Source: Draconibacterium sediminis (GTDB lineage: Bacteria > Bacteroidota > Bacteroidia > Bacteroidales > Prolixibacteraceae). Taken from it: DNA of 64,000 nucleotides. Location: assembly GCF_000949475.1 (NCBI RefSeq), contig NZ_JRHC01000001.1:186001-250000 (forward strand), written 5' to 3'. Below, piece by piece: positions 1 to 64,000 of this stretch. Under the pieces are notes generated by a model that had not been told where the DNA came from, searched no databases, and saw nothing but the letters and a program-made list of their open reading frames with translations. Numbering within the stretch: position 1 is the first letter of the stretch; each line of letters starts with the position of its first letter. A program made the translations under genes and the position numbers.

Positions 1-1979
1 ATTGAAAAGAATGTAATGGATTTGGCCAACTTATCTTCTTTTTGGTACATGGCCTGAAACTGGTCGTCGTAGAAAGTAAATTCCATGGGGTCGTCCGGTA
101 ACAGGCGCCCCCAAACTTTCCGAAGTTCACTTATTTGCTGTCCAAGGTTCCCGGGAATCAGCCGCAGTGAAAGCGTATTATACTCGCGGTCGGATTCGTA
201 AATCAACGCAACCGGACTTAAAGAAGAATGTAACGATTCAACGTTGAAATTATTCACCATCCCCACTACATCGTAACCACCTTCTCTTCCGTTGTTATAT
301 TTTTTGCCAATAATATCTTCCCAGCCATAACGTTTTACGGCAGCTTCATTCATCAAACACGCCTTTCCTTTATCGCCCGACAAAAAATTTCGACCATCAA
401 GTAGCTGAACGCCCATTGTTTCCAGGAAGTTTTCAGTTACATAAATACATTCGACCATAAACTCATCGTCTTCTACTCCACTTCCCATACTCATATTAAT
501 TAGCCCGGGATAACCGTTACTCAAAGCACTGCCCGATACAAAAGGAAGATCGCTGAACTCGTTTCGCAATGTCGTCTGGTTTTCACTCAGCCACGGAAGT
601 TCTACCCTCAACAAGTGCTCTTCGTTAAAACCTAAATCATAGTGTTTTACGTATTGTAATTGTTTAAAAATCAGCATCACAACTGCAATCAGGGCAATGG
701 AAACTGTTAACTGAAAAGTAAGCATTAGCTGTTTACCGAATTGTTTTCCGTTTCTTTTGCGTCCTCCCTGCAGAAAATCGGCAATGTTAAACCGGGATAA
801 AATATAGATAGGCGCTAAACTGTTCAGAAAAATAATGCCGGTAACGATACCCAAAACAACAGGCAATAATTGTTGAAGATTAACATCGGCAAGATGAATT
901 TCTCTTCCAAATAAGGTTCCGGTTGCCGGTAAAAGCAACGAGACAAATAGCACCGAAATAATCAAAGCAATAAAAATTCCTAGGGTAACTTCAATAAAAG
1001 AATCGATGAGCAAATGTGGTTTCCCCGCGCCATTGGTTTTGTTGATGCCAATTTCTTTCAGTTTTGCGTATTGCATTGAAACCGTGTAATTGAGGTAATT
1101 AATACTCGAAAGGAGAATAATCAGAATTGCAATAGCCAAAAAGATAAACAGCATTTTTGAATTGCCTTTGCTATGCTCATCAGTCCAACCCAACTTTATT
1201 GGAAACAGATAGATATCGGATAAACTTTGCAGTGCCAGGCTGTCGGTAGTGGTATTAAACTGCCCGATAGAGGCATTCATTTTCTTTGCAAACTCATCGG
1301 GTTCGATATTGTCTTTTAACAACAGAAAGTGTTCGACTGGAAATATACAAACACCGTCATTGCAGGCTTGCGCCATCTGAAATTCTTCATTTTCGCTATT
1401 CAGCAATAGTTCGGCTTTAAAACTCGAATTATCGGGCAAATCCTGCATAACAGCAGTAACTGTTGCCGAGAAAAATTCTTCTTTAATCGTTTTTCCTAAC
1501 GGATTCTCATCCCCAAAAAGTTTTCTGGCTAATGACTCTGTAATTACTGCCGAGTTCAACTGACTAAAAGGCTTTTCATCCAGACTGGATAAAACGGGTA
1601 TTGAAAATACATTGAAAAAGTTATTGTTCGTTGAAACAGTGTACTCAACACGTGTATAATTTCTTGTTTCAGGATCTTTTAGTGTAAATGGAAAATACGA
1701 GTACCCGAGCGGACAGGCTTTTTCAACATCAGGGTATTGTTCGGCAATTACAGCGTTGATTTTGTAATCGAGTCCCGACTCATTCTTTTTGGCATCATAC
1801 ACGCGATAAATCTGTTCATGCCGGGTATAGTGTTTGTTCACATTGTGTTCAGCACTGTAAAACAAAGCTATTAAAATACAGGCCGTAAAACCAATGGCAA
1901 ACCCACCAATAATAAGCGATGAATACAACTTATTCTTCAACAAATTCCTGAATGCCAGTCTTATTTTGAATCGTAACAT
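1..1979 (-). CDS. ABC transporter permease, MacB/FtsX type (partial, C-terminus off the window)
   Basis: This minus-strand frame is open from an ATG at 1979 to the window edge. It begins MLRFKIRLAFRNLLKNKLYS, the usual cytosolic start of Bacteroidota efflux permeases, followed by a first membrane segment (GGFAIGFTACILIALFYS). A periplasmic MacB_PCD-like region follows, then an FtsX-type membrane block (MLFIFLAIAILIILLSSINYLNYTVS) and a second periplasmic core. About 660 residues are visible, against roughly 800 for the family, so the last FtsX block is missing. Such proteins pair with a MacB-like ATPase to move substrates from the periplasm or membrane, using ATP on the cytosolic side. It lies downstream of two similar permeases and a DUF559 gene. 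The substrate is unknown. Confidence 0.85.
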   Translation of the reverse strand, partial: MLRFKIRLAFRNLLKNKLYSSLIIGGFAIGFTACILIALFYSAEHNVNKHYTRHEQIYRVYDAKKNESGLDYKINAVIAEQYPDVEKACPLGYSYFPFTLKDPETRNYTRVEYTVSTNNNFFNVFSIPVLSSLDEKPFSQLNSAVITESLARKLFGDENPLGKTIKEEFFSATVTAVMQDLPDNSSFKAELLLNSENEEFQMAQACNDGVCIFPVEHFLLLKDNIEPDEFAKKMNASIGQFNTTTDSLALQSLSDIYLFPIKLGWTDEHSKGNSKMLFIFLAIAILIILLSSINYLNYTVSMQYAKLKEIGINKTNGAGKPHLLIDSFIEVTLGIFIALIISVLFVSLLLPATGTLFGREIHLADVNLQQLLPVVLGIVTGIIFLNSLAPIYILSRFNIADFLQGGRKRNGKQFGKQLMLTFQLTVSIALIAVVMLIFKQLQYVKHYDLGFNEEHLLRVELPWLSENQTTLRNEFSDLPFVSGSALSNGYPGLINMSMGSGVEDDEFMVECIYVTENFLETMGVQLLDGRNFLSGDKGKACLMNEAAVKRYGWEDIIGKKYNNGREGGYDVVGMVNNFNVESLHSSLSPVALIYESDREYNTLSLRLIPGNLGQQISELRKVWGRLLPDDPMEFTFYDDQFQAMYQKEDKLAKSITFFS

Positions 1980-2004
1980 AGTTTTTCGTTTTTTAATTAT
2001 TCTT

Positions 2005-2144
2005 ACCCCTAAATCCCCTAAAGGGGACTTGTTCACATCTCCGATTGGCGAGTTATTTATTTTGAATTTTAACTTTCATATTCTTCACAAAATCTTGTTC
2101 AATGCTGACTCCCATAAGCCCCTTTAGGGGTTTGGGGTAAAAAC
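2005..2144. repeat. MITE-like repeat unit 1 (140 bp, inverted ends)
   Basis: The unit opens with ACCCCTAAATCCCCTAAAGG and GGAC, then carries CTCCGATTGGCG at 2039-2050. It closes with CCCCTTTAGGGGTTTGGGGT, which is an inverted version of its opening. The whole unit recurs at 2636-2775 with substitutions, including the shared inner stretch around TTTTAACTTTCAT. The short internal frame through it is not a believable gene. It is best read as a non-autonomous palindromic element. Confidence 0.7.
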
Positions 2145-2180
2145 AAAGTGTTTTACCTTGGCTTTTCCACCTGTTTCCTC

Positions 2181-2226
2181 ACCCCTAAATCCCCTGAAGG
2201 GGACCTTTTGCTATCTCCGATTGGCG
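2181..2226. repeat. Left-end copy of the CCCCTAAA repeat
   Basis: This 46-bp copy matches the first 46 bases of the two 140-bp units (CCCCTAAATCCCC, then CTCCGATTGGCG). It lacks the second half. It overlaps the stop codon of the DUF559 gene, so the last residues of that protein (KGPLQGI) are encoded by the repeat. Confidence 0.65.
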
Positions 2227-2604
2227 TTTTATACATTTCTGCTTTATTGTTTCAATTACTTGGGTTATATTTCTCTCAACCTCTTCATTTGTGAATCGGA
2301 CCACTTCAATACCCCAATAATTCAATTCGCCGGTTCTGCCAATATCATATTCTTTTTGATCTTTTGATTTATGAATCCCTCCATCTACTTCAATTACAAG
2401 TTTTAACGGTTGACAATAAAAATCAGCGATAAAAATGTCAATAGGATGCTGTGGACGGAAACGAAGTCCCAAAACCTTCTTCCCTTTTAATTGCTCCCAC
2501 AACAAAATTTCAGCCTCAGTCATGTTATTTCGTAAAAGTTTTGCCTTTTCGAAAATATGAGCTTTTGCCCCGTAAAACATTGAAACATTATCGCTTATTG
2601 ACAT
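2185..2604 (-). CDS. DUF559 (Vsr-like fold) endonuclease-domain protein
   Basis: The 139-residue protein has the DUF559 layout: an N-terminal helix (AKLLRNNMTEAEILLWEQLK), then a PD-(D/E)XK-like core with HPIDIFIADFYC and LKLVIEVDGGIHK, in which the D of ADFYC and the E and D of EVDGG are the likely metal ligands. A C-terminal segment GIEVVRFTNEEVERN follows. Members are small presumed nucleases related to very-short-patch repair enzymes, and their biological role is not established. The gene lies inside a cluster of CCCCTAAA repeats between two efflux permeases, and its 3' end runs into one repeat copy. This suggests a repeat-associated mobile gene rather than a part of the efflux system. 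The family call is firm and the role is inference. Confidence 0.8.
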   Translation of the reverse strand: MSISDNVSMFYGAKAHIFEKAKLLRNNMTEAEILLWEQLKGKKVLGLRFRPQHPIDIFIADFYCQPLKLVIEVDGGIHKSKDQKEYDIGRTGELNYWGIEVVRFTNEEVERNITQVIETIKQKCIKRQSEIAKGPLQGI

Positions 2605-2635
2605 TTATATAATTTTGTAATTCTAATTTTTTTTA

Positions 2636-2775
2636 ACCCCTATTTCCTCTAAAGGGGACTTTTTTACGTCTCCGATTGGCGTATCACTTCTCTTATAATT
2701 TTAACTTTCATTTTCTTCACTAATCTGGTGCATTGCTCGGTCCCAGAAACCCCTTTAGGGGTTTGGGGTAAAAAC
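2636..2775. repeat. MITE-like repeat unit 2 (140 bp)
   Basis: This is the second copy of the 140-bp unit, in the same orientation as the copy at 2005-2144. It opens ACCCCTATTTCCTCTAAAGG and ends ACCCCTTTAGGGGTTTGGGG. It sits just upstream of the DUF559 start codon and immediately downstream of the stop codon of the next permease, so the two units bracket the nuclease gene. Confidence 0.7.
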
Positions 2776-2779
2776 TAGC

Positions 2780-5179
2780 TTATTCGTATCTCAACGCTTC
2801 GACAGGATTGCGCGTTGCTGCGCGCCAACTCTGCCAACTCACAGTCAACAGCGCAATTCCCAATGCCAACACTCCGGCCAAGGCAAAAATCCACCAACTT
2901 AATGTGGTTTTGTAAGCAAAGTTCTCGAGCCATTTGGTCATAACATAGTATGCAATGGGAGTTGCAACAATGGAAGCAATAGTTACCCATCTTACAAAAT
3001 CTCGATTTAACATAGTAAGGATTTCAGAAACTTTAGCTCCGTTAACTTTTCGAATACCAATTTCTTTGGTTTTTCCTTCAGTAGCAAGAATTGACCAACC
3101 AATCAATCCAAGTACACTAATCAGGATGGTCACAATTGTTAATCCGGAAATCAGTTTTGTACGGCGAATATCTTTCCCATAAGCTTCTGATTGATCATAA
3201 TGCCATTGATACAAAAAAGAATCGGGATAAAATTCATCGTAGACGGTCTTGAGGTGTTTGCATGCTTCCACTAAATGCCCCTCTTTATACTTGATGGAAT
3301 AAGAACCGGTGACCCTGGACATGTGATAAGCCAGAACGGTTGGTTTTATTGGGTTGTAATAGGATTCGGAATGAAAATCGTCAACAACTCCAACAATAAC
3401 ACCATGCTGAAAACCATGACCACGCAAAATAGTTCCCAATACATTCTTTTGATTCATTTTCTCAGCAAAACTTTCATTCACCAACACTTCTATAGGGGAA
3501 TTTCGAACTTTGAAAAAATCATCAAATGATTTAGGTTGCTTATTGGGGTCCAAGTTCCTACCTGCTAAAAGTGGAATATTATAAACCTCTACAAATTCAG
3601 GATCTTCCTGAAGTAATATTGCAGAAATGCTTTCCTTCGGGTTATTTTCAACTTTAACTTCTTCCATGTTCTCCCCTCCAACAGGCAAAGGTACCCCATG
3701 CGAAAAGTTTGTAATAAACGGTGATTTTAAAAGTTCCTGTTTTATAGCTGCGATGCGTGAAAGATCAGTTTCGCGGATAGCAAAAGATTGTGTATTATTT
3801 AGGTCACATCCGGGATCTTTTTCTTGAATGTAGTTCATCTGTTTGACCAGAACGAAAGAAGACATTAACAAAGCCGTAAAAACAATAATCTGTCCAACAA
3901 TAAAATAAGCCCCCATCGATTGTCGCGACTTCAGGTTTACGCTTTTATGCTGCATGCGGTGTAAAGTCCCCGATAAAAGTCTCTCTAGCAGCCAAGCAGC
4001 TATACTGCCAAGTATAAGGGCACTTCCCAATATCAGGAAAAGCTGCAATGGATAATCGTAAAGAATAAACTGATGATTATTTCCCAAATACTCTCCAAAA
4101 TGTTGATGAATGAATTGAGCCAGGGGAGCCGCCAAAAACAAGGCGAGTAACATTTGCAACAAGGTATAAATAATCTCATTGATAAAAACATCGCGTTTAC
4201 CCGCACCATTAAAACTCAAAATCTTTTGTGTCTTGAAATACTTAAGCGATAGCGATGAATTCAAGAGAATATAATTCAGCAAAGCAACACTAAGAATCAA
4301 TACCGAAATAATTGTCAACACCTTGATAAACACCAGCGACCCCATAGAGCCACCTGTAACGTATTCTGAATGAAAGTGGATATCCGTTAACGGCTGAAGC
4401 TTCCATTCGTCGTAGTCGGGTTTAGAATTAAATTTATTTCCATAATTGGCAAAATAAGTTTCAGCTATATTCGTCTCAACCTCTTCCCTTATGGCATTCG
4501 GAGACAGTAAAAGAAATGATTCAACTCTACCTGCTCCCCAATGGTTACTGGTTTTCCCATCTAAGTTCATAACAAAATCAGCCTGTATGGTTGATGTTGA
4601 AGGGATGTTTTTCATCACGGCAGCAACCTGAAATTGCTTTGGCGATTTTTTCATATTATCAGTATACAAATCGAAAGTGAGTTGTTGCCCAATTGGATTT
4701 TCCTGTCCAAAATATTTGCGGGCACTCCGCTCACTAATTACCAAAGCATTGGGTGTTTGGTCAAACTCACTAATATCTCCAAGAACAATGGGGAATGAAA
4801 AGACATCGAACAAAGACTGATCGGCATACAATATTCCTGGCTCATTTCCTGTAACACCCTCTTTATGTACAGTTACCGGCTCAGGAAGAAATTCTTTCGT
4901 ATACCTAACAAAGTTTAAAACTGAAGGGTCATTTGCTTTTAAAGTTGGAGCAACGATAGTTGGGATAATCTGGTCGAACCTGTCATCGTACTTTTGTAAT
5001 ATTCTTGCTATTTGATTTTTATTTTTGTTAAACTGATCAGTCTTCAATTCATGCACCATAAAATTGAGCAGAAAAAGCACAACAGAAATGGCGATTGTAA
5101 GACTAACAATACTAATTATCGTGTAGAGTCTGTTTCTAAATAATCTTCTTATTACAAGTAAAAAATTAAATCTGGTCAT
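2780..5179 (-). CDS. ABC transporter permease, MacB/FtsX type
   Basis: The 799-residue protein is a full-length member of the large Bacteroidota permease family. A membrane segment near residues 17-42 (LYTIISIVSLTIAISVVLFL) is followed by a MacB_PCD-like periplasmic domain and an FtsX block near 285-400. After a second periplasmic domain, a final FtsX block near 680-795 contains the KEIGIRKVNGAKVSEIL coupling motif. It ends WQSWRAATRNPVEALRYE, the same ending as the next permease upstream. It should work with the ATPase at 7742-8440. Its start at 5179 has a typical MTRFNFLLVIRRLFRN leader. The substrate is unknown. Confidence 0.88.
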   Translation of the reverse strand: MTRFNFLLVIRRLFRNRLYTIISIVSLTIAISVVLFLLNFMVHELKTDQFNKNKNQIARILQKYDDRFDQIIPTIVAPTLKANDPSVLNFVRYTKEFLPEPVTVHKEGVTGNEPGILYADQSLFDVFSFPIVLGDISEFDQTPNALVISERSARKYFGQENPIGQQLTFDLYTDNMKKSPKQFQVAAVMKNIPSTSTIQADFVMNLDGKTSNHWGAGRVESFLLLSPNAIREEVETNIAETYFANYGNKFNSKPDYDEWKLQPLTDIHFHSEYVTGGSMGSLVFIKVLTIISVLILSVALLNYILLNSSLSLKYFKTQKILSFNGAGKRDVFINEIIYTLLQMLLALFLAAPLAQFIHQHFGEYLGNNHQFILYDYPLQLFLILGSALILGSIAAWLLERLLSGTLHRMQHKSVNLKSRQSMGAYFIVGQIIVFTALLMSSFVLVKQMNYIQEKDPGCDLNNTQSFAIRETDLSRIAAIKQELLKSPFITNFSHGVPLPVGGENMEEVKVENNPKESISAILLQEDPEFVEVYNIPLLAGRNLDPNKQPKSFDDFFKVRNSPIEVLVNESFAEKMNQKNVLGTILRGHGFQHGVIVGVVDDFHSESYYNPIKPTVLAYHMSRVTGSYSIKYKEGHLVEACKHLKTVYDEFYPDSFLYQWHYDQSEAYGKDIRRTKLISGLTIVTILISVLGLIGWSILATEGKTKEIGIRKVNGAKVSEILTMLNRDFVRWVTIASIVATPIAYYVMTKWLENFAYKTTLSWWIFALAGVLALGIALLTVSWQSWRAATRNPVEALRYE

Positions 5180-5246
5180 AGTTTAGTATAAAAAATATTC
5201 ATATTTCATTGTTCCATCTGGGATGCATGATTCTTTGCTCCTCTCT

Positions 5247-5276
5247 CTATTCATACCTCAAAGCTTCAATACTGAC
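5247..5276 (-). pseudogene. Vestigial permease C-terminus
   Basis: Read on the minus strand, this stretch encodes VSIEALRYE followed by TAG, nearly the universal end of these permeases (NPVEALRYE-stop). It lies in the 131-bp gap between two intact permeases and is not connected to an upstream coding region. It looks like the scar left when one permease of a longer tandem array was deleted or recombined away. The match is short, so chance cannot be excluded. Confidence 0.4.
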
Positions 5277-5310
5277 TAAACTTCGTTTGTCAGCATCTTC
5301 GCACTTCTCA

Positions 5311-7659
5311 CTATTCATATCGAAGTGCCTCCACTGGATTTCGTGTAGCGGCCCGCCAGCTTTGCCAGCCAACAGCCATAAAGCCTATAAACAGTGCAAA
5401 AGCAGCACTAATCAGAAAATATACAGGACTGATGGAAACGCGGTTTACAAAATGCTGTAACCATTGATGCATGGTAAAATAGCTGCCGGTAAAAGCTATT
5501 GCGATAGCAATTAGCACCAGGATAAAGGTCTCTTTCAACAACTCGCTTACCACCTGCGATTCTGTGCTACCAATCACTTTACGTATTCCAATTTCCTTTT
5601 TCCGTCGGTTTACATTCATCACCGAAAGCGCCATTAATCCAATAAAACTGATGATAATTGCCAATCCGGCACCGGTAGTAACCAGTTTTATCATTCGCTC
5701 TTCGTTGGTGTATTTATTGGCGTAAACATCAGTTAACTGAAACTTGCTAATGATCAATTCCGGTGAATAGCTTTTAATCACCTCATCAATTTGGGCCAGC
5801 TGAGCAGAGGTAGTTCCTTCTTTTGTTCGCACATATAGATTGTTTACGTTGGTGCGGTAGTTGGTAAGAACAAGAGGTGCAATTGGTGCTCCCGGATGAT
5901 CGATGTAATAAAAATCCTTTGCAATGGCAATTACCGTTAAAGGTTCGTCAAACATATCGAGCAAGCTCCCCACTTTTACATCGGGACCAAGCATTTTTGC
6001 TGCAGCTTCATTAAGAATCACTGCTCTTTTGTCTGCTTCCGAGTTATTAAAATAACGGCCGTCGACCAGTTCCAGCTGCATTGTTTTTGCAAACCCGGGT
6101 TGTACCCGGTATTCATTAATACCTTTAAAATTTCCGGGATCGCCATATTTTTTTATTCCCTGTCCGCTAGAGCCATGCCCCATGCCATGATCGGAAGATG
6201 CAACATCTTCAACAAATGCCAGTTGCGATAATTCATCAGCAATAGACGACGCGCTTCTTCGCACCTCATTATTCAGGTTGGTGATGCCGATTACATTCCC
6301 GGGATTAAAACCCAGAGGCACTTCCTTTAAATAGTTCACCTGGGCAAAAACAATTACCAGGGCACTAATGAGAAAAACAGAAATGGAAAACTGCGAAATA
6401 ACGGCAATGCGCGACAAGGTGCTTTTACGTTTTACTTTTGAAGACTTTCCTTTAAGCGCATTTACGAGATTTAACTTCGACAAATAATAACTTGGATAGG
6501 CACCCGAAACCAGTATTAAAATTGTTAGAATTCCCATAACCAGCAAAATGCCGGAGAAGGAAAACATGTCTGAAAGTTCGATCTGGCTTTTCATTAGCCT
6601 CGCAAACGCGGGCTGAACAAGTGCCGTTAGTCCCAACGCCAACACAAACGACAAAAGGCTAATTACCGATGTTTCGGTAAAAAACAAACGTGACAAAGTG
6701 CTTTGCGTTGCTCCCAGTGACTTTCGGGAAGCAATTTCAGAAATGCGTTTTTCGCCATGTAAAACATATAGGTTAATGTAATTCACCATGGCAATAAGCA
6801 GCACTAAAAAAGCAATGCCGGCAATAATAAACACGTGCGTTAAATTGGCTTTTGGCGAAAGATCAAAGTCAACAGCCGAATGCAAATGCAGATCAGCCAG
6901 CAGCTCAGTTCCCGTTTCTACTGTTAGGCTGAATGGTTCACCCCAGGGTTTCATAAGCTCGTTGTTTGCAGCGGCTATTTTTTCACCTACCGAAGCTAAA
7001 TCCGCATTTTCATCAATTCTGAAATAGGTGTAAAGTTCCAGCCCACCCCAGTTTTCAGGATGAACCGTCTGCATCGAAAGCAGCAAATCGAAATTAAAAT
7101 GCGTATTATTGGGTAAATCATTTATTACACCCGTTACAGTAACCGGATCTTCCGAAACATTTAAAACCTTGCCAACACAATCCTCAGTATTGAATACTTT
7201 TAATGCAGTTGACCGGGTAATAACCACGTTTTTTTCACCCACCAAAGCATCATCGGCGTTTCCCTGAATCAACTCCAGTCCGAAAACATCAAAGAAATCC
7301 TTGTCGGCAAACAACATATGCACGTTTGGGAATTTTTGCTTCTCAAATTCTGCTGTAGTATTCCAGCCGTTATAAATCTGAGTGGCCGATCTTATTTCCG
7401 GAACCCGCGATGGAATTTCGGTGTACGCTTTGCGCAAACAAATGGCATAATTGGTGGTATTTCCATTTTCGGTAACTGCGTTGTAAAGTCGTAAAACATT
7501 GTTTTTTGTTTGAAAATGCTGGTCGTAACTCAACTCGTGTTTCAGGTAAACTGATAACAGCAATACTGCACTTAATCCGATGGCTAATCCGGGCAGGTTT
7601 ACAAAAACCAACAAAGGATTTCGCCTAAACATTCTGAATATAAATCGTAAATTTTTCAT
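5311..7659 (-). CDS. ABC transporter permease, MacB/FtsX type
   Basis: This protein of about 782 residues is a second complete permease of the efflux array. I chose the ATG at 7659 (MKNLRFIFRMFRRNPLLVF) over the one 36 bp upstream, because this is where family members begin. The layout is a TM near 20-40, a MacB_PCD core, an FtsX block with KRISEIASRKSLGATQSTLS, a second core, and a last FtsX block with KKEIGIRKVIGSTESQVVSE. It ends WQSWRAATRNPVEALRYE. It lies 82 bp downstream of the ATPase gene and is probably in the same transcript. The two complete permeases may form a heterodimer or serve alternative complexes. Confidence 0.87.
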   Translation of the reverse strand: MKNLRFIFRMFRRNPLLVFVNLPGLAIGLSAVLLLSVYLKHELSYDQHFQTKNNVLRLYNAVTENGNTTNYAICLRKAYTEIPSRVPEIRSATQIYNGWNTTAEFEKQKFPNVHMLFADKDFFDVFGLELIQGNADDALVGEKNVVITRSTALKVFNTEDCVGKVLNVSEDPVTVTGVINDLPNNTHFNFDLLLSMQTVHPENWGGLELYTYFRIDENADLASVGEKIAAANNELMKPWGEPFSLTVETGTELLADLHLHSAVDFDLSPKANLTHVFIIAGIAFLVLLIAMVNYINLYVLHGEKRISEIASRKSLGATQSTLSRLFFTETSVISLLSFVLALGLTALVQPAFARLMKSQIELSDMFSFSGILLVMGILTILILVSGAYPSYYLSKLNLVNALKGKSSKVKRKSTLSRIAVISQFSISVFLISALVIVFAQVNYLKEVPLGFNPGNVIGITNLNNEVRRSASSIADELSQLAFVEDVASSDHGMGHGSSGQGIKKYGDPGNFKGINEYRVQPGFAKTMQLELVDGRYFNNSEADKRAVILNEAAAKMLGPDVKVGSLLDMFDEPLTVIAIAKDFYYIDHPGAPIAPLVLTNYRTNVNNLYVRTKEGTTSAQLAQIDEVIKSYSPELIISKFQLTDVYANKYTNEERMIKLVTTGAGLAIIISFIGLMALSVMNVNRRKKEIGIRKVIGSTESQVVSELLKETFILVLIAIAIAFTGSYFTMHQWLQHFVNRVSISPVYFLISAAFALFIGFMAVGWQSWRAATRNPVEALRYE

Positions 7660-7741
7660 GGCTTCCGATTTTATGTTGGTTCGCGCAGAAAGCAAGGCGT
7701 TAACCTCTCTCTCTGCCCGTTGCGCTTCGCGATCTGCTCTT

Positions 7742-8440
7742 TTACAACAGGATCTCTCCCATTTCTTTTTTCACCTCTTCGGTAATAATCATACCGTCGA
7801 ACAGGTTTACAACGCGGTGGGCAAATTCCGAGTCGTGCAACGAGTGGGTAACCATAACAATGGTTGTTCCTTCGCGGTTGAGTTCGGTAAGCAGGTTCAT
7901 TACTTCCAGACCGTTTTTAGAGTCAAGGTTACCCGTTGGCTCATCGGCAAGAATCAGTTTCGGGTTGGCAACTACCGCACGGGCAATGGCCACACGCTGC
8001 TGCTGACCTCCTGAAAGTTGTTGCGGGAAGTGTTTTGCACGGTGCGCAATTTTCATTCGCTCCAGTACTTTCTCTACCATTTCTTTGCGCTCGCGGGCTT
8101 TTAGTTTTAAATAGATGAGTGGAAGCTCCACATTTTCGTAAACATTCAGCTCATCAATCAGGTTAAAGCTCTGAAATACAAAACCAATATTTCCTTTGCG
8201 CAGCATGGTACGGTTCCGTTCTTTTAACTGCCCAACTTCTGCACCATCGAAATAATATTCGCCGCTGGTCGGATTATCCAGTAAGCCGATAATATTCATT
8301 AAGGTTGATTTCCCGCAACCCGAAGGCCCCATAATGGCTACAAATTCGCCCTTTTTTATATGAAGGCTTACTTCATTCAATGCACTGGTTTCCACCTCTT
8401 CAGTGCGGAATACTTTTGTCAGATTTTCTGTCTTTATCAT
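7742..8440 (-). CDS. ABC transporter ATP-binding protein (MacB/LolD type)
   Basis: The 232-residue ATPase is the energy-coupling subunit for the neighbouring permeases. Walker A is GPSGCGKST at residues 38-46, the Q-loop is in FVFQSFNLIDEL, the signature is LSGGQQQR near 143-150, and Walker B is LILADEPTGNLD. The switch histidine is in VMVTHS. The length and the NLDSKNG sequence are typical of the MacB/LolD/FtsE branch. The gene lies between the membrane-fusion protein and the permeases, the standard order of tripartite MacB-type efflux operons. Confidence 0.93.
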   Translation of the reverse strand: MIKTENLTKVFRTEEVETSALNEVSLHIKKGEFVAIMGPSGCGKSTLMNIIGLLDNPTSGEYYFDGAEVGQLKERNRTMLRKGNIGFVFQSFNLIDELNVYENVELPLIYLKLKARERKEMVEKVLERMKIAHRAKHFPQQLSGGQQQRVAIARAVVANPKLILADEPTGNLDSKNGLEVMNLLTELNREGTTIVMVTHSLHDSEFAHRVVNLFDGMIITEEVKKEMGEILL

Positions 8441-8470
8441 GATATTTTTATTTTGTTGTTTGATTCTATT

Positions 8471-8553
8471 TTTGTCATTTCGACGACTCAGGAGGAGAAA
8501 TCTGTTAATAAATGGTAGAGATTTCTCAGTCGTACCTCCTTCGAAATGACAAG
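8471..8553. repeat. REP-like intergenic palindrome
   Basis: The two arms TTGTCATTTCGA (about 8472-8483) and TCGAAATGACAA (8541-8552) are inverted copies. Inner arms GAGAAATCT and AGATTTCTC are also complementary. Together they form a long imperfect hairpin between the ATPase and membrane-fusion genes. This kind of 'TCATTTCGA...GAGAAATCT' palindrome is common between genes in Bacteroidota. It could moderate operon expression or just be a repetitive element. Confidence 0.65.
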
Positions 8554-8588
8554 CAACTTTTGCCTTTTGCCTTTCTACTTTTTACTTT

Positions 8589-9845
8589 TTACTTAAAAAC
8601 AATCTTGTCGTTATCGCCAAACAAATCATAGCTTGAAGTAATCACTTTCTCTCCCGGTGTTAAACCTTCCAACACTTCATAATACTGTGGGTTTTGTTTC
8701 CCGATGCGGATGCTGCGTTTTTCGGCTTCCGTTCCGTTATCGTTTAGCACATAAACCCACTGGCCTCCGGTACTTTGAAAGAAGCCACCTTTTGGAATTA
8801 GTACGGCTTTTTCAGGTTGACCGAGCTGTAATTTTGTGTGATAAGTTTGCCCGGTGCGAATGTTATCCGGTTTTGCCCCTTCAAAGATCATATCAATTTC
8901 AAACTGACCTTCACGAACTTCAGGATATACCTTTTTAACGGTTAGGTTGTAGTTTTCGCCACCACGATCGAACGACGAATTTAAACCGCGGCGCACACGA
9001 TCGATGTAATGTTCGTCGATAAGCGCATTGATTTTAAAGTCGGTTAAAATATTTATCATCCCTATTCGCTGTCCGCGGGCAATTGACTCCCCGATCTCAG
9101 CATTTAATAATCCCAACTGACCGTCGGCAGGTGCTTTTACATTCAGGTTATCCAAACGCAGGCGGGCCATTGCCAGGTTATCGCGCATATTTTCCAGACT
9201 CTCGTCCATATTTTTCTTTTGGTTGGAACGAAAAATCGAATCCTGTTCAAACTTCAGGTAAGTCAGTTCCTTTTCTTTGAGTGCCAGGTCGTAATCTTCT
9301 TTGGCTTGCAGGTATTCCTCGCGGGCAATCAGGTCATCTTCATACAATGCCTTATATTGTTTATATTTTCGTTCAGCCTGTGTTACCTGCAAATCAATCT
9401 GTAGCTTGGCTCGCTGGTTACCAATCTGTTGTTGTTCAATGGCAATTTGCGTGTTCCTGAGCTCGTTGGAATGATATGCCATATTCGATTCACTGTTCAT
9501 AATGGTGGTATTCAGGTCGTTGTTTTTCAAACGAAGAATAACATCACCTTTTTTCACCATTTCTCCTTCTTCGATGAAAATCTCTTCCACTTTTCCACCT
9601 TCTTCCACATCGAGGAAAATGGTTGTTATCGGTTCCACCTGGCCAATTACGGTGATGTAATCGTTAAACTCGCCGTCGGTAACGGAGCTTATGGTCAGCT
9701 TATCTTTCTCGGCCCGAAACACGGAACCACTGCTTCCCGATACCACTTTATACAACAGAAAGGCAAATGCTAATCCGCCAACAATCCAAATAATGTGTTT
9801 GGCTTTTAGGCCTTTCTTCTTTTCAATTTTTTTATCCATTCCCAT
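8589..9845 (-). CDS. Efflux membrane-fusion (periplasmic adaptor) protein, HlyD/MacA family
   Basis: The 418-residue protein has one N-terminal membrane anchor (HIIWIVGGLAFAFLLYKVV, about residues 18-36). A lipoyl-like half-motif (EGGKVEEIFIEEGEMVKKGD) precedes a long alpha-hairpin (about 120-230, rich in Q, K, E and L), and the second half-motif is VKAPADGQLGLLNAEIGESI. The beta-barrel and membrane-proximal domains follow, with a C-terminal GLTPGEKVITSSYDLF. It links inner-membrane permeases to the TolC-type channel. The start may be the second Met, two codons in. It lies between tolC and the ATPase gene. Confidence 0.9.
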   Translation of the reverse strand: MGMDKKIEKKKGLKAKHIIWIVGGLAFAFLLYKVVSGSSGSVFRAEKDKLTISSVTDGEFNDYITVIGQVEPITTIFLDVEEGGKVEEIFIEEGEMVKKGDVILRLKNNDLNTTIMNSESNMAYHSNELRNTQIAIEQQQIGNQRAKLQIDLQVTQAERKYKQYKALYEDDLIAREEYLQAKEDYDLALKEKELTYLKFEQDSIFRSNQKKNMDESLENMRDNLAMARLRLDNLNVKAPADGQLGLLNAEIGESIARGQRIGMINILTDFKINALIDEHYIDRVRRGLNSSFDRGGENYNLTVKKVYPEVREGQFEIDMIFEGAKPDNIRTGQTYHTKLQLGQPEKAVLIPKGGFFQSTGGQWVYVLNDNGTEAEKRSIRIGKQNPQYYEVLEGLTPGEKVITSSYDLFGDNDKIVFK

Positions 9846-9928
9846 AATAAACCTGCTTTGAGCATGGAGCAGAGGGCAACGTGCCGTGCATCCTATGATA
9901 TGTTTTATTTTATTTCAATTAATTTGTC

Positions 9929-9978
9929 ATTGGTCAATAGTCATTAGTTTTCTTCCTAATGACCAATGTCTAATGACT
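9929..9978. repeat. Imperfect intergenic palindrome
   Basis: The left arm GTCATTGGTCAATAGTCATT and the right arm AATGACCAATGTCTAATGAC are imperfect inverted copies around the loop TTTTCTTC. It lies in the 166-bp gap between the adaptor gene and tolC. It has no U-tract that would make it a clear terminator, so I read it as a repetitive palindrome. Confidence 0.5.
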
Positions 9979-10011
9979 TTTCCCTTTTTGCTTATTGCAA
10001 ACTGCCTACTG

Positions 10012-11364
10012 CTACTGTAAACTTTCTTCCATTTCCCAAAAGCGCTGTCCGCGGTAAAACTGCAGTATTTTCATTTTTATCTCCCACTGGGTACGCGAAC
10101 GCAAAACCTGACTTTGTGTATTCGCCAAGCGGTTTTTAGCAATGTAGTAATCGTTGATGTCTATCAGTCCCTGGTCGAATTTCTTCTCGGCAGCCTGGAA
10201 AGCCAGCTCGTCAACCTCGGTGCGTTTTACATACTGACTGTGCTCTTTGTACAGCGATTCCAGTTCCGTAAGGTCATTCACCATGTCGAAAAACATTTTT
10301 TGACGTTCATCGTCCAGATTATTTTGAGCACGTTCCAGTTCCAGTTTTGCCTTTTTCACCTCTGATCGATTGCTCCACCGGCTAAAAACCGGGATACTTA
10401 ACGAGGCTCCCAGATACTGGTTTTTGTTATTTTTCCACTGATCGCCAAAAGCCACTGTGTTTCCATCGGCGTCGGTATTGGTTTCGTAAAAACCTGTACC
10501 TATCGATCCTCTGGCATAAATTGACGGGTAAAGTGCCGAGCGACTTAAAGCAAGGCCTTTTTCCGTGGCTTTCACATTGGCTTCAATCGACCGGTAATAA
10601 GGCGACCAACCGGTGTACTGTTCAAAAAGCTGTTGTGGCTGAGTTACTTGTTCGTTAATTACCACCGTCGAATCATCTACCAGCTCCATTTCCTCAGTCG
10701 AAATAAGATTCATCAACTGCTTTAGTTTTAATGTTGCTGTTTCCAGCGTGTTTTCAATCTGAATTTTGTTGAGTTCTTCGCGCTCCAGATTGGCACGCAT
10801 GTCTAATAAGTCGGTTTTGGCTTTTAAACCAACTTCCACTTTCTTTTCTGTTGTTTTCAAACTTAGCTTTGAGGCTTCTACCTGCTCGTTGGCAATTCCG
10901 AGCATTCCTTTATAATAAACCACATCAAAAAAGGCCACCATCACGTTAAACGCCAAATCGTCGGTTGCCTTTAGCCGGTTATATTCCGAGGCCTGTTTCC
11001 TGAATTGCTGGTATTTTATCTGGTTCTGAATTCGAAATCCATCGAAAACAACAATGGACGACGACAAATCGAAGCTGCTGGAAAAAAACTCGGTATTGAT
11101 ATAGTCATTGGTATTCGGGTCGGCCGAACGACCAAAACTTAAGCCAGCACCACTTGAAGCTTCTATACCGGGCAACATATTTCGTTTGGCCTGGCGCGCC
11201 TGTTCCAGCGATAATCTTTCAAGAATCTCGTAATCCTTTAAATTAATGTTGTTTTCAATGGCATATGAAATACATTGGCTCAGGCTCCATTTTTGCTGAG
11301 CCTGAGCCGTATTTCCAATTATCAAATACAAAACTATAATGAGAATTATTCGTTTTTTTATCAT
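10012..11364 (-). CDS. TolC-family outer-membrane efflux protein
   Basis: The product, about 450 residues from the ATG at 11364, is the outer-membrane channel of the efflux complex. It has a signal peptide (MIKKRIILIIVLYLIIGNTAQAQ), then WSLSQCISYAIENNINLKDYE, the standard start of OEP repeats, and two long helical halves. The second half contains SLSIPVFSRWSNRSEVKKAK. I preferred this start to one 84 bp upstream because it begins directly at the signal peptide and lies just downstream of a sigma-54-type promoter. It is the first gene of the operon that continues with the adaptor, ATPase and permeases. Confidence 0.9.
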   Translation of the reverse strand: MIKKRIILIIVLYLIIGNTAQAQQKWSLSQCISYAIENNINLKDYEILERLSLEQARQAKRNMLPGIEASSGAGLSFGRSADPNTNDYINTEFFSSSFDLSSSIVVFDGFRIQNQIKYQQFRKQASEYNRLKATDDLAFNVMVAFFDVVYYKGMLGIANEQVEASKLSLKTTEKKVEVGLKAKTDLLDMRANLEREELNKIQIENTLETATLKLKQLMNLISTEEMELVDDSTVVINEQVTQPQQLFEQYTGWSPYYRSIEANVKATEKGLALSRSALYPSIYARGSIGTGFYETNTDADGNTVAFGDQWKNNKNQYLGASLSIPVFSRWSNRSEVKKAKLELERAQNNLDDERQKMFFDMVNDLTELESLYKEHSQYVKRTEVDELAFQAAEKKFDQGLIDINDYYIAKNRLANTQSQVLRSRTQWEIKMKILQFYRGQRFWEMEESLQ

Positions 11365-11390
11365 CGTATAAAAATTGTTTCTACTACCCG

Positions 11391-11406
11391 TGCCATTATA
11401 ATGCCA
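11391..11406 (-). promoter_or_regulatory. Candidate sigma-54 (-24/-12) promoter for tolC
   Basis: On the minus strand this reads TGGCATTATAATGGCA: a -24 element TGGCA(T), correct GG-N10-GC spacing, and a -12 element TGGCA with one mismatch to TTGCA. The implied transcription start is roughly 10-16 bases before the tolC ATG. A sigma-54 activator gene starts divergently at 11656, which supports the reading. Confidence 0.55.
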
Positions 11407-11459
11407 CAAACCCAAACAACTGATATTGTGCTGCTTAAGATTCATCAATTTTCAGAATC

Positions 11460-11498
11460 GTTAAAATAATTTACAGAATATTGTAAAATAATTTTACA
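11460..11498. promoter_or_regulatory. Tandem palindromic activator sites upstream of tolC
   Basis: TGTAAAATAATTTTACA (11482-11498) is a perfect 17-bp palindrome. A degenerate relative, GTTAAAATAATTTACA, lies immediately beside it at about 11460-11475. They sit some 60-110 bp upstream of the -24/-12 element, the distance expected of enhancer sites for a sigma-54 activator. The likely binder is the Fis-type HTH of the adjacent regulator. Confidence 0.5.
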
Positions 11499-11548
11499 GT
11501 TGGTTGGAAATGGTTTTGGCTTAGTCTAATTTTGATTCATCAGTTCTT

Positions 11549-11645
11549 ACCCCTAAATCCCCTAAAGGGGACTTAAGGTGGTTGATTCAAACAGAGCCTT
11601 TCCGGTTCTCCCTTCAGGGAGTCAGAGGGTGGAAAGGCGATCAAT
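11549..11645. repeat. CCCCTAAA repeat fragment plus a second hairpin in the regulator leader
   Basis: ACCCCTAAATCCCCTAAAGG, followed by GGAC, at 11549-11572 is the same palindrome that flanks the DUF559 gene 9 kb away, but without the CTCCGATTGGCG tail. It is followed by CTTTCC...CTCCCTTCAGGGAG...GGAAAG (about 11598-11637), a second hairpin. Both lie in front of the response-regulator start at 11656. They argue against the upstream in-frame ATG at 11578. Confidence 0.55.
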
Positions 11646-11655
11646 ATTGCACAAC

Positions 11656-13020
11656 ATGCCAAAAGGAAACATCTTAATAGTCGACGACAACAAAAGCATC
11701 ATCAGCACCCTGGAAATTTTGCTGGGGCAGGAATTCGATGCCGTAAAAGGAATTACCAATCCGAACCTCATTCCCAATGAATTGCGGACCGGCAACTATA
11801 ATGTTGTTATTCTCGACATGAATTTTCAGGCCGGAATAAATACCGGAAACGAAGGTTTGTACTGGCTTGAACAAATAAAAAAAAGCTACCCCGATATTTC
11901 GGTGGTACTTATAACCGCTTACAGCGATGTGGAACTGGCTGTAAAAGCACTAAAACAGGGAGCCACCGATTTCGTTCCAAAACCCTGGGACAACAGCAAA
12001 CTACTGGCTACAATTAAAGCTGCTGTTCAGCTTAACTTTTCGAAAACTGAAGTTGGAAAACTCAGGCAAAAAGAAGCCGGATTAAAGCAGGAGCTAAACC
12101 GCGATCAGAAGTTTATTATTGGTTCGTCGCCACAACTTACACAGGTGATGAACATGGTGCGAAAAGTGGCAAAAACCAATGCAAACATTCTGATTACCGG
12201 AGAAAACGGAACAGGAAAAGAACTGATCGCCCGCGAAATACACCGTCTCTCGCAGCGCCGAAACGAGGTGATGGTTAGTGTTGATATGGGCGCCATTAGC
12301 GAAACACTTTTTGAAAGTGAACTTTTTGGCCACGTAAAAGGTGCTTTTACCGATGCCCGCGAAAACCGCGCCGGCAAATTCGAAACGGCCCACAAGGGAA
12401 CACTGTTTCTCGACGAAATCGGGAACCTTTCCTTTCATCTGCAGGCCAAATTACTGGCAGCTATTCAAAACCGGGAATTTATGCGTTTAGGTTCTGATAA
12501 ACCTATCCCTGTTGATATACGGCTGGTTTGTGCCACCAACAAAAAACTGGAGAATATGGTAGTTGAAGGTTTGTTTCGCGAAGATTTGTTGTACCGTATT
12601 AACACCATTCAAATAGAAGTTCCTCCGCTGCGCGAAAGAGGCGACGACATTATAGTTCTGGCCGATTTTTTCCTGAAAAAATTTGCTTCGAAATACGAAA
12701 AACACGGGTTAAAAATCAACCAACCTGCCCAGGAAAAGCTGCTGAAATACAACTGGCCCGGCAACATTCGCGAACTGCAACACACCATTGAAAAGGCCGT
12801 AATTTTGAGTGATTCAATGGTGCTAAAACCCGAAGACTTTTTCTTTAAACAAGTATTTGCATCGAAGTTTGAAGATGAACTGCTGACCATTGAGGAAATG
12901 GAAAAACGTATGATTGTTTCGGCCATTGATAAAAATGCAGGAAATATGAGCCTGGCCGCCGATAAACTGGGAATTACACGCCAAACGCTGTATAATAAAA
13001 TAAAAAAATACGGGCTATGA
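11656..13020 (+). CDS. Sigma-54-dependent response regulator (NtrC family)
   Basis: The product, about 454 residues from the ATG at 11656, has a receiver domain (ILIVDDN near residues 6-12, phospho-acceptor D54 in VVILDMNF) and a sigma-54 AAA+ domain (Walker A GENGTGKE, Walker [11 protein letters not shown]). A C-terminal Fis-type helix-turn-helix (SLAADKLGITRQTLYNKIKK) completes it. The sigma-54 contact loop reads GAFTDA rather than GAFTGA. It overlaps the following kinase gene by four bases (ATGA) and is divergent from the efflux operon. It probably activates tolC from the palindromes at 11460-11498. Confidence 0.92.
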   Translation: MPKGNILIVDDNKSIISTLEILLGQEFDAVKGITNPNLIPNELRTGNYNVVILDMNFQAGINTGNEGLYWLEQIKKSYPDISVVLITAYSDVELAVKALKQGATDFVPKPWDNSKLLATIKAAVQLNFSKTEVGKLRQKEAGLKQELNRDQKFIIGSSPQLTQVMNMVRKVAKTNANILITGENGTGKELIAREIHRLSQRRNEVMVSVDMGAISETLFESELFGHVKGAFTDARENRAGKFETAHKGTLFLDEIGNLSFHLQAKLLAAIQNREFMRLGSDKPIPVDIRLVCATNKKLENMVVEGLFREDLLYRINTIQIEVPPLRERGDDIIVLADFFLKKFASKYEKHGLKINQPAQEKLLKYNWPGNIRELQHTIEKAVILSDSMVLKPEDFFFKQVFASKFEDELLTIEEMEKRMIVSAIDKNAGNMSLAADKLGITRQTLYNKIKKYGL

Positions 13021-14369
13021 TAAGTAAAAATCTATACGTCAAAATCCTTATCAGAGTCCTGCTTTTACTGACCGGTGCCCTGTTTTTAGGCTGGCTGATA
13101 TTTGACCGGCAAGCGTACATTTTTGCCATCATTCCTGCCCTGTTTATTTTGGGAGTTACCATTAACCTCATCTATTTTTTGAACCGCATAAACCGACGCA
13201 TATTTTACTTTTTTGATGCCATAAAAAACGAAGATTCTACACTTCGGTTCCCGAATAACGTCAACAACAAAATTATAAACGACCTGAACCAAAGTCTGCA
13301 AAAAGTAAACTCACAGATTCAGCAAATTTATCTCGATAACCAAAAGCAGGAACAATATTTTCAGGCCCTTCTGGAACACGCTGCCACCGGGATGTTCACC
13401 TTCAACAGAAAAGGATTTATTCTGCACTCGAACAAACTAGCCAAACAACTTTTTGAAGTGGATGTTCTTACCCACATCAACCAGTTGGAACGAATTGATC
13501 CCAAACTTTTTCAGACGATAAAAGAAATACACCCCTCAGAGCAAAGACTGATCACTTTACATTTAAAAAGCGGAATTTTTCAGTTGCTCGTCAAGTCGAA
13601 TTCATTTATTTCAGACAAAGATGAGTTGATGCTGATTTCGGTGCACGATATTAAGAACCAACTGGATGAAAAAGAGCTGGAATCGTGGCGCAAACTGATA
13701 CGCGTAATGATGCACGAGATCATGAACTCAATCACTCCGGTAACCTCTTTATCTGAAAGTCTGGCCGGATATTTTTACAAAAACGGGGCAATGGTATCGC
13801 CTGAAGACATTAACACAAAAACGATTGAGAACACCATTCGCGGGCTGGAAGTGATTCGCGAACAAGGCAAAGGACTGATCAATTTTGTTGATTCGTACCG
13901 GAAAATCACACGGCTTCCGGCTCCCGTGAAGAAAGTCTTCCAGGTGAAAAACCTGATCGATCATATACGGATCTTATCATCTTCGTTTGAGAATGCCGAA
14001 CATGTTGAGTTATCGTGTAATGTTATGCCACCACAACTGGAATTACACGCCGATGAAAAGCAAATTTCGCAGGTACTCATCAACCTCGTAAAAAATGCTT
14101 ACCAGGCCAATGAAGAGAATAAAAATGCAAAAATCAGGATCAAAGCAACGGTTAACGAAGCAGGACACCCTACCATTTCGGTTACGGACAACGGCCCCGG
14201 AATTTCGGATGAATTGATGGACAAAATTTTTGTTCCGTTTTTTACCACCAAAGAAAATGGTTCGGGAATCGGACTCAGTATTTCCCGGCAAATCATGCAA
14301 TTGCACGGTGGCAGCCTGAAAATGAGCTCCGTTCCCGGAAAATATACTTCGGCAGTTCTGGTATTTTAA
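13017..14369 (+). CDS. Sensor histidine kinase, partner of the sigma-54 regulator
   Basis: The 450-residue kinase has two N-terminal membrane segments (about 10-27 and 33-53) with almost no periplasmic loop, so it probably senses membrane or internal signals. A PAS-like region follows (QALLEHAATGMFTFNRKGFI). The HisKA motif is MMHEIMNSITP with His233, and the ATPase domain has NLVKNAYQAN (N box), VTDNGPGI (G1) and GSGIGLSISRQI (G2). Its start overlaps the regulator stop, so the two are translated together. The NtrY-like layout is common for Bacteroidota efflux regulators. Confidence 0.9.
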   Translation: MISKNLYVKILIRVLLLLTGALFLGWLIFDRQAYIFAIIPALFILGVTINLIYFLNRINRRIFYFFDAIKNEDSTLRFPNNVNNKIINDLNQSLQKVNSQIQQIYLDNQKQEQYFQALLEHAATGMFTFNRKGFILHSNKLAKQLFEVDVLTHINQLERIDPKLFQTIKEIHPSEQRLITLHLKSGIFQLLVKSNSFISDKDELMLISVHDIKNQLDEKELESWRKLIRVMMHEIMNSITPVTSLSESLAGYFYKNGAMVSPEDINTKTIENTIRGLEVIREQGKGLINFVDSYRKITRLPAPVKKVFQVKNLIDHIRILSSSFENAEHVELSCNVMPPQLELHADEKQISQVLINLVKNAYQANEENKNAKIRIKATVNEAGHPTISVTDNGPGISDELMDKIFVPFFTTKENGSGIGLSISRQIMQLHGGSLKMSSVPGKYTSAVLVF

Positions 14370-14384
14370 TACAGGTTTTGGCTA

Positions 14385-14795
14385 CTACTTTTTAGCAATC
14401 AACCGGTCGACCGAAATTTTTCCACTACCCGTTAGCAGCAACACAACATAGCCAACCAGGTAAAGCAAAGCCATTTCTTTGCGGCCAAACGGATCGGCAC
14501 CATGAACAATAAAAGCAGCTACGGCCATGGTTACGATTGATGGAATTACAGCCAGGCGGGTTCCTAAACCAAGCACAATAAGAATGGAACAGAAAAACTC
14601 GGCAAACACAGCCAGTACCAGTGATACTTCAGGCCCTAAACCAAGCGGATCGCCAAATTGCATTTCGCCCGATAACAGACGCTGCAGCTTTGGATAGCCG
14701 TGAGTAAGCATAAAACCTCCTGTTGCCAAACGCAACAGCAACAGCGATAAGTGAACACTGGTATTGTTCAATTTTGTTTGAAATAACTTCTTCAT
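14385..14795 (-). CDS. DoxX family membrane protein
   Basis: The product, about 136 residues, is a small four-helix membrane protein of the DoxX family: LSLLLLRLATGGFMLTHGYPKL, then SLVLAVFAEFFCSILIVLGLGTRLAVIP, AAFIVHGADPF and a last helix MALLYLVGYVVLLLTG. I chose the ATG at 14795 (MKKLFQTKLN) because the longer frame would read through a strong terminator hairpin at 14869-14904. Family members are linked to quinone, thiosulfate or redox stress chemistry, but no substrate can be read from this sequence. Confidence 0.85.
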   Translation of the reverse strand: MKKLFQTKLNNTSVHLSLLLLRLATGGFMLTHGYPKLQRLLSGEMQFGDPLGLGPEVSLVLAVFAEFFCSILIVLGLGTRLAVIPSIVTMAVAAFIVHGADPFGRKEMALLYLVGYVVLLLTGSGKISVDRLIAKK

Positions 14796-14868
14796 AACTT
14801 CTAAATTTTGTTTTACACCAAACAGCCATCTTTTAAAATTGTTGGCAGCAATTCTCGAAATTATAGAT

Positions 14869-14904
14869 AAAAAGCCCGATAACCACATGGTTAACAGGCT
14901 TTTT
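14869..14904 (-). terminator. Rho-independent terminator after GH127
   Basis: AAAAAGCC at 14869-14876 pairs with GGCTTTTT at 14897-14904, and the inner arms TAACC and GGTTA extend the stem. It lies about 85 bp downstream of the GH127 stop and before the DoxX start, with T-runs on both strands. Confidence 0.75.
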
Positions 14905-14989
14905 AACTTGATATAAATCAACTTATCTTAATCGATTTATGAAAGTCAAACATCCATTTTATTGGCTCAACGATTTACACAAGAATAAA

Positions 14990-17365
14990 TTACGGAATTT
15001 CATTCTTCGTGAGCAATCGTACTTCGATAAGCCGTATACTAGACTGATCCGAAGCCTGCACTTTAAATATCAACTCTTGTTTTGTAAGTTCGCTATCAGG
15101 TATCGGGATTACTTTTTCAAGAATCGTATCTTCGTCTCCTCCATTCAGTTCTATAGTACCTGCAGATTTGTTATTTACAAGAATTTCTGCCGAACGCGGA
15201 TATTGCGAGTCAAAATATTTCAGGTATAAAAAGCGACCTGTTTTATCCGGATTTTTCAGATTGTAGCTAAAAAACCGTCGTGTTTCACGGTAGTGATAAT
15301 CATTTGCATATCCGGTTCTTGAACCTTCAAATTTCACAAAGTGATCCGATTCGGGCTGCTGCTCTCCACATCCCACCTTGTCGACGGTAATTTCTTCGAG
15401 GGCAATTCGGGCTTGCTCTTCTTGCTCAACTTCGCGAATCATATCGTTCAGCTCTTCTTTGCTTGCCTGCGACCAGTAGATGTTGTAGCGCGACTCGTGT
15501 ATCCGGTAAAACGGCAACAACTCCAATCCGTCCTGGTATTGTTCCGGGTATAAACCCTTTAGTTGAAATGCCAGCTGATTTCCGCTTTCTTTTTCCAGCA
15601 TCGACGGTAAATTATCAGCCGAAGCCACAATTACGGGCCGGTCTTTTAGCGGAATCATTTTGCCATGTGCAACGTGTCCCATGCGACTTGCATCGGCGTA
15701 TAATCCTTTCAAATCTTCGGTGCCTGTTTTAGCAGCCAGCACAATTGGTCCGTAGTTAAAAGCATAGTTATTACTGCCGTCTTCCAACTGTTCTGTCGTA
15801 ATTTTCATGGGTAAAACCAGCTCCACTTTATCGCCTTTTTCCCATTCCCGCTTAACCACCGCATAACCATTTTCCGACACCTGAAATTTTGCTTCTTTAC
15901 CGTTCACCAGTACGTTCAGAGCCCCGTTTTCAACCCACGACGGATAACGCAAATGCAATTCGAATTCGGTTTTTTCGTTCGGATTGATGGTCAGATAAAC
16001 TTTATCCTCATCCGGGAATTGGGTTTCCATAACCACTTCTGTGTTTTTGTCTTCCCAGTTGAGCACCGATGGAATGAATAAGTTTACGTACAACGACTGA
16101 TCGGTATGTGCATAAATCATCTCGCCGTATTTTCCCGGGTTTTCGATACCGGAACCCACACAACACCAAAAGCTGGTTTCAGGTTGCGAATACACGCGGT
16201 AGTGGTTGGGGCGCATAGGCGTAAAATACACCAGTCCGCCGTTGTCGGGATTAATCGAGGCTAAAATATGATTGTAAAGTGTTTTTTCGTAATAGTCGAT
16301 AAACTTGCTGTTGTTGCCAAAAGTAGGGTACAACATTTTGGTCAGCTTCAGCATGTTGTACGAATTGCACGTTTCCGGACCTTCAACCGATGAAATCATT
16401 TCGGAGAAATCATCTTTTGGATGAAAGTGTTCGCGAACGCTGTTTCCGCCAATGGCTATGCTGCGCCCGTTTACCACTGTATTCCAAAAGAACAGTGATG
16501 CATCCGACCAGACAGAATCACCATCCAACTCGGCAATTCGCTGATAACCGATCACTTTTGGTATTTGTGTATTGGCATGTTTTCCAGTCAACTCATCGTG
16601 ATGTTCGATTAAAGGATCGAGAATTTCATGATGTGAGAACTTTTTAGCCAGATCGAGGTACTTGTCGTTGCCGGTAATTTCGGCTACATCGGCAAAAGTT
16701 TCATTTAATCCGCCATGTTCGCTTTCGAGCATGGTTTGTATCTGCTCATTGTTTAACCCTGATACCAAATCCAGCATCCAGTCGGTCATGTCGATCAGCA
16801 TGGTTTTAGCGGTTTCGTTTCCAGCATAAATCCATGCGTCGCGCAATCCCGCATAGGTTTTATGAATGTTATACAGCGGTACCCATTTCCCATTCAGGCT
16901 GAAACCTCCGGCACGAATTTCACCACTCTTTATCTCATCCCATGCCGTTTGTCCACCGGGAACACCACCAACATAACCGTTTCCGTTGGCATCCTGACAG
17001 CGTTTTAATTCCGAAATCATGTAGTCGAGTCTTTCCTTCATTTCAGCATCTCCGGTTGATGCGTACATCAGCGAAAGCGCTGTAAGGTAGTGCCCACCAA
17101 TATGCCCGTCGAGCCCGGTATTTTCCCAATTAGGATAACTTTCGACTTTGGGTTCCAACCCGGATTCGCGCAGAAAAGGAGCCAGCAAACGATCGGGATC
17201 AAGCGCCATCAAATAGACAATATCTTGTTTCTGTGCGTTCTTAAACTCGCTGTCGAGGAGCTTTACATCGCTGAGATTAAAATACTCAACAGGCGAGTTG
17301 TCTACTGTTTTATCGCAGGAGTTCAGGGCAAAAAATAAGAATATGAATAATGTTGTATACTTCAT
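14990..17365 (-). CDS. GH127-family glycoside hydrolase (beta-L-arabinofuranosidase-like) lipoprotein
   Basis: The 791-residue protein carries a lipoprotein signal (FFALNSC, Cys17) and the DUF1680/GH127 (alpha/alpha)6 barrel with the signature GGHYLTALSLMYASTGD. The residues that bind zinc and catalyse in the founding beta-L-arabinofuranosidase are present: Glu331 and Cys333 in GPETCNSYNMLK, and Cys401-Cys402 in FWCCVGSGIE. The C-terminal 200 residues match the beta-sandwich part plus a DUF4986-like region. It is 12 bp downstream of a GH27 gene, so both likely trim arabinose-containing side chains. Related families (GH137, GH146) share this fold, so the exact bond is uncertain. Confidence 0.85.
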   Translation of the reverse strand: MKYTTLFIFLFFALNSCDKTVDNSPVEYFNLSDVKLLDSEFKNAQKQDIVYLMALDPDRLLAPFLRESGLEPKVESYPNWENTGLDGHIGGHYLTALSLMYASTGDAEMKERLDYMISELKRCQDANGNGYVGGVPGGQTAWDEIKSGEIRAGGFSLNGKWVPLYNIHKTYAGLRDAWIYAGNETAKTMLIDMTDWMLDLVSGLNNEQIQTMLESEHGGLNETFADVAEITGNDKYLDLAKKFSHHEILDPLIEHHDELTGKHANTQIPKVIGYQRIAELDGDSVWSDASLFFWNTVVNGRSIAIGGNSVREHFHPKDDFSEMISSVEGPETCNSYNMLKLTKMLYPTFGNNSKFIDYYEKTLYNHILASINPDNGGLVYFTPMRPNHYRVYSQPETSFWCCVGSGIENPGKYGEMIYAHTDQSLYVNLFIPSVLNWEDKNTEVVMETQFPDEDKVYLTINPNEKTEFELHLRYPSWVENGALNVLVNGKEAKFQVSENGYAVVKREWEKGDKVELVLPMKITTEQLEDGSNNYAFNYGPIVLAAKTGTEDLKGLYADASRMGHVAHGKMIPLKDRPVIVASADNLPSMLEKESGNQLAFQLKGLYPEQYQDGLELLPFYRIHESRYNIYWSQASKEELNDMIREVEQEEQARIALEEITVDKVGCGEQQPESDHFVKFEGSRTGYANDYHYRETRRFFSYNLKNPDKTGRFLYLKYFDSQYPRSAEILVNNKSAGTIELNGGDEDTILEKVIPIPDSELTKQELIFKVQASDQSSIRLIEVRLLTKNEIP

Positions 17366-17377
17366 TTTAATAATAAA

Positions 17378-18745
17378 TTACGGTTTTAGTTTTAACAAGA
17401 CACTTTGGTGCGCCGAAAGGCTTTGGTCAATAGAGCCGGAAAATTTACCAAGTTCTTCACCCGACCACATATTGAATGCAGAGCATTCGCCATCAATACC
17501 CAGTTTTGAAAGTTCAACACCTACGATCAACGGTTCTTCGCCATCCGAGATATTGAAAAGTGCCAGGTAGATTTCTCCGGTATTTGGATTTTTTGATGTT
17601 ATGGCTACCATACTTTCGTCCTGAAAAAGTTGTTTTACACCGGTGCTTTCGCGGTGCATTTTCAGCACGTCTTCGTTGGTCAACAACGACAGGGTGAATT
17701 CATCGTTACTTGGCAGATCGCCGCCAAACATGAGTGGCGATTTAAAAATTGTAAATAAAGTCATTAACGAATATTGCTCATCCGAAGTCAAACGTGTCAT
17801 ACGATCTTCGCCACGTTCTCCGCGAATTGAAATACGTCCCAGTGGAATCATATCACAATCGGGCCAGGTACCGGGAGCAATTTGCGGATACCATTGTTCA
17901 CATACTTTTATCAGGTTATCGAAATGATGCCAGGTGTCCCAAACATCATCAACCATACGCCACATGTTGGCATGTTCTTTTACATGGTCGGCAGCTGTAA
18001 TGGGTGTTGCACCGGGCGATGTACTTAAAACGATCGGCCGGCCACAGTTGTCGATGGCGTTTCGGATCAGTTCAATTTCTCCCTGGTGGTAGGGACGCGA
18101 CAAGTCGTCGATCTTGATAAAATCGACTCCCCATCCGGCATACATATTCATAATTGAGTTGTAATACTCCTGTGCTCCGGGTTGATCGGCAACAATGGTG
18201 TAATTATCCCGTAACCAGGGGCACTGCAATTCAGTTGAATAAATCTGATCAGCAGTAATTCCGTCGGTTCCTAAAATCGGTAATTTGTTTTCAACCGCAA
18301 CTTTCGGGATACCGCGCATAATGTGGATACCAAATTTTAATCCTTTGCCGTGCACATATTCAGCCAGCTCTTTAAAACCCTTGCCATCGGCAGCCGACGG
18401 GAAACGATTTACGGCAGGTTGGTAACGGCCGTATTCATCGATTACATAGCGCGGATCGGCTTGGTTGTAACCACCGGCTTTGTCATTCTCAACAAACCAA
18501 CGAATATCAACCACAATATACTCCCAGCCGTAATCTTTCATATTTTCGGCCATGTAGTCGGCATTGGCTTTTACCTCATGTTCCTCAACGGTTGGTCCGT
18601 AACAGTCCCAACTGTTCCAGCCCATTGGTGGTGTTTCGGCCCAGGTTTTAAACTCGCCTTTGGCAAACGGCTCCGCTTGTTTTTGATCGTTACATGCAAA
18701 TAATGCAAAAATTATTGCGACGGATAGTAGCTTTAATATCTTCAT
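17378..18745 (-). CDS. GH27-family glycoside hydrolase (alpha-galactosidase / beta-L-arabinopyranosidase-like) lipoprotein
   Basis: The 455-residue protein has a lipobox (FALFAC, Cys18) and a GH27 barrel: TPPMGWNSWDCYGPTV at the start, YIVVDIRWF, KGLKFGIHIMRG, and the nucleophile region VDFIKIDDLSRP (Asp213). The acid/base Asp is expected in RMVDDVWDTW. The C-terminal beta-sandwich follows SPLMFGGDLP. GH27 enzymes remove terminal alpha-galactose or beta-L-arabinopyranose. Its pairing with GH127 favours an arabinose-rich pectin or arabinogalactan target, but that is inference. It is the first gene of the two-gene minus-strand operon. Confidence 0.85.
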   Translation of the reverse strand: MKILKLLSVAIIFALFACNDQKQAEPFAKGEFKTWAETPPMGWNSWDCYGPTVEEHEVKANADYMAENMKDYGWEYIVVDIRWFVENDKAGGYNQADPRYVIDEYGRYQPAVNRFPSAADGKGFKELAEYVHGKGLKFGIHIMRGIPKVAVENKLPILGTDGITADQIYSTELQCPWLRDNYTIVADQPGAQEYYNSIMNMYAGWGVDFIKIDDLSRPYHQGEIELIRNAIDNCGRPIVLSTSPGATPITAADHVKEHANMWRMVDDVWDTWHHFDNLIKVCEQWYPQIAPGTWPDCDMIPLGRISIRGERGEDRMTRLTSDEQYSLMTLFTIFKSPLMFGGDLPSNDEFTLSLLTNEDVLKMHRESTGVKQLFQDESMVAITSKNPNTGEIYLALFNISDGEEPLIVGVELSKLGIDGECSAFNMWSGEELGKFSGSIDQSLSAHQSVLLKLKP

Positions 18746-18790
18746 ATTTTGATTAGTTTTATTGACAACTCAAACATTTCGTACCTCTAA

Positions 18791-18798
18791 CAAAAGTA
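18791..18798 (-). promoter_or_regulatory. Candidate Bacteroidota -7 box upstream of GH27
   Basis: On the minus strand this reads TACTTTTG, a full match to the TANNTTTG -7 element of the Bacteroidota housekeeping sigma factor, 46 bp before the GH27 start. No clear -33 TTTG at ideal spacing is visible. Confidence 0.35.
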
Positions 18799-18898
18799 AA
18801 ACAAACTCCAATTTTTGGAGAGGACATTTCTTAGTAATATGTAGACAAATCGGTAAATAACTTGCACATATTCGTTCTCGTGTAAATTTCAGTGAAAA

Positions 18899-19474
18899 TT
18901 ACATAAGCACTTTATAAATACAGGTATTATTCTTATAAATTGAGCTATTATTATTCCCGCGATGGATTGATGATACCACTTCTGCTTTTACCTTTTTATC
19001 CGCAACAAATGAAAACATGAGTTCGGCAAATCCTTCGGAGCAGTAACATAAAATTGATGAGTCCACTCCTTTTTCCCGGTTTACCATTGGGCAAACACAA
19101 AAATCCTTGTTTTCGTTGGCTAATAATACACCCGTACTTTTATCATATTCAATCTTCCAAAGCCACTCCTTTTCCAAAAATGAAATAAATTTTTCGATAT
19201 TACCTTTATAAGGTTTCAGCACTTTTTCCATTTTCAGATGCCGAAAATGCACCTGTGCACAATTTTTCAAAATTTGTTGCGAAGCTTCGGTGTTATCGTC
19301 GATACTCTTTAAGAGGGTTGAAATCCACTCCTGCATGAGTAATCTTCCGGAATCGGGTTGTACTTCGGCACGCCCGTCATTTGATATAGCCAGAAAACCA
19401 CAAAAACAGGATCCCGCCAGACATGTTTTTTTGATAAAATTTCTGCGGCTGTTGTTCTTCTCATTACTCTCCAT
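18899..19474 (-). CDS. Unknown cysteine-rich protein with a Tat-like signal
   Basis: I do not recognise this 191-residue protein with confidence. It starts MESNEKNNSRRNFIKKTCLAG, a twin-arginine-like motif (SRRNFIKK) followed by a short hydrophobic stretch with CFCGFLA. The second half has paired cysteines (DFCVCPMVNRE, SSILCYCSEGFAELMFSF) that could bind a metal or FeS cluster. The body resembles small DUF6144-like proteins, and I am unsure of that. It sits alone between the GH27 and GH43 genes. A truncated second copy of its 3' end lies directly upstream. Confidence 0.6.
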   Translation of the reverse strand: MESNEKNNSRRNFIKKTCLAGSCFCGFLAISNDGRAEVQPDSGRLLMQEWISTLLKSIDDNTEASQQILKNCAQVHFRHLKMEKVLKPYKGNIEKFISFLEKEWLWKIEYDKSTGVLLANENKDFCVCPMVNREKGVDSSILCYCSEGFAELMFSFVADKKVKAEVVSSIHRGNNNSSIYKNNTCIYKVLM

Positions 19475-19495
19475 CGAAATACAATTTTATTATCG

Positions 19496-19690
19496 CTTAA
19501 ATCTCCGGGAAAATTGCAGAAGCACTTGATAAATACAGGTATTTTTCTAATGAATAAAGGTAATATTGTTCCCGCGATGGATTGATGATACCACTTCTGC
19601 TTTTACCTTTTTATCCGCAACAAATGAAAACATGAGTTCGGCAAATCCTTCGGAGCAGTAACATAAAATTGATGAGTCCACTACATTTTC
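19496..19690 (-). pseudogene. Truncated duplicate of the 3' end of the Cys-rich gene
   Basis: Bases 19496-19682 align without gaps to 18881-19067, shifted by exactly 615 bp, and about 110 bases of the core are essentially identical. The copy encodes VDSSILCYCSEGFAELMF... and then reaches an early TAG after SIHRGNNITFIH. Upstream of about 19690 the similarity ends abruptly, so the 5' two thirds of the paralog are missing. Confidence 0.75.
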
Positions 19691-19982
19691 CCAAGAATAA
19701 AAGGATCATATTTCTGCGAAAGGCTATTTTAATCCAGCCAAAGTTCATCGGATATAAGAAAAACAATATCTTATAATTTTCGAGTTTAATCTTTTGGCAA
19801 AGGAATACCGTCTTATGAATATACATGTCTGTCAGGCATCAGATAGTTGTCATCCGCAAGAAGAGCAGAATTATTTTGTACTTAATACAATATGAATTAG
19901 CTTCGCACAATAAGCTTAATTTTTATAGATTAGGCTTATTGATCTAACAAGAATTTACAACCAACTAAAATGAATTATAACC
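19691..19982. other. Intergenic region upstream of GH43 with two short inverted repeats
   Basis: No gene is visible in this roughly 290-bp stretch. It holds TTGTA-CTTAA-TACAA at 19876-19890 and an AATAAGC/GCTTATT pair at 19909-19915 and 19934-19940. Both could be operators for the GH43-esterase pair. I found no convincing TANNTTTG box. Confidence 0.3.
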
Positions 19983-21599
19983 ATGAATAAATATGAATCA
20001 CGCTCAACCACAGCATTAAAAAGTTTTGTTCTGCTACTCGCACTTTGCCTGAGCATGAACCTGTTTGCGCAAGTCGCACCAAATCCGTTTGCAAAAGCAC
20101 CTGAGCCAAATGCAACAGTAACCTACAATAATCCAATTCTTCCGGGTTTCTATTCCGATCCGAGTGTTTGCCGTGTTGGCGACGATTATTACCTCATCAC
20201 AAGTACTTTTGAATACTTCCCGGGAGTACCGGTTTTTCATAGTAAAGACCTTGTAAACTGGGAACAAATCGGTCATTGTATCCACCGGAAAGAACAAATT
20301 CCAAACGGGCTGAACATTTTTGCTGCAACGCTGCGTTACCACAACGGAACATTTTATATGATCACTACCAACATTAGCGGCGGAGGAAACTTTTTTGTAA
20401 GCGCAACCAATCCGGCAGGTCCGTGGTCCGATCCAATTTGGGTAGATGTTCCGGGTATTGATCCCGATCTGTTTTGGGATGAAGATGGAAAAGCCTACAT
20501 CATCAGTTCGCCTTTTATTTTGTATGAAGTAGACTTAAAAACCGGAAAATTATCGGAAGGCAAAAAAGTTTGGAACGGAACCGGAGGCAGGTATGCCGAG
20601 GGACCACATATTTACAAAAAAGATGGGTGGTATTACCTGATGGCTGCCGAAGGCGGAACCGAGGAAGCACACTCCGAAACCATTGCCCGCAGTAACAGCA
20701 TTTGGGGCCCCTACACCGACAATCCGGCCAACCCAATTTTAACACAATGTAACGCCGCCGGCCAGGGGAAACCTATTCAGGGAATTGGCCATGCTGATAT
20801 TATCCAGGCGCACGACAATTCGTGGTGGATCGTTTTCCATGGCTACCGCAATATTTCGGATAAAACGCACCACATTTTAGGTCGCGAAACCTGTCTGGCA
20901 CCTGCTACCTGGCCCAAAAACGGCTGGCCGGTGGTAAACGGAAACGGAACAGTTGACGTTGAAATGACCTGCCCCACCCTGCCATTAAAACCGGTTGCCG
21001 AGTCTCCGGCTAAAATTGAGTTTGATAACAACAACTTGGGCCTAGACTGGAACTATGTTCAGGCACCGGTAGAAAGTAACTTTTCACTTACCGAAAGAAA
21101 AGGTTTCCTGCGCTTAAAAGGAGCTGCCGAGACAATCAGTACCAATCATACATCAACCTTTGTGGGACGCCGGCTAAAACACCATTATTTCACGGCAACC
21201 ACTCAACTTGAGTTCGATCCGAAAAATGAAAATGAGGAGGCCGGGTTGATTTTGCTTAACAACGGTTCGCACTTCGATATAATGATTAGCAAAAAAGGAA
21301 ACGCCCGAATTCTGACCGTAAAATTGCAGTTTGGACAAACCATTTACACCTCGAAAGAATATACGCTAGAACCGGGTCCGGTAAAACTGCGGGTCAGCGG
21401 CGATAAAACCACTTTTACCTTTTCGTTTGCACAGGGTAACGACGAATTTACCCCCGTTGAAACCGCCGATGCCAAATTTCTGGCAACCGAAACAGTTGGC
21501 TTCTTTACCGGTATTTATGTTGGTTTATATGCCACCGGAAATGGAAAAGCTTCAAAAGCCTACGCCGATTTCGACTGGTTTGAATACCTGAAGAATTAA
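19983..21599 (+). CDS. GH43-family glycoside hydrolase (beta-xylosidase / alpha-L-arabinofuranosidase)
   Basis: The 538-residue secreted enzyme has a signal peptide ending near LSMNLFAQ and a five-bladed propeller. The three GH43 acidic residues are visible: base Asp59 in GFYSDPSVCRVGDDYYLITS, pKa modulator Asp160 in GIDPDLFWDEDGKAYI, and acid Glu206 in YAEGPHIYKKDGWYYL. The C-terminal third (about 335-535) is a concanavalin-like sandwich typical of the GH43 subfamilies acting on xylan or arabinoxylan side chains. It is followed 89 bp later by an esterase gene in the same direction, a common pairing for arabinoxylan. Confidence 0.9.
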   Translation: MNKYESRSTTALKSFVLLLALCLSMNLFAQVAPNPFAKAPEPNATVTYNNPILPGFYSDPSVCRVGDDYYLITSTFEYFPGVPVFHSKDLVNWEQIGHCIHRKEQIPNGLNIFAATLRYHNGTFYMITTNISGGGNFFVSATNPAGPWSDPIWVDVPGIDPDLFWDEDGKAYIISSPFILYEVDLKTGKLSEGKKVWNGTGGRYAEGPHIYKKDGWYYLMAAEGGTEEAHSETIARSNSIWGPYTDNPANPILTQCNAAGQGKPIQGIGHADIIQAHDNSWWIVFHGYRNISDKTHHILGRETCLAPATWPKNGWPVVNGNGTVDVEMTCPTLPLKPVAESPAKIEFDNNNLGLDWNYVQAPVESNFSLTERKGFLRLKGAAETISTNHTSTFVGRRLKHHYFTATTQLEFDPKNENEEAGLILLNNGSHFDIMISKKGNARILTVKLQFGQTIYTSKEYTLEPGPVKLRVSGDKTTFTFSFAQGNDEFTPVETADAKFLATETVGFFTGIYVGLYATGNGKASKAYADFDWFEYLKN

Positions 21600-21688
21600 T
21601 TGAAAGCTACTCCTATACAAAATTGTAAACATTGCCTATCATAAATTATTTGTCGCTATTTTTAACGCCAGCAAAAAAAATTGAACTC

Positions 21689-22522
21689 ATGAAAAGAACA
21701 CTTTTACTTAAAGCAATCATCTTACTGATTGTGGTTACCGGACTGGCACTGCAAACAAAAGCTGCCAGGGTTCAGCACTTAACAACGCATAGCCAATCGA
21801 TGGATAAAGACATAGAAGTAGTTGTAGTTACTCCGGAAGGTTATTCTGATGATAAATCATACCCGGTTTTGTACCTGCTTCACGGTTATAGCGATAACCA
21901 AACCGGTTGGATAACCAAAGTACCTGAAATTAAAAACTATGCCGATCTGTATCAGTTTATTATCGTTTGTCCTGATGGTGCTTTTTCGAGCTGGTATTTT
22001 GATAGCCCGATTGACAAAAACATAAAATACGAAACCTACGTATCGCATGAATTGGTTGATTGGGTAGACGACTCGTTTAGCACAATTGATTCGCGCGAAG
22101 GACGTGCCATTACCGGATTAAGTATGGGTGGACACGGTGCTTTGTATCTTGCTTTCAGAAACCAGGATATTTATGGCGCAGCAGGTAGCTTGAGTGGCGG
22201 AGTTGATATTCGCCCGTTCCCCGATAACTGGGATCTTTCGAAAAGGCTGGGTACTTACGCTGAAAACAAAGACAACTGGGAAGAAAACAGCGTCATCAAT
22301 CTTGTTTACAAGCTAACGCCCGGATCGCTTGAAATATCAATTGATTGTGGCGTAGGCGACTTCTTTTACGGCGTTAACTGCGACTTGCACGAAAAGCTGC
22401 TTGAGCGAAATATTCCACACGATTTTACCACACGGCCCGGCGGACATACCTGGGATTACTGGAAAAACGCTATTGCTTTTCAAAGTGTATTCTTTCACCA
22501 CTTTTTTGAAAAGGCGAAGTAG
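21689..22522 (+). CDS. Secreted alpha/beta-hydrolase esterase (esterase D / feruloyl-esterase-like)
   Basis: The product is about 277 residues from the ATG at 21689 (MKRTLLLKAIILLIVVTG), which begins directly with a signal peptide ending near QTKAA. An ATG 57 bp upstream adds an unlikely leader. The fold markers are YPVLYLLHGYSDNQTGW (oxyanion region), the nucleophile elbow GLSMGGHGAL with Ser145, an Asp in the SIDCGVGDFF region, and the catalytic His in RPGGHTWDYW. Such enzymes cleave acyl or feruloyl groups from hemicellulose. The exact ester is not readable. Confidence 0.8.
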   Translation: MKRTLLLKAIILLIVVTGLALQTKAARVQHLTTHSQSMDKDIEVVVVTPEGYSDDKSYPVLYLLHGYSDNQTGWITKVPEIKNYADLYQFIIVCPDGAFSSWYFDSPIDKNIKYETYVSHELVDWVDDSFSTIDSREGRAITGLSMGGHGALYLAFRNQDIYGAAGSLSGGVDIRPFPDNWDLSKRLGTYAENKDNWEENSVINLVYKLTPGSLEISIDCGVGDFFYGVNCDLHEKLLERNIPHDFTTRPGGHTWDYWKNAIAFQSVFFHHFFEKAK

Positions 22523-22715
22523 TTTAGAATTTATCGCTAATTAAAATTTACGAACCTCACTGATTTATAATTAGATCACCTCGGTTTTGTCTTTTGTTTT
22601 ATCGGGTATCAAATGCAAAAAAATAGCGTTCGAAAAACATTGTTTCATCTATTTTTAAAACTCAAATTGTAATCTTCTAAGAAATATTCATTTTTGTACT
22701 CCTAAAATCAGGACA

Positions 22716-22910
22716 ATGATGGAGCACAATCCAAAATATGAACCACATGCATGTGCCCGATGCGACAGTTTACATACCTGCACCGGAACCTACCACTGCT
22801 GGTGCAACCGGGTAGAAATTCCGGAAAATGTGCGCGATTACGTTATGGCCTGTTTCGATGGTTGCCTGTGCCCCGATTGTATTGAGGAATTAAAAAGAAC
22901 GATTATTTAG
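22716..22910 (+). CDS. Small cysteine-rich CWC protein
   Basis: The 64-residue protein has CARCDSLHTCTGTYHCWCNRV, then CFDGCLCPDCIEEL, matching the cysteine-rich CWC family of presumed zinc-binding small proteins. The start is the first or second of two adjacent Met codons. It stands alone between the esterase and a convergent TonB receptor. The function of the family is unknown. Confidence 0.75.
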   Translation: MMEHNPKYEPHACARCDSLHTCTGTYHCWCNRVEIPENVRDYVMACFDGCLCPDCIEELKRTII

Positions 22911-22937
22911 GGATTCTATACTCAATTAATCTAAATC

Positions 22938-25106
22938 CTACAGAAGATTTATTCTTATCCCGCCATTAAATACAAAACCATCAGATGGCGCCCAGATATC
23001 AGGGAAAGTTGGCGAATTGTACGGTGGCAAAACCAGCGGCTCATAATTGGTCTGAATTACATCGGTAAAATTCTCAAAATTGATAAATGCCGACAGTCGC
23101 TTAAAATGCCGCATTACCATAAATCCCATCATCCAGTAATCAGGTTTTGAGTTGTATTGTTCGTCAAACTGAGTACCTGTATAATACAACTCGTATCCTA
23201 CCGACCATTTTTCCTCCGTTTCGTACATTAGCGCCAACCCGACATTGTGCTTTGGTGTAAGCGGTTTCTGGTTGTTTATATTATCGTATTGAAGTTTGGT
23301 ATTGATAAAGGCATAATTAAAATACAGCTTGAAATCGGCATACGAAAGTTTGCCATTGGTTTCAAATCCTGAGCTTAAAATATTGCCGTCGGCATTTTCA
23401 AAAAAGTAGGTGTTATCGGGCTGGTTTTCTCTTAAAACAAGTGCATCTTTAAGTTGTGTGATGTAAAAAAGTTGATTAATAGAAAAGGTAACTGCATCGA
23501 AAAACACCGTTTTATAATTCAAATCAAAGTTCCCACCTACCGACTTTTCGGGATTCATTTCACCACTTGAAATAGGTTGAATATTGCGGAAATACAGTTT
23601 TTCGGCATCTTCGGTAAAAATCGATGGCAGTTTATACCCCATTGCACCGCCAATTCGTGAAGAAAATTTCTCGGTGGCTTTAAAAAGCAAAGCAATTCTC
23701 GGAAGTACAAACGTACCGTAATCAAAATTGTAATCCGTTCTCAATCCGCCTTCAAACGTAAACTTCGGTCCAAAATCTGTTGTGTTCTGCGCAAAAACAC
23801 CAAGCGTATTGTGGGTATAATCCCTTTTTTCACTGGCATCAACGTTCGTTTCTTTAAACTGCTCGAAATAATGATTTGCACCCAATTGCCAGTCAGACTT
23901 TTCATTTTTGTAAAGGCTGTAATTTATTTCTGAGAAGCCGGATAACTGTTTCCCGGCAAACTGATAATCCGGGATGTTCAACTCTCTGCTAAAATAACTC
24001 ACACTGTTTTTTACAGCTATACTTCGCACATCGTTTGTATTCTGAATTTTAAACTGTGTAGAATACCGCTCCGATGTATTTTTGTCAGAAAAAACATGTT
24101 CCTGAGTTACATTGTGTTTTATCACTTCCATATCACCACCGGTCCGTGTATCGAAAGCCGAGCTGATTCCAAACAATACTTCGGTATTTGAATTGGGGTA
24201 GAAATAAAACTTTGGATTCAGGTTATAGGTGGTCGATTTTGGCAGGTTTGAAAATCCATCATCATCCGGGTCGTATGGAACCTGCTTATCTGCCGATCCA
24301 TAAATGGTAATTCCTGTTTTACTAAATTTTTGCGCATAGAAAAAATTAGCTGTCGATCCCAAAGCGCTGGTTTGATTCAACATGAGGCTTAGCTCCGGTT
24401 TATCTTCTGGAGTAATGGAAACAAGATTCACCAGCCCGGCAATTGCACCACCACCATAAAGCGTTGAATTACTTCCTTTTATCAATTCCACCTGTTTTAA
24501 ATCGAGCGGAGGAATCTGCATAATGGATAAGCCGCCTGCAAACCCGCCATATAAAGGAAATCCGTCTTTTAATATTTGCGTGTATCGGCCGTCCAGACCC
24601 TGAATCCGGATACTCATATTTCCCGAACTCAGCGATGTTTGCTGCATTTGTACCCCGGTGGTTTCCTTTAAAAGCATTCCGATATTGCTGGAGTTCATGG
24701 CAGCTTGTTCGCCTAATTCTTCGCCGGTTATGGCTTCAACACGCGTAGGAATATCTTCGATTGTTCTCGACGATCGGGTGGCAGCCACAATAACCTCTTC
24801 CAGTTCCTCTCCTTCTTCCAGTTCAACAGTGATTGATTTCTTATTATCCTGAGGAAAAACCAGGACTACTTTGCTCTTTTCATATCCGATAAAGGATATT
24901 ACAAACACGGTTTTACCATCGGCTAAATCATTAAATACTGCAATCCCGTTTTCGTGTGAAACCGTTCCGGTTGTTGTTCCTTCAATAACAATATTTGCCC
25001 CGGTTAAAATTTCATCGTTCTCATCTTTAACGGTAAAGGTGACCGAATTCTGAGCCAGAGAATTAAAGGCGAATAGAATTGAAATGACTAAGAAAATATT
25101 TTTCAT
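22938..25106 (-). CDS. TonB-dependent outer-membrane receptor
   Basis: The 722-residue receptor has a signal peptide (MKNIFLVISILFAFNSLAQ), a CarboxypepD_reg-like domain (about 22-100), a TonB-box-like stretch (ELEEVIVAATRSSRTIEDIPT) and a plug domain with VQMQQTSLSSGNMSIRIQGLDGRY and GSNSTLYGGGAIAGLVNLVS. A 22-strand barrel follows, ending GGIRINLL with terminal hydrophobic residues. No SusD or TonB partner is adjacent, and the layout is closer to siderophore, metal or vitamin receptors than to SusC. The substrate is unknown. Confidence 0.88.
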   Translation of the reverse strand: MKNIFLVISILFAFNSLAQNSVTFTVKDENDEILTGANIVIEGTTTGTVSHENGIAVFNDLADGKTVFVISFIGYEKSKVVLVFPQDNKKSITVELEEGEELEEVIVAATRSSRTIEDIPTRVEAITGEELGEQAAMNSSNIGMLLKETTGVQMQQTSLSSGNMSIRIQGLDGRYTQILKDGFPLYGGFAGGLSIMQIPPLDLKQVELIKGSNSTLYGGGAIAGLVNLVSITPEDKPELSLMLNQTSALGSTANFFYAQKFSKTGITIYGSADKQVPYDPDDDGFSNLPKSTTYNLNPKFYFYPNSNTEVLFGISSAFDTRTGGDMEVIKHNVTQEHVFSDKNTSERYSTQFKIQNTNDVRSIAVKNSVSYFSRELNIPDYQFAGKQLSGFSEINYSLYKNEKSDWQLGANHYFEQFKETNVDASEKRDYTHNTLGVFAQNTTDFGPKFTFEGGLRTDYNFDYGTFVLPRIALLFKATEKFSSRIGGAMGYKLPSIFTEDAEKLYFRNIQPISSGEMNPEKSVGGNFDLNYKTVFFDAVTFSINQLFYITQLKDALVLRENQPDNTYFFENADGNILSSGFETNGKLSYADFKLYFNYAFINTKLQYDNINNQKPLTPKHNVGLALMYETEEKWSVGYELYYTGTQFDEQYNSKPDYWMMGFMVMRHFKRLSAFINFENFTDVIQTNYEPLVLPPYNSPTFPDIWAPSDGFVFNGGIRINLL

Positions 25107-25444
25107 ATACGTTGCTTACCTAACTTATCCATAAAAGTAAGTCGAAATGGTTATTACAATCCTACAAAGATTTCATTTTATAATTTATGATCGCAGTTTC
25201 AGCGATTATTATCTCATAGCTCAAGGGAAAAACTTCACAATAATTCCTGGAAAAGGCTTCATGATGTTGTTTAGAATGCTACCAAAAAAAGGAAGAACCA
25301 GATAACTTCTGATTCTTCCTCTCTTAAAATTTGGTTTTTAGATGGAACTAAATTGGAGAAATTACTTTAACGATTTAAACAATTCCATTTATAGAATTTA
25401 AATATCTGGATTTCAACGCTACACGTTTCCTTTTTTTGACAACT
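25107..25444. other. Intergenic region between TonB receptor and GH32
   Basis: The 338-bp gap contains the operon terminator at 25290-25320 and the upstream region of the TonB receptor gene. TAAAAGTA near 25131 reads as a seven-of-eight -7 box on the minus strand. No gene is visible. Confidence 0.4.
25290..25320 (-). terminator. Terminator of the fructan operon
   Basis: AGGAAGAA pairs with TTCTTCCT, and the inner CAGA/TCTG extends the stem. The T-run on the minus strand (from AAAAAAA at 25284-25290) places it as the end of the minus-strand operon that finishes with GH32 at 25445. Confidence 0.75.
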
Positions 25445-27025
25445 TTACCAAATGCTATTTATTCCTGTACACTTCGCGTTCACCAAAGTAAGTGACTGCC
25501 CTTCGGCAAAAACTTTCAGTTTGCTGAAAGGTTGAGAATTAAAAAAGATCTCTGTCATTACCAGATCTCCGCCATCTACAAAAATTTCGGCAGATGCGGC
25601 GTCCACAAAAATTTCAAGTTTTACGGTTGATCCAATTTTGTATGGAGCCACCGATATTCCGGAAAACTGATCAGAAAAGCTCATGTCTCCTGATTGGGTT
25701 CTATCAAACTGAAACTGCTCTGCCGATGCAGAATAGCTGAGTGTGACATTTTCGCCCAATTCATTTTCCAGCAGAATCCCAAATGATTCGGGAAGTGTTT
25801 CTCCCATTTCAAACTCCAGCGACAAGCGACTCTGATTCAAAGTCAAACCTTCTATATCCAGCTCCTTAACTCCCGAAATTTTCAGCGCTTCATCACTATT
25901 CACTGTTGCTGAATTAGCTGTGATCAGCTCAGCCTCTTTTACCGGGCTCGACTTTAAAACGTATTGCTCCTTCTTTTTAATCAGCGAAAGCGTGCGGGGT
26001 AAAGTCATTGCACTGCGCCATTTCTCTGTTGGTACAAGCTGTGCATACGCCCAGTTACTCATCCAGCCCAGGAAAATCCGACGACCGTCTTCTTTTGGCA
26101 CATCCGACCAGGTAACACCGGCGTAATTATCGCGCCCCCAATCTACCCAATTGGTATCTTTTGAGTCGGCAGAAAATTCATGTCCATCAAAATCACCTAA
26201 AAAGTATTGGGTTCCCGAGCCACCATTTGGCCCGCCGGGGTTGATATTCACGATCAACACCCATTTTGTTTCGTCGGTTCCTTCAACCTGCAGCGGGAAT
26301 AAATCGGGGCACTCCCAAACCCCATCGTGTGTTCCGGCATCAATACCAAAATCGCTTTCGTGTTTCCAGTTTTTTAAATCATCGGAAGTATAAATCTGAA
26401 CGTGGTCGTGTGCAGAAAGTACAAGGTTCCACTTTTGAATTTCTTCATTCCAAATCACATTCGGATCCCTAAAATCGCGGTTCCCATCATTTGGAATCAC
26501 CGGATTTCCCTCATATTTTGTCCAGCTTCGCCCTTTATCCAAACTGTAAGCAATGGCCTGCGATTCCACATCAACACCACCGGCCTTTGCAATTTCAGGA
26601 TTATGATAGGTGAAAATTGCTATTAACGGCGGATTTTCAGCCGAACCAAATCCAGAGGTATTGTTCCAGTCAACCACTGCGCTACCGGAGAAAATATACC
26701 CCAAACTGTCGGGATATAGAGCAATGGGCATGTGTTGCCAATGCACCAAATCGGTACTAATTGCATGTCCCCAATGCATAGGGCCCCAAACTGTACTATC
26801 AGGATAATATTGATAGAACAGGTGATATTCTCCTTCGTAATAGACCATTCCATTTGGGTCGTTCATCCATGCCGAATCCGGCGAAAAATGGAATTGCGGA
26901 CGGTATTTTTCGGTGTATGGTTTTGTCGTTTCTTCGGCTTCTGTTGTTTTAGTAGGACCGGAAGAACAGGCCACCGCATACAACAGTAAAATTGCAGCCA
27001 GAAAATTGAAATACTTATGGTTCAT
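25445..27025 (-). CDS. GH32 fructan hydrolase lipoprotein (levanase/inulinase/invertase-like)
   Basis: The 526-residue lipoprotein (lipobox YAVAC, Cys20) has an intact GH32 active site: nucleophile Asp56 in WMNDPNGMVYYEGEYHLFYQ, stabiliser Asp187 in FRDPNVIW, and acid/base Glu238 in VWECPDLFP. The C-terminal beta-sandwich (about 370-520) is complete. GH32 enzymes hydrolyse beta-fructosidic bonds. Placement at the end of a SusCD operon with fructokinase suggests a levan- or inulin-type fructan is digested at or near the cell surface. Endo or exo action cannot be told from sequence alone. Confidence 0.92.
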   Translation of the reverse strand: MNHKYFNFLAAILLLYAVACSSGPTKTTEAEETTKPYTEKYRPQFHFSPDSAWMNDPNGMVYYEGEYHLFYQYYPDSTVWGPMHWGHAISTDLVHWQHMPIALYPDSLGYIFSGSAVVDWNNTSGFGSAENPPLIAIFTYHNPEIAKAGGVDVESQAIAYSLDKGRSWTKYEGNPVIPNDGNRDFRDPNVIWNEEIQKWNLVLSAHDHVQIYTSDDLKNWKHESDFGIDAGTHDGVWECPDLFPLQVEGTDETKWVLIVNINPGGPNGGSGTQYFLGDFDGHEFSADSKDTNWVDWGRDNYAGVTWSDVPKEDGRRIFLGWMSNWAYAQLVPTEKWRSAMTLPRTLSLIKKKEQYVLKSSPVKEAELITANSATVNSDEALKISGVKELDIEGLTLNQSRLSLEFEMGETLPESFGILLENELGENVTLSYSASAEQFQFDRTQSGDMSFSDQFSGISVAPYKIGSTVKLEIFVDAASAEIFVDGGDLVMTEIFFNSQPFSKLKVFAEGQSLTLVNAKCTGINSIW

Positions 27026-27065
27026 CTCTATTCGTTTAAATGGTTTATTTATCGTTTTATTTGAA

Positions 27066-28538
27066 CTAAAATTCAGTAATTGTTCCTTCCAATAACTTAA
27101 CGGTTCCTGTCTCGCTAAATAAGCTCAGCTGCACGTTTTCTGCATTAAAAGAAAACTTTCGCGAAACAGAAATCAGTCCGTTAATGGCAAATAGTTCGGC
27201 CGAGTTCCTGTCAATAATAAGCGTCATATCCAGTTCTGGCTCGTTGGTTACATAAGGTGCATAGTAGAAACCATCCCAACTATCGGGGAAATCGCGTTGT
27301 ATAGAGGGGTCAGCTATGTAAAAATATCTTCGCTCGGCCTGATAACCCAGGATCAGCTCCTTGCCTTCGTTTGTAGTAATTTTAACACCAAAAGATTCCG
27401 CCATACCCAGGTATAAACGGCTATTAACATCGTATGTCAGGTCGATCCGGATTGGCAAATCCAGGTTCTTTTCGATTGATTTGCCATCGCTTAATTCAGT
27501 TTCGTTAATTGTTTCTGTTGCTGGTTTTTCAATGGCTGTTACAGGTTCTGCAAATAAATAATAATCGTAAAATTTTTCTTTTAAAGTTAATTGGCGGGCT
27601 AGCGAGAATTCGGCTGAGGGATTAGTTGGAATATTGAATTTTTCGTAGATCGAATTGTATAATGTTCCTATTAAAACAGGCTTTTTGTTTACGATCCGGT
27701 AATCGGATAAAACAACTGCCTGGTAAAGATCGCTTCCGTGATCGATCCATTTGGGTTTATTGTGCGAGGCCTGGTAAACAAAGCCATCGAAACTTCCAAT
27801 AAAATACTGAACACCGCTGCCCTCATTTGGCGAGCCGCTATCGGCACTGATAAAAAGTACCCACTTCGTTTCGTTGGTTTCCGTAATCTCCATCGGAAAA
27901 AAATCGATGCTTGTCCACGATCCAGATTTTGGCACAACCTCATCACCAAACCGGCTTAGGTACTCCCAGTTTTTCAAATCTATGGATGAATAAAAACGCA
28001 CTTCATATCCTGAAAGTGTTACCAGGATCCAGGTCTGGGTTTCATCGTTCCAAAATACTTTCAGGTCCTGAATGGGCTCGTAAAAATCAGCGAGCGAAAT
28101 CGTGTTTTCTGTGTCTTGTTTCCATGTAGAGCCATTGTCGATGCTGTATAAAAGTGATAATTCTCCAAATTGATCAGCTACTGTTCCGAAAGCAATTAAT
28201 GCAGAAGCTTCTGCACTATAAGCTGTTGTTTGATTCCAATCCGCAACAATGGTTTTTATGTTATGAATTCCGGCTTCTTCCGACTCAAAACTTATTGCTT
28301 TAGTGCTCCAGTTTACCAGGTCATTACTTTCAGCCTGTCCACACTTCTTTTCACCGTTAACCGTGTAATTGAAAAACAAGTGATAACTGTTTTCAGCATA
28401 AATTAAGGCTATAGGATTCTGGAGTATCGAATCTTCCGGGTTGAAATGCAGGGAAACAGCAGCTTTCTGTTCTTTATTTCCTGTGCACCCCCAGAAAACA
28501 ACCAAAATCAGCAATAAAATTGAAGCCGGAATTTTCAT
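27066..28538 (-). CDS. Degenerate GH32-like lipoprotein (probable fructan-binding pseudoenzyme)
   Basis: The 490-residue product starts at the ATG at 28538 with a lipoprotein signal (lipobox VFWGC, Cys18). It aligns along its length with the neighbouring GH32 (YHLFF, DLKNWEYLSRFGDE, EGSGVQYFIGSFDG), but every catalytic motif is changed: WMNDPNG is replaced by ILQNPIA (Asn41 at the nucleophile), RDP by QDL, and ECP by TSI. No frameshift or stop is present, so the gene is maintained. It sits right after SusD, the slot usually held by a surface glycan-binding protein. I infer a non-catalytic fructan binder. Confidence 0.8.
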   Translation of the reverse strand: MKIPASILLLILVVFWGCTGNKEQKAAVSLHFNPEDSILQNPIALIYAENSYHLFFNYTVNGEKKCGQAESNDLVNWSTKAISFESEEAGIHNIKTIVADWNQTTAYSAEASALIAFGTVADQFGELSLLYSIDNGSTWKQDTENTISLADFYEPIQDLKVFWNDETQTWILVTLSGYEVRFYSSIDLKNWEYLSRFGDEVVPKSGSWTSIDFFPMEITETNETKWVLFISADSGSPNEGSGVQYFIGSFDGFVYQASHNKPKWIDHGSDLYQAVVLSDYRIVNKKPVLIGTLYNSIYEKFNIPTNPSAEFSLARQLTLKEKFYDYYLFAEPVTAIEKPATETINETELSDGKSIEKNLDLPIRIDLTYDVNSRLYLGMAESFGVKITTNEGKELILGYQAERRYFYIADPSIQRDFPDSWDGFYYAPYVTNEPELDMTLIIDRNSAELFAINGLISVSRKFSFNAENVQLSLFSETGTVKLLEGTITEF

Positions 28539-28620
28539 AGGTAAACTGTTTTGATTAGTAAAGTTACGAAAACAGATCATGGTTGGAAGAATGTCTTCCA
28601 ACCATGATCTTTTCTATTTA

Positions 28621-30357
28621 TTAATACCCAACATTTTGTTCGTACAAACCTTTTGTAAAGTCTATCTCACGCTGCGGAATCGGGAAATATTCGTCCCTTC
28701 CGGCAGTAAATTGAGCATCATTCAAGAAATCTTTTCTTGTTTTCTCTTTTTCCAGGTAAGCATTCAAAGTTGGTTCTGCAATTCCCCAACGTACCAGGTC
28801 GAAAAAGCGAGGGCTCTCCAAAGCAAACTCCAAACGACGCTCCCACTGTAAAGCTTTTCGTGCGTTATCCTGTGTCCAGGCTAAATTCGATCCGTCGTAT
28901 TCCGAGATCATATAATTTGATGGAGCAGTACCATCGGCAAAACGCGTTCTGCTGGTACTTTCAGAGGCACGTTTACGAACCTGGTTGATCAGCGGACGGG
29001 CCATATCTTGCTGTCCCAGTTCGATGTAAGCTTCAGCCTGCATTAACAATACATCGGCATAACGAATGATATCGATGTTTTTTGAAACGCCCATAAACGG
29101 ACCTTGCTTTTTGTAGCAGGAACAATCGGCAGCCTGCTGCTCTTTCATACTTTGGAAGTAACCATAAACTCCCGGATCGCGCACCCAACTGTTGCTGAAA
29201 ATGTAGGATTCCTCGTTACGGTATTTGTACGGGTGACCGTCGATACCAATGGAGTGGTCGATACGCGGGTCAACAGGTACTCCATCAGGAGTAATATCGG
29301 CTGCACTCAGTTCAACATCGTTAAACGTGTCGAACTTTGGTAAACCATTCTCATCGGTAGCAAAAGCATTCACCATATTCTGGCTTGGCTGATGGAAACC
29401 GCAACATCCGTATTGTGGAGCTCCGTGTGGATAATTCAAACCATTCTCGAAGTTCAAACGTCCAGATGTTGTTCCGTCGCTGATTGAAAACTGAATAGCA
29501 AAAACTGATTCAGGGCCATTATCGTAGCCCCCCGTAAAGTTTTCACCAAAATCAGCCTGCAAACTGTACTGTCCGGATGCAATAACCATTTCGCACAGGT
29601 TAACAACTTCCTGCATACGGCTTTGGTTAATGTTTACAACCTGGTTATTTTCATCCTGCTCGTAAGCCTGGTATAATCTCAGTTTTGCAAGGTAAGCGGC
29701 AGCAGCATATTTATTGGCTCTACCTACCTGCGATTGTGATTCGGGAAGATTATTCATTGCAAATTCAAAGTCTTCAGCGATTTTATTCCATAGTTCATCG
29801 TTTGAATATTCGCGGTTTGACGTTTGAAGAATCTCCTCGTTGCTCAGACTTTCATCGATATACGGAACATATTTGAACAACACTTTCAGCATAAAATGCG
29901 AATGTCCACGAAGGAAACGTGCTTCAGCAATCCTTGTCTGACGCAGCGCAAATTCTTCGTCGGTTAGCTCATTCAAGGTGCGCAATGCCGAGTTGGCACG
30001 CGAAATAGCACGGTAATAGTTTTCCCAGGTGTAAGGTAAACCGGCCAACCAACTCTGGAATGGTTGAGTAAGGTTGTATTGCTCGTAAAAGTTGTAAGGT
30101 TCAACATCGGAAACACCACCGCCTCCTTTGTAAGCATCGTCAGAGCGCACACTACCATAAACCCACATACTTGCTATTGGGCCAATCATATCGTTGTTTC
30201 CAATTCCGGCGTAAGCCGCGGTAACTAAACCTTCAGCGCCTTCGGCCGTTGGGCTTCCGGCTGAAATGAACCCTTGCGGCTCAGTTTCCAGGTAATTATC
30301 GCACGAGACAGCCAACAGGCTTATCAGTGCAACTATATATGTCTTTATATTTTTCAT
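28621..30357 (-). CDS. SusD-family nutrient-binding lipoprotein
   Basis: The 578-residue protein has a lipobox (LLAVSC, Cys19) followed by DNYLETEPQG, the typical SusD start. The tetratricopeptide-like region (about 90-330) includes WENYYRAISRANSALRTL and RIAEARFLRGHSHFMLKVLF. The C-terminal RagB/SusD signature is YADVLLMQAEAYIELGQ and ALQWERRLEFALESPRFFDLVRWG. It caps the SusC channel at the cell surface and binds oligosaccharide. It starts 20 bp after the SusC stop. By operon context the ligand is a fructan. Confidence 0.95.
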   Translation of the reverse strand: MKNIKTYIVALISLLAVSCDNYLETEPQGFISAGSPTAEGAEGLVTAAYAGIGNNDMIGPIASMWVYGSVRSDDAYKGGGGVSDVEPYNFYEQYNLTQPFQSWLAGLPYTWENYYRAISRANSALRTLNELTDEEFALRQTRIAEARFLRGHSHFMLKVLFKYVPYIDESLSNEEILQTSNREYSNDELWNKIAEDFEFAMNNLPESQSQVGRANKYAAAAYLAKLRLYQAYEQDENNQVVNINQSRMQEVVNLCEMVIASGQYSLQADFGENFTGGYDNGPESVFAIQFSISDGTTSGRLNFENGLNYPHGAPQYGCCGFHQPSQNMVNAFATDENGLPKFDTFNDVELSAADITPDGVPVDPRIDHSIGIDGHPYKYRNEESYIFSNSWVRDPGVYGYFQSMKEQQAADCSCYKKQGPFMGVSKNIDIIRYADVLLMQAEAYIELGQQDMARPLINQVRKRASESTSRTRFADGTAPSNYMISEYDGSNLAWTQDNARKALQWERRLEFALESPRFFDLVRWGIAEPTLNAYLEKEKTRKDFLNDAQFTAGRDEYFPIPQREIDFTKGLYEQNVGY

Positions 30358-30377
30358 GATATCTTAAGTTTTATTGA

Positions 30378-33300
30378 TTAGAATGAAACATTTACACCTA
30401 CAGAGAAAGTTCTCGGAATAGGAATGGTATTAATATCTGTACGTTCCGGATCCGGCCCCTGAAATTCGTTGCTCTGAATCCAAAACAGGTTTTCGGCCAT
30501 CAGGTAAAAGCGAACCTTATCCATGCCAACTTTATCCAATGTATTTTTTGGCAAGGAGTAACCAAGCTGGATGTTACGCAGTTTGAAATAAGACGCGTTT
30601 ACATTCAAATAGCTTGAAGTACGCGTTTCATTATTGCTATCTGACAATGTTAATGCAGGAACATCTGAATCCGGATTTTGGGTAGTCCAGGCTCTGAAAA
30701 CACCAGGTCCTACGTTATCGCGACCACGAATAAAATCGTTATAGTAAGTATAAGGATCATAACCGGTTTTTCCGGCAACACCCGATCCGAAAACCGACAA
30801 ATCGAAGTCTTTGTAATTCACATCAATTCTTAAACTGTATTCCAGTTTTGGAAGCAGTGTTCCAAGGAATTTCTGGTCGAGCGAGTTAATTACACCATCA
30901 TCATTCAAATCAGCCCAGCGAATACGCCCCGGAGCAGCACCAACCTGGCTGGCATGTGCATCAACTTCTCCCTGGTTTTTAAAAATACCATCAGCAACGT
31001 AGCCAAAAATCGAAAGTTCTGAATGCCCAAGAACTGTTTGCTCCGAGTTACCGGGATAAGCTGTTCTAACTTCTTCAGGAAGTTCAGTGATTTTATCCGC
31101 AAAGTGGCTGGCACTACCTGCAATCTCGTATGATAAGTCGCTGTTCACTTGTTTTCGGTAGCTCAACGCAAATTCCCAACCTGTGTTTTTCTTGGTTGCA
31201 CCGTTCAGGAACTGCAGTTGTCCTTCACCTAAAGCCGAAGCTACGGGTGGCTGAATCAAAATATCGGTTGTTTTACGTGTATACCAATCGAATGCTCCTA
31301 CCAGCTTACTATCGAAAAATCCGAAATCGATACCCAGGTTCAATTCATCTGTTGTTTCCCATTTCAAGGCAGGGTTTCCGGCTTGCACCGATACAAAACC
31401 CGAAGGCAGGTTTCCTGAATCCTGACCATCTAAAGCATAAGCTGAACCCACATTCCAGTAGTCATCAAAAAAGTCGTTGTGGAATATGGCATCAACCTGG
31501 TTGGCTACAGCACCGTAACGAGGTTCGAATAATCCGAGGCTGGCAAAATCACCAACATCCTGGTTACCAACACGACCAACACCCGCGCGGAATTTCAGGT
31601 TTGAAAGCTTTTCCATATCTGCCATAAATGATTCCTGGCTCAAACGCCATCCAAAAGTAGCTGCAGGGAAGAAACCGTAACGATTATCGGCACCGAATCG
31701 TGATGAACCATCGCGACGTAATGTTAAAGAAGCCAGAAAACGCTCGTCGTAGTTATAATCGATTTTACCGAATTGAGAGAATAAACGGCTGCTTGTGGCA
31801 GTTCCAAAACTATTTCCATTGCTGGTTCCCGCGCTCAACACAAAGAAGTCTTCTGTTTGTGTTGAAAATCCTTCTTTGTAACCTCTGAAGTCCTGGAAAT
31901 TATCGCTGACGGCTTCAATTCCAAACAAGAAGTTAAATTTACTTTTGTCTAAACTCAGTTGATATTGTGCTGTATTCGACCAGGTTATGCTGGTAAAATC
32001 GCTGTTATAGATACTTAAATTGTTAACCGATCGTGCAATAAAACCATTGCTAAAAGCAGGTTCAATATCTTTGTCTTTAACCATCGAGTAGTCAATACCG
32101 AGCGTTGTACGCAGTACAAGATTTTTTACCGGCTGAATTTCAGCAAACACACTACCAAACAAATACCTGCGGTTGGTGTTGTCCCAGCGGTTGATATCCT
32201 GCATCATTACCGGGTTGTTACGGTCGGAATAACCTGATCCAAGAGGGCCACCATAATTTCCGTTTGAATCGTACAAGGGGATTGTTGGAGCTAAAGTAAT
32301 TGCCAGTCCCGGAGTTGGAGAGCTACCAAGATCGGGCGTTTCCAAAGTTTCGTTCGACGACACCACCTGTGCATTGATTCCAAACTTCACTCTATTATCC
32401 AACATGCTGGTTTGTCCGTTAATACGGGCCGTAATCCGGTCGTAGTTGGTGAATTTCATCATACCGGTATTTTTAATGTAACCAATATTCATCAATACCG
32501 ACGATTTTTCAGTTCCTCCGGAAACAGTCAGGTCGTTATTGATTACAAAACCGGTTTCGTAAGTTGCATCCTGCCAATCGGTATCGCCAGCAGGAACATT
32601 GGTATCTCCACCAACATAAGGCTGAACGCCTACACTATTCAGTACCGGATTGTTATAATCACCGTTCCAGTCGAAGTTGTAAATTTCGCCGTATCCGCTT
32701 GCTGGATCAACGCCGTCGTTTACCGATGCCTGCCACAGGGCCCGCCCACGATCAACGGCATTTAACATATCATAACGTTGCGATTTTTCGCTTTGAACCG
32801 AAAAGTTAGAGTTAAACTGAACATTCACTTCACCTTTTTTATCCGATCCGTTTTTGGTGGTAACAATTACAACACCGTTTGATGCACGTGCCCCGTAAAT
32901 TGAAGAAGCCGAAGCATCTTTCAGCACCTGAACAGAAACGATTGAACCGGCACTTAGCCCCTGGAATACCTCTGGTCTTTTGGTTGGTACTCCATCGATG
33001 ATATACAAGGGATTGTTATCTCCCAGCGTGTTTACTCCACGAATAAGAATTCGGCTGCTGGTGGCACTTGGAGTACCGGTTTTTTCAATATAAAGTCCCG
33101 GAACATGTCCCTGCAATGCCTGCATCGGGTTACCCGAACTTAAACTCACATTTTCGATAGCGTCCATTTCTACCACCTCAACCGCACCGGTTAAATCGGC
33201 TTTTCGCTGAACGCTATAACCAACGGCTACAACTTCTGCCAAACCAATGGTTTCTTCCTCCATTGCAATATTAATGGAGGTTCTGCCTGCTACTGCAATT

Positions 33301-33566
33301 TCCTGTGATTTCATGCCAATAAAAGAAATCTGCAGTACTGCATCGGCACCCGCTACCTCAATGGTGTAAACACCATCAATATCAGTAATGGTACCGTTCG
33401 TTGTTCCTTTTTCAACAATTGTTACACCTGGCAAGGCCATGCCCGAGGCGTCTTTCACAGTACCCGAAACCGAAATTTCCTGGGCAAACGCGATTGTTGA
33501 AAACAAACTAAGCAGAATGACAAACATTCCCTTAGTCGCATTTTTAAGTTTGATTCTTTTTACCAT
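30378..33566 (-). CDS. SusC-family TonB-linked outer-membrane transporter
   Basis: The 1062-residue protein has a signal peptide (FVILLSLFSTIAFAQ), a CarboxypepD_reg-like domain (about 31-115), and a plug with the SusC signature RILIRGVNTLGDNNPLYIID and SIVSVQVLKDASASSIYGAR. A large beta-barrel ends with the strand PRTFSVGVNVSF. It imports oligosaccharides into the periplasm with TonB energy. It is 12 bp downstream of the fructokinase gene and 20 bp upstream of SusD, so it is clearly part of one transcript. Confidence 0.95.
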   Translation of the reverse strand: MVKRIKLKNATKGMFVILLSLFSTIAFAQEISVSGTVKDASGMALPGVTIVEKGTTNGTITDIDGVYTIEVAGADAVLQISFIGMKSQEIAVAGRTSINIAMEEETIGLAEVVAVGYSVQRKADLTGAVEVVEMDAIENVSLSSGNPMQALQGHVPGLYIEKTGTPSATSSRILIRGVNTLGDNNPLYIIDGVPTKRPEVFQGLSAGSIVSVQVLKDASASSIYGARASNGVVIVTTKNGSDKKGEVNVQFNSNFSVQSEKSQRYDMLNAVDRGRALWQASVNDGVDPASGYGEIYNFDWNGDYNNPVLNSVGVQPYVGGDTNVPAGDTDWQDATYETGFVINNDLTVSGGTEKSSVLMNIGYIKNTGMMKFTNYDRITARINGQTSMLDNRVKFGINAQVVSSNETLETPDLGSSPTPGLAITLAPTIPLYDSNGNYGGPLGSGYSDRNNPVMMQDINRWDNTNRRYLFGSVFAEIQPVKNLVLRTTLGIDYSMVKDKDIEPAFSNGFIARSVNNLSIYNSDFTSITWSNTAQYQLSLDKSKFNFLFGIEAVSDNFQDFRGYKEGFSTQTEDFFVLSAGTSNGNSFGTATSSRLFSQFGKIDYNYDERFLASLTLRRDGSSRFGADNRYGFFPAATFGWRLSQESFMADMEKLSNLKFRAGVGRVGNQDVGDFASLGLFEPRYGAVANQVDAIFHNDFFDDYWNVGSAYALDGQDSGNLPSGFVSVQAGNPALKWETTDELNLGIDFGFFDSKLVGAFDWYTRKTTDILIQPPVASALGEGQLQFLNGATKKNTGWEFALSYRKQVNSDLSYEIAGSASHFADKITELPEEVRTAYPGNSEQTVLGHSELSIFGYVADGIFKNQGEVDAHASQVGAAPGRIRWADLNDDGVINSLDQKFLGTLLPKLEYSLRIDVNYKDFDLSVFGSGVAGKTGYDPYTYYNDFIRGRDNVGPGVFRAWTTQNPDSDVPALTLSDSNNETRTSSYLNVNASYFKLRNIQLGYSLPKNTLDKVGMDKVRFYLMAENLFWIQSNEFQGPDPERTDINTIPIPRTFSVGVNVSF

Positions 33567-33578
33567 AATCAGATTAGT

Positions 33579-34511
33579 TTAATTAATTTGAATGTTATTT
33601 CTTTCGATAGTTGGTTGGTCAGTCAATAAGATCTTTTCAATCTCCCCCATGTCGTATTTTGGTGTAGCACCGGCTTTTGATGCCACAAAAGCTCCGGTAG
33701 CACAGGCAAAAGCCAGCGCTTCGGCAGGTTCCTTTTTATTGAGGAGGGAAGCAATTAGCCCGGCAAGAAATGCATCGCCGGCGCCAACGGTATCAACAGC
33801 ATTTACTTTAAATCCGGGGTGTTCGTAGAATTTGCCATTGCAGTACAACAAAGCTCCTTTTTCGCCTTTGGTTACACACAACATTTTAATGTTGTAATGT
33901 TTTACAAACCATTCAATAAGGCTGTGTTCATCAGTACCCGACAGCTTGTGCCATGCTGCAAAAACATTTAGTTCGTCATCGTTTAATTTTACGATATCCG
34001 ATTTCTCCAGAAGCTTTTCAACTACTTCCTGAGAATCATAAGGTTTGCGAAAATTTACATCGATCAGTTTCACTCCATCGTAATCCAGCAGGTTCATTAG
34101 CGTTTCACGGGTTAAAGGGTTGCGCGAAGCCAGTGATCCGTAAATCAGCAAACCTGCCTGCCCGGCTTTTTTCATTAGCGAATCAGTTAGTTGAATATTA
34201 TCCCAGGCTACGGGTTCACAAATTTCGTAAGTAGCGTTGTTGTTTTCATCCAAATGCACCAGTACTTCACTGGTGGGCAAATTGTCATCGGTTTGAATGT
34301 ATGCGGTAGACATACCTGAATCTTCAAGGAATTTTTTTAGCTCTGCTCCCGGTTCGTCATTCCCCACACTGCTGGCAATAGTAGCATCCAAACCGATAGC
34401 ACTGAGGTGAAGCGCCACGTTCATGGGTGCACCACCGGCTTTTGCGCCCGATGGCAGACGATCCCAAAGCACCTCGCCAAAACACAATATTTCGTTGTTT
34501 CTAATGTCCAT
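33579..34511 (-). CDS. Fructokinase (PfkB/ribokinase family)
   Basis: The 310-residue kinase starts MDIRNNEILCFGEVLWDRLP. It has the PfkB N-terminal sugar region GGAPMNVALHLSAIG and the C-terminal signature VDTVGAGDAFLAGLIASLL, in which the Asp of GAGDA is the catalytic base. It phosphorylates the sugar delivered by the neighbouring MFS porter. Fructose is the expected substrate, because the locus carries GH32 enzymes and the gene order parallels the known Bacteroides fructan locus. It is 12 bp from both neighbours. Confidence 0.88.
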   Translation of the reverse strand: MDIRNNEILCFGEVLWDRLPSGAKAGGAPMNVALHLSAIGLDATIASSVGNDEPGAELKKFLEDSGMSTAYIQTDDNLPTSEVLVHLDENNNATYEICEPVAWDNIQLTDSLMKKAGQAGLLIYGSLASRNPLTRETLMNLLDYDGVKLIDVNFRKPYDSQEVVEKLLEKSDIVKLNDDELNVFAAWHKLSGTDEHSLIEWFVKHYNIKMLCVTKGEKGALLYCNGKFYEHPGFKVNAVDTVGAGDAFLAGLIASLLNKKEPAEALAFACATGAFVASKAGATPKYDMGEIEKILLTDQPTIERNNIQIN

Positions 34512-34523
34512 GTTTGTTTAGTA

Positions 34524-35867
34524 TTATTTGATTCGTGATTTCATATCCTGTTGAATTTCCTCCAGCGACTTGCCTTTGGTTTCGGGAAGAACTTTCCAGG
34601 CAAAGAAGAAGTGCAACACCATCATTGCAGCGAAAAAGCCAAAGGAAATACCGCCACCAACGGTGTTATTCAATACCGGGAATCCCCAAATAAGAGCTGC
34701 GGCAAAAATCCAGTGGGTAAAACTTCCCAGCGCCTGCCCCTGCGAACGTACTTTGTTGGGGAATATCTCGGAAATAACCACCCAAAGCACGGCTCCCTGC
34801 GAGAAAGCAAAAAAAGCGATGAAACCCATCAGGTAAATCATTACACCGTAGCCGCCAAAATCGGAGTAGTTATTGGTAAAAAATGACTTTGAAAGCAGAC
34901 CAAGAAACAGAACCATTCCTACTGATCCGGCCATAAGAAGTGTTCTTCGCCCGTATTTATCGATAAGGAAAAGTGCCACGAAAGTGAACACCAAATTTGT
35001 GGCTCCTACCGAAATAGACTGAAGTAGCGATGCATTGGTACCAAACCCTGCCATTTCGAATACTCGTGGCGCATAAATCATTATGGCATTTATACCCGCC
35101 AGCTGATTAAAGGCGGCAATTAAAAAGGCAATCATTATCGGGAACCGGTAAGCTTTTACAAACAATTTTCTGTGCCCCAATGCCTCCTCTTCGTCTACCG
35201 ATTGTTTTACAATACGTACTTCCTCCGTTGGATTTTCAGCCTTGATACGCTGAAATACAGCTAATGCCTCATCAGTATGTCCCTGGTTTACCAACCAACG
35301 CGGACTTTCAGGAACCAGGTTCAGCAATAAAAAGAAGGTTGCCGCAGGAATAGCTTCCACACCGATCATCCAACGCCACGATCCACTTTCGAAAATATTT
35401 GCCAAAAGGTAATTTACTGCAAAAGCCAGAAAGATGGCAGTAACCACAAAAAACTGGTTCAGTAAAACCAGCTGCCCGCGCTTTTTTGCCGGCGATATTT
35501 CGGCTATAAACATGGGTGTAACCACCGAAATACAACCTAAAAGAACTCCGGTTATAAAACGGCAGGCCAGCAACATACCCCAGTTAATGGCAAATGCACT
35601 ACCCAAAGTTGATAAGGCAAAAAGACCGGATAATACGATTAATGATTTGCGGCGCCCGAATTTTTCAGCCGGTTTACCTATTATAACAGTACCAACTATG
35701 GTGCCCATAATGGCAACAGCAACTGTAAATCCCAGCCAAAAACTATTTAAGTCGAATAAGGTTTCCAGTTGCGAAGTGGTACCCGACATCATAGCAATGT
35801 CGTAACCAAAAAGAAAGCCGCCAAGAGCTATTATTATGGCAACTGAAAAAACGTTTTGTGTCTTCAT
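34524..35867 (-). CDS. MFS sugar porter (probable fructose importer)
   Basis: The 447-residue protein has twelve membrane helices and the sugar-porter motifs: GGFLFGYDIAMMSGT in TM1, AEKFGRRKSL in loop 2-3, AEISPAKKRGQ, VPESPRWLV at the end of TM6, DKYGRRTLLM in loop 8-9, and LPETKGKSLEEIQ at the C-terminus. It moves a monosaccharide across the inner membrane, probably by proton symport. It is the first gene of the fructan operon and lies just downstream of the candidate promoter and operator at 35904-36009. Confidence 0.92.
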   Translation of the reverse strand: MKTQNVFSVAIIIALGGFLFGYDIAMMSGTTSQLETLFDLNSFWLGFTVAVAIMGTIVGTVIIGKPAEKFGRRKSLIVLSGLFALSTLGSAFAINWGMLLACRFITGVLLGCISVVTPMFIAEISPAKKRGQLVLLNQFFVVTAIFLAFAVNYLLANIFESGSWRWMIGVEAIPAATFFLLLNLVPESPRWLVNQGHTDEALAVFQRIKAENPTEEVRIVKQSVDEEEALGHRKLFVKAYRFPIMIAFLIAAFNQLAGINAIMIYAPRVFEMAGFGTNASLLQSISVGATNLVFTFVALFLIDKYGRRTLLMAGSVGMVLFLGLLSKSFFTNNYSDFGGYGVMIYLMGFIAFFAFSQGAVLWVVISEIFPNKVRSQGQALGSFTHWIFAAALIWGFPVLNNTVGGGISFGFFAAMMVLHFFFAWKVLPETKGKSLEEIQQDMKSRIK

Positions 35868-35903
35868 TTCGATATTAGAATTATTGGTTTAAAACTCTGA
35901 GTC

Positions 35904-35911
35904 AAAGGTAT
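35904..35911 (-). promoter_or_regulatory. Candidate -7 box of the fructan operon
   Basis: On the minus strand this is TACCTTTG, a full TANNTTTG match, 37 bp before the MFS start. A TTTG lies about 24 bp further upstream (near 35936) as a possible -33 element. The inverted repeat at 35947-35972 is directly upstream, the usual position for an activator. Confidence 0.5.
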
Positions 35912-35946
35912 GGAGGCACCCTTTCTTCGGCTTTCAAACATGCTAC

Positions 35947-36009
35947 ATAATGTTAAAACCATGTAACATTATCAGCCTAAATATTAATCCATTTGTACTT
36001 ATGTAACAT
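35947..36009. promoter_or_regulatory. Candidate operator of the hybrid two-component regulator
   Basis: ATAATGTTA at 35947-35955 and TAACATTAT at 35964-35972 form a perfect 9-bp inverted repeat with an 8-bp spacer. The core ATGTAACAT recurs at 35961-35969 and 36001-36009, 40 bp apart. The sites lie in the divergent gap between the fructan operon and its presumed regulator, so binding by the AraC-type domain of that regulator is the natural reading. Confidence 0.5.
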
Positions 36010-36135
36010 CGATATCAACTATGATACACAATGAAAAATTAATGGCAAATTTCTTTCACGTAATCGTGCGAATTGAGATATTGGTTCTTTGAAATTTATT
36101 ACTTTCACAAAATTATATTAATCAGACTAAAATAT

Positions 36136-38922
36136 ATGACGAAGAAACTATCGATCCTATTTCTATTCGTACTGTTATTCTCCTTCTTTAGTCTTTCGTC
36201 AAAAGAAAAATACAAAATTGGATTTTCGCAATGCACCACAGGCGATGACTGGCGCAAATCGATGCACCGCGAAATGATGATAGAACTGGCCTTTTTCCCC
36301 GATTTTGAACTGGTTATAAAAGATGCCAACGACAATAGCGACCAACAAATAAACGACATCAGGCAGTTATTGGAAGAAAAAATTGACCTGTTGATTGTTT
36401 CTCCCAACGAATCGGAACCAATAACACCAATTGTTGAAGAGGTATATAATAGCGGAATTCCTGTTATTGTTATCGACAGGCAAATAGCCTCGGAGGCTTA
36501 TACTGCCTATATTGGCGCAAACAATTATTTAATTGGAAAAGAAGCCGGAGATTATGCGGTAAAATTGTTAAACGGCAAAGGTAAAATCGTTGAAATTACC
36601 GGGTTGCAAGGATCCTCGCCTGCAATTAACAGGCACAATGGTTTTATGGAAGTGATTTCGCAATATCCCGAAATTGAACTGGTTGCATCGGAATCGGGCA
36701 AGTGGAATTACAGCGACAGTAAAACGGTAATGCAAAATTTCGTTAACCAAAAACTGAACTTCGATCTCATTTTCTCGCATAACGACAGGATTGCCAGAGC
36801 AGCCTACGAAGTAATTGCCGCCAATAATATCAGCGATAAATTTATCCTGGGTATCGATGGATTATTAGGAGATGACGGTGGAATAGAAGATGTGATCGAT
36901 GGTAAAATTGATGCTACTTTTCTTTATCCTACAGGTGGAGCCGAAGCCATTCAACTGGCTGATAAAATTCTAAACAAACAGCCTTTTGAGCGTATCAACA
37001 TTCTTGAAACCGTGGTTATTGATAACAACAATGCCAAGATATTAAAACTTCAATACGAGGCTGTTGACGACCTGCAGGGAAAAATTGAAAACCAAAAATC
37101 TGTTCTTGAAAACCAGATTGCCCGCTTTAAAAGTCAACGGAGCTTTTTAATCGTTGTACTGGTTTTACTGGCAGCTATTGTTATTTTGGTTATTCAAACC
37201 TTCAGAGCTTACCAGAACAAACGTGCGGCCAACGAAAAACTGGAGCATCAAAAACTAGAAATAGAAAAAAGAAACCGGGAAATTATAAAACAAAGAGACC
37301 AACTTATTGAAGTTTCGGAAAAACTGGAAGAGGCTACACAAACCAAACTTCGTTTTTTTACCAATATGTCGCATGAGTTCAGAACGCCGCTTACGCTCAT
37401 CATTGGTCCGCTAGAGGATATGATCGAATCAACAGATATTCCGGAGCGTTTTAAGAAGCAGGTTTCCATGATGCACCAGAATTCACTTCGCCTGTTGCAC
37501 ATGATTAATCAACTGATGGATTTCAGGAAAATAGAAAACAATAAAATGCAGTTGCAGGCCGCCAGTTACGACATTGTTGGTTTTCTGAAAGAAATTGTGA
37601 TGCCCTTTTATGATCTGGCGGAGAAGAAGCATATCTCTCTTGTTTTTGAAGCTGAAAAAAACCATTTAAATGCCTGGTTCGACATGAATAAACTTGATAA
37701 AGTTATATTCAACCTGCTCTCAAATGCCATTAAATTCACACCAGTTAATGGCACTATACGAATCACGCTAAAAGTAATTAAACCTTTAACACAGAAGATT
37801 TGGGATGAAGAAGTGGAAATTAAAGTTTCCGACAACGGTAACGGAATTCCAACGGATCAGATAGAGCATATTTTTGATCGTTTTTTCCAGGCAGAAAGCT
37901 CACACGGCTTTATGGGAACAGGTTTGGGACTTTCGCTTTCGAAAGAATTTGTCGATCTGCACCACGGAGAGATCGAGGTTAAAAGCAACATTGGAGAAGG
38001 AACAACTTTTACTATTCATTTGCCACTTGGAAATACCCATCTTAGCGCATCCGAAAAAATTGAAACACCTGTAAACGATACGAAAAAGAAGCAGATTCAA
38101 CGAAACAACGAAATTCATATCAATCCGGTTTTAAATACCGGAGAAAAGAATATTGAAATAAATTTTGAGGAAAAACCGACACTTCTTTTGGTTGAAGACG
38201 AGAACGATGTTCGCGAATATATAAAAGACAGTTTGCAAGATCATTATCATATTCTGGAAGCAGAAAATGGAAAGCTGGCACTGGAAATCATCCGTGATGA
38301 TGAACCCGACCTTATTGTGAGCGATATTATGATGCCCGAAATGGATGGGCTGGAGCTTACCCGCACCTTAAAAACCGATTTAAAAACCTGCCATATTCCA
38401 ATCATTCTTCTTACCGCAAAAGCTTCGCAGGAGCAGAAATTTGAAGGATTGGAAGAAGGAGCCGACTCCTACATTCCGAAACCGTTTAACAGCCGTCATC
38501 TGCAAATCAGGGTGAAAAAATTGCTTGAACTGAGAAGGAAAATGCAGGAACGCTACAAAGTTCAGCTACTTATTTCAGAAGACGACAAAGATCTTTCGCG
38601 CCTCGATCGGAAGTTTCTGAACAAAATCTCGCAAATAGTGGAAGAACACCGCGACAAGGAGGAGTTTTCGGTGGAAGAACTAAGTCAGATGTTGGGATTA
38701 TCGCGCGTGCATGTTTACCGGAAAATTAAAAAACTTACAGGAATGTCGGTTAGCGAATTTGTACGCTCAGTAAAATTGAAACTCTCGTTAAACCTGATAA
38801 AAAACAGCGGAAAAACCATGGCTGAAATTGCCTACGAAGTTGGTTTTTCATCGCCATCGTATTTCACAAAATGTTTTAAAGACCAGTTTGGAATATCGCC
38901 CAGTGAATACGCGAAAAAGTGA
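36136..38922 (+). CDS. Hybrid two-component system sensor/regulator (HTCS) with a periplasmic sugar-binding domain
   Basis: The product, about 928 residues, starts at the ATG at 36136 (MTKKLSILFLF). Domain order is: signal; periplasmic-binding-protein type 1 sensor like RbsB (about 25-315, with IGFSQCTTGDDWRKSM and VIVIDRQIASEAYTAYIGANN); membrane helix (about 340-360); coiled coil; HisKA with His413 (SHEFRTPLTLIIGP); HATPase (DNGNGIP, GTGLGLSL); receiver with Asp730 (IVSDIMMPEMDG); and AraC HTH (MLGLSRVHVYRKIKKLTG). This layout matches the fructose-sensing HTCS of Bacteroides fructan loci, so periplasmic fructose is the likely inducer. Confidence 0.93.
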   Translation: MTKKLSILFLFVLLFSFFSLSSKEKYKIGFSQCTTGDDWRKSMHREMMIELAFFPDFELVIKDANDNSDQQINDIRQLLEEKIDLLIVSPNESEPITPIVEEVYNSGIPVIVIDRQIASEAYTAYIGANNYLIGKEAGDYAVKLLNGKGKIVEITGLQGSSPAINRHNGFMEVISQYPEIELVASESGKWNYSDSKTVMQNFVNQKLNFDLIFSHNDRIARAAYEVIAANNISDKFILGIDGLLGDDGGIEDVIDGKIDATFLYPTGGAEAIQLADKILNKQPFERINILETVVIDNNNAKILKLQYEAVDDLQGKIENQKSVLENQIARFKSQRSFLIVVLVLLAAIVILVIQTFRAYQNKRAANEKLEHQKLEIEKRNREIIKQRDQLIEVSEKLEEATQTKLRFFTNMSHEFRTPLTLIIGPLEDMIESTDIPERFKKQVSMMHQNSLRLLHMINQLMDFRKIENNKMQLQAASYDIVGFLKEIVMPFYDLAEKKHISLVFEAEKNHLNAWFDMNKLDKVIFNLLSNAIKFTPVNGTIRITLKVIKPLTQKIWDEEVEIKVSDNGNGIPTDQIEHIFDRFFQAESSHGFMGTGLGLSLSKEFVDLHHGEIEVKSNIGEGTTFTIHLPLGNTHLSASEKIETPVNDTKKKQIQRNNEIHINPVLNTGEKNIEINFEEKPTLLLVEDENDVREYIKDSLQDHYHILEAENGKLALEIIRDDEPDLIVSDIMMPEMDGLELTRTLKTDLKTCHIPIILLTAKASQEQKFEGLEEGADSYIPKPFNSRHLQIRVKKLLELRRKMQERYKVQLLISEDDKDLSRLDRKFLNKISQIVEEHRDKEEFSVEELSQMLGLSRVHVYRKIKKLTGMSVSEFVRSVKLKLSLNLIKNSGKTMAEIAYEVGFSSPSYFTKCFKDQFGISPSEYAKK

Positions 38923-38947
38923 ACACTTAAGGCACTAATTTTACCGG

Positions 38948-40408
38948 CTATTTTCTGCGATCTTCCAGCTTTCGCAAACGGCTGCGCAATGCCGACCGGC
39001 TGATTCCAAGATATTCGGCAACTGCGGTTTTGGCGCCATCAAAACGTTTCATGGCTTTGGCTACAATTTCTACCTCCAGTTCCTCAATTGAAAAACCCTC
39101 TTCGGGGAGCACTACTTCGCCCGGCCGGATGGGAATCCCTTCCACTTTTTCGGGCACACTGGCTGTATTCTCAACAAACAAATGCGCCAGATGCCAGGGT
39201 TGAAGCTGCTCATCGTCGAACAACAACACCACGCGTTCAATGGCATTTTGCAGCTCGCGAACATTGCCCGGCCATTCGTATTTTTCCAGGATAGAACCGG
39301 CCGGTTTAGAAATAAATTTAAAGGCACGGTTGCGTCGTTGCGAGTACATTTCGAGAAAATACTGTGCCAGCGGTAGAATCTCCTCTGTCTTTTCCCTGAG
39401 TGGTTTTAACAGAATATTTCCCGTTTCGATGCGGTAGAACAGATCCGAGCGAAATTTATTCTGGTCGATCAGGGCTTTTAACTTTCGGTTGGTGGCAAAA
39501 ACAAAACGCACATCCAGTTTTATCAGCTGACTGCCTCCCACGCGGTAAAGTTCGCGCTGCTGCAACACCCGTAAAAGTTTGGCCTGCATTTCCAAAGGCA
39601 GTTCGCCAATCTCATCTAAAAATAAGGTGCCACCCTGTGCCTGCTCCATTTTTCCGATATATCCGCCAGCGCGTGCCCCGGTAAAAGCTCCCGGCTCGTA
39701 CCCAAACAATTCACTTTCAAAAAGTTGCTCCGAGATTGCTGCACAGTTAACCGGAATAAAAGGCCCCGGACTTTCGAGCCCTTCCCCGAAATGGATTAGC
39801 CGGGCCACCATTTCCTTGCCGGTACCGGTTTCGCCCTGTATCAGCACCGGGATATCCCTGCTTTTATGAAACTTCAGCGACAGGTCTACCACCTGTTTCA
39901 TATGTTTGGAGAACACCGCCATTTTGCCCGATTCCTGAATGTCGCGAATGGTATTTTGCAAGGCCCGAATCCGTTGCGTAGATGCATTTACTTCCTTGCC
40001 CATCTTTTGTACCGATTCTTTCAGGTCTTTGTTTTCATTGATCAATTGGTAGCGCTCCTGAATCTTGGAAACGGTCATCGCCAGTTCATCGATATTTACA
40101 GGCTTTAAAAGGTAATCGGCCGCGCCCAGGCGCAGTGCTTCAATAGAATGGGTAATTTCCGAAAAACCGGTCATGAGGATAACCGCGATTCCGGGGTAAT
40201 CCTGTTTTACGCGTTTCAGCAATTCCAAACCACTTATTCCGGGCATTTTTATATCCGAAATAATCAATTCGAATTTATCTTTTTGCAGAATTTCCAGGGC
40301 CGCCGTTCCGTCTTCGGCATCGGTAACATCCAGCTTCAGGTCTTCCACCAGAAATTCAACAATTGCTTCCCTGCTTAATTGGTCATCTTCAACTACCAGT
40401 ACTTTCAT
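38948..40408 (-). CDS. Sigma-54-dependent response regulator (NtrC family)
   Basis: The 486-residue regulator has a receiver (VEDDQ at 7-11, phospho-acceptor Asp52 in [10 protein letters not shown]), and an AAA+ domain with Walker A GETGTGKE, an intact GAFTGA loop ([10 protein letters not shown]) and Walker [12 protein letters not shown] Fis-type HTH ([24 protein letters not shown]) ends the protein. It starts 20 bp inside the 3' end of the kinase gene, so the two are coupled. It lies downstream of the lactate operon on the same strand and is its likely activator. Confidence 0.92.
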
Positions 40409-42830
40409 TTTCAGTGTCTTTAGTAAATGTTATCACAAACCGAACACCATCTCCTTCCCGGTTCTCGTAACGAATGTCGCCATTCATTTTCGTAACAAAT
40501 GTTTTTACAATGGCCAGTCCCAGTCCCGTTCCGCCTTTGCTTTTTTTGGTTGAATAAAAAGGATCGAACAACTGCTCGCCGATCGAACTTTCAATCCCGG
40601 CACCATTGTCTTCCAGAATCAGTTCTATCTGCTTTTCCTTTTTAACGGTACGAACGTTTATTTCCTTTTTTTCGCGTTCCACCTCATCGAGCGCATGAAT
40701 GGAATTCACCACCAGGTTGATAACCACCTGTTCAATCTGAATTTTATTTCCTTTTAAATACAACTCGCCGGCAGCCAGTTTCTGGGTAGCCACAATGCCG
40801 TGATTCCGAATTTGCCGGCGCAGCAAATCGAGCGCATTTTTTACGATCGTGTTTAAATCAACCAGCTGAAGTTCATCCGAATCGGGAACTGGATTAACCC
40901 AGTAATTGCGCATGTGGCTTACAATTTCATCGATGCGTTCAGTACCTTTCGAAATGGCTTCCAGTTTGCGAACAATATAACTTCCGGTCTCGGTTCCTTC
41001 GCGCCTCATTTTCCGCAGCACGGTATCGGTAGTGATTTTTATGGCGTTAAGCGGCTGGTTAATTTCGTGCGTAATGCCCCCGGTTATTACCCCAATGGAG
41101 GCCAAACGCGAAGTACGCTCCATAACACGCACCGCCTCGGCATGTTGTTTCTCCATGCTCAAAAACTGGTTCATCTGGAAGTTCCGCTCCCAGGCGTTGG
41201 CAATTACCCGCACCAGTGTTAAAAGCAGGCGTTGTTCGTCCTTTTCCCAAACATGTGGCTCCTGGAAAGCAAAACCGGCCATCCCGTTTATTTTATCCAC
41301 CACTTTTATCGGAATCAGCATCACCGAACGGATACCCCGATTTTCAAAAAATTGCCTTTCGCCTTCGCTTAGCTCCGAAAGATCGGGGCTTACAATAGTT
41401 TCATTTTTAAGAATCCGTGTGATGATATTTTGCATCGCCTCGGTTCGGCTACTGTCCATTTCTTCTATACCTTCTCCTTTTTCCGAAGTCATTGAACCGA
41501 TTATCTGGCCAATCTTATCGTCTTCGGAAAAACTGTACAAGCTTACTTTTCCCACATGCGTTGACCCCGTAATTGCATTCAAAACCTTATCGATCACTTG
41601 TGTGAAATCGTTGGTGGAATTCAGGTAGGTAACGATTTCGGCCATTAGCCGCTGTTGTTTAAATGCCAGCGTTAAATGCTCCTGTTTTAAGAGCAACAAC
41701 TTCTCGGCCTTTTTACGGCGCTGAACCGACCGGCTTAAAACCAGGATAATAACAAAAGCCACTACCAGCACCAAAAGCACCACTACGATAGTTGTTTTGT
41801 TGAGGGAATAAAAATCCATCGGTTTATTGATGATCCGGGCCTCGGCAGGAAGTTTGCTCTTATCGATGTTATACTTTTTCAGCAGATTCTGATCGAACAT
41901 GTAAAGCCCCTGCAAATCTTCTTTTATGGGAATTTCCGATGTTTTCTCGCCATGCAAAATGCGTAATCCCATTAATGCCGCTTCCTTCCCGTGATCAATA
42001 CCGCGGATTAGCTTTCCGCCAACGATACCGCGGTTTAAAAAGAACTCCCAGCTGGAATAAACCGGAACTTTTGCATTTTCAGCCACCAGCCTCGATTCTT
42101 CTTTGTACGATATAAATTCCTGGTTTTTATCCTTGTTGAAAGTGAGCATCAGGATTAGGTCGGGCGAATTAACACGGGCCACTTCTTCAGCCAGTTCATC
42201 AAAACTTACATTATCGATAAAACGAAGTTTGTTTCGGTAATTTTCGGGTAGCGCATCCAGCATCATCCGGTTAATTTTGGCTGTGGTGGTGTACAAATCA
42301 TTCACCACATAAATGAGCCCCGATCCGGGATGCAGTTTTTCCATGATATCGATGGTTGCCTTAAAATCGGGGCGTTCGGTTATCCCGGTAATCATTCCAT
42401 CGTTGATATCGCGCTCATCGATTTGCTGGTTAATTCCACAAAAAACAACCGGAATATTCTTGTAAATTTCCTCGCGGTTATCGAGCAAAAATTTCAACGC
42501 ATCATCGTCGACTGTTATAATCAGATCAAATTGATTTTGTTGCAGACGTTCGCGGTAAAATCGTTCAATCCGAGAAAAATAAAGCGAATCGGTGTATCTT
42601 TTTGTATCGAGGTATTCATAAAAAAGCTCCACTTCTTCATCGTGCGCCGACATAATTTCCTGTATTCCGCGCGACACATTATCCGACCAATCCAGCCCCT
42701 GGTGATACGAATGCAGCACCAAGATTTTATGCGACGGCTGTTCGTAAGCAAATACCGATACCGTAAAAATCAAAAATAGGGGAAGCAGTAAACAACCGAA
42801 GAACATCTTCTTTATTTGTGATTTTTTCAT
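40389..42830 (-). CDS. Sensor histidine kinase with ABC-substrate-binding-like periplasmic domain and GAF
   Basis: The 813-residue kinase has a signal or first membrane segment ([19 protein letters not shown]) and a periplasmic domain of the PF04392 type (about 30-330, [18 protein letters not shown] and [11 protein letters not shown]). A membrane helix [20 protein letters not shown] follows near 350, then a GAF-like domain (about 400-565), HisKA with His588 ([16 protein letters not shown]) and HATPase ([30 protein letters not shown]). It overlaps the regulator gene. Ligand binding in the periplasm is expected, and lactate or a related acid is a guess from context. Confidence 0.9.
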
Positions 42831-42950
42831 AAGCCTATTCCCGTCCCTAATTTTCTTTTAAGATAAACAATTAAATATAAGTTTTTCTTTCAATCGTAAT
42901 GAAATAAATCAGAAGGAGTTGGAGATGCCAACTATGCTCCATAACGAAAA

Positions 42951-42976
42951 CAGGGGAAACTACAAGTAGTCTCCCC
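42951..42976 (-). terminator. Hairpin after the dehydrogenase-porin gene
   Basis: AGGGGAAACTAC and GTAGTCTCCCCT pair with one mismatch, giving an 11-12 bp stem about 33 bp downstream of the stop at 43009. The T-run is weak (TGTTTTCG on the minus strand), so it may only partly separate the permease/dehydrogenase genes from the kinase pair. Confidence 0.5.
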
Positions 42977-43008
42977 TCCCTCCTCAACTCAATACCTCTG
43001 CCGGAATT

Positions 43009-46000
43009 CTAGAATGAATATTTCACATGTAATTGCAAGCGGGTGTTTCCCACTTTCTCCACATCCGTTACATTCAAACCGGAATCGGCTGTGCCGTATC
43101 CTGCATAAGTTTGGTTTAATTCCAACATCACTTTAATTGCCTGGTTTCCCATTATTACTCTTGGCGATATTCGCGCAACATAATCAATGTTAGTGCCCCG
43201 GGCATAAACCTCTCCGCCATCGGCAATTGGGTCGCTGCTACCCAAGTTGTTCGCCATACCTGCGAAAAGGCCAAAATTCACCTTCGAAAAGCGCGTCATT
43301 ACTTCTGTCCACCACGAAAAAGTATTCACCGGTGTATATTTAAAACTGTTTGTTTCTGTATTGATTTCGCTAACACCGTAACCTCCAAGCATGGTTAAAT
43401 CGGTGCCGTTTTGTGCATAAATACCCTGAAGTTTAAAAGTCATCGATTTGCTTTTTAGAACGGTATATGCAATAGCATGATAGGTTCTGAGTGATTCATC
43501 CACATAATTGCCGTCGCTGTTTACAAAGCGCGGAACAAGGCTTTTGGTTCCGGCTACTAAACCAATCAGGCTTTTGCCCGGCGCACCGTATTCCAGGTGC
43601 ACATCAAATTCAGGAATTGACGACTGGCGAATATAGACAGAGCTGAGTCCTTGCGGCCCGAGCGATTTGTAATCCAGCTGCGATAAAGCGGTTAATGATC
43701 CAACAAATTTGTCAGAAAACTTGCGCGTTACCCTGATTTGCGGATTTCGTGCCAGCGTTGAAATTGGCGCTGCTGCTCCCCACGACGAAACCTCGGGGTA
43801 GCACGACAAAACAAACATCGGGCTCCAGTACTGGCCAATCATAATGCTTGTTTTTTCATAGTCGAGTTTGGCCATGGCGTGACGCAGACGTACCGTGCCG
43901 ATTTTATCGTTTGCATTTCCAACAAAATCGAATTCAATAAGACTGCTTAAATCTCCGCCCCACAATTTGGAGCCTGAAGATTTTGCGCGTAGGCGGCTGT
44001 GCAAAGCAAAAAAGTTAAAGTTGCCTTTTGCGTTAATATCAACTCCATTATCATCGTAAACAATAGGCGCCGGATATAAAACCACATCCCCGTCGCGGGC
44101 CGAAACTACCTGCCGGCTATCGAAAACCGCCTCGGTAGATACAAATCCGCCTACTTCTACTTTTATCTTGTCCTGTGCATTCACCAAAGATGTTAACGAC
44201 AGCAGTAAAATCATAACGGCTGTTGCCATTGCAGTTTTGGTTTTCTCTTTAGCAACAGGTTTTGTTTCCTTTTTAACCAATTCTTTTTTGGGTGCCGGTT
44301 CGGTAACCTGATCGACCAGATAAACAATTGATTTGTGGGAAATTCCACTGTTTTTCGACAAACCAATCTCACAGGTTCTTGAAGTGGAGTACCCTTGTTT
44401 TACGTCATCAGGCAGCTGAATCTTCAAATTCCGAAGACCATGTTCGTTTAATTCGGGATACGAAAAACCCCTGTCGCCGGCAAAACCACAACAGTTGGTT
44501 TCGGGCTGAACCACTTTTTCAGCACATAACTTCGCCAGATCGACCAAACGGGCGTCCATTCCCATTTTTTTCATACTGCAAACCGCAAATACCGAAACGG
44601 GCTCAGCCACCGGAGTAAAACTTAATTCATCTTTTAAATATTCCCAAATGAACTCTACCGGTTCGTACAATTTTAAGCGGTCTTTCATATTTTCTTTCAT
44701 GGTAAACAGGCATGGGCTCATATCGCATAAAACCGGATATTTGCCGTATTGGCTGGCACTTTTCAACGCTTCTTCCAGTTCATTCGATTTTCTCAAGCCC
44801 TGCTCTTTAAATCCTTTGCTGGAATAGGACATTCCACAACAAAGACTATTCAACTTCTCGGGATAGATAATTTCGTATCCTGCCTTTTTTATCAGGCGTT
44901 CCATAACAGCAGTCAGCTGTTCTTCTCCTTTTTGATCTTTTGATTTTCCCATCGATCGGTTGATACACGACGGGAAGTAAACCACCTTTTTAGGATTTGC
45001 CGAATCGACCTTACCGGGCACTATTTTTTTCGCACCCGATGGCATGTACTCGTTCCAAAGCGGCACTTTTTTGCCCGAAAGTTTATGAATACCGTTTGAG
45101 GCAGCGTTCATAAAACCGGTTCCCAGCACCGAATGTGCAAGATTTACAACCGACAGCGAACCACGCATAACTTTAGTGGTTAAGGCCATATGATCGGCCA
45201 GCCAGTCGGCCACTTTGTTTTGCTTTGGCGTATGTTTTTGATAACGAATTTCCTTGATCAGTTTTCCGGTATCGATTTTCACAGGGCAACTTAAGGCACA
45301 AAGCCCATCGGTAGCGCAGGTTTCGTCGCCCGAATAATTGTACGAATTTTCGAGGGCCGCCAATTCATGAACTTTCTCGCCGCTTACCCGCAAACGTGAA
45401 ATCTCGCGGTAAACCGCCACACGCTGGCGCGGCGACAAGGTTAGTTCGTTGGCCACGCACGAGGGTTCGCAAAAACCACACTCAATACATTTGTCCACCT
45501 TTTCTGATGCAGCCGGAAGCGGTTTCAGATTTTTCAGATGCGATTGCGAATCATCGTTCAGGATAACACCCGGATTTAGCAAATAATGAGGATCAAAAAT
45601 CTGCTTGATCTTTTTCATCAGATCGTAGGCTTCCTTTCCCCATTCGTGCTCAACATAAGGGGCCATGTTCCTTCCCGTTCCGTGTTCCGCCTTTAAAGCG
45701 CCGTCGTATTTATCAACTACCAGTTTCACCAGGTCGTCCATAAAATTCTGATAGCGGGTTACTTCTTCTTCACTGGCAAAATCCTGTGTAAACACAAAGT
45801 GCAGGTTTCCTTCCAGCGCATGACCAAAAATCACGGCTTCATCATAACCGTATGTTACAAAAAGAGCCTGCAAATCGAGCGAGGCCTGTGCCAGTTTTGG
45901 TACCGGGAAAGTCACGTCTTCGATAATTACGGTTGTGCCGGTTTCTCGCATGGCACCTACCGACGGGAATAAACCTTTTCTGATTTTCCACAAGGCCATA

Positions 46001-47112
46001 AATTCAGACAGCACATCGGTAAATGATACCGGAATTTCGGCAGGAATATCGCTTATCGTTTCTAAAATCTCATCAATCTGTTCAGCCAGAACTGTTGGCT
46101 CTGATGCACGGGTTTCCACCAGAATGGCACTGGCTCCTTCCGACAAATCTTTCAGGTAAGCCGGCACTCCGTCCTGATCTTCAACCGAACGAAGACCTGC
46201 CCGGTCAATCAGTTCGACCGCAGCCACCGGGGCACTTTTTAACAACGAAACCGCGTTACATGCTTTTTCAATATCGGGGAAAACCATCAGTGAACTAGCT
46301 TTGAATTTGTGTTCGATTACCGTTTTGTAGGTGATCTCGGCAATAAAACCCAAAGTTCCTTCAGAGCCAATCATAATGTGTTCGATCACATCAAAGGGAT
46401 CGGTAAAATCGACCAGCGCATTCAGGCTGTAACCCGTTGTATTTTTCATTTTGAACTTGTCGCGGATACGCTGCGCCAAAGGCTCGTTGGCATTAACCGA
46501 TTCCACCAGTTCGGTTAGGTTAGCCAAAAGTCCGGCATGTGTTTCCCTGAAAGCTTCTTTACTTTTTTCATCACCGGTGTCGAGCAACGTTCCGTCGTGG
46601 AAAACAATTTTCATGCTTTCAACCGTTTTGTAAGAGTTTTCGGATGTACCGCAACACATTCCGCTGGCGTTGTTGGCAGCAATTCCGCCAATCTGAGCCG
46701 CATTTATCGATGCCGGATCAGGACCGATTTTACGTCCGTATTTTGCTAAAATAGCATTGGCTCGTGCACCGATAATTCCGGGTTGCAAACGAATACTCAG
46801 GCCGTTCGCCAGTACTTCGTGCTTTTGCCAGTGAGCGCCGGCAATCACCAGTATCGAATCGGTGATGGCCTGACCTGAAAGACTGGTTCCGCCAGCACGG
46901 AAAGTAACCGGTAGTTTTCGTTTTTGGGCTTCCTTTAATATCGTTGACACTTCGTTTTCGTCCCTGGCCTTGATTACCAGCTTTGGAATCAGGCGATAAA
47001 AACTCGCATCGGTTCCAAATGCCAGCGTGTGCATCGGATCGTGAAACATTCGGTTCTCATCGATCACCGACAATAACGAATCGTAGAGTGATTTATATTC
47101 TCCGCTAAGCAT
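43009..47112 (-). CDS. FAD/FeS D-lactate dehydrogenase-like protein fused in frame to an outer-membrane porin
   Basis: The frame is 1367 codons without a stop. Residues 1 to about 940 are a complete FAD-linked dehydrogenase of the GlcD/Dld type: FAD-binding region with RAGGTSLSGQAI and GGIAANNASGMCCG, FAD-oxidase C region with EHGTGRNMAPYVEHEWG, two 4Fe-4S motifs (CIECGFCEPSC from Cys542; CATDGLCALSCP), and two CCG domains (LCCGMSYSS, NCCGFAGDRGF). A K/P-rich linker (about 943-960) leads to a signal-peptide-like MATAVMILLLSLTSLVNAQ from Met962. About 385 further residues form a porin-like barrel ending LQLHVKYSF. The parts belong to different compartments, so internal initiation at 44229 or a recently lost stop is possible. 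It is 18 bp downstream of the lactate permease gene. Confidence 0.85.
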   Translation of the reverse strand: MLSGEYKSLYDSLLSVIDENRMFHDPMHTLAFGTDASFYRLIPKLVIKARDENEVSTILKEAQKRKLPVTFRAGGTSLSGQAITDSILVIAGAHWQKHEVLANGLSIRLQPGIIGARANAILAKYGRKIGPDPASINAAQIGGIAANNASGMCCGTSENSYKTVESMKIVFHDGTLLDTGDEKSKEAFRETHAGLLANLTELVESVNANEPLAQRIRDKFKMKNTTGYSLNALVDFTDPFDVIEHIMIGSEGTLGFIAEITYKTVIEHKFKASSLMVFPDIEKACNAVSLLKSAPVAAVELIDRAGLRSVEDQDGVPAYLKDLSEGASAILVETRASEPTVLAEQIDEILETISDIPAEIPVSFTDVLSEFMALWKIRKGLFPSVGAMRETGTTVIIEDVTFPVPKLAQASLDLQALFVTYGYDEAVIFGHALEGNLHFVFTQDFASEEEVTRYQNFMDDLVKLVVDKYDGALKAEHGTGRNMAPYVEHEWGKEAYDLMKKIKQIFDPHYLLNPGVILNDDSQSHLKNLKPLPAASEKVDKCIECGFCEPSCVANELTLSPRQRVAVYREISRLRVSGEKVHELAALENSYNYSGDETCATDGLCALSCPVKIDTGKLIKEIRYQKHTPKQNKVADWLADHMALTTKVMRGSLSVVNLAHSVLGTGFMNAASNGIHKLSGKKVPLWNEYMPSGAKKIVPGKVDSANPKKVVYFPSCINRSMGKSKDQKGEEQLTAVMERLIKKAGYEIIYPEKLNSLCCGMSYSSKGFKEQGLRKSNELEEALKSASQYGKYPVLCDMSPCLFTMKENMKDRLKLYEPVEFIWEYLKDELSFTPVAEPVSVFAVCSMKKMGMDARLVDLAKLCAEKVVQPETNCCGFAGDRGFSYPELNEHGLRNLKIQLPDDVKQGYSTSRTCEIGLSKNSGISHKSIVYLVDQVTEPAPKKELVKKETKPVAKEKTKTAMATAVMILLLSLTSLVNAQDKIKVEVGGFVSTEAVFDSRQVVSARDGDVVLYPAPIVYDDNGVDINAKGNFNFFALHSRLRAKSSGSKLWGGDLSSLIEFDFVGNANDKIGTVRLRHAMAKLDYEKTSIMIGQYWSPMFVLSCYPEVSSWGAAAPISTLARNPQIRVTRKFSDKFVGSLTALSQLDYKSLGPQGLSSVYIRQSSIPEFDVHLEYGAPGKSLIGLVAGTKSLVPRFVNSDGNYVDESLRTYHAIAYTVLKSKSMTFKLQGIYAQNGTDLTMLGGYGVSEINTETNSFKYTPVNTFSWWTEVMTRFSKVNFGLFAGMANNLGSSDPIADGGEVYARGTNIDYVARISPRVIMGNQAIKVMLELNQTYAGYGTADSGLNVTDVEKVGNTRLQLHVKYSF

Positions 47113-47130
47113 AATTTCTTTGTTTAAATT

Positions 47131-48786
47131 TTAAAGTGGTAATGGATTTAGCCCCATAAACAGAACGGATCCGAGAATCAGCAGAATGATCAGATAATAG
47201 GCAAACGAGGGCACCGAATTGGTGCGAATTATCCTTCCTTCCGACCCGATACAACCAACAGTAGCCGACACGGCCACCACGTTGTTCACACAAATCATAT
47301 TTCCAACACCTGCTCCAATTCCCTGCATAGCCAGAATCAGAATTTGCGGTATGCCCAGCAAGGTTGCTGTTTCGAACTGGAACGAAGCAAACAGAATATT
47401 TGAAACCGTTGCTGAACCCGACATAAAAGCACCTAAAATGGCAATTAGTGGTGCAAAAACCGGGTAAGCGTGTCCCGAGATAGATGCGGTTGTACGCGCC
47501 ATTTCGGTGAGCATACTTTCCAAACCTGCGCCGTTTGTTCCCGAGTTTAGCATGATCTGCACCAAAGCAACCCCGCTGAATAAAGCTATTGCAGCTCCTT
47601 TTATTTGATTGAAAGTCATTTTCCAGGCTGCCTTTACCTCTTTCATCTTCATTTTATGAAAAACGTGGGTGAACAACGCTACCACAATAAAGGGCAGCGT
47701 GCCCGGTAAATACGCCCATTTTAAGGCATAATCAAGTTTATCTATTCCGAATAAATTATTGATTTGTATGGTTTGTGCTGCCAAAATTCCTTTTAATCCA
47801 AATTGCGGAATACGTGTCACAACCAGGATGACCGCGATGAGCAAATAAGGTGACCATGCACGAAGCAGTGACATTTTTGCTTCGCCAACAGTTCCGGTGT
47901 CGGTATTCGAAAACCAGCTTTTTGCCCACTTCGATTCGTGCGGAAAGTCCCAAGTTTTTTTAGGAACAAGAAAACCTTTTTTAGCTGCCACAATTATAAT
48001 TCCCAAACCAATAAACGATCCCACCAAACTGGGTAGTTCGGGACCGAACACCACAGCGATTAGTGCGTAAGGAACCATAAATGCCAGGCCGGCAAATAAG
48101 GCAAAAGGTGCAGCCTGCAAAGCAGGTTTAATCGATTTCTCCTTACCAAAAATCTGGGTCATAATCATTAAACCCAGCAAAGGAAGCAGCGTACCAGCCA
48201 CCACATTGGGCAATGCCACCCATTTGGTCAGCATCATTTGAAACACCGTCGGATCGGCTCCAACCTGTTGCAAATTGGTTTCGAGCGTGCTCATTGCGCC
48301 AAAAATGGGCGTTCCAACTGCGCCAAACGGAACAGGGACACTGTTAAATATCAGCGCCACGATTGCCGCAGCCAGCGGAGGGAAACCCAGTCCGACCAGC
48401 AGTGGCCCTGCCAAAGCCGCAGGAGTACCGAAACCGGCAGCGCCCTCGATAAATGCACCGAACATATAACCGATGATGATCGCCTGAATCCGGCGATCGC
48501 GGGTGATTCCCTGAAACCCGTTGTTAATGGATGCCATGGCACCCGATATTTTTAATGTATTCAGAATCAGAATGGCTCCGAATATGATGATCAGAATGTC
48601 CATTGCTTTTAAGACACCGAAAAAAGAATATGCGGTAACACTCAGAATATCGATCTTCCAATAGACCAATGCTATTAAAACAGCCAGGCCCCAGGATAAC
48701 GGAAGCGCCTTTTTTGCTCCCCAGTTAAATCCCGCCATCAATACGATTGTTACTACAATTGGTAAAAAAGCCAATAACGCGTTCAT
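47131..48786 (-). CDS. lctP: L-lactate permease family transporter
   Basis: The product, about 551 residues from the ATG at 48786 ([20 protein letters not shown]), has about twelve to fourteen membrane helices and the LctP family sequences [39 protein letters not shown], and [28 protein letters not shown] near the C-terminus. It imports lactate (and in relatives glycolate) with protons. An upstream Met at 48819 gives an unlikely [11 protein letters not shown] leader. The gene leads the operon that continues with the dehydrogenase-porin frame. Confidence 0.92.
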
Positions 48787-48845
48787 AAGTTTTAGATTTA
48801 AATTAAACATCAAAGCCATCTTGGTTTACGACGACGCGACCCTTA

Positions 48846-48861
48846 GCCAATTGAAATGCCA
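48846..48861 (-). promoter_or_regulatory. Possible sigma-54 promoter for the lactate operon
   Basis: On the minus strand this reads TGGCATTTCAATTGGC. The -24 part is good, and TTG is at the right place for -12, but the conserved GC is GG at exact spacing. It lies 60 bp before the permease start. The nearby NtrC-type regulator makes it worth noting, and the mismatch keeps confidence low. Confidence 0.3.
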
Positions 48862-48975
48862 AAAAATAGAGAAGCTGATTTTTTATCGAAAATGAAAACA
48901 CTTAATATCTGGTATTCTGATCATTACGGTTTATGTTTTTTGATTTTGGGGGAGAATTGCCTACTGAATAAAAAC

Positions 48976-49085
48976 GGGCCATTTGGAACATGCGGGCCAT
49001 TTGGAACGCGATAATCGGGCGAATGTGCCATTTGGAACGGGGTGGAATTTTAAAAATAGGGACTCTTTTAATGTACATTTAGAAC
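48976..49085. repeat. GCCATTTGGAAC direct-repeat cluster (possible IS-end remnant)
   Basis: GGGCCATTTGGAAC occurs at 48976-48989 and 48994-49007, GTGCCATTTGGAAC at 49025-49038, and a weaker GTACATTTAGAAC at 49073-49085. Multiple short repeats of this kind occur at the ends of IS21-like elements. No transposase frame is nearby, so this may be a solo end. Confidence 0.55.
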
Positions 49086-49178
49086 ACAGAGGGTACCTTT
49101 TAAAAAAACCAAACTTGAAAATTCAGAAAGGAAATTGAAATAAAGTACAATTATAAGTGCCACGTTTTATGCCAAACA

Positions 49179-49211
49179 AAAAGCGCTTAAATCAATGATC
49201 TAAGCGCTTTT
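49179..49211. terminator. Strong hairpin terminator beside the tRNA fragment
   Basis: AAAAGCGCTTA (49179-49189) pairs perfectly with TAAGCGCTTTT (49201-49211). It lies immediately 3' of the tRNA-like fragment when read on the minus strand, as a native tRNA terminator would. Confidence 0.7.
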
Positions 49212-49233
49212 AATGTTTTTTGGTATTTCACCA

Positions 49234-49257
49234 AGTACCCGGGGCGGGAATCGAACC
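49234..49257 (-). other. tRNA 3'-end fragment, likely attachment site of an integrated element
   Basis: On the minus strand this reads GGTTCGATTCCCGC followed by CCCGGGTA and CT: the T-loop, the 3' half of the T-stem and the acceptor 3' strand of a tRNA. The 5' half of the T-stem does not pair (CGTGG opposite CCCGC), and no anticodon arm or D-arm follows. A short tRNA 3' end without a body is what site-specific integration leaves at the distal end of an element. The amino-acid identity cannot be told. Confidence 0.55.
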
Positions 49258-49381
49258 ACGCCCGTAATACGCTTATAATCAATGTGTTATTTTAATGCAA
49301 ATCGTGAGGTCTCGTTTTTGTCTCTCACTGGTTCATTTTCAATATTTTATCGTTTAAAAATACGAAATTGTAACCACTTCT

Positions 49382-50662
49382 TCAAATGTTGATTAATTCC
49401 CACGGATGTAGATGAAGAATACCTTCATAGTTCGAATATTTCATATCATCAAGAGAAACAACATACTTTTCATAGTTATCTTTTATCTGTAAAAGGTTGC
49501 CAAATTCCCTGTTTATAACATTTTCGTTGTTTAATAAATAGGCTACCTGAATATAAATTATCCTATCAGCCTTTTGGGCAATAAAATCAATCTCAAGATT
49601 ATTTAATACTCCAACCTGCACTTCATATCCCAAACGTTTTAGTTGCAGATAAACGTAATTTTCAAGGTTATATCCGACATCTGTCGGTAAAAATCCAAAC
49701 AAGAAATTTTTAAAAGCTAAATCATTCAGATAATATTTACAGGCACCTCCGAGTACTTGTTTCCCTCGTAAATTAAAACGATCTGCCTGATGAAAAATAA
49801 AGGCATCAGTTAAATACTGCACATAACTTGAAACAGTTTCGTAATTTGTTTTTTTCTGTTTGCTTTTAAAATAATTGATAATATTACTTATCGCTGTCAG
49901 GTTTCCGATATTTACCGCAAGGAACTTAAATAGTTCTTCCAGTAATGGTAGATCCTTAATTTTATGTCTGTCCAGTATATCGCGTAAAATGACAGTATTT
50001 TTTAAACTGGCTATGTAATTACGTTTAAGTTCTTCTGAATTAAGATGAAACAATTCAGGTAAACCTCCGGTTTTAAGATATTCAAGAAAACTTTCCTTTC
50101 CCAGAGTTAATTCCTTTACATCCAAAAATTCGGAGTAATCAAAAGGTAAAATCTCAAATTCAACATATCTACCTGATAGTAATGTTGCTAATTCTCCTGA
50201 TAATAAAGTAGAGTTTGAGCCGGAAACAAATAGCTCGTAATCCTGTGTAAAATCCTGAGAATATGAATTAACAAAGGTTTCCCAACCTTCAATGTTTTGC
50301 ACTTCATCAAGAAATATATAGATTTTTCCTTCTACCTGAAGTTGTGCTCGATAAAAGGAAAACAATTCATCTAAGTCAGTAGCTTCTTGTATTTCATCAA
50401 ATGCAATAAATTCCTTATTCAAAAAGAACAAATTCTTTGGATCAACATTCTTATTCGTAATAAGATAATTCATTATTTGTCGTAATAGATAACTCTTTCC
50501 GGATCGACGTTGACCTACCAGTACTTTTACTAAACGAGTATCCAAAAATCCAGTTATTTTTTCAAGATATTGCTTACGCTCATAACCGATCTGTATTGTT
50601 TGTCCTTCCCAGGCATTATATCTTTTTGTTTTCTCAAATACATTTGCAATTTTTTCAGCCAT
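49382..50662 (-). CDS. AAA+ ATPase with DUF4143 domain
   Basis: The 426-residue protein has an AAA_14-type ATPase core with Walker A VGQRRSGKSYLLRQ, Walker B IYIFLDEVQNIEGWE and sensor-like LFVSGSNSTLLSGELATLLSGRY. The C-terminal DUF4143 region (about 210-400) includes TGGLPELFHL and a restriction-nuclease-like end GVLNNLEIDFIAQK. These proteins are common in Bacteroidota and archaea. Their role is unknown, and some are suspected of defence or regulatory roles. It is the first gene of the island next to the tRNA fragment. Paired palindromes lie directly upstream. Confidence 0.85.
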   Translation of the reverse strand: MAEKIANVFEKTKRYNAWEGQTIQIGYERKQYLEKITGFLDTRLVKVLVGQRRSGKSYLLRQIMNYLITNKNVDPKNLFFLNKEFIAFDEIQEATDLDELFSFYRAQLQVEGKIYIFLDEVQNIEGWETFVNSYSQDFTQDYELFVSGSNSTLLSGELATLLSGRYVEFEILPFDYSEFLDVKELTLGKESFLEYLKTGGLPELFHLNSEELKRNYIASLKNTVILRDILDRHKIKDLPLLEELFKFLAVNIGNLTAISNIINYFKSKQKKTNYETVSSYVQYLTDAFIFHQADRFNLRGKQVLGGACKYYLNDLAFKNFLFGFLPTDVGYNLENYVYLQLKRLGYEVQVGVLNNLEIDFIAQKADRIIYIQVAYLLNNENVINREFGNLLQIKDNYEKYVVSLDDMKYSNYEGILHLHPWELINI

Positions 50663-50692
50663 ATTTGAATTTATTTTTATTTGATATATTTT

Positions 50693-50747
50693 TTCAAATA
50701 TATTTGAATATTTTCAAATTGTTTAGATATTTTCAAATATATTTGAA
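50693..50747. promoter_or_regulatory. Twin TTCAAATATATTTGAA palindromes upstream of the ATPase gene
   Basis: Two identical perfect 16-bp palindromes, at 50693-50708 and 50732-50747, are centred 39 bp apart. Half-sites TTCAAATT (50712-50719) and ATATTTGAAT (50671-50680) lie around them. The nearest palindrome is 31 bp before the ATPase start codon. The set looks like an operator region, possibly autoregulatory. Confidence 0.5.
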
Positions 50748-51351
50748 TTATTGTTGTGAAATTATATCTATGTGACCTAATCTGTCTATTCAATTCGACA
50801 CATTAGCAATGTTTTTGTCGATCACAATCGACACTTTTAATGAAGCATGAGCTATAAAATACACATTTATAGCCCAACATAATCTAAATTGTGAGCTATA
50901 CAAACAATTTCGAGATTGTAAGTCAACTCCATATATTACCGTTTTACTCTTCCGAAACACACTTTTTCGAACGACTTTTCGTGAGTTGACACATTTTTTC
51001 GAACGACTTTTGGTGCCAATTAAAAGAAAAATACTCCCATCTTCATTCATTTCCAAAGGCTATCCTTAATCCCAAATCGTAAACACCGGCTCTTTCCAAT
51101 TCAGGCATTAGGCAAAAGAAGGCGGAATAAATGGACTGAAAGATTGCGCCGGAGGACAGTAAATTGGCAAGTGTTTTTCCAATACTTTGATGTCAAGTCT
51201 CCTTTCGAAGTATGAGAAAGGTGTCTTGGCAGCAAAGAATACAAACAATTTCAAAACTCTTGTCAATTTGCTGGCTGCGTTTATGCCGTAAGCTTTTGAC
51301 GGTTGACTGAATTGAAATCAATTTGTTGAAGATTTGGGAAAACCTTATGAC
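50748..51351. other. Repeat-rich non-coding region (candidate replication, transfer or control region)
   Basis: No convincing gene is visible over about 600 bp. Inverted repeats occur at 50817-50832 (GTCGAT-CACA-ATCGAC) and 50851-50873 (GCTATAAA...TTTATAGC). A 17-bp direct repeat, TTTTTCGAACGACTTTT, occurs at 50963-50979 and 50995-51011, exactly 32 bp apart. The rest (51060-51350) has no recognisable feature. Confidence 0.45.
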
Positions 51352-52251
51352 CTACATCCGGTACCCTCTGTTCTTTTTCTTTATGGGCTTTATGCGTTGA
51401 TAGGTTTCCTTTCTACTTTGTCTTCTTTCATCTTTCTCTGCCTCAAGCAGACCTTCTTTTATCAACTGATAAAAAGCCTGATCCAGTGATGGATTATCAA
51501 TAACAGCAAAATATTCCTGCCTCTTATTCTCATCCAGCTTGTACTTAATCTTTGAATAGCTGAATTGCCTGTCAATTTTGGAACCGTTAAATTTTAAATC
51601 ATTTTTAGTAAACGAAATCCCCTGAACAACATTTGTATTTCCCCTGCATTTGTAGTTTACTGTTATCCCCTCTTTGTTTAGTTTAGCTTCCAGTTCGTCC
51701 ATATCTTTACATTTGGGCACAAGCTCTTTCAGGCAGCTATAAATCTCATATTTTGTTTTGTCCGGTTCTTTTAGCCGGTGAACGTTTACATTTTCCTTTC
51801 CTTTGGCAAAATACAAGTCATTCTCTCGTGTAAGTTCTTTACAGATCTTTTCACTACGGTAACGATCGTTTTTATTGGATATCGTTTTCCCAAGATTGTT
51901 GACTCTGTTAAACACAATATGAATATGAGGATGCTCCTTATCGTAATGCCGGGCGATGATAAACTGGGTATTTACAATTCCCATTCTGTTTAGATAATCA
52001 TCTGCAATCTTTAGAAGAAACTCATTATTCAACTTTGCTTTATCCTGAACAGAGAAATCCAGGGAAATATGACCTACCGGTTTGCTGACCCGCGAATTGA
52101 GTTCTGTTTGAGCAACAAAACTTTTTGTAATCGAATTCGTGTTTTTCAAACGTACGCCCTCTCCCATTAACAATTCAGCTGCTTTCTTTGGAGCAAGGAT
52201 ATAATTTACTGCCCCGGCGAAGTCTCCACCTGTTGTAATCTTGGCAATCAT
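51352..52251 (-). CDS. Relaxase / mobilization nuclease (MobA-like)
   Basis: The 299-residue protein starts MIAKITTGGDFAGAVNYIL, typical of Bacteroidota MobP-type relaxases. It has motif I Tyr in VNYIL, motif III with the HUH-like EHPHIHIVFNRV (about 107-118) and a basic C-terminus (RRQSRKETYQRIKPIKKKN). It nicks one strand at oriT and pilots it during conjugal mobilization. At about 300 residues it is close to the short relaxases of mobilizable elements. It overlaps the mobC stop by four bases. Confidence 0.88.
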   Translation of the reverse strand: MIAKITTGGDFAGAVNYILAPKKAAELLMGEGVRLKNTNSITKSFVAQTELNSRVSKPVGHISLDFSVQDKAKLNNEFLLKIADDYLNRMGIVNTQFIIARHYDKEHPHIHIVFNRVNNLGKTISNKNDRYRSEKICKELTRENDLYFAKGKENVNVHRLKEPDKTKYEIYSCLKELVPKCKDMDELEAKLNKEGITVNYKCRGNTNVVQGISFTKNDLKFNGSKIDRQFSYSKIKYKLDENKRQEYFAVIDNPSLDQAFYQLIKEGLLEAEKDERRQSRKETYQRIKPIKKKNRGYRM

Positions 52252-52592
52252 AACATCTTGTTTATGATTCGGTCAATTTTACGTGCAAGAAACAGGTATT
52301 CGCTACGAATATGATCGTAACCCAGGGCATTGGCTTTTCGTGCAATCTGATTGAGGTTATTGGCCATTCCTGAAAGTTTTCTTATCTCAGCATTAAGTTC
52401 GGGTGTTAAGCGTTGAACAACTGTTGTATTCATTATTGACTGCCTGATAAACTCACTTTGTGTAATTCCGGCTTCTGTTGATTTGCCAATTAGGGAGTAA
52501 TATTCTACGGTCGACATTTTTACCGTTACCTTATATTTCATCTTCTCACCATCCAATTTTCGAGGACGTCCACCTTTGTTAAATTGCACCAT
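52248..52592 (-). CDS. mobC: MobC-like relaxosome protein
   Basis: The 114-residue protein begins MVQFNKGGRPRKLDGEKMKYKVTVKMS, the usual MobC leader. A ribbon-helix-helix-like TKVEYYSL-type region with SEFIRQSIMN follows, then the MobC signature ELNAEIRKLSGMANNLNQIARKAN. It helps the relaxase at oriT. Its end overlaps the relaxase start (ATGA), so both are translated from one transcript. Confidence 0.88.
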   Translation of the reverse strand: MVQFNKGGRPRKLDGEKMKYKVTVKMSTVEYYSLIGKSTEAGITQSEFIRQSIMNTTVVQRLTPELNAEIRKLSGMANNLNQIARKANALGYDHIRSEYLFLARKIDRIINKML

Positions 52593-52634
52593 TTTTTATT
52601 ACCATTTTTTAGACCAACGGGATGCTAAATAGGA

Positions 52635-52653
52635 GTTTTGGTCTTACCAAAAC
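52635..52653. other. Candidate oriT hairpin upstream of mobC
   Basis: GTTTTGGT-CTT-ACCAAAAC is a perfect 8-bp inverted repeat with a 3-bp loop, 43 bp upstream of the mobC start. Nic sites of MobC/MobA systems usually lie next to such a repeat just before mobC. The adjacent TAAACTTGCTATCC would hold the nick. This is inferred from position. Confidence 0.45.
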
Positions 52654-52800
52654 ATAAACTTGCTATCCTACCTCGAAAGGGTCTTTTTATGGAAATAAAG
52701 TTAGGTAACAGAACAGAAAAAGAAAACAGCAAATAAGCTCAATATCAACCAAATAAAATGTATTTAATCTCTTTACATACTAGTTACCAATAATATTGAA

Positions 52801-52935
52801 ATGAATAAACTACTACAAATAAAGTTTGGCAAATTCTTAATGATTCATTTGGCGGTGATAATTTTCTCGACACTAATTTCTATTTTATGGACAAAGCTTG
52901 TTAGCCTTACCTATAATCCCTTCGCTTCCCCCTGA
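52801..52935 (+). CDS. Possible 44-residue membrane peptide
   Basis: The frame encodes MNKLLQIKFGKFLMIHLAVI, then IFSTLISILWTKLVSLTYNPFASP, with a single hydrophobic helix. It lies in the 420-bp gap between the mob genes and the LuxR regulator. No strong ribosome-binding site is visible, and no family is recognised, so it may be chance. The gap also holds a small CCTCG-TT-CGAGG hairpin at 52936-52947. Confidence 0.25.
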   Translation: MNKLLQIKFGKFLMIHLAVIIFSTLISILWTKLVSLTYNPFASP

Positions 52936-53012
52936 CCTCGTTCGAGGCAAACAAAAAATGCTGATTCAAATTCGTGAATACGAATTGTGCAGATTTTTAC
53001 TAATTTGCATTA

Positions 53013-55664
53013 ATGCTTAAAACAAAACTAAATAAACCAAATCCGACTTCTAAATTAATCCTTAGAAAGGAACTAATTGATATACTGGAAAATGGCAAAG
53101 AAAAAAAACTGACCTTAATTTCAGCACCTGCAGGATACGGAAAAAGCACAGCACTAAGTCAATGGATTGACAATGGGAAATTGCCATATGTATGGTATTC
53201 GCTTGACAAATCAGACAATGACATAACTAATTTCTTACAATATACAATTACAGGTATTCAGTCGGTTTATAACAACATTGGAACAGAAGCGTTAAAACTG
53301 ATGGAATCCAATGGCAATCCTACTTTTGAAACCATTGCCTCGCATCTTATCAACGATCTGTACGAGATACAGGAGCATTTCTACATCATATTCGACGACT
53401 ATCATTTAATTGAAAACCAGCAAATCAACCAGCTTATTTCTTTCTTGCTTCATAAGCTGCCCGACAATATCCATATCGTACTCATTACCCGTTCAGACCC
53501 TTCAATTCCTTTAGCTCGCTTAAGAAGTCAGCAGTTGGTTACAGATATCCGCTTATCCGATTTATGTTTTAATGCAAACAACATCTATGATTTCTTTAAA
53601 AAAAGTTTAAATATTAGTTTGACTATTGAAGATGCCAAAAATCTGGAATCAAAAACAGAAGGATGGATTGCAGGACTTCAACTAACGGCTTTATCCTTAC
53701 AGGGTAAAGAAGATATTAGCGAATTTGTTCAAAAACTCAAAGGTGATAATCGGTATATAGTGGATTATCTGATTGAGGAAGTTCTTCAACAACAATCCCA
53801 GGAGTTAAGGGAGTTTCTTTTATGTACCTCTGTATTAAGCCAGTTTAATGCATCTCTTTGCAATCATGTGCTTAATATCAATAATGGACAGGAAATAATT
53901 GAACTTTTTGAAAGAAATAACATGTTCATTATTCCTTTAGACAATGAAAGGAACTGGTTCCGCTACCATCATCTGTTTGCCAGTTTGCTTCAGCATCGGC
54001 TAAAAGTACAATTGAAGGATAGGATACCTGAACTTCATGCCAATGCCAGTCAATGGTTTGAAAATAATGATCAACTCGTTTTTGCCTTGGAGCATGCAAT
54101 TGCCGCTGGAAATAAAATCAAGGCATTAAATCATTTTGCCAATGTTATTGATCACCTGTGGAAAACTTCACAATATCAAACTATACTCCAATTTGGTGGA
54201 ATGTTTACGCACGAGGAGTTAATTAAAAACGTAAATCTTTGTCTAAACTACTTTTGGATTTTATTTCAGTCGGGGTACATCGAGCAGGCCGCAAGTTTAA
54301 TATATCTGCTGCAAAACCACACCACCAACAAGGCCGAATTAGCAATGGTCCATGTTTGTATAAATAATCTTAAGGTATTAACCGGCGATATTGAATCTGT
54401 ATTTACATATTCTGAATTAGAACTCCAGCATATTAAGGAAGATGTTGACTATTGGAATATACTTGCTTTTCTGTCTCTGGGAGAAATTCATCGTCTTAGA
54501 TTTGAGTTAACCACAAGTTATCATTCTTTTGATCAGGCAGCAAAGAGAGCTGCAGTGCCTCAACTTATCTATTTTGAAATGGTAAACCGGATCAGATCTT
54601 CTTTCGTATTATGGACACTGGGAGATTTTTTAGGGGGCTATATAGAAAGTCAGGATCTGCTTGACAAATTGAACGCGTCTGGCGCAAATAATAGTTTTAG
54701 TATTGATCTCTTATCTTCAATTTTGTACTGTAAAGTTGGAAATTTTCTGATACATACTAATCAAATTGAAGAAGGGCTTCAAAAAAGCATTCGTGGCTAC
54801 GACTTATCAAAAAAATCAACGAACCAACTTTTTATTACAAGTTGTACCTATCTGCTCGCAGAAGCATATTATTTGGCAGGAGAATATAACAAGGCGATTA
54901 ACGTTGTCGAAGAACTGGATGCCATACCTTACAAACAGGTTGCGAAATACCTAAGTGAACTGGCGGATTCGTTAAAGTGCAAATTGTACCTTTTAACCAA
55001 TAAACAAGATAAGCTTAAACCACTTTTTGAAAAGGATATTAAAGCAGATAAAAACCATGCCTTCGAATACATTCTATTTAGTATTAGCAGGGCACGGTAT
55101 CAAATTGAACAAGGAAAAATCAAGGATGCTTTAGATATGTTACAGGAAGTTGCAGAAGAGCTAAAGGCTGAGAAGGGCTACGGATTACTTGCCGAGGTTG
55201 AGATTCTTCAGGCGAAGGCTCATTCCCTGATTCATATAGAGGATGAAGCTATCGATTATCTGTTACAGGCAATCCTAAAAACACAAAGTGCCGGCTTAAT
55301 CCGAATTTATATTCTTGAAGGTGCTGAAATAGAAATCAACCTAAAAAAAATCAAACAATTAATAAGCACCAAAGCCAACACTCAGTTTAACAAAGTTGAT
55401 GTTGAGTACATAAACAAACTATTGCGTGTGTTTGAAAAAGAAAAAACGGTGTCTCCCATAATTTTAGAAGATTCATTGAGCAGCCGGGAACTGGACACAT
55501 TAAAACTTATTGCTGAAAACCTTACAAACCAGGAAATTGCAGATGCTCTCTATATTTCAATTACAACAGTAAAAACACATGTAAGAAATATTCTGCTCAA
55601 ACTTGAAGCAAAAAACAGGAACGAAGCTGTTTCAATAGCGAAAGAAAAAGGGCTGTTGCACTAA
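53013..55664 (+). CDS. MalT-like LuxR-family transcriptional regulator
   Basis: The 883-residue regulator has a STAND-type NTPase at the N-terminus (Walker A APAGYGKST at 38-46, Walker B FYIIFDDYHLI, sensor HIVLITRSDPSIPLARLR). A long helical-repeat (TPR-like) region follows from about 340 to 790. A C-terminal LuxR HTH (SSRELDTLKLIAENLTNQEIADALYISITTVKTHVRNILLKL) is complete. MalT-type proteins activate genes after binding a small ligand and ATP. It is directly upstream of the plus-strand island genes and could control them, which is inference. Confidence 0.9.
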   Translation: MLKTKLNKPNPTSKLILRKELIDILENGKEKKLTLISAPAGYGKSTALSQWIDNGKLPYVWYSLDKSDNDITNFLQYTITGIQSVYNNIGTEALKLMESNGNPTFETIASHLINDLYEIQEHFYIIFDDYHLIENQQINQLISFLLHKLPDNIHIVLITRSDPSIPLARLRSQQLVTDIRLSDLCFNANNIYDFFKKSLNISLTIEDAKNLESKTEGWIAGLQLTALSLQGKEDISEFVQKLKGDNRYIVDYLIEEVLQQQSQELREFLLCTSVLSQFNASLCNHVLNINNGQEIIELFERNNMFIIPLDNERNWFRYHHLFASLLQHRLKVQLKDRIPELHANASQWFENNDQLVFALEHAIAAGNKIKALNHFANVIDHLWKTSQYQTILQFGGMFTHEELIKNVNLCLNYFWILFQSGYIEQAASLIYLLQNHTTNKAELAMVHVCINNLKVLTGDIESVFTYSELELQHIKEDVDYWNILAFLSLGEIHRLRFELTTSYHSFDQAAKRAAVPQLIYFEMVNRIRSSFVLWTLGDFLGGYIESQDLLDKLNASGANNSFSIDLLSSILYCKVGNFLIHTNQIEEGLQKSIRGYDLSKKSTNQLFITSCTYLLAEAYYLAGEYNKAINVVEELDAIPYKQVAKYLSELADSLKCKLYLLTNKQDKLKPLFEKDIKADKNHAFEYILFSISRARYQIEQGKIKDALDMLQEVAEELKAEKGYGLLAEVEILQAKAHSLIHIEDEAIDYLLQAILKTQSAGLIRIYILEGAEIEINLKKIKQLISTKANTQFNKVDVEYINKLLRVFEKEKTVSPIILEDSLSSRELDTLKLIAENLTNQEIADALYISITTVKTHVRNILLKLEAKNRNEAVSIAKEKGLLH

Positions 55665-55680
55665 AACACTATTGCCTGTT

Positions 55681-55717
55681 AAATCATCCCCCTAAATCAT
55701 CCTTAGGGATGATTTTT
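55681..55717 (+). terminator. AAATCATCC terminator module, copy 1
   Basis: AAATCATCC at 55681 and again at 55694 is followed by GGATGATTT (55707-55715) and a T-run. The second and third arms form a 9-bp hairpin. It ends the MalT-like gene. The same direct-plus-inverted layout with identical 4-bp spacers recurs at 56885 and 59986. Confidence 0.7.
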
Positions 55718-56046
55718 ACACAATTATAAATTCGGAATTTTGACATGTAAAAATTAAGATTGTTGAAGAATAAAAATGTGGAATGAAAGTTGATTTTATT
55801 TTACTAACAATTTATGTACATTTGCTACACAATAAAAACAAAGTGCCGGTAACCCATCCCATACACTTTTAGTGGCTTGGGAACGAGAAAATCTAATTTA
55901 CAGAACATTCTAAATGGCAATGACAGACTGTCGTTGCCTGTACAATTCAATTTATTTATTAATTGAAGTAATGTTGTAATTAGATTTTTACATGTACTCC
56001 TATTCGGGATAGATACATTTCAACAAATCATATCGCAAATTACTTC
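55718..56046. other. Leader region upstream of the methyltransferase
   Basis: No gene is visible in this 329-bp stretch. TACATTTG at 55817-55824 is a full TANNTTTG -7 match, which would leave a 5' leader of over 200 bases. AATTTTGA just after the terminator (about 55736) is a weaker candidate. A small complementary pair, GGCAATGACAG and CTGTCGTTGCC (about 55917-55938), forms a hairpin in the leader. Confidence 0.35.
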
Positions 56047-56859
56047 GTGAAAAAAATCACGAAAATGCTTATTAACAAACAAATAAGGGAAGAACTTAAT
56101 CATTTGTTCTTTCTACTAAAATTACAGGACCGAAATTCAAAATCGTCACTCGACAAACAAGTAAAAATAGAACAGATTATTGCTTATCTGGAAGTCATTC
56201 ATGCAGAATTTCGCAAGACCTCAAGAAAACGTAAACTGGTTATAATTGATAGTGGAGCAGGTAATTGCTACCTAAGCTTCCTGGTCTATTACTTTTATCA
56301 CAAGATAGAAAACAGAGATATTGAAATTCATTGTATTGATTTCAATGAAAAGCTTATGGAAGCTAATGAAAAACTAGCCAATGAAATGAGGTTCGAAAAC
56401 ATGTACTTCTATCCAATGGATATAGCAGATTTTGTTGCAGACAAGAAGGTTGACATGGTATATTCATTACATGCCTGTGATACTGCTACAGACAAAACAA
56501 TGTACTTAGGAATTAAAACTAATGCACGAGTTATATTATCAGTTGCTTGTTGTCAACATACTATCAATATGAAAGCATCATCATTGAAGGCAATCACCAG
56601 ATACAAGTCCTTCAGAGACAAAATGTTAATGATGATATCAGATACAATGAGAGCTCTACTGCTAGAACGTAATCAATACAAGGTCGAAATATTCGATTTC
56701 GTCTCATCCAGATTCACAGAAAAGAATGCTATGGTCAGAGCCAGAAGGGCTGAAGTCAGAAAACAGCAAAATGCAGTCAGAGAATATGATTTTCTTCGCA
56801 AAGAGTTTCGGATGAAACCTTACCTTGAGGAGCTCCTGTCTGATCTTGAAGTAGATTGA
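56047..56859 (+). CDS. SAM-dependent methyltransferase (Methyltransf_32-like)
   Basis: The 270-residue protein has a class I fold: KLVIIDSGAGNCYLSFLVYYF (motif I), DIEIHCIDFNEKLMEAN (motif II) and VDMVYSLHACDTATDKTMYLGI, the HACDTATD segment typical of the METTL25/RRNAD1/GSTCD-like group. CCQH follows. Target unknown, and RNA is one possibility. The frame can start with GTG at 56047 or ATG at 56065 (MLINKQIREEL), and I cannot decide. It is flanked by terminator modules and so is probably a single-gene unit. Confidence 0.78.
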   Translation: MKKITKMLINKQIREELNHLFFLLKLQDRNSKSSLDKQVKIEQIIAYLEVIHAEFRKTSRKRKLVIIDSGAGNCYLSFLVYYFYHKIENRDIEIHCIDFNEKLMEANEKLANEMRFENMYFYPMDIADFVADKKVDMVYSLHACDTATDKTMYLGIKTNARVILSVACCQHTINMKASSLKAITRYKSFRDKMLMMISDTMRALLLERNQYKVEIFDFVSSRFTEKNAMVRARRAEVRKQQNAVREYDFLRKEFRMKPYLEELLSDLEVD

Positions 56860-56884
56860 GAAAAGAAGAAACCAATATCTAATT

Positions 56885-56924
56885 AAATCATCCTTCCAAA
56901 TCATCCCTGGGGATGATTTTTTTT
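56885..56924 (+). terminator. AAATCATCC terminator module, copy 2
   Basis: AAATCATCC (56885-56893), TTCC, AAATCATCC (56898-56906), CTGG, GGATGATTT (56911-56919) and a run of T. It lies after the methyltransferase gene. The T-run merges into a TTTG about 18 bp before TACTTTG, so a promoter for the next gene may start right at the terminator. Confidence 0.7.
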
Positions 56925-56999
56925 TGCCCACTCCTCCCGTACTTTGTATCAGTTATTTTAAAAGCAACGGCAAAGAAAGTAATAATAAAACGATACGTG

Positions 57000-57854
57000 A
57001 TGAAAAACAAAAAAGTATTATTAGCAGGAGCAACAGGATATTTGGGAAAGCATATTGCAGTTGAAATACAGAAACAACAATATGACGTAACAATTTTAGT
57101 TCGGGATAAATCTAAAGTCCCTGTGAATGTAGCAAACCTGAACAAAATTGTTGCCGAAGTTACAAAGCCGAAAACATTAAATGGACTAATGAACAATTTT
57201 GAGGTTGTCATTAGTACCATTGGCATTACCAAACAAAAAGATGGATTATCATACATGGATGTGGATTACCAGGGTAATCTTAACCTTCTTAATGAAGCAA
57301 AGAAAGCAGGTGTTAAGAAATTCATCTATGTTTCAGCTTTAAATGCAGATAAGCTTACCCATCTTAAGATGTGCCATGCAAAAGAACTTTTTGTTCAGGA
57401 ACTTAAAAAAAGTGGATTGGATTATTGCGTTATCCGTCCAAATGGCTTTTTCTCAGATATGGCCGAATTTCTGAAAATGGCAAAAAAAGGAAAAGCAGAA
57501 TTGTTTGGTGGTGGAAATTACACGATGAATCCCATTCACGGTGCAGACCTTGCAGAAATATGTGTTTATGCCATCGATGGTATAGAAAAGACAATTGAAT
57601 TGGGTGGTCCTGAAGTTTTAACGCATAATGAAATGGTCGAATTAGCTTTCAGCACCCTTAATAAAAAAGTCAAAGTAAGTTATATGCCGGAATGGATGCG
57701 TAAAATGATTCTTTGGTTTGCACGAAGTTTTTCATCGTCCCAAAAATATGGCCCAATGGAATTTTTCTTTACCGTTCTGTCAATGGATATGGTAGCTCCG
57801 AAATATGGGACACATACACTCAGAGCTTACTTCGATCAACAAAAAAAATGTTAA
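57000..57854 (+). CDS. Atypical short-chain dehydrogenase (NAD(P)H-binding, NmrA-like)
   Basis: The product, about 284 residues, starts at the ATG at 57000 (MKNKKVLLAGATGYLGKHIA), which places the dinucleotide-binding GATGYLG at residues 10-16. It has VVISTIGITKQKDGLSYMDVDYQGN and the NmrA-like KFIYVSALNADKLTHLKMCHAKELFVQ, and lacks the classic YxxxK. This suggests a regulator-like or complex-I-assembly-like atypical SDR rather than a standard dehydrogenase. An upstream in-frame ATG (56913) falls in the terminator and is rejected. No substrate is readable. Confidence 0.82.
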   Translation: MKNKKVLLAGATGYLGKHIAVEIQKQQYDVTILVRDKSKVPVNVANLNKIVAEVTKPKTLNGLMNNFEVVISTIGITKQKDGLSYMDVDYQGNLNLLNEAKKAGVKKFIYVSALNADKLTHLKMCHAKELFVQELKKSGLDYCVIRPNGFFSDMAEFLKMAKKGKAELFGGGNYTMNPIHGADLAEICVYAIDGIEKTIELGGPEVLTHNEMVELAFSTLNKKVKVSYMPEWMRKMILWFARSFSSSQKYGPMEFFFTVLSMDMVAPKYGTHTLRAYFDQQKKC

Positions 57855-57858
57855 ACAA

Positions 57859-57954
57859 ATGAGTTTGTTAAGGTTAATTCTAATAGGGCTTTTTCAGATG
57901 TTCAAATGGACATTTTACGGTCTCTATCTATGGACTCTCACTTCCATGAATTGA
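57859..57954 (+). CDS. Possible 31-residue membrane peptide
   Basis: Starting 4 bp after the SDR stop, the frame encodes MSLLRLILIGLFQMFKWTFY, then GLYLWTLTSMN, almost entirely hydrophobic and aromatic. It ends 16 bp before the nitroreductase start. Its tight fit between two genes of one transcript favours translation, but no family is recognised. Confidence 0.35.
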   Translation: MSLLRLILIGLFQMFKWTFYGLYLWTLTSMN

Positions 57955-57970
57955 AAAAATTATTAAAATC

Positions 57971-58843
57971 ATGAGAAACAAAATAAATCAATCACTTTGC
58001 AAAAAATGTGGAATATGTACTGAGGTTTGTCCAAATAAAATTATTCTTCAAAATGGGCATATCCAGTTTAAAGAAGAAAAAGAACATTTGTGTCTGCAAT
58101 GCGGACAATGTATGGCTGTTTGTCCTTCAAAGGCAATAAAAGTCAAAGGTTTATCCTATGAAAATGATTTTCATGAAATAACCGGAAAAAAGGCAGATTA
58201 CGAAAATTTCATGGAAATCCTTTCGAGCCGTCGATCGGTAAGAACGTTTAAAAACCGGCCGGTGAGTGAAGAAGTAATAGATGAAATAGTGAACTCTCTT
58301 TCTTATGCTCCATTTGGTGCAGCACCCGAAAAAATGGAGATTAGTGTGATCAATAATCGCGAGAAGATTGTATCGGCACTACCTTTAATTTCGGACTTCT
58401 TTCATGGAATTGAAAAAATGATTGAAAGTCCGATTGCTTCAATATTTCTCAAATTATTTGCAGGGAAGGAAGATTTTCAAACCATAAAAAATCACATATA
58501 TCCAATCGCTAAGAGTGGAATATATAATCTCGATAACGGAGACGGTATAACAAGAGGCGCACCAGCAATAATAACCATACATGCAGCTAAAGATGCCGAA
58601 GCACACACCAATAACGGAATAATATATGCAACCTATATGATGCTAGCTGCTCATGCAATAGGGCTTGGAGCAACCATGATAGAGTGCGTTATTCCTGCCA
58701 TTAATAGAAATAAGAAGTTAAAGCGGATTTTTCAAATCCCTGATAACAACGAAGCGATTATGTCAGTTATCGTAGGTTATCCAAAGTACCATTATAAAAG
58801 AACGATTAAACGTCACAAACATAAAATTAACAGAGTGTTATGA
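57971..58843 (+). CDS. Ferredoxin-fused nitroreductase family protein
   Basis: The 290-residue protein has two 4Fe-4S motifs at the start (CKKCGICTEVCP with Cys10, 13, 16, 20 and CLQCGQCMAVCP with Cys41, 44, 47, 51). A nitroreductase domain follows, with SSRRSVRTFKNRPVSEE (FMN phosphate contact), APFGAAPE and AHAIGLGATMIECV. Proteins of this layout take electrons from FeS clusters to reduce a substrate on FMN, typically in anaerobes. It overlaps the next gene by four bases. Confidence 0.88.
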   Translation: MRNKINQSLCKKCGICTEVCPNKIILQNGHIQFKEEKEHLCLQCGQCMAVCPSKAIKVKGLSYENDFHEITGKKADYENFMEILSSRRSVRTFKNRPVSEEVIDEIVNSLSYAPFGAAPEKMEISVINNREKIVSALPLISDFFHGIEKMIESPIASIFLKLFAGKEDFQTIKNHIYPIAKSGIYNLDNGDGITRGAPAIITIHAAKDAEAHTNNGIIYATYMMLAAHAIGLGATMIECVIPAINRNKKLKRIFQIPDNNEAIMSVIVGYPKYHYKRTIKRHKHKINRVL

Positions 58844-59973
58844 AGCAAAAGGAACGATTATATTACCTGGACTGGCTAAGAGTATTGGCCTTTGGTCTGC
58901 TGTTTGTTTTCCATTCAGCACGATTTTTTGATGATTATGGATGGCATGTAAAAAATGTAGAACATAGCATACTGGCAAATATTTTAGTGGGATTCACTCA
59001 TGGATGGCGCATGCAGCTTATCTTCTTCATTTCCGGAGTTGGAACCTACTTTGCACTAAGATCCCGCAAAGGGGAATTTCTAAAAGATCGATTTGTCAGG
59101 CTCATTATTCCGTACCTGTTTGGAATCGTTTTACTGGTTCCGCCTCAGAAATATTACGAATTTCTTTACAATAATTGGTTTACTGGCCGTTTTACAGAGT
59201 TCATTATGGGATATCCTATGGGACTAATGGAACACCATCCGGGTGTAAGCCTGGAATGGACAGGACATTTAGGTTTGCATATCTGGTACCTGGCATTTCT
59301 TTTTGTGATGACACTGGTTTATCTCCCACTGGTAAAAGCCATTGCTAAACCCAATCTTCTTAGAAAATCATTAAAGTTCTTCTCCCGAAATTTGATGGGC
59401 CTGTTTGTCTTTATTCTTCCGGTAATTCTCACAGAAGTTTGGTTAAGGCCGACACATGGGGATTATCTTAATTGGGCTGATTTCTTCCAATACAGCATGT
59501 TCTTCCTGGTTGGATACTTTTTTATGGTATTTGATAATTACAGAAGCCTGGTAAAGAAATACACTTACCTGTTTCTTATATTGGGTGTGGCCTCATCATG
59601 GTATATTTTCAGTCATTACCCGGAGATAAATCAGGCAGAAACGATACTTATTTCCATCATTAATGCTACCATTCGAATTACCTCTTCATATTCGTGGGTA
59701 TTGTTCTTCTTTGGTCTAAGCCAACGTAAGTTAAATTTTAACAGCAGGTATTTAAGCCGACTCAACACAGGAATACTTCCCTTCTACATACTGCATCAAA
59801 CCGTGATTATAGTGATAGGATTTTATGTAGTTTCTACCAATTTTAGCATAATGACTAAATTCCTGATTATTCTCACCACCTCTTTGGTTTCCACAATTCT
59901 ATTGTATCAGATCATAAAAAGAGTGAATGCCTTGCGATTCGTTTTTGGTATGAAAGCACTGGAAAAGAAATAG
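58840..59973 (+). CDS. Membrane acyltransferase (acyltransferase family 3)
   Basis: The 377-residue protein has about ten membrane helices and the acyltransferase-3 start RLYYLDWLRVLAFGLLFVFHSARFF, in which the conserved His follows the first helix. RSRKGEFLKDRFVRLIIPYLFG and LGLHIWYLAFLFVMTLV follow, with a final FYILHQTVIIVIGFYVV. Such enzymes move acyl groups to sugars or lipids at the membrane. Its start overlaps the nitroreductase stop (ATGA), so the two are co-translated. Confidence 0.87.
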   Translation: MKQKERLYYLDWLRVLAFGLLFVFHSARFFDDYGWHVKNVEHSILANILVGFTHGWRMQLIFFISGVGTYFALRSRKGEFLKDRFVRLIIPYLFGIVLLVPPQKYYEFLYNNWFTGRFTEFIMGYPMGLMEHHPGVSLEWTGHLGLHIWYLAFLFVMTLVYLPLVKAIAKPNLLRKSLKFFSRNLMGLFVFILPVILTEVWLRPTHGDYLNWADFFQYSMFFLVGYFFMVFDNYRSLVKKYTYLFLILGVASSWYIFSHYPEINQAETILISIINATIRITSSYSWVLFFFGLSQRKLNFNSRYLSRLNTGILPFYILHQTVIIVIGFYVVSTNFSIMTKFLIILTTSLVSTILLYQIIKRVNALRFVFGMKALEKK

Positions 59974-59985
59974 TGGATTATACAA

Positions 59986-60024
59986 AAATCATCCTTCCAA
60001 ATCATCCTCAGGGATGATTTTTTG
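59986..60024 (+). terminator. AAATCATCC terminator module, copy 3
   Basis: AAATCATCC (59986-59994), TTCC, AAATCATCC (59999-60007), TCAG-type loop, GGATGATTT (60012-60020) and T-run. It closes the acyltransferase transcript. TAATTTTG at 60040-60047, a full TANNTTTG box, follows just downstream as the likely promoter of the next SDR gene. Confidence 0.7.
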
Positions 60025-60039
60025 TTGGTGGGTGGATAG

Positions 60040-60047
60040 TAATTTTG
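60040..60047 (+). promoter_or_regulatory. Candidate -7 box for the SDR operon
   Basis: TAATTTTG matches TANNTTTG and is 32 bp before the ATG at 60079. A TTTG at 60021-60024 precedes it, but the 15-bp spacing is short for a -33 element. Confidence 0.35.
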
Positions 60048-60078
60048 ATTTAGAAATAATTCATAAAACAGAAATAAG

Positions 60079-60936
60079 ATGAAAACAGAAAAAAATACAA
60101 ACAAAAAACAAGCAGTTCTTATAACTGGTGCTTCAACAGGAATTGGATATGCAACTGCCCTTTATCTTGACAAAGCAGGATATCAAGTATATGCGAGTGT
60201 GCGCAAAGAAGCTGATAAACAAAAACTCATTAAAGCTGCATCATCAAACCTGACTCCGGTAATAATGGATGTGTGTGATGAAGAAGCGGTGAACAAAGCT
60301 TATCAGCAAATAAAAACAGAAACCGAAGGATATGCCTTTAGTTTGGTAAATAACGCAGGAGTCTCCCTTAACGGGCCACTGGAATTGATTCCCTACTCAA
60401 ATATAAAAATGTTATTGGATGTTAATATCAGTGGTTTAATCCTGGTAACAAAAACTTTCTTACCCCTTATTAGAAATACAAAGGGGCGAATTATAAATAT
60501 AAGTTCCGGCCATGGGCTGCTTGCCATTCCCGATAAAAGTGTATATGCCGCTTCCAAATTTGCTGTTCAGGCTATTTCCGATTCACTCCGGGTTGAACTA
60601 AGCCCTTTTGGAGTAAAGGTTTCGGTTGTTGTACCCGGCAAGATAAATACAAATGTATTGGGAAAGATAATGGATGAAAGAGAAAAAATGATTGACCAGG
60701 CTCAGCCCGAAACAGCAAAACTCTACTCAACGCAAATGGAGTATTTCGACAGGGAAGTAAAAAACCTTCCATGTATCGAAGCTGTGGAAGTTGCAAAAGT
60801 AATTACAAAATCATTAAGCAATCCAAAACCAAAAGCTCAATATTTGGCAGGTCCTGGTGCGAAGAAAATGAAAATATTTGCCCGCTTTCCCCGATCAATG
60901 AGAGATAATATGATTTACAAAGCCATTTATAAATAG
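60079..60936 (+). CDS. Short-chain dehydrogenase/reductase
   Basis: The 285-residue enzyme is a classical SDR: cofactor motif TGASTGIGYAT (about 16-26), NNAGVS, catalytic Ser in INISSGHGLL, and YAASKFAVQAISDSLRVEL containing the YxxxK pair. SVVVPGKINTNV follows. The N-terminus is rich in Lys and Asn before the Rossmann strand. It oxidises or reduces an alcohol/carbonyl with NAD(P), and the substrate is unknown. The next small gene starts directly after its stop. Confidence 0.9.
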   Translation: MKTEKNTNKKQAVLITGASTGIGYATALYLDKAGYQVYASVRKEADKQKLIKAASSNLTPVIMDVCDEEAVNKAYQQIKTETEGYAFSLVNNAGVSLNGPLELIPYSNIKMLLDVNISGLILVTKTFLPLIRNTKGRIINISSGHGLLAIPDKSVYAASKFAVQAISDSLRVELSPFGVKVSVVVPGKINTNVLGKIMDEREKMIDQAQPETAKLYSTQMEYFDREVKNLPCIEAVEVAKVITKSLSNPKPKAQYLAGPGAKKMKIFARFPRSMRDNMIYKAIYK

Positions 60937-61161
60937 ATGATAAAAAGGATAGACATGGACCGATTTCAAATTGTAATAAAAGGCCGTATTGATATAGAAT
61001 GGGCAGAATGGTTCGGGGCGATGGAAATCAACTACGATGGGGACTCTACAATATTGACAGGAGAATTACCGGACCAGTCGGCTTTACATGGACTATTGAA
61101 TCAAATTAGGGACTTAAACCTAAAACTGATATCTGTTAATCCCGATAAACAAATCAAATAA
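60937..61161 (+). CDS. Small conserved protein of unknown function
   Basis: The 74-residue protein contains FQIVIKGRIDIEWAEWFGAMEINYDGDSTILTGELPDQSALHGLLNQIRDLNLKLISV. I recognise this as a recurrent small protein type in Bacteria and Chloroflexi-like genomes, without a known role. The ATG follows the SDR stop with no gap. A second Met at 60955 (MDRFQIVIKG) matches the usual family start and may be the true one. It is probably in the same transcript as the SDR. Confidence 0.7.
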   Translation: MIKRIDMDRFQIVIKGRIDIEWAEWFGAMEINYDGDSTILTGELPDQSALHGLLNQIRDLNLKLISVNPDKQIK

Positions 61162-61172
61162 ACCTGGAAATC

Positions 61173-61889
61173 ATGAAACGACAAGTACTTAGAAAAAGGA
61201 TATCATCCATATCATTTTTCCTGTTCCCGGCCACCTTTGTTTATTTTTCACCCTATGTCATTGTCGATGCCAGTGCCAAAGGAATTATATGTGGAAGCTT
61301 CTTTATGTTTATTCTGCTATTTGTGGGATCATTGTTTTTTGGCCGGGCCTTCTGTTCATGGGCCTGCCCTTTAGGTGGTGCACAAGAAATATTATCGCCC
61401 CTAAAAAAGAAGTTTGCGATAAAAGGAAGAATCATAAAGTGGTTTATTTGGGTTCCCTGGGTTATCTCCATCATTATTGTTGCAATGCGTCGGGGGGGAT
61501 ATCAGGAAATAAACCCCATTTTTAGAACAAACCATGGTTTTTCTCTTGGAAGTATCTACACAGCTATAGCTTATATGTGTGTACTATTCGTGTTACTCAC
61601 AGCTCAGTTTATAGTTGGTAAAAGATCTTTTTGCAGACACATTTGTTGGATTGCCCCTTTTATGATTCTCGGGAATAAAATTAGAATCCTGTTAAAAACC
61701 CCGTCTCTGAAATTAGCCAAAACAGATAGTCCCTGTATTAATTGTAAAACGTGTACAAAAAATTGCTTGATGGGGCTTGATGTCGAAAACATGATCATGA
61801 CTAATAAAATGGAAGATTCCGAATGTATTCTGTGTGGCAATTGCGCGGATGTTTGTAATAAGGGTTGCATAAAACTAAAGTTTCAATAA
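61173..61889 (+). CDS. NapH/YccM-like membrane 4Fe-4S protein
   Basis: The 238-residue protein has four to five membrane helices. The NapH-type motif FFGRAFCSWACPLGGAQEI follows the second helix and a related KRSFCRHICWIAPF lies further on. Two C-terminal ferredoxin motifs (CINCKTCTKNC, CILCGNCADVCNKGC) complete it. Such proteins carry electrons between the quinone pool or flavins and FeS partners. The nitroreductase-ferredoxin upstream in the island is a candidate partner, by inference. Confidence 0.85.
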   Translation: MKRQVLRKRISSISFFLFPATFVYFSPYVIVDASAKGIICGSFFMFILLFVGSLFFGRAFCSWACPLGGAQEILSPLKKKFAIKGRIIKWFIWVPWVISIIIVAMRRGGYQEINPIFRTNHGFSLGSIYTAIAYMCVLFVLLTAQFIVGKRSFCRHICWIAPFMILGNKIRILLKTPSLKLAKTDSPCINCKTCTKNCLMGLDVENMIMTNKMEDSECILCGNCADVCNKGCIKLKFQ

Positions 61890-61911
61890 TTAATCTTTTA
61901 AAATAATCAAC

Positions 61912-62145
61912 ATGAATAATCAAAAATCACAGCAAATAGGCCTAAACAAGGCAAAAGCAAAAGTTGAATTTCGTATTCACATCATCAATTACATCGTAGT
62001 AAATGCAATTCTTGCAATTATTAACTTGACACTAACTCCCGGTTATATCTGGTTTAAGTGGCCTCTTTTGGGCTGGGGAATCGGCATCATTCTTCATGCT
62101 TTAAAAGTCTTTTATTCTGGAAATACAAGCACAAGGAGCAATTGA
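61912..62145 (+). CDS. 2TM-domain protein
   Basis: The 77-residue protein has two hydrophobic helices (about 22-45 and 50-66) separated by TPGYIWFKWPLLGWGIGI, which matches the small 2TM domain family often found near LytTR or histidine-kinase genes in Bacteroidota. Its role is unknown. It lies 22 bp after the NapH-like gene. Confidence 0.75.
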   Translation: MNNQKSQQIGLNKAKAKVEFRIHIINYIVVNAILAIINLTLTPGYIWFKWPLLGWGIGIILHALKVFYSGNTSTRSN

Positions 62146-62194
62146 TCTAAAAAGAGACGGAAAAACAATACAAAAACTCAACTGACAAAGTATT

Positions 62195-62776
62195 ATGGCG
62201 CGCAAATTAAGAAAACATCCATTAACCTGCTTACTAATTTCCATATGTTGGTTAATAATTGGACGGCTACGATTATCAAATGTATATATGGATCAAATTA
62301 TTGAGATGGATGACAATTCAAACTTTCAGATATTTAGGCATGCAACAAAAAAGAAAGTTGATTTTAATACTCAATTTACAGTGTTTATAGTGAGTTTTAA
62401 ATTTTTGCATTTATCTCATAAGGCAAATAAACTAACATCAATAGTTCCAATGCTCCTGATAACCGGATTTCCGGGATTTGTCAAAAAAATATATGCGGTT
62501 AATTATAAAAATGGTTATTGGCAAGGAATGTACCAATGGAAATCATTAGAAAATTTGGAGGAATATAAAAGGTCTTTTGTGTTTAAGATGATGAATAAAA
62601 GAGCTATTCAGGAATCGATAAAATCCATTCATTACGAGAACAAATCTTTGGATACTTTTATAAAAGAAAAAGTCAAATACAACAACGAACACATAACACC
62701 GTATCTTAAAATAAGTAATCAAAAATTATATGAAATATCATGCAAAGACTTATCAAAATATTTATCGCTGCTCTAA
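62195..62776 (+). CDS. Uncharacterised protein
   Basis: I do not recognise this 193-residue protein. The N-terminus has a short hydrophobic stretch (LTCLLISICWLIIG) and the middle another (SIVPMLLITGFPGF). Its central KIYAVNYKNGYWQGMYQWKSLENLEEYKRS resembles the YdhR-like or monooxygenase-type alpha/beta barrels that act on small ligands, but that is weak. It ends 37 bp inside the following serine-hydrolase gene, so the two are probably co-transcribed. Confidence 0.6.
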   Translation: MARKLRKHPLTCLLISICWLIIGRLRLSNVYMDQIIEMDDNSNFQIFRHATKKKVDFNTQFTVFIVSFKFLHLSHKANKLTSIVPMLLITGFPGFVKKIYAVNYKNGYWQGMYQWKSLENLEEYKRSFVFKMMNKRAIQESIKSIHYENKSLDTFIKEKVKYNNEHITPYLKISNQKLYEISCKDLSKYLSLL

Positions 62777-64000
62777 TCACAATTACCTTTAGCTGTACAA
62801 CAGATGATCAAAATATTTCCGATGAAGTAAAAGAGAATATTATTGCCCGGGTAAACAATGAAGTAAATACAGGAATTGTCGTTGGTGTGATTACACCACA
62901 AGGAACAAGCTTTTACAGTTATGGTGTAAAATCATTAGAGACAAATGAGCCGGTAGATGAACATACTGTTTTTGAAATCGGCTCAATAACTAAAACATTT
63001 ACTGGAATATTATTGGCTAACGAAGCAGTTAATGGAGGGCTAAGTCTTGATGATCAACTACAAAATCTATTACCAGAAGGAGTTATTGCTCCAACAAGAA
63101 ACGGAGAATCTATAAGATTAGTTCATCTGGCAAATCATACTTCTGCATTACCTCGCGTACCAAATAATTTTGTTCGAACCAATCCTGAAAATCCATATAC
63201 CGATTTAACAGAACAACAGGTATATGAATTTGTAAATAATTACGAATTACCTTATGATATTGGCACAAAGTTCTTATACTCCAATTTAGGAATGGGCTTA
63301 CTGGGAAATGTTTTAGCAGCAAAAAACAATACTACTTATGAGGAATTAATGTTAAAGAAAATTGTTGATCCGTTGGACTTAGAGGACACCCGTATTACCT
63401 TAACACCTGATATGGAAAGACGATTTGCAAAGGGGTACAACATGGGTGTAGAAGTTGGTTATTATACACTTCCGGCCATAGCCGGAGCAGGAGCAATTCG
63501 CTCAACAGCTGTCGATATGCTAAAGTATTTAGCAGCAAATATGGGAATTAAAAAGACTGATCTATATCCTGCCATGGAATTATCGCATAAATCTACCGGA
63601 ATTAAGGAAGGGGAAATGACCGTTGGATTAGGCTGGATAACATCGATGGTTGAAGGAGAAGAAATAATTTGGCATGATGGAGGAACAGGTGGTTTTATGT
63701 CTTTTATAGGTTTTACAAAGGATGGTGCAAAAGGAGTTGTGGTGTTAACCAATTCGAATGGTTTCCCCGATGATATCGGGTTTCACTTATTAAACCCAAA
63801 ATCAGAATTAAAAAATCCAATTCCTTCCATTGCAACAAAATTGAACAAGATAATTGAGAAGGAAGGTATAAATGCAGCGGTCAAATCGTATGAACAGTTG
63901 AAGAATGATCATGCTGATAAATATAATTTTAGTAGTCCGGAATTGATTAATTTAGGTTATAAATTACTTCAAAAAGACAAAACAAAAGAAGCACTGGAAA
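62740..64000 (+). CDS. Serine hydrolase of the beta-lactamase/penicillin-binding family (partial, lipoprotein)
   Basis: The frame runs open from the ATG at 62740 to the window end (about 420 codons). It starts MQRLIKIFIAALITITFSC, a lipobox with Cys19. The class-C-type motifs are SITK (Ser82, Lys85), YSN in KFLYSNLGMG, and HDGGTGG. The last visible 60 residues leave the catalytic domain and look helical (KLNKIIEKEGINAAVKSYEQ), as in relatives with a C-terminal helical extension. These proteins are esterases or peptidases as often as lactamases. It overlaps the previous gene. Confidence 0.87.
   Translation, partial: MQRLIKIFIAALITITFSCTTDDQNISDEVKENIIARVNNEVNTGIVVGVITPQGTSFYSYGVKSLETNEPVDEHTVFEIGSITKTFTGILLANEAVNGGLSLDDQLQNLLPEGVIAPTRNGESIRLVHLANHTSALPRVPNNFVRTNPENPYTDLTEQQVYEFVNNYELPYDIGTKFLYSNLGMGLLGNVLAAKNNTTYEELMLKKIVDPLDLEDTRITLTPDMERRFAKGYNMGVEVGYYTLPAIAGAGAIRSTAVDMLKYLAANMGIKKTDLYPAMELSHKSTGIKEGEMTVGLGWITSMVEGEEIIWHDGGTGGFMSFIGFTKDGAKGVVVLTNSNGFPDDIGFHLLNPKSELKNPIPSIATKLNKIIEKEGINAAVKSYEQLKNDHADKYNFSSPELINLGYKLLQKDKTKEALE

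Follow-up and report, generated by a model that had tools for sequence, protein, structure and literature searches.

Within the window, the 64,000-nucleotide stretch of Draconibacterium sediminis DNA analysed here, a single open reading frame of 4104 nt occupies positions 43009-47112 of the reverse strand, running from an ATG at 47112 through 1367 codons to a stop at 43009-43011 with no internal stops. The initial annotation had described an uninterrupted 1367-codon frame joining a dehydrogenase to a porin, and our ORF read-out agreed with this, as did domain and fold searches; translation also confirmed that the ATG at 44229 encodes residue 962 (Met962). The parts of the frame and its neighbours are listed in Table 1.

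Table 1. Features of the fused frame and its surroundings, in window coordinates.
Feature	Position	Strand	Basis or remark
NtrC-type response regulator, sigma-54 interaction domain	38948..40408	-	conserved cassette
Sensor histidine kinase, ABC_sub_bind (presumably periplasmic) and GAF	40389..42830	-	conserved cassette
DcaP-like porin, mature form (residues 980-1367; C-terminus ...KYSF)	43012..44175	-	profile, AlphaFold2, Foldseek
Predicted internal signal peptide, h-/c-region, residues 962-979 (MATAVMILLLSLTSLVNA)	44176..44229	-	predicted cut before Gln980
K-rich linker, residues 941-961	44230..44292	-	would supply the positive charges of the signal peptide's n-region
Dehydrogenase half, residues 1 to ~940	44293..47112	-	Pfam domains; unfused homologues end near residue 940
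LctP-family lactate permease, directly upstream	47131..48819	-	PF02652, E 1.3e-115; TIGR00795 above cut-off
Three GTTCCAAATGGC(A/C)C sites upstream of the permease, candidate regulator-binding sites	48976..49038	-	

The enzyme, the porin and their neighbours

Pfam placed four domains in the dehydrogenase half, namely FAD_binding_4 (residues 43-179), FAD-oxidase_C (269-516), a 4Fe-4S dicluster domain (~539-613) and CCG (710-805, the one best stretch that Pfam gives), while a candidate second CCG (CSMKKMG...NCCGFAGDRG) was spotted by eye at ~839-930. The first three of these lie on one chain, as in the Dld-II type, and by its predicted domain content the region from residue 1 to ~940 is a Dld-II-type FAD/4Fe-4S/CCG dehydrogenase. 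The dehydrogenase reached no listed equivalog cut-off in NCBIfam, and its substrate is probably lactate.

Residues 980-1367 are a DcaP-like porin. A 32-row profile of this half matched DcaP (6eus_A) with an E-value of 6.6e-12, compared with just 0.045 for the single sequence, and AlphaFold2 modelled a beta barrel (mean pLDDT 90.7) whose top Foldseek match was again 6eus_A (E 1.2e-20, TM 0.70/0.78). Pfam and NCBIfam gave no match on the porin half. The genes next to it suggest a monocarboxylate, lactate, as the porin substrate; DcaP3 of Acinetobacter baumannii is described as required for growth on di-/tri-carboxylates (PMC12338516).

The permease that the initial annotation had placed upstream was borne out as LctP by both family models, and the proposed unit of lactate uptake and oxidation (porin, permease, dehydrogenase) is supported, with lactate as the likely substrate. 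A conserved two-component pair downstream, missed earlier, joins this unit. The pattern of the three upstream sites, drawn up after the sites had been seen, matched three times against a mean of 0.00 in 100 shuffles; its shorter core, TTCCAAATGG, also matched three times (shuffle mean 0.39), a count reached by 1 of 100 shuffles. A good sigma-54 -24/-12 element before lctP was observed in Prolixibacteraceae JC049 alone (GGCACCGGTATTGC). Draconibacterium mangrovi and STCSWMC_58 had none upstream of lctP, and the 600 bases scanned in the window held a single GG-N10-GC match, far upstream. Rfam gave no match at gathering scores between 38000 and 50000 of the window, and no tRNA was found in 48500-49600.

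Distribution and evolution of the fused frame

We fetched 80 distinct dehydrogenase loci, of which 78 reached the end of the domain (L007 was broken over several frames and L043 was cut by a contig end). The initial annotation had suggested comparing the junction in relatives and looking there for a stop. A stop lay within 19 codons of the domain end at 74 of the 78 loci, and the frame ran on into the porin at four: the window, D. mangrovi strain GM2-18 (L034), Prolixibacteraceae JC049 (L033) and the 5'-truncated locus of Bacteroidales MAG.147 (L035/L126). A porin was observed next door at nine of the loci, four of them fused, a count to which L140 could not contribute as its flank was too short to reveal one. 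Our family search, in which some rows were partial, found an open frame of 1362-1373 codons in 3 of 51 genomes with the dehydrogenase, the next longest being 1012. Frames of 1377 and 1433 codons at L139 (G1128) and L148 (G921) were rejected as fusions, since in each a stop separates the parts; L148 also had no porin match. Eight stretches of viral contigs fitted a pattern, with none confirmed.

Both halves are under purifying selection. Between the window and D. mangrovi, dN/dS was 0.051 for the dehydrogenase and 0.018 for the porin, while JC049 and MAG.147 gave a pN/pS of 0.088 for the dehydrogenase and a dN/dS of 0.028 for the porin, with pS near saturation. The window and JC049 were 76% identical in the dehydrogenase and 66% in the porin. 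The linker and signal peptide were little constrained between the two fused lineages, with pN/pS values of 0.63 (11 codons) and 0.69 (20 codons), respectively, for the window and JC049. Across the 11 linker codons, JC049 and MAG.147 differed by 3, 1 and 9 changes at codon positions 1, 2 and 3; the linkers of the window and D. mangrovi differed by two changes in all, one of each kind. The stop present at 74 of 78 homologous loci might be taken to mean that the frame is an assembly error or a fresh lost-stop mutation of no biological meaning. Such an account is hardly credible given the low dN/dS of both halves and the marked divergence of JC049 and MAG.147, and we rejected sequencing error or a fresh lost stop because the frame is open in four separate assemblies.

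Five unfused clusters were also observed, in STCSWMC_58 (L045), G268 (L134), G1128 (L146), a Lutibacter MAG (L042) and G1166 (L149, its porin cut by a contig end). These have the lctP-dehydrogenase-porin gene set and order of the window but, unlike the window, a separate stop and start for dehydrogenase and porin. At the junction, L045 has an ATGA stop/start overlap and L146 a single in-frame TGA; in L134, L042 and L149 the genes are separate. LctP adjoins the dehydrogenase in all five, as it does in the window, D. mangrovi and JC049. STCSWMC_58 is the next nearest relative after D. mangrovi and is unfused, so the fusion is not essential. The tree implies that the fusion arose twice, or that it arose once and was split again once; L041 was excluded from the first tree since its reading contained a stop. 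AU tests, run on six rows of which L083 formed the one long branch and after the first tree had been seen, gave p-values of 0.015 for the dehydrogenase, 0.144 for the porin alone (no rejection) and 0.008 for three proteins joined (permease row absent for MAG.147).

Signal peptide, internal starts and processing

The initial annotation had placed a typical signal peptide at Met962. This needs correcting, as the stretch from Met962 contains no K or R and the positive charge comes before it, from the linker residues KEKTKTA. The charges sit in the linker in all four fused rows (net +3 to +5). A start could be assigned in 30 unfused porin homologues. By script, K or R stood between the Met and the core in 28 of them, and in all 30 after two were read by eye; L027, with no ATG in the stretch, and copies with an identical stretch were left out. 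By composition and motif alone, the fused rows have a positive n-region, a hydrophobic core and a cleavage site. The retained cleavage contexts (...NA|QDK, ...AQA|QDK and ...AQA|QEK) fit the Bacteroidetes Q-rule as described in PMC5837995.

We consider it fairly probable that the frame encodes one precursor of two proteins, cut before Gln980 at an internal signal peptide that would leave the enzyme tail-anchored. The dehydrogenase half, without an export signal at its start, would fold in the cytosol, and the K-rich linker with the following hydrophobic stretch would serve as an internal signal peptide for Sec, oriented N-in, C-out. Signal peptidase I would cut before Gln980 according to the Q-rule, releasing the mature porin to the outer membrane, while the spent signal peptide would stay attached to the dehydrogenase and anchor its C-terminus in the membrane, beside the quinone pool. 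Enzyme and porin would be produced 1:1 within a lactate cassette of LctP, dehydrogenase, porin and two-component regulator, and further porin, in free form, could come from a start at Met962. Translation as a single chain, cleavage, tail-anchoring and extra porin from internal starts are all steps that we infer. A 1:1 ratio would be odd for a porin, which counts against the scheme.

The uninterrupted frame common to four genomes would also suit a chimera in which dehydrogenase and barrel stay covalently joined and act as one protein. AlphaFold2 places the first barrel strand at mature porin residue 5, and therefore an uncleaved barrel could presumably not reach the outer membrane: an inner-membrane segment and ~5 modelled residues before the first strand would be too short. 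With the cleavage motif retained in 4/4 rows, we regard a stable chimera as very improbable. AlphaFold2 of the joined region (four rows) was uninformative (pLDDT 31).

Alternatively, a stop may have been lost while most porin is made from an in-frame start, the read-through fusion being a tolerated by-product. Candidate starts are Met962 in the window, TTG802 in MAG.147 and GTG932 in JC049. The ATG at 44229 has a good start context, with a score of 4.29 that puts it at the 53rd percentile among 58 starts and at the 98th among 376 internal ATGs, so free porin is possible in the window species. TTG802 would yield a textbook signal peptide (LKKKAAKVALSMAF...), its context being at the 7th percentile, and the ATGA overlap in STCSWMC_58, which makes translational coupling likely, also speaks for internal initiation. 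In JC049, however, the dehydrogenase is followed by the hydrophobic core without an ATG in between. The ATG/GTG/TTG codons that lie in frame in this region are GTG932, which belongs to the dehydrogenase tail, and ATG955, which falls within the core; their start contexts score at the 3rd and 2nd percentile of 58 genes. Where MAG.147 has TTG802, JC049 carries ATC, a rare initiator in table 11. A-rich (Kozak-like) starts occur in Bacteroidota. The context score is rough, as the set of 58 genes contains the scored genes themselves and homologues taken from three relatives; a low value does not exclude a start, because the first ATG of the permease itself, at 48819, scores only -4.36 (3rd percentile). 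A peptide begun at Met962 would also lack the K/R of the unfused homologues, and the fusion would still be made, since all ribosomes finishing the dehydrogenase continue into the porin. On balance we think internal initiation as the main source of porin unlikely.

The initial annotation had offered a lost stop with internal initiation or a true chimera. Its placing of the halves in two compartments holds; a plain lost stop is now unlikely because diverged lineages share the frame, selection is purifying and JC049 lacks the ATG, and with the stable chimera also disfavoured, the cleaved precursor lies between the two.

A second fusion and comparison with known systems

In one distant genome we observed a frame of 934 codons (L147) joining a chemoreceptor to a porin of the DcaP-like family. 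No ATG, GTG or TTG lies between codon 506 and the core at ~537, a layout as in the dehydrogenase fusion. It was found in 1 of 67 genomes searched, that of L147 itself, in a single assembly. We tentatively suggest, as a possibility short of a firm proposal, that more than once in Bacteroidota a DcaP-like porin has come to be carried at the C-terminus of a protein facing the cytosol, through an internal signal peptide at which signal peptidase I splits the precursor. The porin would have been joined to a lactate dehydrogenase once or twice and to a chemoreceptor once, the upstream protein supplying the charged n-region of the internal signal peptide. The upstream product would be a sensor in the inner membrane or a tail-anchored enzyme, the downstream one a pore in the outer membrane that admits the matching nutrient, and the two would be made in fixed proportion.

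To our knowledge, it is rare in bacteria for one frame to supply proteins to two compartments, and the fusion is unusual because its two products would end in different compartments. Should cleavage occur as we propose, export signals can function even behind a cytosolic protein of 940 residues, with a useful membrane anchor left over, and cells have a means of matching uptake pores to enzymes in number. Our literature search found no paper on a bacterial precursor of the enzyme-porin kind.

The closest known systems each share one part of this arrangement. DcaP itself is made as a stand-alone exported protein; the A. baumannii protein (PDB 6eus) has the barrel fold in common with ours and sequence similarity at family level, whereas here the barrel follows an enzyme, at the C-terminal end of one frame. 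The Shewanella oneidensis Dld-II gene presumably also adjoins a lactate permease. That Dld-II-type D-lactate dehydrogenase, as described in PMC4481167, shares FAD_binding_4, FAD-oxidase_C, 4Fe-4S dicluster and CCG on a single chain, but here a porin continues in frame after the enzyme. The proposed processing is most like that of FbcH, for which one gene likewise gives two proteins parted by an internal signal peptide, with cleavage in our case predicted from sequence. FbcH of Bradyrhizobium japonicum is the precursor of cytochrome b/c1 and is cleaved at a signal sequence in its interior; its products are both inner-membrane subunits of one complex, and its upstream part is already a membrane protein, whereas here a large soluble enzyme comes before an outer-membrane barrel.

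Two proteins in one frame and their distribution

The dehydrogenase and the DcaP-like porin are joined in one uninterrupted frame of 1367 codons, with an LctP-family lactate permease gene upstream beside the dehydrogenase; the open frame and an upstream permease were both described in the initial annotation. The first 805 residues carried FAD, FAD-oxidase C-terminal, 4Fe-4S and CCG domains, and Pfam found no domain beyond residue 805. The end of the dehydrogenase half was set from its homologues, since 74 of the 78 distinct loci reaching the domain end had a stop within 19 codons of it (four ran on). The best solved-structure matches of this half were glycolate oxidase 9qgz (E 1.3e-26), LctD (7qh2) and D-lactate dehydrogenases; its domains are those given for Dld-II in PMC4481167, and it reached none of the listed NCBIfam equivalog cut-offs.

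No protein family in Pfam or NCBIfam matched the porin half. The DcaP structure 6eus was matched at E 6.6e-12 with a 32-row profile (only 0.045 with the single sequence) and was the top Foldseek match (E 1.2e-20) to the AlphaFold2 model of this half (pLDDT 90.7). By analogy, a carboxylate-uptake role would fit, because Acinetobacter baumannii is reported to require DcaP3 for growth on di- and tri-carboxylates (PMC12338516); the neighbouring genes suggest lactate as the substrate.

The fused frame is real and common to related genomes, being open also in Draconibacterium mangrovi, Prolixibacteraceae JC049 and Bacteroidales MAG.147 (a 5'-truncated locus). A plain lost stop codon, one of the two options offered initially, is unlikely on this comparison, the shared frame being judged the more interesting case. 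Among 140 genomes of the family, 51 contained the dehydrogenase and three of these had it fused. The fused frame was observed in 1 of 41 genomes with the dehydrogenase in the order search (393 genomes) and in 1 of 7 in the class search (395 genomes), each time the window itself. At phylum level, in 70 of 395 genomes one half or the other had a match with E at or below 1e-60, and of three open frames longer than 1300 codons the window's was fused while the other two had a stop between the parts.

Nine distinct loci, among 80 with the dehydrogenase, had an adjacent porin, four of them fused. Unfused porins adjoined the dehydrogenase in STCSWMC_58 (ATGA overlap), G268 (L083/L134), a Lutibacter MAG (L042), G1128 (L139/L146) and G1166 (L141/L149, porin cut by the contig end). 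In G1128 the two share a frame with one TGA between them, possibly an intermediate en route to fusion. In G051, close to the same permease and porin, the dehydrogenase is interrupted by stops and spread across three frames; it is either a decayed gene or a product of assembly errors.

Coordinates of the features discussed
Feature	Sequence	Position	Strand
Dehydrogenase-porin frame	window	43009-47112	-
ATG, residue 962	window	44229	-
GTTCCAAATGGC(A/C)C, three copies ahead of lctP	window	48976-49038	-
ORF like relaxase/mobilisation protein (by eye)	window	51352-52251	-
Second FAD dehydrogenase (L002)	G000, C16	384629-386212	
Lone TGA between dehydrogenase and porin	L139 (likewise L146)	about 4311-4400	
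Split dehydrogenase	G051, L133	6598-9409	
Chemoreceptor-porin frame	G1143, L147	2709-5513	+

The junction and the proposed release of the porin

At the junction the window reads TKPVAKEKTKTAMATAVMILLLSLTSLVNA, followed across the predicted cut site by QDK; JC049 reads TKPIKQKAQKVALSIVILLMAGLGIQSAQA and QDK, and MAG.147 TKPLKKKAAKVALSMAFIILAGLGIHSAQA and QEK. All three parts of a signal peptide are present in each, and the Gln directly after the predicted cut site agrees with the Q-rule as stated in PMC5837995. Started at Met962, as in the initial annotation, the signal peptide would contain no K/R; it is the linker that carries the positive charges, a net +3 to +5 counting from the dehydrogenase end. 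Among unfused porin homologues, at least one K/R was present in the signal peptide of 28 of 30 by script, and of all 30 after inspection of L013 and L028 by eye.

We infer that the fused product is a precursor that is cut. A single round of translation would yield it; the dehydrogenase part would remain inside the cell, the internal signal peptide would engage Sec, and signal peptidase I would set the porin free, leaving a hydrophobic tail on the enzyme. In the AlphaFold2 model the first barrel strand begins at mature residue 5, so an uncleaved barrel would be unable to reach the outer membrane with its signal segment in the inner membrane, and on this model a working porin must depend on cleavage or an internal start. 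The latter, with the porin begun inside the frame, is the chief rival: the context of the Met962 ATG is near the median of 58 genes, on a rough score that puts the first ATG of the permease itself among the lowest 3%, and in MAG.147 a TTG precedes a textbook signal peptide. In JC049 no ATG lies in the stretch from the dehydrogenase end to the hydrophobic core, and its sequence offers the cleanest case for a cleaved precursor. The aligned site is TTG in MAG.147 (LKKKAAK) and ATC in JC049 (IKQKAQK), and these could be remnants of an ATG.

Both halves look to have been functional since the join, judging from substitution patterns. Between the window and D. mangrovi, dN/dS was 0.051 for the dehydrogenase and 0.018 for the mature porin; between JC049 and MAG.147, pN/pS was 0.088 for the dehydrogenase and dN/dS 0.028 for the porin, though pS (0.743) was near saturation, and 11 linker codons had 3, 1 and 9 changes at positions 1, 2 and 3. 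Counting against this reading, the linker and signal peptide appear little constrained between the window and JC049 (pN/pS 0.63 and 0.69), as expected if only charge and hydrophobicity matter or if two joins were independent.

Origin of the fusion and known counterparts

Trees built from the dehydrogenase, and from three proteins joined, placed the unfused STCSWMC_58 as sister of the window pair, not as outgroup, with support of 97/99 and 99/98 respectively, and of 80/86 with the porin by itself. Forcing the fused rows together was disfavoured for the dehydrogenase (p 0.015) and the joined proteins (p 0.008) and was not disfavoured by the porin alone (p 0.144). These trees imply either two separate fusions or one fusion later split again.

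The cassette of LctP, dehydrogenase, porin, sensor kinase and NtrC-type regulator is identical in the window, D. mangrovi, JC049 and STCSWMC_58, and its order is changed in L134 (G268). The three sites listed above for the window have related palindrome-like counterparts, seen by eye, upstream of lctP in the same three relatives; all are possibly binding sites for the NtrC-type regulator. The cassette may be mobile, because 2 of the 37 same-genus genomes searched, the window's included, contained the full-length dehydrogenase. The relaxase-like ORF lies near the cassette. The second FAD dehydrogenase of the window's genome is distant (26% identity, 980-aa frame), and many genomes of the genus gave comparable matches.

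In a distant Bacteroidota genome, one 934-codon frame runs from a chemoreceptor, with domain matches to sCache_2 (E 3.4e-23) and MCPsignal (E 7.6e-45), into a porin of the same family as the window's (40% identity). The joint runs through SFAPGKKSWALRSFLILLFATFGLAKA and QTV with a putative internal signal peptide, and no ATG, GTG or TTG was found from codon 506 to the hydrophobic core. This fusion rests on one assembly, as it was observed in 1 of 67 genomes searched. The nearest known precedent for a cleaved precursor is FbcH of Bradyrhizobium.
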